A stretch of 33,728 nt of DNA from an uncultured Clostridia bacterium. GTDB taxonomy: Bacteria > Bacillota > Clostridia > Oscillospirales > Ruminococcaceae. The stretch covers positions 1-33,728 of the forward strand of contig CANRJZ010000004.1 of assembly GCA_947631055.1 (NCBI GenBank), written 5' to 3'. A model generated the notes under the pieces. The model was not told the DNA's origin, did not search any database, and worked only from the letters and a program-made list of their open reading frames with translations. This document shows positions 1-33,728 of this stretch, piece after piece. Within the stretch, counting starts at the first letter, position 1, and each line of letters begins with the position of its first letter. The position numbers and the translations under genes are program-made.

Positions 1-41
1 GGCTGTTTGACAAGGTTTAGATGACAATAACCGTTAGTTCA

Positions 42-255
42 AGGGGAACGCTCTCTCTTGCAGAGCGTTCCCCTCTTTCCAACAGCTAAAGGCTGTTGGA
101 AATTCACCCTTTTGCAGAGCACTTTGGAAAAGGGGAGTTTCGCCGTTCTGCGAAAAACGAACTGCGTTCGTCTGGGCGACGGGGGCTTTGCCCCTCGACC
201 CTACAGCCTTGAAAGGCTGGCGAACTTTTTTCTCTATTTTGCGCAAAGCGCAAAA
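42..255. repeat. Array of consecutive short hairpins (palindrome-rich intergenic element)
   Basis: Successive perfect stems: AGGGGAACGCTCT/AGAGCGTTCCCCT (42-74), TTTCCAACAGC/GCTGTTGGAAA (76-102), CCCTTTT/AAAAGGG (107-134), TTTCGC/GCGAAA (138-155), ACGAAC/GTTCGT (157-171), GGGGC/GCCCC (182-194), CAGCCT/AGGCTG (204-219), TTTTGCGC/GCGCAAAA (237-255). Confidence 0.8.
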
Positions 256-352
256 TTATAATATGAATGTTTGCCTCCAACCATACCCGCCCCCTTGAGG
301 GGCTATATATTTTAACGATTTATTATTTACTTACTTTGGGGGTGATATGCCT

Positions 353-404
353 GCAAGCTCAGCTTGCTGCGTGCAGGCTCAGCCTGCCTCTCAACTCTCA
401 ACAC
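353..404. repeat. Two adjacent 15-bp palindromes plus a CTCTCAA heptad tract
   Basis: GCAAGCTCAGCTTGC (353-367), GCAGGCTCAGCCTGC (373-387), CTCTCAACTCTCAACAC (388-404). Related modules recur near 6426-6550 and 12089-12113. Confidence 0.75.
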
Positions 405-445
405 TTATTATATTTAGATCCGGTTTAAAACTTTTGAAATAATTC

Positions 446-474
446 TTGCGTTTTTTATTTACATATGCTATAAT
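446..474 (+). promoter_or_regulatory. Sigma-A-like promoter for the hybrid kinase gene
   Basis: TTGCGT (446-451), 17-nt spacer, TATAAT (469-474), about 40 nt upstream of the ATG at 515. Confidence 0.6.
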
Positions 475-514
475 GAAAATACTATGAAATAAACGGACGG
501 AAGGATGATCATTA

Positions 515-2818
515 ATGGAAAAAAGGACGGATAATATGCTGCCGGAACAGGAAACCGTTATAAACGCTCAGATCCCTTTAACGGAAGAGATCAACGAGTT
601 CCGCGGCAACGATCGGGGACGCGATGACTGGGAAAATTTTGATCCGGTAACGGGATTTTATAATAAGAAATACGGCAGGATAGCTGCCGTCAGATTTGGT
701 ACGAATAATAACGGAAAACTCGTTTTTTCTGCCGTTATATGTATAGTAAATTATGACGAGCTCCTGCAAAGATACGGTCAGGTGTTCTGCGACGCCGTGC
801 TCGAAGAAGCTGCCGTTATAATAAAACGAGGTCTGGATAAAAACAGCCTTATATACCGGAACGGAGCGGATGAATTTACGGCTGTGGTCCTTACCGACAG
901 CCGCAGCGAGACAGAAAAGAAAGTAAGGCAGATCATTGCTGAAATAGAAAACATTTACAGCGACAGCGACGTAAACGTGCGCTGCGCTGCCGGCGCCAAT
1001 ATCCGCACAAATGACGAGCCCTTTGAAATACTTAAACAAAAAACCCATCTTGCTGCCGGAACGGCTCAGGTGCATAAGGAAAAATACGGCAGTTTCGTCT
1101 TTTATGACGAGGCGGAAAGCGACGGCTATATTTCTTATCGCGATACCGTAAGAACGGCTCAGGGAAACGATCAGAAACAGGTGAAGCGCGTTTCTTTGGG
1201 AAATTCTGAAATAGTGTCTTTTGCATTGAAGATCTTTGAAAAGACCGCCGATTTTGACGCGGCTGTAAACGCCTTTATGAGCAAGACCGGCAGAATTTTT
1301 GATATGGAACGGATACTGATACTTGACGTGAACAGGACATATTGCTCGATAAACATCGCCTATCAATGGAATTCCCGCGAAATGGCGTCAATAGAAAAAA
1401 AGAGCTTCACTATTGAAAGATCAAAATTTGAACTTATCGAAAGACGTATGAAGATGAACGATTTTCTTCCTACGGACAGGGCGGCATACGAAAAATATGC
1501 TTCAAAGGAACACGGAAAAGCAAACGGAAGCGGAGCTGTGTATTCCTTCCAGATGTTCAACGGCAGCGAACTTATGGGCTGCGTTGTTTATGAGATAAAA
1601 GGCGCTTCTGCCGATGAGTATACGATAAGTATCCTGAACAGATTGGCGGGAATAGTTTCGGCTCATTATGCAAAGTCCAAGACTACCCGTGAAAGCAGGG
1701 CAAAAAGCGAATTCCTTTCAAAAATGTCTCACGAGATAAGAACGCCTATGAACGTTATAATAGGTATGACTAAGATCGCTCTCGAGTCGGAAGGGATAAC
1801 CGAGGAGGCGGCAGATTGTCTCAGGAAGATAGACAGAGCCTCAAATTATCTTCTTTCGCTGATAAATGACATTCTGGATATGTCCCGTATCGAAAGCGGA
1901 AAAATGACCGTTGAAGAGGCTTACATAGACCTTGAAGAACTTCTTGACGGTGTGGATACCATGATAAGGGTCCAGACCGATGCTAAAGGCATATGGCTGA
2001 GAAACGAAAGGAATATCAACTCTCCTTACCTGCTGGGAGATCCCCTGAAACTTAATCAGATACTTATAAATATTATGGGAAATGCCGTTAAATTTACCGA
2101 AAAGGGCGGCATAACCCTTTCCGTTTCGGAAAGCAGTCCGTCTGCGCGCGGAGTCGTAAAGGTAACGTTTTCCATAAAAGATACAGGCATAGGAATTAGC
2201 GAAGAAAATATAGGAAAGATATTCAACAGCTTTGAACAGGCTGATGAAAAGATCGTCCGCAGATACGGAGGAACGGGTCTCGGACTTTCGATAAGCAGCA
2301 GCCTTGCAGAGCTTATGGGCGGCAAGCTCGAAGTAAAAAGCAAACTTGGAACAGGCTCGGAATTTTTCTTCACGATACCGATGAAAGTTACCGCTAAGGA
2401 GACAGCAAACGAAAATAAAAAGAATAGTGAAACGGATCTTTCTTCCAAAAGGCTGCTCATCGCCGAGGACGACGAGCTCAATCGGGAGATAATAAAAACT
2501 TTGCTTGAAAAAGAAAAGATCAGCGTGGAACTCGCCGAAAACGGTCAGGAAGCCGTTGATATGTTTGCCGATTCCGAAACCGGATATTATGACGCCATTC
2601 TTATGGATATCCGTATGCCGGTAATGGACGGCATAGAAGCCGCCAAAAAAATACGCAGCCTTGACAAAGAGGACAGCGTTTCGGTGCCTATACTCGCTAT
2701 GACTGCCAACGCTTACGATGAGGACACCAGACGTTCGGTCGAAAGCGGTATGAACGGTCATCTTACCAAGCCTGTGGATATCAAAAAGGTATTGAAAGAA
2801 CTTGTAAGAGTCCTCTGA
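515..2818 (+). CDS. Soluble hybrid sensor histidine kinase: degenerate GGDEF, GAF-like, HisKA, HATPase_c, REC
   Basis: SEFLSKMSHEIRTPMN (H-box), GTGLGLSIS (G2 box), C-terminal LLIAEDDELNRE...AILMDIRMPVMDG...TKPVD receiver; N-terminal YRNGADEFTAVV resembles a GGDEF motif. No obvious TM segment. Confidence 0.9.
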   Translation: MEKRTDNMLPEQETVINAQIPLTEEINEFRGNDRGRDDWENFDPVTGFYNKKYGRIAAVRFGTNNNGKLVFSAVICIVNYDELLQRYGQVFCDAVLEEAAVIIKRGLDKNSLIYRNGADEFTAVVLTDSRSETEKKVRQIIAEIENIYSDSDVNVRCAAGANIRTNDEPFEILKQKTHLAAGTAQVHKEKYGSFVFYDEAESDGYISYRDTVRTAQGNDQKQVKRVSLGNSEIVSFALKIFEKTADFDAAVNAFMSKTGRIFDMERILILDVNRTYCSINIAYQWNSREMASIEKKSFTIERSKFELIERRMKMNDFLPTDRAAYEKYASKEHGKANGSGAVYSFQMFNGSELMGCVVYEIKGASADEYTISILNRLAGIVSAHYAKSKTTRESRAKSEFLSKMSHEIRTPMNVIIGMTKIALESEGITEEAADCLRKIDRASNYLLSLINDILDMSRIESGKMTVEEAYIDLEELLDGVDTMIRVQTDAKGIWLRNERNINSPYLLGDPLKLNQILINIMGNAVKFTEKGGITLSVSESSPSARGVVKVTFSIKDTGIGISEENIGKIFNSFEQADEKIVRRYGGTGLGLSISSSLAELMGGKLEVKSKLGTGSEFFFTIPMKVTAKETANENKKNSETDLSSKRLLIAEDDELNREIIKTLLEKEKISVELAENGQEAVDMFADSETGYYDAILMDIRMPVMDGIEAAKKIRSLDKEDSVSVPILAMTANAYDEDTRRSVESGMNGHLTKPVDIKKVLKELVRVL

Positions 2819-2844
2819 TCATCGGAAGGAAGCGCATACATATA

Positions 2845-3753
2845 ATGTCTATAAAAATAAGCCGCAAAAATATGGCGGTGCTGCTTATAATAATTTCCGC
2901 TTTGTGCTTTACGGGAATGAATTCCTGTGTGCGGCTGGCCGGAGAGCTGCCTTCCGTGCAGAAAGCTTTTTTCAGAAATCTTGTATCAGCTTTCTTTGCG
3001 GTCATAATGCTTGTACGAAGCCGTACTCCGATACGAATACAAAAAGGCTGCACTTTTGCGATGATAATGCGTGCGGTCTGCGGAACAGTGGGAGTGCTGT
3101 GCAATTTCTATGCAGTGGATAAGCTGGATCTTGCGGACGCATCTATGCTGAATAAGCTTTCTCCGTTTTTTGCGGTGGTATTCTCAATTATAATATTGAA
3201 GGAAAAAACATCTCCCGCACAGGTAGCGGCGGTAATTATTGCCTTTATAGGAAGTCTTTTCATAATACGTCCGACATTTGCAAATATGGAACTTGTGCCG
3301 TCTCTCATAGGATTTACTGGAGGAATGGGAGCAGGTGCGGCGTATACTTTTGTGCGGTTTATGAAGCAGCGCGGAGAAAAAAGTGCAATGATAGTGCTGT
3401 TCTTTTCGCTGTTTTCGTGCATTGTCACTCTGCCGTTCATGATCGCGGGATTTGTTCCCATGAGCGGCTGGCAATTGTTGATAATGCTCCTTGCGGGACT
3501 TTTTGCGGCGGGCGGACAGTTTGCGATAACCGGTGCTTACGCTTATGCTCCGGCAAAGGAAGTTTCCGTTTACGACTATTCTCAGGTGATATTTTCCGCA
3601 ATAACGGGATTTTTCCTGTTCGATCAGGTACCGTCGGCTTTAAGCTTCGCAGGATATTTTATCATTATCGGAGCGGCTGTATGGACGTTTATCAGAAATG
3701 ATCGTGGATCAGATCATACGGCAGAGTCTGATGCAAGACCGCGGAAAAATTAA
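2845..3753 (+). CDS. EamA/DMT-superfamily transporter
   Basis: 302 aa with about 10 hydrophobic segments and DMT-like motifs (LNKLSPFFAVVFSIIILKEK; ITGAYAYAPAKEVSVYDYSQVIFSAITGFFLFDQ). Confidence 0.85.
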   Translation: MSIKISRKNMAVLLIIISALCFTGMNSCVRLAGELPSVQKAFFRNLVSAFFAVIMLVRSRTPIRIQKGCTFAMIMRAVCGTVGVLCNFYAVDKLDLADASMLNKLSPFFAVVFSIIILKEKTSPAQVAAVIIAFIGSLFIIRPTFANMELVPSLIGFTGGMGAGAAYTFVRFMKQRGEKSAMIVLFFSLFSCIVTLPFMIAGFVPMSGWQLLIMLLAGLFAAGGQFAITGAYAYAPAKEVSVYDYSQVIFSAITGFFLFDQVPSALSFAGYFIIIGAAVWTFIRNDRGSDHTAESDARPRKN

Positions 3754-3803
3754 AAAGCGCGTTTTGCGGTATATACTGCCGCGTTCTCGGCTCGGACGGC
3801 GCT

Positions 3804-4127
3804 TTGCTGGCGTGTATTGAAGTCTGTCCTGAAGAATGGTCAAACAGGCTTATGGTAACGGAATTATGGGTATCCGATAAGCTGCGCGGTCAGGGGATCG
3901 GCAAGACGCTGATGGATAAAGCAAAGGAAATAGCTATTGAGCAGAATAGGCGTGCCATTATCCTTGAAACGCAATCCTGCAACACAAATGCGATCGGGTT
4001 TTATCTTCATGAGGGCTTTGAACTGATAGGATTTGACACTTGCTGTTATACAAACAATGACATCGGAAGACGGGAAGTAAGGCTTGACCTTGGTTATTTC
4101 TTTCACAAAGATGAGCGGAGATATTGA
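3804..4127 (+). pseudogene. GNAT-family acetyltransferase, apparently N-terminally truncated
   Basis: TELWVSDKLRGQGIGKTLMDKAKEIA acetyl-CoA motif and C-terminal half of the fold. TTG start without SD; GNAT-like frame continues upstream (...RVLGSDGALLACIE), and the usual N-terminal portion is missing. Confidence 0.6.
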
Positions 4128-4236
4128 TTTTTTGGCTCTCACTTTCGGGTAAATGAGAAAAGGCTTGTGAGAGATCATTTTAATTATACTTTGTACGTTC
4201 CATAATTGAATTTTGTATAAACAATCGTTTTTGCTA

Positions 4237-4265
4237 TTGATTTTGAAGTGCGAATGTGGTAAAAT
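4237..4265 (+). promoter_or_regulatory. Sigma-A-like promoter
   Basis: TTGATT (4237-4242), 17-nt spacer, TAAAAT (4260-4265), upstream of the CDS near 4286. Confidence 0.5.
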
Positions 4266-4285
4266 GATACTATCCGAGGAGGGAT

Positions 4286-5494
4286 ATGATGAGATCATTA
4301 AAAATAATTTCTTTGGTCAGCGCCGCGGCTTTGTCGGCGGCTGTCTTTTCCGGCTGCAGCAATAATAATGCCGGCAACGGCGGTGAAACTCCCGCCGAAC
4401 AAGCAACGGAGGTAACATATGATATGAATACGGAAACTTCATACAAGGCAAATTATGACAATATAAAAGCTTTGGGACGTACATATTTCAATGAAGACAA
4501 ACTGTACTGCGCTCTTTCCGGAAGCGGAGCGGAATTTTCCTTTACCGGCACCGAATGTAAAGTTTCCGTGACCGGAGATTCCACTTCTCTCAGTGCGGCA
4601 AACGCCGACAATCAGGTCCGTATCGGCATATATGTCAACGGAGAAAGAGTCATTGACGATATGATCGATAACCTTCAGGAGACATATGACGTATTTTCAA
4701 GCGATACAGCCGAAGATGTCACCGTTTCGATAGTAAAGCTTTCGGAGTCCCCAATGTCAACAATGGGCATAGGCGATATAACCGTTAAAGGTACGCCGAT
4801 AAAACCTACCGATAATAAAGATCTGTTTATAGAATTCATAGGCGATTCGATCACCTGCGGATACGGCGCTGACGATCCCGATAGGGATCATCATTTCTCG
4901 ACCAAGACCGAGGACGTTACAAAAGCTTATGCTTACAAGACGGCGCAGGCGCTCAATGCGGATTACAGTATGGTATCATTCAGCGGATACGGCATTATAT
5001 CGGGATATACGAGCAATAACCAGAAGGTAACGTCACAGACCGTTCCTCAGTTTTACACAAAACTTGGATATTCATGGTCGGCTAACGGAAACTTTACTCC
5101 GGCAAATGTTGAATGGGATTTCTCAAAACGCCAGCCGGATCTGATCGTTCTCAATCTTGGCACCAATGACGACAGCTATACTCAGAACGACTCCGAAAAG
5201 CAGGAAGAATACAGCACGGCATATACCGAATTCCTGAAAACTATACGTGAAAAAAATCCGGACGCAAAGATCCTCTGCGTTCTCGGAATAATGGGGGACA
5301 GGCTGTTTGAATACGTTCAGTATGCCGTTGAAAACTATACCGCAGAGACCGGCGACAACAATATTTATACTATGAAATTTGATGTTCAGGATCCTGCGGA
5401 CGGCTATTCCGCCGACTGGCATCCGTCAATAGTTACTCACGACAAGGCAGCCGAAAAACTTACAACTGAAATAAAAGCGATACTTGGACTGTAA
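4286..5494 (+). CDS. SGNH/GDSL hydrolase lipoprotein, carbohydrate esterase family 2-like
   Basis: Signal peptide with lipobox-like AVFSGC; N-terminal beta-sandwich-like region; IEFIGDSITCGYG (Ser block), NLGTNDDS, C-terminal DWHPS catalytic block. Confidence 0.8.
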   Translation: MMRSLKIISLVSAAALSAAVFSGCSNNNAGNGGETPAEQATEVTYDMNTETSYKANYDNIKALGRTYFNEDKLYCALSGSGAEFSFTGTECKVSVTGDSTSLSAANADNQVRIGIYVNGERVIDDMIDNLQETYDVFSSDTAEDVTVSIVKLSESPMSTMGIGDITVKGTPIKPTDNKDLFIEFIGDSITCGYGADDPDRDHHFSTKTEDVTKAYAYKTAQALNADYSMVSFSGYGIISGYTSNNQKVTSQTVPQFYTKLGYSWSANGNFTPANVEWDFSKRQPDLIVLNLGTNDDSYTQNDSEKQEEYSTAYTEFLKTIREKNPDAKILCVLGIMGDRLFEYVQYAVENYTAETGDNNIYTMKFDVQDPADGYSADWHPSIVTHDKAAEKLTTEIKAILGL

Positions 5495-5556
5495 ATATCC
5501 GTACGGGATAAATTTACGGTCTGCGGCGCTCGCACGAAGCGGAGATCAGACATATC

Positions 5557-5588
5557 AAAAAACGCGGCTTTAAAACGCCGCGTTTTTT
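5557..5588. terminator. Bidirectional intrinsic terminator
   Basis: AAAAAACGCGGC...GCCGCGTTTTTT perfect 12-bp stem between convergent genes. Confidence 0.85.
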
Positions 5589-5590
5589 AG

Positions 5591-6310
5591 TTACATATTT
5601 CCGGTAAGAGCCATTATTATTGCGGTGACGGCAACGGGACATGTCTCGCAGCGCAGGATACGTTCTCCAAGCCATATGTTTACGGCGCCGGAGGCTTCCG
5701 CATATTCAGCTTCCGCGCGTTCAAATCCGCCTTCGGAGCCTATCATTACGGCAATTTTTCCCGTTTGCGGGAGGGATATATCGTTCAGACGTTTTCCGCC
5801 GTTTTCATAGCAGAAAAGCTTTATATCGTTATTTTCCATATCCTTTACCGCTTCGGCAAAAGACATCATCGGAGATATCTCCGGAAGTATTCCCCTTCCG
5901 GATTGCTTTGCGGCTTCTTCGGCTATTTTCCGAAAGCGTTCATATTTTTTGGAGTATGATCTTTCGTCCGGACGGGCGATACATCTTGCCGATATAAAAG
6001 GTACGATCCTTGCAATTCCCAGTTCGGTCGTTTTTTGTATTATTGATTCAAGCTTGTCCTGCTTAGGGAAAGCCTGATAAAGCGTAAGCGATATCGAAGG
6101 CTCGGAACGCGACGGTCCGGAGCTTTCCACACGGCAGAGCACTTCGTTTTCTGAAAAAGATTCGATCACGGTATGATAATCCGTGCCGTTATGGCAGAAA
6201 GTTATTTTTTCTCCGACTTTCATTCTGAGAGAAAATCCTATGTGGCGGGCATCGCTTCCGGTTACTTTTATCAGGTCGTCGGCCGGCGAATCGGTAAAAA
6301 ATCTTGGCAT
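5591..6310 (-). CDS. rsmE: 16S rRNA (uracil(1498)-N(3))-methyltransferase
   Basis: RsmE/SPOUT features: KQDKLESIIQKTTELGI, VMIGSEGGF, LGERILRCETCPVAV. Confidence 0.92.
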   Translation of the reverse strand: MPRFFTDSPADDLIKVTGSDARHIGFSLRMKVGEKITFCHNGTDYHTVIESFSENEVLCRVESSGPSRSEPSISLTLYQAFPKQDKLESIIQKTTELGIARIVPFISARCIARPDERSYSKKYERFRKIAEEAAKQSGRGILPEISPMMSFAEAVKDMENNDIKLFCYENGGKRLNDISLPQTGKIAVMIGSEGGFERAEAEYAEASGAVNIWLGERILRCETCPVAVTAIIMALTGNM

Positions 6311-6425
6311 TTCATCAGATCCTTTGCTTTATGGTATATCATGCGCATAAATACAGCGCTGATTTAAATATTCAAGGCAATAATAATTTTAATACATATC
6401 CGCTTCTATGTCAAGCGGTATTTTT

Positions 6426-6520
6426 GCAAGCTGAGCTTGCAGGCGTATATCCTCTTATCAGATAGAATTGATTATTTATTACTCTTGGACTATTTTATTA
6501 TAGTTAGGTAAATTATAATA
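6426..6520. repeat. Dispersed intergenic repeat, copy B
   Basis: GCAAGCTGAGCTTGC palindrome followed by GCGTATATCCTCTTATCAGATAG...TTATTACTCTTGGACTATTTTATTATAGTTAGGTAAATTATAATA; same sequence near 12089-12194 and in part at 30392-30468. Confidence 0.85.
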
Positions 6521-6523
6521 TAG

Positions 6524-6550
6524 TGTTGAGAGTTGAGAGTTAAGAGTTGA
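6524..6550. repeat. Heptad tandem repeat (TTGAGAG-type)
   Basis: gTTGAGAGTTGAGAGTTAAGAGTTGA. Confidence 0.7.
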
Positions 6551-6732
6551 AATATTAAAGGTTCAGTTTTGAACATACCCGCCCCCTTGAGGGGACTATA
6601 AATTTTTATGTAAAATATATTGCTTTTTTTATCGGAATATGATACTATATATAGTAAGATTTACAGTAGATCTGCCTGCTTTTGTGCGGATATACATTTA
6701 TTGTCAGTTCCTGACTTATCGGAGGTCCATAT

Positions 6733-7428
6733 ATGAATCCAAAAGAACCGATCATTTTTGATCCGGATCACCCTATTGCGCATTACGAACGTGCGCGGAA
6801 ACTTAAAAAAAAGAGCGACCGAACTCTCGGAAGGTGCAGGATTGTTTCCGCTGCTGCTTTTGTCATAGGTACGGCATGCGTGCTGTATAATCCGGGAATG
6901 ATGGCTTTGAACGCTTTTTTTGGTTTGCTGTTCTGCATATTGTCATTGACCGGCTGTTGGCTCAAGCGTCAGATGATGTGCCTTTTCGCCATACCGTTAG
7001 GATTGACGGCGTCGCTGATCGCGGGGTTTTCCGGTTCGGGTATCGCATATGTGGGAGCGGCGGTGTTCTTTATCGCGTCGGGACTTGAAATATTTTCTAT
7101 AAATGCTGTTGCCGAACATAATATGCTGAAGCAGCTTCCGGGTTTTCCGTTTTTTGATGTTTCTATGGATAATATCTCTTTTGCCGCAAAGGACCGTTTC
7201 GGCTCGGATCAGTTTATTGACAGCAGCGAATTCAATAAGGAAAAGGAACATATAAAGCTTGTTCCGGTCGGAGAACCTTCCGAAAATATGGAGGAGATTT
7301 TTTCAGAGGAACAGGATATACCCGAAGAAAAAAATATTGCCGATGACGGCGAACAGAAAGATATGGTCTGGGATACCGACGGAAAACGCAAGGATAAAAC
7401 CATTTCGGACGTTGAACTTTTCGGCTGA
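6733..7428 (+). CDS. Hypothetical membrane protein with acidic cytoplasmic-like tail
   Basis: SD (cggaggt) upstream; about four hydrophobic segments in the N-terminal half, acidic/polar C-terminal tail. No family recognised. Confidence 0.75.
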   Translation: MNPKEPIIFDPDHPIAHYERARKLKKKSDRTLGRCRIVSAAAFVIGTACVLYNPGMMALNAFFGLLFCILSLTGCWLKRQMMCLFAIPLGLTASLIAGFSGSGIAYVGAAVFFIASGLEIFSINAVAEHNMLKQLPGFPFFDVSMDNISFAAKDRFGSDQFIDSSEFNKEKEHIKLVPVGEPSENMEEIFSEEQDIPEEKNIADDGEQKDMVWDTDGKRKDKTISDVELFG

Positions 7429-7457
7429 CAGTCCGTTGATTTGTGTGTGATCGTGAT

Positions 7458-8075
7458 ATGGAATTGAATTATCTTGAAATATCCGTTCCGGCGGGGTATA
7501 TGTACGGCGGAAATCAGATTCTTTTCGGGGAAAAAGTTTCACGCAGCGGCTGCGGAATGATAGCGGCGTGCGACTATATACTTTACTCTATGGGCAAAAG
7601 ACACATTCCGATAGAAGAATATACGGAATTTGTAAGCAGGTTCCGCGATGATGATGCATATCGGAACAGCCTGAATTTGCTGGGGTTATTCCCGTACAAG
7701 GTGATAAGGCTCATAAACAAGTATCTTGAAGGTTCGGAAGTAGTATTCTTAAAAAGCAGAAATTTTTCTCCGGAAAGTTTCAGACGATTTGTTTTTTCTT
7801 CAATATCGGCAGGCTTTCCGGTAATAGTCAGGGTCGGACTGAACGGAAAAAAACTTCCGTACAGGATAGAATATACTGATAAAAGAGGACGTTCAGGTCA
7901 TGGAAAGATCGGCTGGCATTATATTACCGTGACCGGTTTTACCGACGACGGAAAAGTTATTTTTTCCTCGTGGGGAGGAAAGGGAGAGACCGATATCTCG
8001 CTTTTATACCGTTATTCCGGACTGACCGGAGGGATCATAACAGATAAAAGGGAGGCGGTTCGTTCCGGAAAATAA
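7458..8075 (+). CDS. C39-like (papain-fold) peptidase-like protein
   Basis: SRSGCGMIAACDYILYSM (candidate Cys nucleophile) and GWHYITVTGFTDDGKVIFSSWG (candidate His). ATG 7458 used; the ORF track starts at GTG 7443. Confidence 0.6.
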   Translation: MELNYLEISVPAGYMYGGNQILFGEKVSRSGCGMIAACDYILYSMGKRHIPIEEYTEFVSRFRDDDAYRNSLNLLGLFPYKVIRLINKYLEGSEVVFLKSRNFSPESFRRFVFSSISAGFPVIVRVGLNGKKLPYRIEYTDKRGRSGHGKIGWHYITVTGFTDDGKVIFSSWGGKGETDISLLYRYSGLTGGIITDKREAVRSGK

Positions 8076-8150
8076 AAATATTAAATACGGCGCTTGCCGT
8101 ATCAATAATATTACAGCAAAATCTTATTAAAAACCGAAAGGAAGATAAAA

Positions 8151-8621
8151 ATGGCAGATGAAAAGAAAAAAGGCATAATTGCCGAATTCAAGGAATTTGT
8201 CGCCAGAGGAAATGTTATCGACATGGCTGTCGGTATTATTATGGGCGGCGCGTTTACTCCTATTGTCAACTCTCTTGTCAACGACATCGTTATGCCTTGC
8301 GTAGGAATGATAACCGGAGGAATAGATTTCTCCGACAAAAAAGTCGTTCTGAAAGATGCGGTCATGAACAGTGAAGGCGTTGAGGAGATCGCCGAAGTTG
8401 CCATAAGATACGGAAGTCTCATTCAGGTGATCATCAATTTCCTGATAATTTCGCTGTGTGTATTTTTCCTTATAAAGGCTATCAACAAGCTCAAAAAGAA
8501 GGAAGAACCGGCTCCCGAAGAACCCGCAGCAGAGCCTGAGCCTACCAAAGAAGAACTTCTTCTTACAGAGATACGCGATCTTCTGAAGGAGAATGCATCT
8601 TCCGAAAATAAAAAGGAATAG
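8151..8621 (+). CDS. mscL: Large-conductance mechanosensitive channel MscL
   Basis: [38 protein letters not shown]; two TM segments; charged C-terminus. Confidence 0.95.
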
Positions 8622-8687
8622 AACGGTCCTGTACATATAAATGATCTTGCCGGCAGACGGCAGGTCATAAAAGATCTATGGCATTGT

Positions 8688-8718
8688 AAAAACGGCGCGG
8701 GCATACCGCGCCGTTTTT
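8688..8718 (+). terminator. Intrinsic terminator downstream of mscL
   Basis: AAAAACGGCGCGG-gcata-CCGCGCCGTTTTTT. Confidence 0.85.
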
Positions 8719-8832
8719 TAACTTGTTTTGAGGGCGGCAAAGCTCTCAACACTAAATAAAAGTTATAGCTTTTTAAGATTTACAAAAGGATAATAATGTG
8801 ATATAATAAATACAGTTTAAAGGAGGTGTGTT

Positions 8833-9633
8833 ATGTCTGCGGAATTAAAAAACAGCCGGCTGCGGGAGGAAACATCAGAGACCGCTTCCGTATCCGCCGC
8901 TGTAGGAAGATATAACCGCGTCGGTATCCTTGATACTCTTCGCGGAACTGCCATAATTTTTGTGATGATATATCATCTGCTTTATGATCTGATCTTCTTT
9001 GCGGGAAAAGATATACCGTTCTTCTTTTCCGAAGGAATGGATATGATACATAATTTTTTTCTGACCGTGCTTTTCCTTGTGTCGGGCATATGCGCCGGAT
9101 TTTCGGGACATGTCCTGAAACGGGGAGCGGAATTGTTCCTTATGGGAGAGATACTTACGCTGGCAACGGCTGCTTTTTTTCCGGACGAACTTATAGTTTT
9201 CGGAGTGCTGTCGTGTTTCGGTATGTCAATGCTTATATATGGCATAATTTCTCCGGTAATGAAAAAATTGCCTCAGTTGGCTGTATTTGCCGTTTTTGCC
9301 GCTCTTTCAACGATATTTTTCAATTTCCACCGCGATGGGAGCCTGTTTTTTATAATTGACAGCATAAAGCTCGATCTTCCGAGAAATATATATCACCTTT
9401 ATCCTATAGGGATAACGTCGGCAGGATTTCGTTCGGCGGATTATTTCCCGCTGATACCTTACGGGTTTATCTTCCTTGCCGGAACGGGACTGTCCGGATC
9501 ATTTGCCGGAAAGGAGCTGCCGGAATTCCTTTACAAGATAAATTTGCCGATAGTGAACTTCTGCGGAAAATATTCTTTGTGGTTATATATTATTCATCAG
9601 CCGCTGTTTCTGGCAATTACATATTTTATGTGA
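8833..9633 (+). CDS. DUF1624 / heparan-alpha-glucosaminide N-acetyltransferase catalytic-like membrane protein
   Basis: RVGILDTLRGTAIIFVMIYHLLYDLIFF, multiple TM segments, C-terminal CGKYSLWLYIIHQP typical of the family. Confidence 0.8.
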   Translation: MSAELKNSRLREETSETASVSAAVGRYNRVGILDTLRGTAIIFVMIYHLLYDLIFFAGKDIPFFFSEGMDMIHNFFLTVLFLVSGICAGFSGHVLKRGAELFLMGEILTLATAAFFPDELIVFGVLSCFGMSMLIYGIISPVMKKLPQLAVFAVFAALSTIFFNFHRDGSLFFIIDSIKLDLPRNIYHLYPIGITSAGFRSADYFPLIPYGFIFLAGTGLSGSFAGKELPEFLYKINLPIVNFCGKYSLWLYIIHQPLFLAITYFM

Positions 9634-9644
9634 AAGGACGCTTT

Positions 9645-10505
9645 ATGGAAAATCTTACAAATATCAATGTAATAAAAAACATTATGGAACGCCATGGGTT
9701 TTCTTTCAGTAAAAGTCTCGGACAGAATTTTCTTGTCAATCCGTCCGTATGTCCTAAAATTGCCGAAATGGGAAACGCTTCGGAAGGCTGGGGAGTTCTG
9801 GAAATAGGCGCAGGGATCGGAGTTCTCACCAACGAACTTGCCAAAAGAGCCGATAAGGTGGCTGTGATAGAGATCGACGGCAGGCTGATACCGATACTGA
9901 AAGAGACTCTTGCCGAGCATAATAATATTGAAGTAATAAATGAAGATGTTATGAAAGCTGATCTTGCAGGGATAATAAAGGAAAATTTTGCCGGTCTTAA
10001 AGTTGCCGTGTGTGCTAACCTTCCGTATTATATAACATCTCCCGTGATAATGCTGCTCCTTGAAAGCAGACTGCCGATAGATTCGATAACCGTAATGGTA
10101 CAGAAGGAAGCCGGCAAACGCATATGCGCCGGAATGGGCACGCGTGAAGCCGGAGCCGTAACGGCGGCGGTAAGATATTATTCCGAACCGAAAATGCTTT
10201 TTGACGTTTCCCGCGGAAGTTTTATGCCTGCACCGAATGTGGATTCCTGCGTGATAAGGCTGGACGTGCGCAAAGAACCTGCCGTTCATGTGAAAGACGA
10301 AAAATTATTTTTCCGCACGGTGAGAGGAGCCTTTTCGCAGCGCAGGAAAAATCTTGCGAACAGTCTTTCTTCATCACTGGGTATGCCTAAGGAACTCGTA
10401 TCGGCTGCTATAGCGGAAGCGGGACTTGCGGAAAACGTGCGTCCGGAGCAGCTTTCGCTGGAAGAACTCGCCGCCGTTTCCGACTCGATTGCAAAATATT
10501 TATAA
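9645..10505 (+). CDS. rsmA: 16S rRNA (adenine(1518)-N(6)/adenine(1519)-N(6))-dimethyltransferase
   Basis: FSKSLGQNFLVNPSV, VLEIGAGIGVLTNELAKRA, ANLPYYITSPVIMLLLE. ATG 9645 has an SD (gaaagga); the track start at 9579 overlaps the preceding gene. Confidence 0.95.
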   Translation: MENLTNINVIKNIMERHGFSFSKSLGQNFLVNPSVCPKIAEMGNASEGWGVLEIGAGIGVLTNELAKRADKVAVIEIDGRLIPILKETLAEHNNIEVINEDVMKADLAGIIKENFAGLKVAVCANLPYYITSPVIMLLLESRLPIDSITVMVQKEAGKRICAGMGTREAGAVTAAVRYYSEPKMLFDVSRGSFMPAPNVDSCVIRLDVRKEPAVHVKDEKLFFRTVRGAFSQRRKNLANSLSSSLGMPKELVSAAIAEAGLAENVRPEQLSLEELAAVSDSIAKYL

Positions 10506-10579
10506 AACGAACATTTGTGCATACTGCATAATTTCTTCCAAGAAAATTTTCCCAATTATAAAAAAATAACAAAAACCAC

Positions 10580-10608
10580 TTGTTTTTATTCCGGAAATGG
10601 GTTATAAT
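10580..10608 (+). promoter_or_regulatory. Sigma-A-like promoter upstream of the IreB-family gene
   Basis: TTGTTT (10580-10585), 17-nt spacer, TATAAT (10603-10608). Confidence 0.55.
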
Positions 10609-10715
10609 ATTTATTGTAAGCACAGTATATTGTTTGTGGGGAATATTTTCCGTTAAGGGATATTATTCACGCTTATCCGATGACTGTAAAACTATCTTGC
10701 AAAGGAGTGTTATAA

Positions 10716-10964
10716 ATGAATAACGAACAGACAATGACATTTTCTGTCATAGAAGATAAAGAGGGCGAGATGAAAAAAAATCTTACGGCTATTTATGACG
10801 CTCTTAAAGAAAAGGGATATAATCCCATAAATCAGATAGTTGGTTATATTTTATCGGAAGACCCGACATACATAACCACATACAACAACGCCCGAAGTCT
10901 TATACGGCATATAGACCGTGATGAGCTTTTGCAGGCTCTCGTAAAGTCTTACCTCGGCGAATGA
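10716..10964 (+). CDS. IreB family regulatory phosphoprotein (UPF0297)
   Basis: 82 aa: ...[57 protein letters not shown] aaaggagtg. Confidence 0.93.
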
Positions 10965-11176
10965 ATGTTATGTGCGTTGTGTGCGGCGGAAGCGTGCAGG
11001 ACGCACTTTTATTTTGCCTGTAAAGATATGGCAGATCAATGTTTCCAAATTGAAATTAAATTGTAACCGTTTTGTAGTTTTATTTTGCCTCGGAATGTGC
11101 TAAAATATAGATGTAATAAATCAAGCGGCCGCAGTTTATAATAGTAATGTTCTTTAAAACGCATATGGAGGCTTTT

Positions 11177-11944
11177 ATGTTAAAAAAGATCATTACTGCT
11201 GTTATAGCTGCGGTGTGTATCGGGACGCTTTCTGTCAATGCGGCGGATATAAATTCTCTTGACAGGACCTGTCATGGCTATGGTCAGGGAAGAGAGGTCG
11301 ATGACTGCAACCGTCCGACAGGCGCTGCTGCTTTCAATGATGAATACGGCTGTTACGGCTGTAGGGCAATGCTTGATGATGACAAAAAAATATGTCTTAC
11401 TTTCGATCAGGGATATGAAAACGGCTATACCGGACAGATCCTTGATACGCTTAAAGAAAAGAATGTCAGGGCGGTATTCTTTCTCACCGGAGATTACGCC
11501 AAGCGGAACGAAAAACTCGTCCGCAGAATGATAGATGAAGGTCATATCATCGGAAATCATGGAATGGAACATTTATCTTTGCCGTCTCTTTCAATAGAAG
11601 ATGCTGAAAATGAGATAATGTCGCTCCATGAATTCGTCAAGGAAAAATACGGCTGTGAAATGCAGTATTTCCGTCCGCCATGCGGGGAATATTCAGAACA
11701 GTCTATGGCAATATGCCAAAAGCTTGGTTACAAGACTTTGCTGTGGAGCTTTGCTTACGAGGACTGGAACGTAAATTCTCAGCCGGATCCGTCGGCAGCT
11801 TTCAAGCGCGTCTCTGAGGCGGCGCACGGCGGAGAGATATGTCTTCTGCACAGTGTTTCCGCGACAAATGCGGAGATACTTCCAAAGGTGATCGACAGCT
11901 TCAGGGAACAGGGCTTTGAGCTTGGACTTCCCGATGAAGAGTAA
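11177..11944 (+). CDS. PdaA-like polysaccharide deacetylase (delta-lactam-biosynthetic de-N-acetylase type)
   Basis: Signal peptide MLKKIITAVIAAVCIGTLSVNA; KICLTFDQGYENGYTGQILDTLKEKNVRAVFFLTGDY; GNHGMEHLSL; RPPCGEYSEQS. SD GGAGG at ~11167. Confidence 0.88.
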   Translation: MLKKIITAVIAAVCIGTLSVNAADINSLDRTCHGYGQGREVDDCNRPTGAAAFNDEYGCYGCRAMLDDDKKICLTFDQGYENGYTGQILDTLKEKNVRAVFFLTGDYAKRNEKLVRRMIDEGHIIGNHGMEHLSLPSLSIEDAENEIMSLHEFVKEKYGCEMQYFRPPCGEYSEQSMAICQKLGYKTLLWSFAYEDWNVNSQPDPSAAFKRVSEAAHGGEICLLHSVSATNAEILPKVIDSFREQGFELGLPDEE

Positions 11945-12047
11945 ATGTGCTATTCATTGTAAGGGATAGATCCCTTTTAATGATATTTCTCGGCTTGCCG
12001 ATGCAGACGGTAAGCTTCCGAGTCTCTCCTTGTTTTATTTTCTTTGA

Positions 12048-12084
12048 AGGCGGAACTGCGCTAACAGTTCCGCCTGTTTTCTTT
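12048..12084 (+). terminator. Intrinsic terminator
   Basis: AGGCGGAACTG-cgctaa-CAGTTCCGCCTgttttcttttt. Confidence 0.8.
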
Positions 12085-12088
12085 TTGG

Positions 12089-12194
12089 GCAGGCTGAGGC
12101 AGGCTGAGCCTGCACGCGTATATCCTCTTATAAGATAGCGCGGGTAATAATATTATTCTTGGACTATTTTATTATAGTTAGGTAAATTATAATA
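12089..12194. repeat. Dispersed intergenic repeat, copy C
   Basis: GCAGGCTGAGCCTGC palindrome then GCGTATATCCTCTTATAAGATAGCGCGGGTAATAATATTATTCTTGGACTATTTTATTATAGTTAGGTAAATTATAATA. Confidence 0.85.
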
Positions 12195-12228
12195 AAAGAA
12201 TTCCCGCTGTATAAGCGGGAATTCTTTT
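12194..12228. terminator. Bidirectional intrinsic terminator
   Basis: AAAAGAATTCCCGCT-gtata-AGCGGGAATTCTTTT, 15-bp perfect stem, directly abutting repeat copy C. Confidence 0.85.
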
Positions 12229-12234
12229 ATGGCG

Positions 12235-12897
12235 TTATTCTATGCATATTTCACAGGGCTCGTAATATCCGTTTTGTATATCTTCATTCGTAAGCCGCCG
12301 TTTATTGCTTTTATCCTTGATTATGTAACAGTCTTCCGTATGATATTTTGTTCCCGAATCGGTCACGTAATATTTCCCGTAATATTTTTGCTCCATAGCT
12401 TCATATACGGATACGGCGGCGGTAACTGCTGTCAATATGACCACAACAGTACAAAAAAGAGTCAGGAGCTTATGTTTAGCCAATTTACGGCGTACCCGCG
12501 TAAAAATATTCGGGTTGAGAAGCTTGTGAACAAATTCGTTGGCTTCGTATTCTTCGGTAACATCTTTGCCGATGACAGGAGATGTACTGAGATGACCGCA
12601 GAAAATATGCCCCGTCTCATGCGCAAGAACTATGCATTTTTCCTCTTCGGAAAGACCTTCATTCACGAATACTATTCTGTAATTGCTGTCCGCATATGTA
12701 AAACCGCGGGAATTGTCGGCATAGTTCCGTAATTTCAGTTCGCTGATAATGGTATCGGAATCTTCATTGCTGCCGAATTCGGCTACTATATATCCAAGCT
12801 GTTCAAGGATATTTTTAAGAGTATCCGAGTTTATCCCGGCAGGACGGTATTTGTTCAGGAACTCCTTGGCTTTGATGCTTCCGTTATTTTTTGACAT
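12235..12897 (-). CDS. Membrane-anchored ImmA/IrrE-family metallo-endopeptidase with C-terminal Cys/His module
   Basis: CIVLAHETGHIFCGHL (HExxH), VTEEYEANEF; RVRRKLAKHK followed by one TM (LLTLFCTVVVILTAVTAAVSV); C-terminal GTKYHTEDCYII...GYYEPCEICIE. Confidence 0.85.
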   Translation of the reverse strand: MSKNNGSIKAKEFLNKYRPAGINSDTLKNILEQLGYIVAEFGSNEDSDTIISELKLRNYADNSRGFTYADSNYRIVFVNEGLSEEEKCIVLAHETGHIFCGHLSTSPVIGKDVTEEYEANEFVHKLLNPNIFTRVRRKLAKHKLLTLFCTVVVILTAVTAAVSVYEAMEQKYYGKYYVTDSGTKYHTEDCYIIKDKSNKRRLTNEDIQNGYYEPCEICIE

Positions 12898-13048
12898 ATT
12901 TTACGACCTTCCCCGAAAAGCAACGGGTATACCCCTTTCAGCGTTAATGCCGCTTATTATAAAACGGAATTATATACTATTCTGTGGTTTATGCTCGCTA
13001 AGCGCATATCAGACCGCAAATGTTTTACGGTCTGATACAGGGCGGATA

Positions 13049-13597
13049 TTATTTGCCTATCCTGCGGCCTCTCATCTTTTTGATAACGCCGTCTACTTTT
13101 TCACTGCGGGAAGGCTTTTTCATAAAGTTCATTCCGTCAAAAGACTTGACGACCGATTCGCCGGTCTGATTGGTGCAGCGGGCATATTCGATCATTATAA
13201 GCGTTTTGATCGTAGTCAGGGCGTTTTCATCAAGTTTGTTGAATACGTCCGGATAATTTTCTGAAAGCTTGAGCATCATTTCATCGGTAGCTGTATCTTC
13301 CGAGTTTATGCCGGCAATAAACTTGTGCGGGAAAGCGTCGCTGCCTCTTATAAGATCTCTGGTCTCGGACTTGTTGTCAAAATAGAAGATAAGCGAAAGG
13401 TAAGTATTCCAGCCCATAGGTCTGTCGCTGCGTTCGATGGCTCCGTAAGTCTGCCTTGAAACTCCTATTATGCTGGCGAGATCGTCCTGTGATACTCCCG
13501 CCTTCATTCTAAGAAACGGAAGATCGGATCGGAGTTCGGCAATATACTTCTTTTTCTCTGCCTCGGATATGATCGTTTTCAGTAAACGCTGTTCCAT
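13049..13597 (-). CDS. XRE-family helix-turn-helix regulator
   Basis: LRMKAGVSQDDLASIIGVSRQTYGAIERSDRPMGWNTYLSLIFYF; SD GAGGTG upstream of ATG. Confidence 0.88.
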   Translation of the reverse strand: MEQRLLKTIISEAEKKKYIAELRSDLPFLRMKAGVSQDDLASIIGVSRQTYGAIERSDRPMGWNTYLSLIFYFDNKSETRDLIRGSDAFPHKFIAGINSEDTATDEMMLKLSENYPDVFNKLDENALTTIKTLIMIEYARCTNQTGESVVKSFDGMNFMKKPSRSEKVDGVIKKMRGRRIGK

Positions 13598-13619
13598 AAT
13601 AACACCTCACAATTATTTT

Positions 13620-13637
13620 AAGTAAAAAATATTACTT
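13620..13637. promoter_or_regulatory. Candidate operator, inverted repeat AAGTAA-N6-TTACTT
   Basis: Lies between the XRE promoter -10 and the XRE start codon, near the predicted transcription start. Confidence 0.4.
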
Positions 13638-13645
13638 CGCTCATA

Positions 13646-13674
13646 ATTATACATTGGGTACTGCAAAATATCAA
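13646..13674 (-). promoter_or_regulatory. Sigma-A-like promoter for the XRE-ImmA operon
   Basis: On the minus strand: TTGATA, 17-nt spacer, TATAAT. Confidence 0.7.
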
Positions 13675-13781
13675 TGTTTTTTCGCGTAATTTTACAAAAT
13701 ATTTACATTTTTTGTTTGCGCATATGCTGCTTGACGGCAAAAGCCATAATTTTTTTGAGTTCTTCTGCGTATAATATTATT

Positions 13782-14750
13782 ATGAAGAGCATAAAAAAAG
13801 AAATTTCAAGACCGGACGTTTTTATAATCGGCGCAGGTCCGGCAGGCATAACTGCGGCAATCTATGCCGCAAGAGCAGGACTTTCCGCGGTCATATCGGA
13901 AAATTCGGTGGTAGGCGGACAGATATCGCAGAGCAGTATGGTGGGCAATTATCCCGGATTTGAAAATATTACCGGTGCGGAGCTTGCCGAAAAATTCCGC
14001 GGACATCTGTATTCCCTCGGAATGCAGATAGAAGAGTTTGATCCTATCGAACGTGCAGAGTTTTCGCACGGAGAAAAAAGGATCTTCACCGGAACTCATA
14101 TTTACGAACCGTTATCGGTGATAATAGCTTCAGGAGCGTCACCGAGAAAACTTCCTCTTAAAGACGCGGAAAAATTTGAAGGAAGGGGGATCCATTACTG
14201 TGCGCTGTGCGACGGGAACGCATATAAGGGTATGAACGTAGGCGTTGTCGGAGGAGGGAGCGCAGCTGCCGAGGAAGCACTATATCTTTCCGGTATTGCG
14301 GAAAAGGTCGTTGTTATCAGGAGAAAAAATTATTTCCATGCCGAAAAACCTCTTGTAGATAAAATGGAAAGGACTCCCAATATAGATGTTCTTTACAATA
14401 CGGATATCGTAGGTCTCCAAGGAGAAAAATTTCTTAGCGGCGTCCGCTTAAAGGACGTTTCTTCACCGGAGGGAAGACGCTATGATATCCCTTTGTCGGC
14501 GCTGTTCGTGTATATCGGCAGAGAGCCGGGCACGGAACTTTTCGGGAAAAGCATAACTCTTGATCGGTATGGATATATTATTACCGACGAGGATATGAGG
14601 ACTGATATAGACGGAGTATTTGCTGCCGGAGATGTGCGGGCAAAACGTTACAGGCAGATAGTTACCGCCGTTTCGGACGGCGCTGCCGCAGCACTTAGTG
14701 CAGAAAGATATATTTCCGGTCAGACCTCTTTATTACAAAAGGAGAATTAA
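13782..14750 (+). CDS. Thioredoxin reductase-like flavoprotein
   Basis: FIIGAGPAGITAAIYAARAG (FAD), CALCDG redox motif, VGVVGGGSAAAEEALYLS, GVFAAGDVRAKRYRQIVTAVSDGAAAAL. ATG at 13782 chosen; the upstream part of the track ORF is not protein-like. Confidence 0.88.
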   Translation: MKSIKKEISRPDVFIIGAGPAGITAAIYAARAGLSAVISENSVVGGQISQSSMVGNYPGFENITGAELAEKFRGHLYSLGMQIEEFDPIERAEFSHGEKRIFTGTHIYEPLSVIIASGASPRKLPLKDAEKFEGRGIHYCALCDGNAYKGMNVGVVGGGSAAAEEALYLSGIAEKVVVIRRKNYFHAEKPLVDKMERTPNIDVLYNTDIVGLQGEKFLSGVRLKDVSSPEGRRYDIPLSALFVYIGREPGTELFGKSITLDRYGYIITDEDMRTDIDGVFAAGDVRAKRYRQIVTAVSDGAAAALSAERYISGQTSLLQKEN

Positions 14751-14751
14751 A

Positions 14752-14982
14752 ATGATAAAAGTATTTTCATCGGACGGCTGCGGGTATTGCGCAAAGCTCA
14801 AAGCATACCTTGACAGCAAAAATGTGGACTATGAGGTGATAGACGTTGATGAATCACGCGAAAATTACGAAAAACTTGTTGAGATATCCGGTCAGACAGG
14901 CATACCTGTGGCGGTATCTGACAGCGGCAATTATGTTATAGGCTTCGATAAGCCTAAGATAGACAGTATGCTTGGAATATGA
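14752..14982 (+). CDS. Glutaredoxin-family protein
   Basis: IKVFSSDGCGYCAKLKAYLDSKNVDYEVIDVDE, QTGIPVAV; SD aaaggag; next to the TrxR-like gene. Confidence 0.88.
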   Translation: MIKVFSSDGCGYCAKLKAYLDSKNVDYEVIDVDESRENYEKLVEISGQTGIPVAVSDSGNYVIGFDKPKIDSMLGI

Positions 14983-15066
14983 GACACAGCAAATGCAGTG
15001 TTCAGGGTCAGAAGCTGAGATAAAGGAATATAAAGATCGTGACAAAGCAAAATAAAAAAATATCTC

Positions 15067-15095
15067 TTGACAAAAGCATTTTCATATGTTACAAT
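15067..15095 (+). promoter_or_regulatory. Sigma-A-like promoter for the T-box/tyrS transcript
   Basis: TTGACA (15067-15072), 17-nt spacer, TACAAT (15090-15095). Confidence 0.75.
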
Positions 15096-15101
15096 GTTTT
15101 C

Positions 15102-15344
15102 ATATCAAAATGCTGTGAAGTGAAGAAGTAACCGTCTGCGATCCGTTTCAGAGAGTCCTTGGCAGGTGAAAAAGGATAACGGAACTTTCGGCGAATACAT
15201 CACGGAGCTTGTACCCTGAACCTACAGTAAGGGTATGCGGTCAACGCCCGTTAAAACGTTCAAAGGTCGGGTAATACCCGATAAATTGAGGTGGTACCGC
15301 GGTCATTTCGCCCTCTGCATATCAGCAGTGGGCGTTTATTTTTT
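15102..15344 (+). ncRNA. T-box leader, predicted tyrosine-specific
   Basis: Stem I signatures (CAGAGAGTCCTTGGCAGGTGAAAAAGG), specifier GAA-TAC-A (TAC at 15196-15198), T-box GAGGTGGTACCGCGG (15288-15302), terminator CGCCCtCTGC...GCAGtGGGCG + T-tract (15309-15344); tyrS downstream. Confidence 0.93.
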
Positions 15345-15491
15345 GCGGGATCTGTTGAAAGGCTGTGATATAAGTGAGATCATTATTTGATTTCATGGTT
15401 TATGAAAAAATTTACGGGACACAAAAATATTAATGCAGCACTGCAAAATAGTTTTGAATGCTGCCTTAAATAAAAAGTTAGGAGAATTATT

Positions 15492-16706
15492 ATGACTTTA
15501 TATGATGAATTGGTCGCAAGAGGTCTTATAGCTCAGGTGACAGACGAAGAAGAGATCAAAAAAATGATAAACGAGGGAAAAGCTACATTCTATATCGGCT
15601 TTGACCCGACGGCGGACAGTCTCCATGTAGGACATTTTATGGCGCTTTGTCTTATGAAACGCTTGCAGATGGCGGGAAACCGTCCTATTGCCCTGCTGGG
15701 AGGCGGAACAGGCATGATAGGCGATCCGTCGGGAAAATCAGATATGAGAAAAATGCTCACTAAAGAGGACATCGATCATAATATCGAGTGCTTTAAAAAG
15801 CAGATGAGCCGTTTTATTGACTTTTCCGACGGAAAAGCCATAATGGTGAACAACGCCGACTGGCTCATGGATCTTAATTATATCGACGTCCTGCGTGAAG
15901 TAGGAGCTTGTTTCTCGGTAAATAAAATGCTTACATTCGAGTGCTATAAGCAGAGAATGGAACGGGGACTGACATTCCTTGAATTCAACTATATGATAAT
16001 GCAGAGCTATGACTTCTATATGCTTTTCCAGAAGTACGGCTGCAATATGCAGTTCGGCGGCGACGATCAATGGGCAAATATGCTTGGCGGTACGGAACTT
16101 ATCCGCAAAAAGCTCGGCAAGGACGCTCATGCTATGACTATCACTCTGCTGCTCAATTCTGAAGGCAAAAAAATGGGCAAGACCGAAAAGGGCGCGGTAT
16201 GGCTTGATCCGGAAAAGACAAGCCCCTATGATTTTTATCAGTATTGGAGGAACGTTGCCGATGCGGACGTTATGAAGTGTATCCGTATGCTGACATTCCT
16301 GCCTATTGAGGAAATAGAAGCCATGTCTGATTGGGAAGGAAGTCAGCTCAACAAGGCAAAGGAAATACTGGCATTCGAGCTGACAAAACTTGTCCACGGT
16401 GAGGAAGAAGCCGTCAAGGCGCAGGAAGGCGCAAAGGCGCTTTTCGGAGGTTCGGGCAATACCGAAAATATGCCGTTTACGGAGTTGTCTGCGGCGGATA
16501 TTCCCGATGAAGGGATAAACATTGTTGATCTTCTGGTAAAGACATCTCTTGCGTCCTCCAAGAGCGAGGCTCGCCGGCTTGTACAGCAGGGAGGGATCTC
16601 CGTTGATGATGTCAGGATATCCGCTCCGGAAAGTCTTATAAAAATAGAGACGGAAGTTATTATCAAAAAGGGCAAAAAGATCTTCCATAAAGCAGTAAGA
16701 GTCTGA
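15492..16706 (+). CDS. tyrS: Tyrosyl-tRNA synthetase
   Basis: [16 protein letters not shown] (HIGH motif), [26 protein letters not shown] (KMSKS variant), C-terminal S4 domain; downstream of Tyr T-box. Confidence 0.95.
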
Positions 16707-16730
16707 ACAGATCATAACTATTAATATTTT

Positions 16731-16763
16731 GAGCGGCAGAGAATATCTCTGCCGCTCGTTTTG
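16731..16763. terminator. Intrinsic terminator
   Basis: GAGCGGCAGAGA-ata-TCTCTGCCGCTCgttttgt. Confidence 0.8.
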
Positions 16764-16815
16764 TATAGGTATTATCAACATTATTTCAGTACAGGAAACA
16801 TATCTGTGACCTGCT

Positions 16816-18000
16816 TTATTTTATTGCTTCCGCAAATTGTTCCGCAAGCTTGTCTATTTCGGCAAGATCGGCGTCGGAAGGCTTCATAAGCCATCTGTAG
16901 GGTTCATGTATCTTTTTGAGTCCAAGTACCGAACAGCGTGAATCCAGTGCCGCACATGCCTCTCCGCTCCAGCCGTAGGAACCGATGACCGCATACGGTT
17001 TGCCCTTGTTCGTAATGGCGTCTATAGAAGCGATAACGTCCCAGACGGGTTTGAGCGCGTCCCTGTTTATAGTGGGAGAGCCGAATACCAGTCCTGCCGA
17101 ATCGGAGATCGCTTCTGCTATTTCAGCGGCGCTGCTTTTTATAATATTCAGACACCTGACGGAAATGCCTTGTTCCGCAAGCTTGTCGGCATAACGTTTT
17201 GCGGCGGTTTCCGTATATCCGTATGCCGAAACATACAGAACGGCAGCCGTTCCCTTGGGGGTTTCCGGAACAGCCCATTCGCTGTATTTTGCCATAGCCT
17301 GCTTTATGCCGTTTTTAAGAACGGGACCGTGAGAGCAGCATACCATATCAATATCCAGACCTTCAAGCTTTGCGATACCGTCTTTGACGAATTTTGGGAA
17401 AGGTCCGAATATGGCTTTATAGTAATAAGCAAAGGCTTCGGCGTATTCTTCCGGATAGGTGATAACATCATCGGTGATGAGGGGCTCACAATAATGAGAT
17501 CCGAGAAAATCACAGGTGAAGACCGTCTTTTTTGACGGAAGATAGGTAAAAATGCTGTCCGGCCAGTGCAGATTAGGCGCGGAAATGAACCGGAGCTCCA
17601 TTCCCTTGCCAAGGTCGAGCGTATCGCCGTTTTTGACGATCATGCTCTTGAAATCGTTTCTGTTTGCGACATTGGCAATATTCTTTATTGCCGCCGCAGA
17701 ACCTGCTATAACAACATTCGGGTTGGCTTCGATGATCTTTTCTATCGAACCGCTGTGATCCGGCTCGGTGTGGTTGAATATCACATAATCTATTCCGGAA
17801 GGTTCGCATATCTCGCGGATATTGTCCATCATTACTTCGCCGAAGCGGTCATGGACCGTTTCCACAAGAGCGGTCTTATCTCCTTTGATAAGATAAGAAT
17901 TATATGTTGTTCCGTATTCTGTTTTCATTATAATGTCGAATACCCTGAGATTGGGATTTATTGCTCCGACATAGTAGATATCATCTTTAAGCTTGACCAT
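16816..18000 (-). CDS. FprA-family A-type flavoprotein (flavodiiron protein)
   Basis: VIFNHTEPDHSGSIEKI di-iron motif, FTCDFLGSHYCEP, C-terminal flavodoxin domain (AAVLYVSAYGYTETAAKRYA, AVIGSYGWSGEA). Confidence 0.93.
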   Translation of the reverse strand: MVKLKDDIYYVGAINPNLRVFDIIMKTEYGTTYNSYLIKGDKTALVETVHDRFGEVMMDNIREICEPSGIDYVIFNHTEPDHSGSIEKIIEANPNVVIAGSAAAIKNIANVANRNDFKSMIVKNGDTLDLGKGMELRFISAPNLHWPDSIFTYLPSKKTVFTCDFLGSHYCEPLITDDVITYPEEYAEAFAYYYKAIFGPFPKFVKDGIAKLEGLDIDMVCCSHGPVLKNGIKQAMAKYSEWAVPETPKGTAAVLYVSAYGYTETAAKRYADKLAEQGISVRCLNIIKSSAAEIAEAISDSAGLVFGSPTINRDALKPVWDVIASIDAITNKGKPYAVIGSYGWSGEACAALDSRCSVLGLKKIHEPYRWLMKPSDADLAEIDKLAEQFAEAIK

Positions 18001-18070
18001 AAAGATTTCCTTTCATTCAAAAAATTCAGCGGCGGAACGGATATCCCGAACTGCCGCCGTCATGATAGCG

Positions 18071-18229
18071 TCAAGAGATCTTGGTAAATTCGCTCTTGCT
18101 GAGACCGCATACAGGACATACCCAATCATCGGGGATATCTTCCCATTTTGTTCCGGGTGCGATACCGCCGTCGGGATCGCCTGCAGCCTCGTCATAAACA
18201 TAAGAACATGGGCATTCATATTTATCCAT
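18071..18229 (-). CDS. Rubredoxin
   Basis: [55 protein letters not shown] at 18229 with SD AAAGGAGAG. First metal knuckle is CxC, not CxxC. Confidence 0.9.
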
Positions 18230-18487
18230 AGCAAAACTCTCCTTTATAAAAATAAAATATACCCTTTTGATATATTTCATTCTACCATATTTTAAGCAGC
18301 TTGTCAATACTTTACAGCCGTTATGTTTTTAAAAGATCTGTTTGGCAGCTTTGCCGCTGCACAGGGTATACACAGATAATATTTGCAGATATTCTTAAAT
18401 TATTCCGGTATTTTTTCTGCCGGAACGGTCAGTATGCGGCGATCCGTATCTTTTGCCGGTAATTCCGGAAAAAAATAATTAAAAATG

Positions 18488-18516
18488 TTGAAATTTTAAT
18501 ATTGTTATGGTATACT
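18488..18516 (+). promoter_or_regulatory. Sigma-A-like promoter for the GGDEF/HD-GYP pair
   Basis: TTGAAA, 17-nt spacer, TATACT. Confidence 0.65.
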
Positions 18517-18569
18517 TTTGTGTATATTCAGGTCTCGCGGAATAAACGTCATTTCTTGGAGGAACTCAA

Positions 18570-20492
18570 ATGAAACGTAAAACTATTGCTGTATGTGTTA
18601 CGGGATTCAACTGGGAAAACGAATCAAGGATAGTGAACGGCATATATGAACAATGCCTGAAAGCGGACATCAATCTTCTGGTTTTTGCCGCTATGGTAAG
18701 AAAACCCGAATTCAATTCCGAGCACAGCCTGCATAAGAATGTTATTCTCGGAGAAACAGAGATATTTGATCTTATAAACTATGACACCACCGACGGTATT
18801 ATAATTCTTGGAGAATCAATTATTGACGAAAAAGTCATATCTATGGTCTGTGAAAGGGCAAAGGCTCATGGGATACCGGTGATGAACATAAACGATCCGC
18901 TGCATAAGCTTGACAAGAATGTCATACTCAGCGACAATATTGCTATGGAACTGATCGTCCGTCACCTTGTCGAGGATCATGGACTCAGGAAAATTAATTT
19001 TATAGGCGGATTTGCCGGAAATCTCCAGACCGAAGAAAGGCTTACGGCGTATAAAAAAGTTCTTTCCGAAAACGGTATCCCCATAGAAGAAAACAGGATA
19101 GCCTACGGCGAATTCTGGAAAAAGGCGTATGAATGCACCGAAAACTTTATAAGTTCAGGAGAACTGCCTGAGGCTATCGTCTGTGCAAGCGATACGATGG
19201 CATTCTTCTGTATGGACTGCCTGAAAAGCAACGGTTACCGCATACCCGATGATATAGTCGTTACGGGTTTTGACGGCATAAGCGACTGCGAAGCTTATTC
19301 TCCTTCGCTGACAACGGCAAGACTTGCTTTTCAGGAAGCCGGAGAAAAAGCCGTGGAAATATTTATGGATATCTGGAACGGCAAAGAGACCGATGACGTC
19401 GTGTATGTTGATTCAATACTTTTTAAACAGCAATCCTGCGGCTGCTTGAAGCACGATGACAAGATACGGTTTGATTTTTACAGCGAACGTTACGGAGAAC
19501 TTAACACTTACAAGGAATTCAATTATCACCTGATAACGCTGAATACTATTTTTGCCAATGCCGAAAATTCCTCCGAGCTTTACGAAGCGTCGCATAACGG
19601 AGCGGTGTTCTTCAAGCTGAAAAAGCTGCATATATGCGTTCGTCCGGACGTGGAAAGAGCCGAACAGAACATAGGCGGAACACATGACGGATATAAAGGG
19701 ATCGCCGAAAAAATGCTGTCTATGTATAATTTCGGAAGCAGTGTTCCGGCAGGAACGGAGTTCTTATCGGCGGATTATGTGCCTGAGGATATACTTAACG
19801 GTGAAAAAGCGGTATTTTATGCTTTTTCGTCTATGTATTTCAAGGACAGATATATAGGTTATGCGGCTTATCAGCCTTCAAAGATAAAAGGTTTCGGTGA
19901 TTTCTTTGCGACATGGCTGCTTGCCATATCGAACAACGCCGGAAGTTTCTATATGAAGAATGATCTGAAATATGCCGTTGACGAACTGGAAAATCTTTAT
20001 ATACGCGATCCGCTTACCGGACTTTATAACAGACGCGGAATGGAAAAACTGAAATACGGAATGATAGAACAGGCAAAAGCACAGGGTAAATATGTAACTA
20101 TAGTATGCGCGGATATCGATAATCTCAAGCCGATAAACGATCTTTACGGTCATGAGGCGGGGGATAATGCGATCCTGCGCGCGGCAAACGCCATTGAGGC
20201 GTCTATGCCTGCGGGAAGCATATGCACCCGCACCGGAGGAGACGAGTTCTGTATTATTCTTGTCAATGATGACGAGGACGATGTAAAAAAATACATCGGA
20301 CATATAGATGAGCTCCTGAATGATTACAACAAGACCAGCGGACTGCCATACAGGATAGGGTGCAGCTGCGGATACAACAGCATACATTCCGACCGGATCG
20401 TTTCCATTGACAGCATGATGGCTCTTGCCGATGAAGATATGTATCGGGTCAAGGCAAGAAGAAAGACCAACAGGTCAAGCATAATAAACTGA
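18570..20492 (+). CDS. LacI/PBP1-type substrate-binding domain plus GAF-like region plus GGDEF diguanylate cyclase
   Basis: LacI-like effector fold (DGIIILGESI; FIGGFAGNLQTEERLTAYKKVL; AIVCASDTMAFFCMDCL; VVTGFDGISDCEAYSPSLTTAR); RDPLTGLYNRRG...RTGGDEFCIIL. No HTH, no signal peptide. Confidence 0.9.
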   Translation: MKRKTIAVCVTGFNWENESRIVNGIYEQCLKADINLLVFAAMVRKPEFNSEHSLHKNVILGETEIFDLINYDTTDGIIILGESIIDEKVISMVCERAKAHGIPVMNINDPLHKLDKNVILSDNIAMELIVRHLVEDHGLRKINFIGGFAGNLQTEERLTAYKKVLSENGIPIEENRIAYGEFWKKAYECTENFISSGELPEAIVCASDTMAFFCMDCLKSNGYRIPDDIVVTGFDGISDCEAYSPSLTTARLAFQEAGEKAVEIFMDIWNGKETDDVVYVDSILFKQQSCGCLKHDDKIRFDFYSERYGELNTYKEFNYHLITLNTIFANAENSSELYEASHNGAVFFKLKKLHICVRPDVERAEQNIGGTHDGYKGIAEKMLSMYNFGSSVPAGTEFLSADYVPEDILNGEKAVFYAFSSMYFKDRYIGYAAYQPSKIKGFGDFFATWLLAISNNAGSFYMKNDLKYAVDELENLYIRDPLTGLYNRRGMEKLKYGMIEQAKAQGKYVTIVCADIDNLKPINDLYGHEAGDNAILRAANAIEASMPAGSICTRTGGDEFCIILVNDDEDDVKKYIGHIDELLNDYNKTSGLPYRIGCSCGYNSIHSDRIVSIDSMMALADEDMYRVKARRKTNRSSIIN

Positions 20493-20523
20493 TACGGACA
20501 TATGTCCTGCCATAAAAAATACC

Positions 20524-22410
20524 GTGAAAGGAATTTTTGATATGAAAAACGATCTTACATATGAACAGCTTGCGGAGAAAAACCGGGAGCTTGAAAAACA
20601 GCTGCATTTTCTTGAATGTGTATTTGACGCAATACCGTTTAATGTGTTTGTAAAGAATACCGATTGCAGATATTGCTATACAAATAAAATATGCGATATG
20701 CTCAACGGCGTTGAGCGCGGCGGTCTGAAAGGTATGTCCGATTTTGACCTTCAGGGTTCGGAGGAGATAGCGCAGAGCTTTTATGACGACGATATGAGCA
20801 TAATGAAAAATAAGACCGGCAGCCGTATGCTCTCTCCGACTATGTGCGGCTCGGAAATAAAATATTACGATATTTTCAAAGAACCGGTAATTGACGATGA
20901 CGGAAACGTTATGGGCATAATGGGTATGGTCATAGATCCCAACGAAAGCGCCGTAAAGGACGAACGTCTCGGCAGCGATTTTGACAAATATTCCGAGGCT
21001 CTCGGCGATAATTCCGACAGCTTTGCTTTTGATTACAGCATTGAGACAGGAAATACGATAATCCTGAAGGATATGGAAAACTGGCAGCTTTTTACTGCCG
21101 GCAGACCGCTTATCGTAAGCGCAAAGGAAAACGGCAGGATCTTTGCCGAAGATATGCCGATACTTGAAAGAATGCTGGAAAGCGTAAAGAACGGTGCGGG
21201 TCAGGCTTCGGCAATAGTGCGGTCTTACGACGGCGAAAACAAGCCCATGTGGTGCAGACTTGCGCTGAATACGGTCCTTGACAACAGTATGAAGCCTATA
21301 CGCGCGGTGGGACTTATCCGCAGGATACCGGAAAATGTTGTCCGCGCCGAAAAGATGCGCATAGACGCGGAGCGGGTAAAGAACAAGGTAGCAAATGTGC
21401 TCGGAAACCGTTATGACGCTTTTATATATGTGAATTTCAGCGAAAAATATTATCGTATCCTCGAACATACCGGAGTGCTGGGAAGTATGGCGGGAGACGG
21501 TTCCGTGGACGATCTTTATAAATTCTTCGGCGCAAGGATACATAAAGAGGATATTGACAAAGTAAAAAAGACAGCCGCTCATTTTACCGGTGACGAGCCT
21601 ATGGAAAACGGCGCGGATTTTATGTCCGTGGAGTTCAGGTTCACATCGGATATGGAAAATTACCGCTGGAAAGAGACCGATATTTTCAGCACCGAGGACA
21701 ATGTTGACCGTGAGATACTGCTTACTATCTTTGATGTGGACGATGTTGTAAAGGAAAAACAGGAACGTGAGCTCAAAGAGATCAACAACGGAATAATAGA
21801 TATCCTAAGTACAGTTGTTGAATTCCGCAGCGTTGAATCCGGAGACCATGTAAGGCGCATAAAGGGATTTACAAAGATACTTCTTAAATATGTCAATGAA
21901 ATGTTTGACGATGTGAATTATTCTCCCGAAACCATGGAGGTCATCTCCTCCGCGTCGGCAATGCATGACGTGGGCAAGATCGCGATACCGGACAGCATAC
22001 TTCTTAAACCCGGAAAACTTACCGCGGAGGAATACAACGAGATGAAGACCCATACCGTCCGCGGCTGCGAGATACTGGATTCCATGGCTGCATTGCAGGA
22101 TAAGAATTATTACAAATACAGCTATGAGATATGCCGTTATCATCACGAACGTTACGACGGAAAGGGATATCCTGACGGCCTGAAAGGCGAGGAGATACCT
22201 ATAGAGGCGCAGGTAGTTGCCGTTGCCGACGTTTATGATGCGCTCATAAGCAAAAGGGTCTACAAGGACGCATATTCCCTTGACGAAGCGTACAATATGA
22301 TAATAAACGGCGAGTGCGGAGTCTTTTCCGACAGAATGATGGCTTGCTTTACAAAAGCAAAAGCAGAAATGGAAGCTTTTGCAAGTTTCCAGTCGGGTAT
22401 GGAACAATAA
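20524..22410 (+). CDS. PAS-domain HD-GYP phosphodiesterase-like protein
   Basis: PAS-like N-terminus (VFDAIPFNVFVKNTDCRYCYTN), HD motif AMHDVGKIAIPD, GYP motif YHHERYDGKGYPDGLKGEEIP, ADVYDAL. Confidence 0.92.
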   Translation: MKGIFDMKNDLTYEQLAEKNRELEKQLHFLECVFDAIPFNVFVKNTDCRYCYTNKICDMLNGVERGGLKGMSDFDLQGSEEIAQSFYDDDMSIMKNKTGSRMLSPTMCGSEIKYYDIFKEPVIDDDGNVMGIMGMVIDPNESAVKDERLGSDFDKYSEALGDNSDSFAFDYSIETGNTIILKDMENWQLFTAGRPLIVSAKENGRIFAEDMPILERMLESVKNGAGQASAIVRSYDGENKPMWCRLALNTVLDNSMKPIRAVGLIRRIPENVVRAEKMRIDAERVKNKVANVLGNRYDAFIYVNFSEKYYRILEHTGVLGSMAGDGSVDDLYKFFGARIHKEDIDKVKKTAAHFTGDEPMENGADFMSVEFRFTSDMENYRWKETDIFSTEDNVDREILLTIFDVDDVVKEKQERELKEINNGIIDILSTVVEFRSVESGDHVRRIKGFTKILLKYVNEMFDDVNYSPETMEVISSASAMHDVGKIAIPDSILLKPGKLTAEEYNEMKTHTVRGCEILDSMAALQDKNYYKYSYEICRYHHERYDGKGYPDGLKGEEIPIEAQVVAVADVYDALISKRVYKDAYSLDEAYNMIINGECGVFSDRMMACFTKAKAEMEAFASFQSGMEQ

Positions 22411-22454
22411 TTACGTGCAGGATATGATTTCCTGTTGTGATACAGCTTATATAA

Positions 22455-22491
22455 AAAACAGGTCGGGACCGTAAAGATCCTGACCTGTTTT
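22455..22491. terminator. Intrinsic terminator
   Basis: AAAACAGGTC...GACCTGTTTT between convergent genes. Confidence 0.8.
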
Positions 22492-22499
22492 GATATTTC

Positions 22500-24518
22500 T
22501 CAGAATTGGCTTTCGTGCCGCTTGAAGAAGTCTACGCGCGGTTCAAGGAATTTTAGCTGATGTTCGTTTTTCCCCTTTAACAGTGAATCGGAAAGCGGAT
22601 CAAAGATGCCGTTCCAGTTCCAGAGCTGATCGTCAAGTTCCATATATTCTCTTATCATTTCCGTGCCGTCCGGAGCGATAGGGTGGAGGAGCACGGCTGC
22701 CGTTTTTATCATATGGAAAACATTTATCAGCCAGTTCCTGCGGAGTTCGCTGTCGTCCGCCTTGTCTGCGTCCGCTTTGGCTTTTGCCATATACTTGCTT
22801 GCTTTGCGTATATAGGAATCCAGAACGTAAGTCACCTGATGGAATTCAAACTTATACATAAATCTTTCGTATTCAAGAACGGCTTTTTCCGAATCTGCAA
22901 GTATATTTTCATCTACTGCGCCTACCGGCATTCTGCCGCCGAAATATTTCTGCGTGTCATAGAAACAGGTGCGTATGATCCTGTTGAATACATTTGAAAG
23001 CAGGAAGCCTTCTTTTGTGACAGGATCGCTGTCGTCCGGCTTTGCAGCGGGGTTCAGCGGCTTTGGCTGGAAGCTTACGCTCCTCATGCCGAGACCGAGG
23101 CTAAGAAAATGCATTCTCAGCTGCTCTGCGGTATAGTATTCCAGAAGTTCCGCTGCCATGGGAGGCTTTACCGAACCGCTGCTGGAAGCTTTTTTATCAA
23201 GGAAAAGTATATGATGATTTGCTACGAGCACCGGAAGCTGCATTTCTCCTTCATCGGGAGTGCAGGAAAGCTTATCGCCTTTTTGCAAAGCCATAAACAT
23301 AGCCATTTCCGCAACGCCGTAGAAATAGATATTATCCTGACCGATGAACTGATATACCTGAGCGTCTTTTGAGCACCAGAAATCCTTCCATTCTTCGCGG
23401 TCCCTGCCTATGGATTCAAGATATGCCTGCGTGAATGAAATAGGCGCCCAGAGAGATTCCGGCCATACCCAGACCGTAAGCGGATCTTCTCCCTCAAGTA
23501 CCGGAGCAGGAACGCCCCATTCGATATTTCCGGTAAGCCTGAACGGAACAAGAGTCTTGCCCGTTCTGAAACGTATTCCGGCGGAAGAAAGGACCGTGCA
23601 GGAATTTTCCCTGTCCTCAAGCGTATCGAATACTATTGTGAAGGAAGTTTTTTTCGGTTCTTCGATAAGGCGGTGTCCGGCAAGCTTATCTTTTATTTCC
23701 TCATATTTATCGCGGTAGTCGTTCATTATATAGATCACCGGAGGTTCGAGGAACTCGCCGATAGTTTTATGAACTACCTGACGCACGTTATCTTTTTGCC
23801 TGATATTTTCCGTGTATTCCCGAAGTATATCAAGATGTTCCGGAAGCCTGAAGTACCAGTTCATAACATCGCGCATGACCGGCGTTTCGCCTGTAACAGT
23901 GCTTTTCGGGTCGATAAGCTCCTGCGGCATATATTGGTGTCCGAGGTCACATTCGTCCGCATAGCCTTTTTCCGACTGGCAGCCCTGCACCGGACATTTG
24001 CCCACTACCTGTCTGCCGTTAAGGAACGTACCGGCTTTTTCGTCATAAAACTGCGGAGTGGATATCATTTGCAGGCGTCCGTTCTCATAAAGCTTTCTTA
24101 TGAACCGATCGGATACTTCATTGTGTACTTCGGCTGTTCTTCCGAGTCCCGACGCTCCGAAAAGATTTAAGCTTATCCCGTAATCGCTGAGAGTTTTTTT
24201 CTGGCTTTCGTGGTTGGAGCGGACAAAGTCCTCGATAGTTCCGGTATAGCCTTTATCCTTTACAAGTTTTCTGTAGCTTTCGGCTATAGGCGAACCGTAG
24301 CAGTCCGTGCCTGAAACGAAGATGACGTTTTCTGCGCCTATCCGGTCGCGGAGAAATCTTGCGTAAACGTCTGCGAAAACAAAAACTCCTCCCACATGCC
24401 CGAAGTGAAGTTCCTTGTTACCGTAGGGCATACCGCCGGTTATGACCGCTTTTTTGGGAAATTTGGGACGGTTATCTCTTGAAACGGCTTTTTTGCCGAT
24501 GTTTGCATTATTATCCAT
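22500..24518 (-). CDS. Divergent methionyl-tRNA synthetase-like class I tRNA ligase
   Basis: GGMPYGNKELHFGHVGG (HIGH-like), CPVQGCQSEKGYADECDLGHQY zinc knuckle, SGTDCYGSPIAESY, FIGQDNIYFY; KMSKS position reads KASSS. ATG 24518 has SD GGAGG. Confidence 0.75.
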   Translation of the reverse strand: MDNNANIGKKAVSRDNRPKFPKKAVITGGMPYGNKELHFGHVGGVFVFADVYARFLRDRIGAENVIFVSGTDCYGSPIAESYRKLVKDKGYTGTIEDFVRSNHESQKKTLSDYGISLNLFGASGLGRTAEVHNEVSDRFIRKLYENGRLQMISTPQFYDEKAGTFLNGRQVVGKCPVQGCQSEKGYADECDLGHQYMPQELIDPKSTVTGETPVMRDVMNWYFRLPEHLDILREYTENIRQKDNVRQVVHKTIGEFLEPPVIYIMNDYRDKYEEIKDKLAGHRLIEEPKKTSFTIVFDTLEDRENSCTVLSSAGIRFRTGKTLVPFRLTGNIEWGVPAPVLEGEDPLTVWVWPESLWAPISFTQAYLESIGRDREEWKDFWCSKDAQVYQFIGQDNIYFYGVAEMAMFMALQKGDKLSCTPDEGEMQLPVLVANHHILFLDKKASSSGSVKPPMAAELLEYYTAEQLRMHFLSLGLGMRSVSFQPKPLNPAAKPDDSDPVTKEGFLLSNVFNRIIRTCFYDTQKYFGGRMPVGAVDENILADSEKAVLEYERFMYKFEFHQVTYVLDSYIRKASKYMAKAKADADKADDSELRRNWLINVFHMIKTAAVLLHPIAPDGTEMIREYMELDDQLWNWNGIFDPLSDSLLKGKNEHQLKFLEPRVDFFKRHESQF

Positions 24519-24660
24519 ATTACAGTGCCTCCAATTCATATCAGGATCTGCGCTGCCTGATACTGTGTGCCGGATATTTTCCGGAAGTATAATTAAGTCA
24601 ATGCCGGACAAAGGTTCCAGACATCTTTGTCCGCATTGACTTTAAACATCATAGGAATTA

Positions 24661-25647
24661 TCAGCTGAGTGTGAGTACGGCAAGATCGCCGTTATTATTC
24701 TGTCCTGCATTTCTTACCGCGTAGATGACTTTGCTCATAAGCCTTTTGTCGGAGGCTCTTATCGCCGAATCAAATGCGCATATCGCTTTGGCGAATTTGT
24801 CGTCGTCTCCGTCCGGAACGTAGCAGGTTATCATTATTTTTATTGCGTTGTACAGTGAGCAGAAGAATACGAAGTGATCCCAGAAGCTGAATTCGGGATT
24901 TGCAAGCGGAAGGGAATAGGTCCATACATAGCTTATAACTACATTTTCGATGTATCTTGATTTTTCGCCGTTTATCAAGTCGCTGTACTGCTTCCTCATA
25001 AGCATATATTTTTTCATATCCGTCATTTTCAGCGTTTCCGGACCGGATACGCCGAGGTTTTTGTATATTGCCGCAAGGACTTCTTTGTATGACGGGTTCG
25101 CCTTGTTCAGTGATTTCAGGAGAGATATCCCGTCGGCAAGGGAGTATCCCGGATTGGGACGGACGGATCTGAAATATTCAAGAACAGGTTTATGATCGGC
25201 TAACGGAGAGGTAAAATCTTCAACGAATTTTGGTATAAGATTAGGCTGCCCGTTATCTATCATTCCCTGAACGTTCTTTACTGCGTAATTGAGGAGCAGC
25301 AGGCGTTTTTCAAAACTCATTTCTCTGTTCTGGAGCAGACCCATGAACAGCGTCCTCATCTGCCAATAATACTTGGCATTGGGGTATGCTTCAAGTATTT
25401 TGCGGCTTTGTTCCGTGAACTGTCCGCTTTGCTCGTCCGGAAGGTTGGACATATTATACGCAAGTATATTTTCTTCTTTCATCAAAGCCCTTACTACTTC
25501 TTCGTGACAAAGCTGCGGCGAATATTCAACAGCTGACGGTGAAACGATGACATCGCAGAATTCATTGGGCTGCATAGGCTTCATCTGTTCGATAAGTTCT
25601 TTTAAAAAAGCGGGCGAAACAACAGGAAATCCCATAATTGTGATCAT
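24661..25647 (-). CDS. Hypothetical protein, soluble, no recognised family
   Basis: 328-aa ORF with typical codon usage, isolated between a tRNA ligase-like gene and the two-domain PPK2. Confidence 0.7.
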   Translation of the reverse strand: MITIMGFPVVSPAFLKELIEQMKPMQPNEFCDVIVSPSAVEYSPQLCHEEVVRALMKEENILAYNMSNLPDEQSGQFTEQSRKILEAYPNAKYYWQMRTLFMGLLQNREMSFEKRLLLLNYAVKNVQGMIDNGQPNLIPKFVEDFTSPLADHKPVLEYFRSVRPNPGYSLADGISLLKSLNKANPSYKEVLAAIYKNLGVSGPETLKMTDMKKYMLMRKQYSDLINGEKSRYIENVVISYVWTYSLPLANPEFSFWDHFVFFCSLYNAIKIMITCYVPDGDDDKFAKAICAFDSAIRASDKRLMSKVIYAVRNAGQNNNGDLAVLTLS

Positions 25648-25861
25648 ATCCGAAAAAACGGATAATTCTCCTTTCTTGTAATGCTGAGTAGATTTTATTT
25701 ACAGAAAAAAGGCACTCGTCTGCCATTTACTGTCATATATAAATAAATACCACATTTTATTATACCACATATTTTTTTGAAATGCAATAGTTATTTGATA
25801 AATCTGCTGAATTCGGACAATTTCAAATAATTATGAACGATATATTTATATATATAGCGCC

Positions 25862-25890
25862 TTGCGGAAACAATAAAAATAGGTTATAAT
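25862..25890 (+). promoter_or_regulatory. Sigma-A-like promoter
   Basis: TTGCGG, 17-nt spacer, TATAAT. Confidence 0.55.
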
Positions 25891-25972
25891 AATTACAGGA
25901 TATCCGCAGTATAGCGGATAATAGTCAACTTATTCCCATAATTTAGAAAAGTCAGTTGAAAGGAAGAAACAT

Positions 25973-27457
25973 ATGCTTGAAAATGCACTTTCGGACAAGG
26001 GAAAGTCAGCCGATTATAAGGGACTTACCGACGAACTTGAAAAGAGCCTTTCTGCTTTGCAGCAGAAAATAAGAGAAAAAAAGCTTCCTGTGATAATCCT
26101 TCTTGAAGGTTGGGGAGCTTCCGGAAAGGGAACTCTTATTGCCGATGTGATAAAAATGCTGGACCCCAGATTTTTTAAGGTATATTCCACAATGCCTGCT
26201 TCCGAAACGGAACGCCGCTATCCTATGATGAAAAGGTACTGGGAAAAAATACCCGAATACGGAGCTCTTTCCGTTCTGGACAGAAGCTGGTATCAGGAAC
26301 TTGCCATCGCAAAAATGGAAGAAGGCATCTCCGATGAGGAATATGCCGACAGAGTCGAGACTGTCAACACTTTTGAACGCCAGCTCACGGACGACGGATA
26401 CCTGATAATCAAATTCTTCCTGCATATATCAAGAAAAGAACAGAAAAAGCGTTTTCTCAAGCTCAAAGAGGATAACGCTACAAAATGGCGCGTTACCGAG
26501 CTGGATAAAAAACGTCATAAAAATTACGACGCCTACTATAAGCAGTTCGACGATATGCTCGAAAAAACCAATACCGCATATTGTCCTTGGAAGGTCATAG
26601 ATACTACTGACCGGCGCTTTACCCGTTTTCAGGTGTTCAATATACTCGTAAGTCAGATAACCAACGCTGTGAATACCGAGCGTACATATCCCGATGTAAC
26701 GAAAGACGATCTCAAAAAGTTCGATCTTCTTCCGCAGAAGAAGCTTTCTGACATAAAACTTGAAAATAAAACTCTCCAGCCGACCAAATACGATGACGAA
26801 CTTAAAAAAGCACGCAAGGAGCTTGCGAGACTTCACGGAAAGATATACAAGCACAAGATCCCTGTCATAATGGTTTTTGAAGGCTGGGACGCTGCCGGAA
26901 AGGGCGGCGCGATAAAGCGTATCTCATATGCTCTTGATCCGCGCGGATATGAAGCCGTTCCAGTAGCTGCGCCGGATAAAAAGGAGCTTGCTCATCATTA
27001 TTTGTGGCGGTTCTGGAACAAATTGCCCAAAACAGGACATATTACCATATTTGACCGCTCATGGTACGGCAGGGTAATGGTTGAACGGATAGAGGGATTT
27101 ACGCCGGAAGAACGGTGTAAAATGGCATACCGTGAGATAAACGAGTTTGAGGAAGAACTTGTCCGCGGCGGAGCATTGATACTTAAATTCTGGCTCCATA
27201 TCGACAAGGACGAACAGCTCAAAAGATTTAACGCCCGTGCGAACGATCCTCTGAAACAATGGAAGATAACCGATGAGGACTGGCGCAACCGCGAAAAATG
27301 GGATCAGTATGAGTCGGCGGTAAATGAAATGATCGCTAAAACTTCTACCAAGAATGCTCCGTGGAACATAATCGAAGCCAACGATAAGCTTTTTGCAAGA
27401 ATAAAGATAATGAACATTATAATAGATGTTCTTTCGGACCATATAAAAAATTCGTGA
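25973..27457 (+). CDS. Two-domain PPK2 (polyphosphate:AMP phosphotransferase-like)
   Basis: Tandem PPK2 modules: LLEGWGASGKGTLI...VLDRSWYQEL and VFEGWDAAGKGGAIKRI...IFDRSWYGRVMVERIEGF. Confidence 0.9.
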   Translation: MLENALSDKGKSADYKGLTDELEKSLSALQQKIREKKLPVIILLEGWGASGKGTLIADVIKMLDPRFFKVYSTMPASETERRYPMMKRYWEKIPEYGALSVLDRSWYQELAIAKMEEGISDEEYADRVETVNTFERQLTDDGYLIIKFFLHISRKEQKKRFLKLKEDNATKWRVTELDKKRHKNYDAYYKQFDDMLEKTNTAYCPWKVIDTTDRRFTRFQVFNILVSQITNAVNTERTYPDVTKDDLKKFDLLPQKKLSDIKLENKTLQPTKYDDELKKARKELARLHGKIYKHKIPVIMVFEGWDAAGKGGAIKRISYALDPRGYEAVPVAAPDKKELAHHYLWRFWNKLPKTGHITIFDRSWYGRVMVERIEGFTPEERCKMAYREINEFEEELVRGGALILKFWLHIDKDEQLKRFNARANDPLKQWKITDEDWRNREKWDQYESAVNEMIAKTSTKNAPWNIIEANDKLFARIKIMNIIIDVLSDHIKNS

Positions 27458-27499
27458 CGTCGGATCAGGTCCTGTATTCCGGTATATCATACGGGTGAG

Positions 27500-28174
27500 A
27501 TGATGAAGTACAATAATATAACGGAAGGGAAATTCCTGTCGCGGCCGAACAGGTTCGTGGCATATGCGGAAGTAAACGGCATACCTGAGAAGTGCCATGT
27601 TAAAAACACCGGACGATGCAGGGAACTGCTCACGGAAGGCTGTACGGTATGGCTCGAAAGATCGGACAGCCCTTCCAGAAGCACAAGGTATGATCTTGTG
27701 GCGGTCAGAAAAGGCGAAAGAATAATAAATATGGACAGTTTTGCGCCTAATCTGGCTGCCGGTGAGTTCCTGCCGGAACTTTTCCCGGAAGGAAGCATAA
27801 GACCGGAATATACTTTCGGAAATTCCCGGTTCGATTTCTTTATAAGTTCGGGAGACGAAAAAATATTGCTTGAAGTCAAGGGAGTAACTCTCGAAAAGGA
27901 CGGAATAGCAATGTTTCCGGACGCTCCGACCGAGCGCGGCATAAAGCATCTTAACGGTCTTATCCAAGCCGTTTCGGAAGGATATAAGGCATACATACTT
28001 TTTGTTATACAAATGAACGGCGTAAAATATTTCACTCCGAATTATGAGACTCATTCCCTGTTCGGGGAAACCTTGAAGAAAGCCTCTGAAAGCGGAGTGA
28101 ATATTCTTGCGTATGACTGCATAGTTGCGCCGGACAGTATGGTAATAAACGAAAAAACGGAGATAAGACTATGA
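27500..28174 (+). CDS. sfsA: SfsA family protein
   Basis: FVAYAEVNG, CHVKNTGRCRELL, YDLVAV, LLEVKGVTLEKDGIAMFPDAPTERGIKHLNGL. Confidence 0.93.
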   Translation: MMKYNNITEGKFLSRPNRFVAYAEVNGIPEKCHVKNTGRCRELLTEGCTVWLERSDSPSRSTRYDLVAVRKGERIINMDSFAPNLAAGEFLPELFPEGSIRPEYTFGNSRFDFFISSGDEKILLEVKGVTLEKDGIAMFPDAPTERGIKHLNGLIQAVSEGYKAYILFVIQMNGVKYFTPNYETHSLFGETLKKASESGVNILAYDCIVAPDSMVINEKTEIRL

Positions 28175-28341
28175 ACTGCGAAAACTGCGTGTATTATGTT
28201 TACGATGAAGAATACGGATCATATTCCTGCCTTGTCGATCTTGATGAGGACGAAATGATGAGGTTTTTAAACGGAACAAATGACAGCTGTCCGTATTTCC
28301 GCCTTGACGACGAATACGGAGTTGTACGCAAACAGATGTGA
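28171..28341 (+). CDS. Small Cys-containing protein, DUF6472-like (below the ORF-track cutoff)
   Basis: MNCENCVYYVYDEEYGSYSCLVDLDEDEMMRFLNGTNDSCPYFRLDDEYGVVRKQM; ATG overlaps the sfsA stop (ATGA). Confidence 0.8.
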   Translation: MNCENCVYYVYDEEYGSYSCLVDLDEDEMMRFLNGTNDSCPYFRLDDEYGVVRKQM

Positions 28342-28355
28342 ATTCAGTCTTGCAT

Positions 28356-29087
28356 TCAGTATTTAAGTATTCTCCTGCATATTTTATGATCGGGCATTAT
28401 GTCTGTTAAAACGGCATAAAATTCGGCGCTGTGATCCGGAACGATGAAATGGGCATACTCGTGAACGAATACATAGGCGGCGCATATGTCGGGATAAAGT
28501 GCAAGGCGGCTGTTCATAACTATCTTTCCCTCGGTATAGTGACAGCTTCCCCATCGGGAGGTCATTCTGCGGATCTTTATTTCCGCAAGGGGAACGTCGT
28601 ATCCTTTTGCGCGGAACATGAGATATGTTTTTCTGTTCATTTCCGTAAAAGTTTTTTCGATCTGTGAATAATAGAAATTTTTCAGCAGCGTTCCCGTCCG
28701 TTCTTCTTCGGAAGCGTATACGGTGATATGCTTTTCATCAGCGGAAACACTTTCGTTTTTTCTTTCGGCGTAAGCCGTTTCAAGAACGAGATCCTGTCCC
28801 CACAAACGGAGCGTGCTGCCGCTGCGGTATATCTTGCCTGCTTCGGGAAGTTCCGGTGCGGCGGAACGTGAAGCGTATCTGTCAAGATTTTTAAAAATAA
28901 AATCTCTTTTTTCCAGAATAAAATCTTCTATGAATTTTATTGAAACGCGTGAAGGCGCGCTTATGCGGACAAGACCGTCCGGTCCTATCCGCAAATTCAC
29001 ATTTTTTACTTTTTTGCGGGTAAGGATATATGAAATATTTCTTTCGCCGCAGTGTACGATCCTTACATTATTATTATTATTATTCAT
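28356..29087 (-). CDS. YgjP-like (DUF45/M48-type) metallopeptidase
   Basis: RRMTSRWGSCHYTEGKIVMNSRLALYP...VFVHEYAHFIVPDHSAEFY (HExxH). Start either 29087 (MNNNNNN) or 29099. Confidence 0.88.
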   Translation of the reverse strand: MNNNNNNVRIVHCGERNISYILTRKKVKNVNLRIGPDGLVRISAPSRVSIKFIEDFILEKRDFIFKNLDRYASRSAAPELPEAGKIYRSGSTLRLWGQDLVLETAYAERKNESVSADEKHITVYASEEERTGTLLKNFYYSQIEKTFTEMNRKTYLMFRAKGYDVPLAEIKIRRMTSRWGSCHYTEGKIVMNSRLALYPDICAAYVFVHEYAHFIVPDHSAEFYAVLTDIMPDHKICRRILKY

Positions 29088-30252
29088 TGAAAAATTCATC
29101 TGCCGTTATAACGGGATTATATCTTTTATCGAGTTTTCTGATCTCCGAATTTATTTTTTCGGTGATCTTTTTTATTTCTGACGGTGAATGAGTGCTTTTT
29201 ATTACAACATCGAATATTACGTTGATATGGTTTTCGCCGTCGGTTATGCGGAAATCATGTATATCGGCGTCCTGTTCTACGGAGCGGACGCATTGGAGAA
29301 CGGAATTTTTTATTTCGTTGACATATTCGTTATTGACCGAGACCGGATCCATATGAATGACGGTCTGTATGCCTGTGCCTGTCAGTATTTCCCGTTCCGC
29401 ATCGTCGATTATTTCGTGTATATGGATTATGTCCGAATCGTCCGGAACTTCGGCATGTACGGACGCAAAAACCCGTCCCGGTCCGTAATCATGTATCATC
29501 AGGTCGTGTATGCCGACGATCTCTTCTTTTGACATAAGGATATTTTTCAGGGAATCGGTGACTTCCTGAGAGGGCGGCTGTCCGAGAAGTATATCTATAG
29601 TCTCTTTTGCAAGATTAAGACCGCCGTACATAATATAAGCCGCAATTATTATTCCGGCAATGCCGTCTATGCTGAAAGGAAGAAATGTTCCTGCTATTGC
29701 CGAAATTATTACGGCGGAAGATGATATAACGTCGTTTATACTGTCGCGCGCTGTGGCTTTCATAACGGTAGAATTTATTTTTTTTGCTATGAAATTATAG
29801 CAGAAGAACATCCACAGCTTTACCGAAAGCGAGGCTACAAGGATAACGATCATTACAACATTAAAGTTAAGGGGTTCGGGGTGGATCATTTTATCCGCGC
29901 TGCTCCTGAGGAGTTCAAAGCCTACCAGCATTATCATAAACGACACTATCAGAGAAGATATATATTCTATTCTTCCGTGTCCGAAAGGGTGTTCCCTGTC
30001 GGGCAGGCGGGTAGACATTTTAGCGCCTATAATAGCGACAAAGCAGCTTCCCATATCGGAAAGATTGTTGAAAGCGTCCGAAGTGACCGCAATGCTGTTC
30101 ATAAGCGTTCCTATAATGAGTTTCAGCGCAAAGAGGAAAAGGTTGCAGGCTGCGCCGAGGATACCTCCCATTATGCAGTAATTGCGCCGCACTGTCTTAT
30201 CGGCAACATTATCGCTGTCCTTTATAAAGATTTTTGTCAGAGTTTTTATCAT
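29080..30252 (-). CDS. Cation diffusion facilitator family transporter
   Basis: GAACNLFLFALKLIIGTLMNSIAVTSDAFNNLSDMGSCFVAIIG, REHPFGHGRIEYISSLIVSF, C-terminal cytoplasmic domain; ATG 30252 with SD AAAGGA. Confidence 0.92.
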   Translation of the reverse strand: MIKTLTKIFIKDSDNVADKTVRRNYCIMGGILGAACNLFLFALKLIIGTLMNSIAVTSDAFNNLSDMGSCFVAIIGAKMSTRLPDREHPFGHGRIEYISSLIVSFMIMLVGFELLRSSADKMIHPEPLNFNVVMIVILVASLSVKLWMFFCYNFIAKKINSTVMKATARDSINDVISSSAVIISAIAGTFLPFSIDGIAGIIIAAYIMYGGLNLAKETIDILLGQPPSQEVTDSLKNILMSKEEIVGIHDLMIHDYGPGRVFASVHAEVPDDSDIIHIHEIIDDAEREILTGTGIQTVIHMDPVSVNNEYVNEIKNSVLQCVRSVEQDADIHDFRITDGENHINVIFDVVIKSTHSPSEIKKITEKINSEIRKLDKRYNPVITADEFFNE

Positions 30253-30391
30253 AGAATTACTGTTCCTTTCAAGAATATAATGACAATTATAGCACACTTT
30301 AAAAATAATTTCAATAGATTTACCGTAGTTTTGAGAGTCAAGAAAATTAAATGTTGGCTATTTCATAACAAAGAGTTGATTTTTAACATTT

Positions 30392-30468
30392 GCACGCATA
30401 TATCCTCTTATCAGATAGCACGGGTAATAATATTTTTTGGGACTATTTTATTATAGTGCGATAAATTG
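30392..30468. repeat. Dispersed intergenic repeat, copy D (partial/diverged)
   Basis: GCACGCATATATCCTCTTATCAGATAGCACGGGTAATAATATTTTTTGGGACTATTTTATTATAGTGCGATAAATTG, aligning with copies B and C. Confidence 0.8.
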
Positions 30469-30598
30469 AAAAATACTAAAGATCAACTTTTTTATTTTGA
30501 TATAACTTTCAATAAAAAACAAATTAATATGCAAGCAAAGCATTATAAAAATGTACTTAATATATGAAAGGTAAAATATTGAACAAGGGGGTTTATAA

Positions 30599-31147
30599 AT
30601 GGAAGATACAGATATTATGGAATTGTACTTTTCCCGTTCGGAAAATGCGATACCTGAAACCAAGATAAAATACGGGAATATGATCTCGGCGATCGCTATG
30701 CGTATCCTGAACGACCGTTCCGATGCGGAAGAATGTGAAAACGATACATATATGGGGATATGGAACGTTATCCCGCCGCAAAGGCCGTTCGATCTTAAAG
30801 CTTTTATCGCAAAGATTGCCCGCAATCTTGCCTTGAAAAAGTACCATTTTATAAACGCGGAAAAAAGAAAGCCGCAGGCGGCCGTTCCCCTTTCCGAACT
30901 GGAGGAATGTATTTCCGGAAACGACGGCAGGAATTTTTCCGACGGGGAATTGTCCGCGGCTATAAATGAGTTTCTTGGTTCGCTGAGCGAGGAAAACAGG
31001 AAAATTTTCCTGCTCAGATACTGGTATTTTCTTTCAATAAAGGAAATATGCAAAAGGCTCGGCGTAAGCAAGAGCAAGGCGGAATCCTCACTGTTCCGCA
31101 CAAGGAAAAAGCTGAAAAAGTTTCTCGCCGAAAGGGGACTTTATTAA
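30599..31147 (+). CDS. Sigma-70 family RNA polymerase sigma factor (ECF-like)
   Basis: AIAMRILNDRSDAEECENDTYMGIWNVIPP (region 2) and LSEENRKIFLLRYWYFLSIKEICKRLGVSKSKAESSLFRTRKKLKKFL (region 4). Confidence 0.9.
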   Translation: MEDTDIMELYFSRSENAIPETKIKYGNMISAIAMRILNDRSDAEECENDTYMGIWNVIPPQRPFDLKAFIAKIARNLALKKYHFINAEKRKPQAAVPLSELEECISGNDGRNFSDGELSAAINEFLGSLSEENRKIFLLRYWYFLSIKEICKRLGVSKSKAESSLFRTRKKLKKFLAERGLY

Positions 31148-32436
31148 TGAATATCAACGATATGGAAAGAATGATATCCCTTGCGGATGATAAGTATATC
31201 TCGGAGATGTTTTCGGATAACGTAAAAGTAAAAAAATCTCGTCCCGCACTGAAAATAGCGGTCTGCGCGGCAGTAACGGCAGCGGTCGTCATCGGGATCT
31301 TTGCAGCGGTAAATATCCCCAAAAGCGACAGTGTTCCGGAAATTATTTTCTGTCCGGCAATTACCGTTACCGAACAGACGGCAGCTCCTATAACGGAACA
31401 TCAGAAAAACGGGGAGAAAACGGAAAGCATTACGGAAATTTCCGAAGATCCCGACTGGCAGAAAGTGATAGAGGGTATCGAGTACACCGAAGAAGAAGCG
31501 GAGAAGTATTTCCCCAACAAAAACAAAGACGAAATTCACATATCGTTGGCGGAGGATCCTGAAAACTATAGATCGTACGATCTGCCGAATGAATATGTTA
31601 AGCAGATACTGCCGTTTTATATATCCGATCAGGAGACGGCAAGCGGATATGTTAATTTTGATCTTGAAAGCGATCTGTCCGTCGGACAATTTTCGGTCGG
31701 TGATAAAAAAAGATCTCTGAACCTTTACGTTGACAGCAGCGGCAGATGTTATAGCCATTTCCATCTTGAAAATTACATTTCTGCCGAAAGATACGGTGTA
31801 ACGGTATACGGCTTTGATTTTGCCGAAAACATAGAGGAAAATATTCCGCCTGCGCTTATAGCGTTCTGGGTATCGGACGGAGTCGGATATTCGATTTTGT
31901 TTAAGAACTACGATCCTGCCGATGCGCTGAAAGTTATGGATGCTCTTATCCTGAGCGGATCTTCCCTTGACGACGTTGACCTTGACCAAGCGGAAAGCAG
32001 CTTTGAGATCAGAAAAATATCCCTGTCTGAAGCAAATAATGTAGAATATTTTGCCGGACACGTTCCGCAGGCAGTATCAATTGCACATTACGGAACTTTG
32101 TATTTGTCAAACGACCGCATGGTAGACCTGCACAGGCAATACGACAAAGACGGCGTTCTTACGGAACAGGATATGGATCTTGTATATTTTTCCGAAAAAA
32201 ATTCACACTATCTTCGTATTTATTATGATACCGATCATTCGGGCGCGGAGGTCGATGATCATGCGGTAGTTTCGCCCGAAGATATGAGCCTTGAATTTAT
32301 TGAAGAAAATACTTTTGAAAATGTTCCGGGCATAGAAACACACGATTTTGTAATTGATTACGGCGATTTTATTATCGGCATCTACGGTGATTGTGGCAGT
32401 GAGACCCTTTGGGAGTTCCTTCAGACGATAATATAA
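31147..32436 (+). CDS. Putative anti-sigma factor: short cytoplasmic N-terminus, one TM, large extracytoplasmic domain
   Basis: ATG overlaps the sigma stop (TAATG); ALKIAVCAAVTAAVVIGIFAAV TM near residue 33-55; acidic Thr/Glu linker; long C-terminal domain. Confidence 0.7.
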   Translation: MNINDMERMISLADDKYISEMFSDNVKVKKSRPALKIAVCAAVTAAVVIGIFAAVNIPKSDSVPEIIFCPAITVTEQTAAPITEHQKNGEKTESITEISEDPDWQKVIEGIEYTEEEAEKYFPNKNKDEIHISLAEDPENYRSYDLPNEYVKQILPFYISDQETASGYVNFDLESDLSVGQFSVGDKKRSLNLYVDSSGRCYSHFHLENYISAERYGVTVYGFDFAENIEENIPPALIAFWVSDGVGYSILFKNYDPADALKVMDALILSGSSLDDVDLDQAESSFEIRKISLSEANNVEYFAGHVPQAVSIAHYGTLYLSNDRMVDLHRQYDKDGVLTEQDMDLVYFSEKNSHYLRIYYDTDHSGAEVDDHAVVSPEDMSLEFIEENTFENVPGIETHDFVIDYGDFIIGIYGDCGSETLWEFLQTII

Positions 32437-32445
32437 GAATATAAA

Positions 32446-32488
32446 TTCAGCGGCTGCCTTTTACGGACAGCCGCTGATGTTTTGTTTT
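32446..32488. terminator. Intrinsic terminator between convergent genes
   Basis: CAGCGGCTG...CAGCCGCTG followed by atgttttgtttt. Confidence 0.75.
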
Positions 32489-32506
32489 ATCATCTTTGCA
32501 AACAGC

Positions 32507-32770
32507 TTACGCCTTTGCTGCATTGAGTTTCTTTGCGAGCTGGGATTTCTTTCTTGCCGCAGCATTCTTATGGATAATATTCTTTGCGGCTGCCTGATCG
32601 ACCTTTTTCATAGCCAGTCTGATAGCTGCCTCGGAATTTTCAGCCTTTTCTGCACAGGCGGCGTCGGCTGTCTTGAGAACTGTCTTGAGGTTGGACTTTA
32701 CCATTTTGTTCTGCATAGCCTTAGCTTTTATTACCTTTACTCTTTTTTTTGCTGATTTGATGTTTGGCAT
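32507..32770 (-). CDS. rpsT: 30S ribosomal protein S20
   Basis: MPNIKSAKKRVKVIKAKAMQNKMVKSNLKT...AAAKNIIHKNAAARKKSQLAKKLN; SD AAGGAGAG. Confidence 0.95.
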   Translation of the reverse strand: MPNIKSAKKRVKVIKAKAMQNKMVKSNLKTVLKTADAACAEKAENSEAAIRLAMKKVDQAAAKNIIHKNAAARKKSQLAKKLNAAKA

Positions 32771-33134
32771 ACTTTTCTCTCCTTAATAATTTTGCTTTTT
32801 ACGGAAACACTAAAATAAAATTCGGCATTAACGACATTCAAAGCCTGACACGGACGGCTTTGCGATACCGATATCCGATAAAAATGTCATTTATACATTT
32901 TTGATACGGCAGACCAAAGACGTAATGACTCATCTTTGCCGCAGGAACTGAAATGATTTGACAGTACGGCTGCTCTAATCATCACGGCTCCATGCACAAG
33001 CCTAATAATAATATTAGCATTTTTTTGTTTTTTTTTCAATAGGCAACATCAAAAAAGACATAAAACTTTTATACTGTTTTTTAAGCATTTTACACAAAAT
33101 CAATGCCGAAAATAAACGGAAAGGAAATTCTAAT

Positions 33135-33728
33135 ATGTCCATACGCACAGATCTTGCAGTTGAAATGATAGACGAGAACGCAGCGGAACTTCCGAAAGGG
33201 ATAAAAAGAAGGCTGCGGAAAAGTTCTGCCTGCTCGATAACCGAAATAATCGTCACCGACGATGTTGCCGGAGTAAGGATAGGCAAGCCTAAAGGGCGTT
33301 ACATCACCATAGAAACGGATCGTCTGTCTGCCGCTCCGGAGGATCTCGGCGAGCAGGTCTCCAACATAGCGGACGAGATCATACGTCTTAAAGGGGAGGA
33401 ACGCCGTTCCGCACTTGTTGCAGGTCTGGGAAATTCCGACATAACCCCCGATGCTCTCGGACCTATGGTCATATCACAGATAATCGCAACGAGACATCTT
33501 CACGACGAACTTCCCGAAGGCCACGAACTGCGCCGCCTTAACAAGGTCTCGGCTATCGCTCCGGGAGTTTTAGGTCAGACGGGCATAGAAGCCGCCGAGA
33601 TCATCCGTTCCATATGCGCCGAAACGAAACCGGATATAGTCATCGCCATAGACGCCCTTGCCTGCTCGGATATTTCCCGCCTTGGCTCAACGATACAGCT
33701 CAGCGATTCCGGTATCTCTCCGGGTTCG
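33135..33728 (+). CDS. gpr: GPR germination endopeptidase (truncated by window end)
   Basis: MSIRTDLAVEMI..., VAGLGNSDITPDALGPMV, KVSAIAPGVLGQTGIEAAEIIRSI, KPDIVIAIDALA; divergent from rpsT. Confidence 0.93.
   Translation, partial: MSIRTDLAVEMIDENAAELPKGIKRRLRKSSACSITEIIVTDDVAGVRIGKPKGRYITIETDRLSAAPEDLGEQVSNIADEIIRLKGEERRSALVAGLGNSDITPDALGPMVISQIIATRHLHDELPEGHELRRLNKVSAIAPGVLGQTGIEAAEIIRSICAETKPDIVIAIDALACSDISRLGSTIQLSDSGISPGS

Follow-up and report, generated by a model that had tools for sequence, protein, structure and literature searches.

The window analysed here is a stretch of 33,728 nucleotides from an uncultured Clostridia bacterium. On its minus strand a gene for an XRE-family regulator is followed by a gene for a metalloprotease of the M78 (ImmA/IrrE) type. 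The features of the locus are listed from the promoter onwards.

13646..13674, minus strand: sigma-A-type promoter, TTGATA-17-TATAAT, 5' of the XRE gene, matching 11 of 12 consensus positions
13049..13597, minus strand: XRE-family regulator of 182 amino acids (HTH_3, 29.5 bits, cut-off 23), found with the protease in the genus and the family
13430..13495, minus strand: core helix-turn-helix of the regulator, residues 35-56, VSQDDLASIIGVSRQTYGAIER
13175..13237, minus strand: C-terminal helix of the regulator, residues 121-141, KLDENALTTIKTLIMIEYARC, first half of the signature shared by partner regulators
13133..13153, minus strand: VVKSFDG, residues 149-155, second half of the signature and predicted recognition or cleavage region
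13007..13037, no strand assigned: 14-bp inverted repeat (hairpin) between the genes, within approximately 100 bp of extra spacer
12235..12897, minus strand: membrane-anchored M78 (ImmA/IrrE-type) metalloprotease of 220 amino acids (PF06114, 34.8 bits, cut-off 22)
12526..12717, minus strand: M78 peptidase domain, residues 61-124, with HETGH (12607-12621) and Glu116
12469..12498, minus strand: basic stretch RVRRKLAKHK, N-terminal to the membrane helix
12403..12468, minus strand: transmembrane (TM) helix, residues 144-165, from hydropathy and AlphaFold2
12238..12372, minus strand: YHxxxC...PCxxC tail module, predicted to be extracytoplasmic, residues 176-220, with weak similarity to the Ada metal-binding domain
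12192..12230, minus strand: terminator-like hairpin directly 3' of the protease gene

The promoter is the top-scoring one in the region and promoters of the TTGACA/TATAAT type occupy the same position at most homologous loci, which bears out the strong promoter of the original prediction. That prediction also described a two-gene minus-strand operon. Both open reading frames (ORFs) are in place, but 151 bp and a hairpin lie between them, and in this genome the two genes may or may not be co-transcribed. The spacer is 49 bp in two close relatives, the two genes overlap or nearly overlap in other relatives, and co-transcription is likely in the relatives. The extra spacer of approximately 100 bp (window positions 12925-13048) is without a counterpart in the two closest relatives. 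It is present as a single copy in the genome, so a repeated mobile sequence was rejected, and a second, internal promoter for the protease gene was rejected because the TATAAT-like boxes there are not accompanied by a -35 element.

As predicted, an HExxH protease stands beside an XRE helix-turn-helix (HTH) protein; both score above their Pfam cut-offs and the catalytic residues of the protease are intact. We found that the protease belongs to the M78 family by domain score, which exceeds the curated cut-off, and by its catalytic motif, HETGH at residues 93-97 plus the downstream Glu116. Pfam Peptidase_M78 was matched by 30 of 32 homologues at E values up to 0.01, and IrrE/PprI came top in a structure search with the protease. 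Across the 32 homologues there is no variation at H93, E94, H97, G182, H186, C190, C215, and C218, while Glu116 does not vary in alignments A1 and A3 (8 rows each) and is nearly invariant in A4 (32 rows). Since HExxH is invariant in 32 of 32 homologues and Glu116 nearly so, catalysis by the protease appears to be under selection.

The protease contains one TM helix, placed by hydropathy at residues 144-162, with a mean KD value of approximately 2.5. There are six K/R and no D/E among the 15 residues before the helix and two K/R and two D/E after it, a bias that is repeated in all eight homologues examined. AlphaFold2 returned a well-modelled M78 domain, a continuous helix spanning residues 143-172, and a folded tail (mean pLDDT 89). 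The single TM helix proposed to follow a basic stretch is therefore upheld by hydropathy, by the modelled helix, and by the positive-inside charge bias, and the topology prediction, suggested at the outset as a check, did return a TM helix. In homologues whose partner XRE is of the window type (group a, below), identity to the window protease is 54-87% in the M78 domain and 40-80% in the tail but 0-32% in the TM region, which diverges yet remains hydrophobic, as expected for an anchor joining two constrained domains. The charge bias supports an orientation with the peptidase inside and the tail outside. An independent line points to the same topology, since the tail module is otherwise carried by lipoproteins, secreted enzymes, and pilin-like proteins.

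The short Cys/His domain that had been placed outside the cell is present as a tail whose His186, Cys190, Cys215, and Cys218 are all invariant (n=32 homologues), and this module recurs on extracytoplasmic proteins. Used as a separate probe, it was present in 37 of 118 Clostridia genomes. Most of the tail proteins without an M78 domain, among those read, carry an N-terminal signal peptide, a lipobox, or a TM region, and they include lipoproteins, secreted MBL-fold proteins, a ChW-repeat protein, and TadE-like proteins; those without a clear signal were an ORF truncated where the fetched stretch ends, another whose start is uncertain, and L253, which has no visible signal. At L234, L235, L239, L252, L254-L257, and L073 the YHxxxC...PCxxC module lies C-terminally on secreted Clostridia proteins (MBL-fold, nuclease-like lipoprotein, TadE-like), mostly with no Pfam model for the tail itself.

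The window tail had no match in Pfam and thus does not fall within the Ada metal-binding family PF02805. The related tail of L007 scored 21.4 bits against PF02805, below the cut-off of 23, and PF02805 was matched by 6 of 32 homologues at E below 0.01. The likeness to Ada resides in the C-terminal PCxxC half of the tail; the best PDB Ada matches align over this half only, and the tail offers one His and three Cys. We rejected an assignment as an Ada domain given that the similarity is partial and the full Ada ligand set is missing. With its Cys/His residues the tail could coordinate zinc or be active in redox chemistry, and a zinc-binding tail would echo the zinc control of IrrE (PMC7907104).

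Besides the window we collected 38 proteins with the M78-TM-tail architecture and judged their HTH neighbours by sequence reading. An HTH gene lies immediately upstream in 31, overlaps or lies one gene further in three more, and is not in view in four, one of them at a contig edge. The pairing, whose absence had been named as an argument against the proposal, is therefore strongly conserved (34 of 38, counting overlapping genes). When 29 XREs (the window's, 26 other partners, and the orphans L018 and L025) were scanned with Pfam, HTH_3 was matched in 25. Within the window's family the protease was matched in 13 of 398 genomes, and full-length close copies are found in the genus (G333, G371, G180) as well as in G370 and, twice, in G079. 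Every one of these copies has an XRE gene of the window's type as its upstream neighbour. A wider profile search matched at least part of the profile in 48 of 291 Clostridia genomes. We also took a sample free of query selection, comprising all 71 PF06114 hits of 68 other Clostridia genomes. A recognisable HExxH ORF was present in 62 of these, a TM region followed the protease in five of the 62, and all five carried the tail (none had the TM region without the tail), while L175 of the same sample matches the tail pattern but has no TM region. Roughly 7% of M78 hits in the class thus have the M78-TM-tail architecture.

The pair is conserved across genus, family, and class, always in one gene order, and as in ImmR-ImmA the XRE gene lies directly upstream of the M78 gene on the same strand. 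XRE and protease distances are correlated (Mantel r 0.87, n 11), a result that relatedness alone could also give. G079 contains two complete XRE-protease pairs within a few kb (L223 and L220 are second-copy loci), and in G496 a pair is accompanied, at a distance of a few kb, by a further protease gene immediately upstream of which we saw no XRE. Our data indicate that the M78-TM-tail architecture recurs in numerous Clostridia and in some mobile elements of these bacteria.

The partner XREs fall into three groups, namely (a) XREs of the window type, whose body is longer, (b) small XREs, which carry EIKKQYKSVRxFAxxxGIPQTTV, and (c) assorted XREs, several of which lie at loci with integrases (L056, L063, L064, L007). 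Although the HTH regions of groups a and b clearly differ, their C-termini share LDxxxxxT[IV]...ExxRC followed by VxxFxG. A C-terminal profile HMM trained on five group b C-termini only recovered 12 of 12 group a partners (E values from 1.6e-5 to 4e-13) and matched several group c partners more weakly. Of 46 genes that precede soluble M78 proteases, the same HMM matched none, the best of these reaching E 0.42; partners and soluble-M78 neighbours were compared by Fisher test, with some non-HTH upstream genes among the soluble-M78 controls. In 148 genomes a profile of this C-terminal region gave nine whole-region matches besides the window, all of them beside a membrane-anchored protease, although five of the nine had been in its training set.

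The same search of 148 genomes gave five strong matches to the first half only (L277-L281). These XREs end before VxxFxG and have no adjacent protease, and the group a orphan L025 is likewise without VxxFxG. The sole exception is L018, in which VxxFxG is present with no adjacent protease. Hence VxxFxG is missing in 6 of 7 orphan XREs; it occurs together with the protease in 18 cases and alone in one, and both are lacking in six (p about 4e-5, ignoring kinship). Such a pattern would be expected if VxxFxG were the segment at which the protease recognises or cuts the repressor. The L018 XRE (L018:3923-5155) is 67% identical in the best segment to that of the window, with a VxxFxG-type segment and a Lys-rich end, and it is followed by a sigma-factor-like gene and a TM protein whose Cys-rich N-terminus resembles an anti-sigma factor. 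The C-terminus of the window XRE was modelled with low confidence (pLDDT 40-70 beyond approximately residue 150). Taken together, the comparisons of these regions support a specific pairing of M78-TM-tail proteins with one kind of XRE C-terminus, and because partners have this region in common, they indirectly support the idea that the protease acts on the neighbouring XRE.

The window pair is flanked on one side by genes for a thioredoxin-reductase-like protein and a glutaredoxin and on the other by genes for a polysaccharide deacetylase and IreB; L016 and L017 keep the thioredoxin-reductase flank and not the other. No integrase or mobile gene was found near the pair among the genes seen or Pfam-scanned, which belong to metabolism and housekeeping. 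The original prediction that no integrase lies beside the pair thus holds for the genes seen or scanned in the window but not for its relatives, since mobile genes lie near L007, L056, L063, L064, and L267, as expected of a switch from an integrative and conjugative element (ICE) or prophage. In the record of Monoglobus pectinilyticus (L267) a phage-like region contains the XRE, a tyrosine recombinase, and the M78-TM-tail protein, which is annotated simply as an ImmA/IrrE family metallo-endopeptidase. The viral contigs L077 and L078 also carry an M78-TM-tail protein. Annotated phages contained no relative of the window protease and gave one short tail match for L010. The related suggestion of a stand-alone pair fits the window but does not describe the class as a whole, some members of which belong to mobile elements or lead larger gene clusters.

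At L218:8-6270 an XRE-M78-TM-tail pair heads a cluster of zinc-ribbon TM proteins, a YukD-like (ubiquitin-like) protein, a ThiF-type E1-like protein, a UBC-like/FHA protein, and a trypsin-like protease, possibly a ubiquitin-like conjugation system controlled by the pair. At L219:1-6356 the genes after the pair encode a VWA protein and a Tubulin_2 protein, and at L230:6081-13001 a protease-less XRE of the same type is followed by TM, FHA, and radical-SAM genes, so this type of XRE seems to stand at the front of conflict- or envelope-type clusters. In two genomes (L224:4394-5632 and L225:4192-5610) the next gene after the protease, on the same strand, is for a secreted protein whose repeats are of the choline-binding type, perhaps a surface protein subject to regulation. 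The genus has in common an AT-rich element 5' of the promoter. This element was rejected as a mark of a regulon since the genome has no second perfect copy and its four one-mismatch copies come close to the reversed-pattern control. The palindrome AAGTAA-N6-TTACTT after the -10 box was rejected as an operator, having a 7-base spacer in L016 and L017. The genome search with the conserved upstream element identified no regulon or shared operator.

Among known systems, ICEBs1 ImmR-ImmA is similar in that an XRE repressor gene is followed by an M78 protease gene, and in the PDB the XRE profile best matches 7t8i, the XRE-family regulator of ICEBs1. ImmA itself is soluble. In contrast, the window protease has a TM helix and a tail predicted to lie outside, for which reason we file the pair as a variant of ImmR-ImmA, and the window XRE differs at its C-terminus from the sampled partners of soluble M78 proteases. 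In BlaR1-BlaI and MecR1-MecI, a membrane protein answers a signal from outside by inactivating a cytosolic repressor through its metalloprotease, which lies in the cytosol. Their likeness to the proposed switch is one of working, and the window protease is not a member: BlaR1/MecR1 have an M56 protease, another repressor, and a much larger, penicillin-binding sensor, whereas the window protein has an M78 domain and a tail of 45 residues, and structural similarity between the two is at chance level only (E 0.74). The CapP-CapH pair of CBASS likewise joins an M78 protease to an HTH regulator. PADLOC capP matches the window protease at 4e-6 and CapP 7t5t is its best, though weak, PDB match by profile (0.019), but in the window no CBASS genes were seen beside the pair and the protease is membrane-anchored. 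Deinococcus IrrE/PprI-DdrO shares the M78 domain with HExxH and supplies the top structure matches; the window protease has a TM region and a Cys/His tail instead of the HTH and GAF-like domains of IrrE/PprI. XRE repressors are cleaved or displaced by ImmA (ImmR) and by IrrE/PprI (DdrO) (PMC10233336, PMC7907104, PMC10904395).

The pair is probably a derepression switch of the ImmR-ImmA/DdrO-IrrE kind in a membrane-anchored version. Its parts, the intact catalytic motif, the helix, the likely orientation, the recurrence, and the specific pairing are supported by sequence analysis; we infer cleavage, its site, the signal, and the regulated genes. The XRE would repress its own promoter (probably) and perhaps other genes, and the single helix of the M78 protease would anchor it on the inner side of the membrane, with the TM helix and the small extracytoplasmic Cys/His module standing where IrrE has its HTH and GAF-like domains. 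A change at the module or in the membrane (e.g., metal or thiol state, ligand binding, or dimerisation) might then alter peptidase activity, so that an external signal would control the cutting of the conserved C-terminal region of the XRE near VVKSFDG, and repression would be relieved. No ligand was found for the tail. A sensor replacing the IrrE-type domains is plausible because PprI activity is tied to dimerisation and ligand binding (PMC10904395) and IrrE is activated by available zinc (PMC7907104). The simplest reading is that the input may have moved to or across the membrane while the output, XRE cutting, was kept.

Tentatively, and with somewhat less than even confidence, we extend this derepression switch to a class of one-step transmembrane signalling in Clostridia. 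An outside Cys/His module would control a cytosolic M78 protease that destroys its partner repressor, as in BlaR1-BlaI but from the ImmA/IrrE family, with interchangeable DNA-binding domains on one cleavable XRE C-terminus, and with use for chromosomal genes, mobile elements, and larger conflict-like clusters.

It is also conceivable, if rather unlikely, that the protease cleaves the XRE in response to an intracellular signal (DNA damage, free zinc, or RecA) like its counterparts in ICEBs1 and Deinococcus, the anchor serving location only and the tail being structural. Known M78 relatives do answer intracellular cues (PMC7907104, PMC10904395), and some relatives of the window protease lie in elements linked to integrases, for which the usual trigger is damage to DNA. 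However, the protein has no room for the HTH and GAF-like domains of IrrE, residues of the latter being involved in ssDNA binding by PprI (PMC10904395), and a tail with 40-80% identity and four invariant Cys/His exceeds what is expected of a passive anchor. We give a low probability to an anti-repressor mechanism that dispenses with proteolysis, in which the membrane protein binds the XRE C-terminus and tethers the XRE away from DNA. The COG2856 protein Rir is reported to prevent oligomerisation of the repressor Crh without cleaving it (PMC7907104), a membrane tether suits sequestration, and the common XRE C-terminus fits binding as well as cutting; the seeming selection for catalysis, with HExxH in 32 of 32 homologues and Glu116 nearly invariant, argues against it.

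Relatives that adjoin integrases (L056, L063, L064, L267) could suggest the remnant of a lysogeny or ICE switch that lost its element and its function, and this we regard as very unlikely, given that both ORFs are intact, the active site and the tail are conserved, the pair and its promoter are kept in G333, G371, and G180 of the genus and in L016, and the closest relatives have an XRE with 95% identity to it. The least probable reading is an addiction module with M78 as toxin and XRE as antitoxin: COG2856-Xre pairs were once predicted as toxin-antitoxin systems (PMC2701414) and varied chromosomal contexts and tandem copies agree with this, but S. mutans immA expression has little effect on E. 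coli growth, the authors of that study argue against a toxin-antitoxin system (PMC10233336), and the gene order and common substrate-like XRE tail fit a regulator-protease pair.

The pairing of M78 proteases with XREs is itself well known (PMC2701414). What appears new here is the membrane-anchored M78 branch with its tail and the co-varying XRE C-terminus, as we found no account of either in the open-access literature, which is weak evidence of absence. The ImmA/IrrE proteases named in the papers cited above answer cues inside the cell. For the derepression switch, the co-varying XRE C-terminus provides a concrete substrate prediction around VVKSFDG (residues 149-155), with the orphan XREs that lack VxxFxG as natural negative controls. 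A widespread membrane-anchored branch with an outside module would let events at the surface switch repressors in gut Clostridia, including those of lysogeny-type switches.
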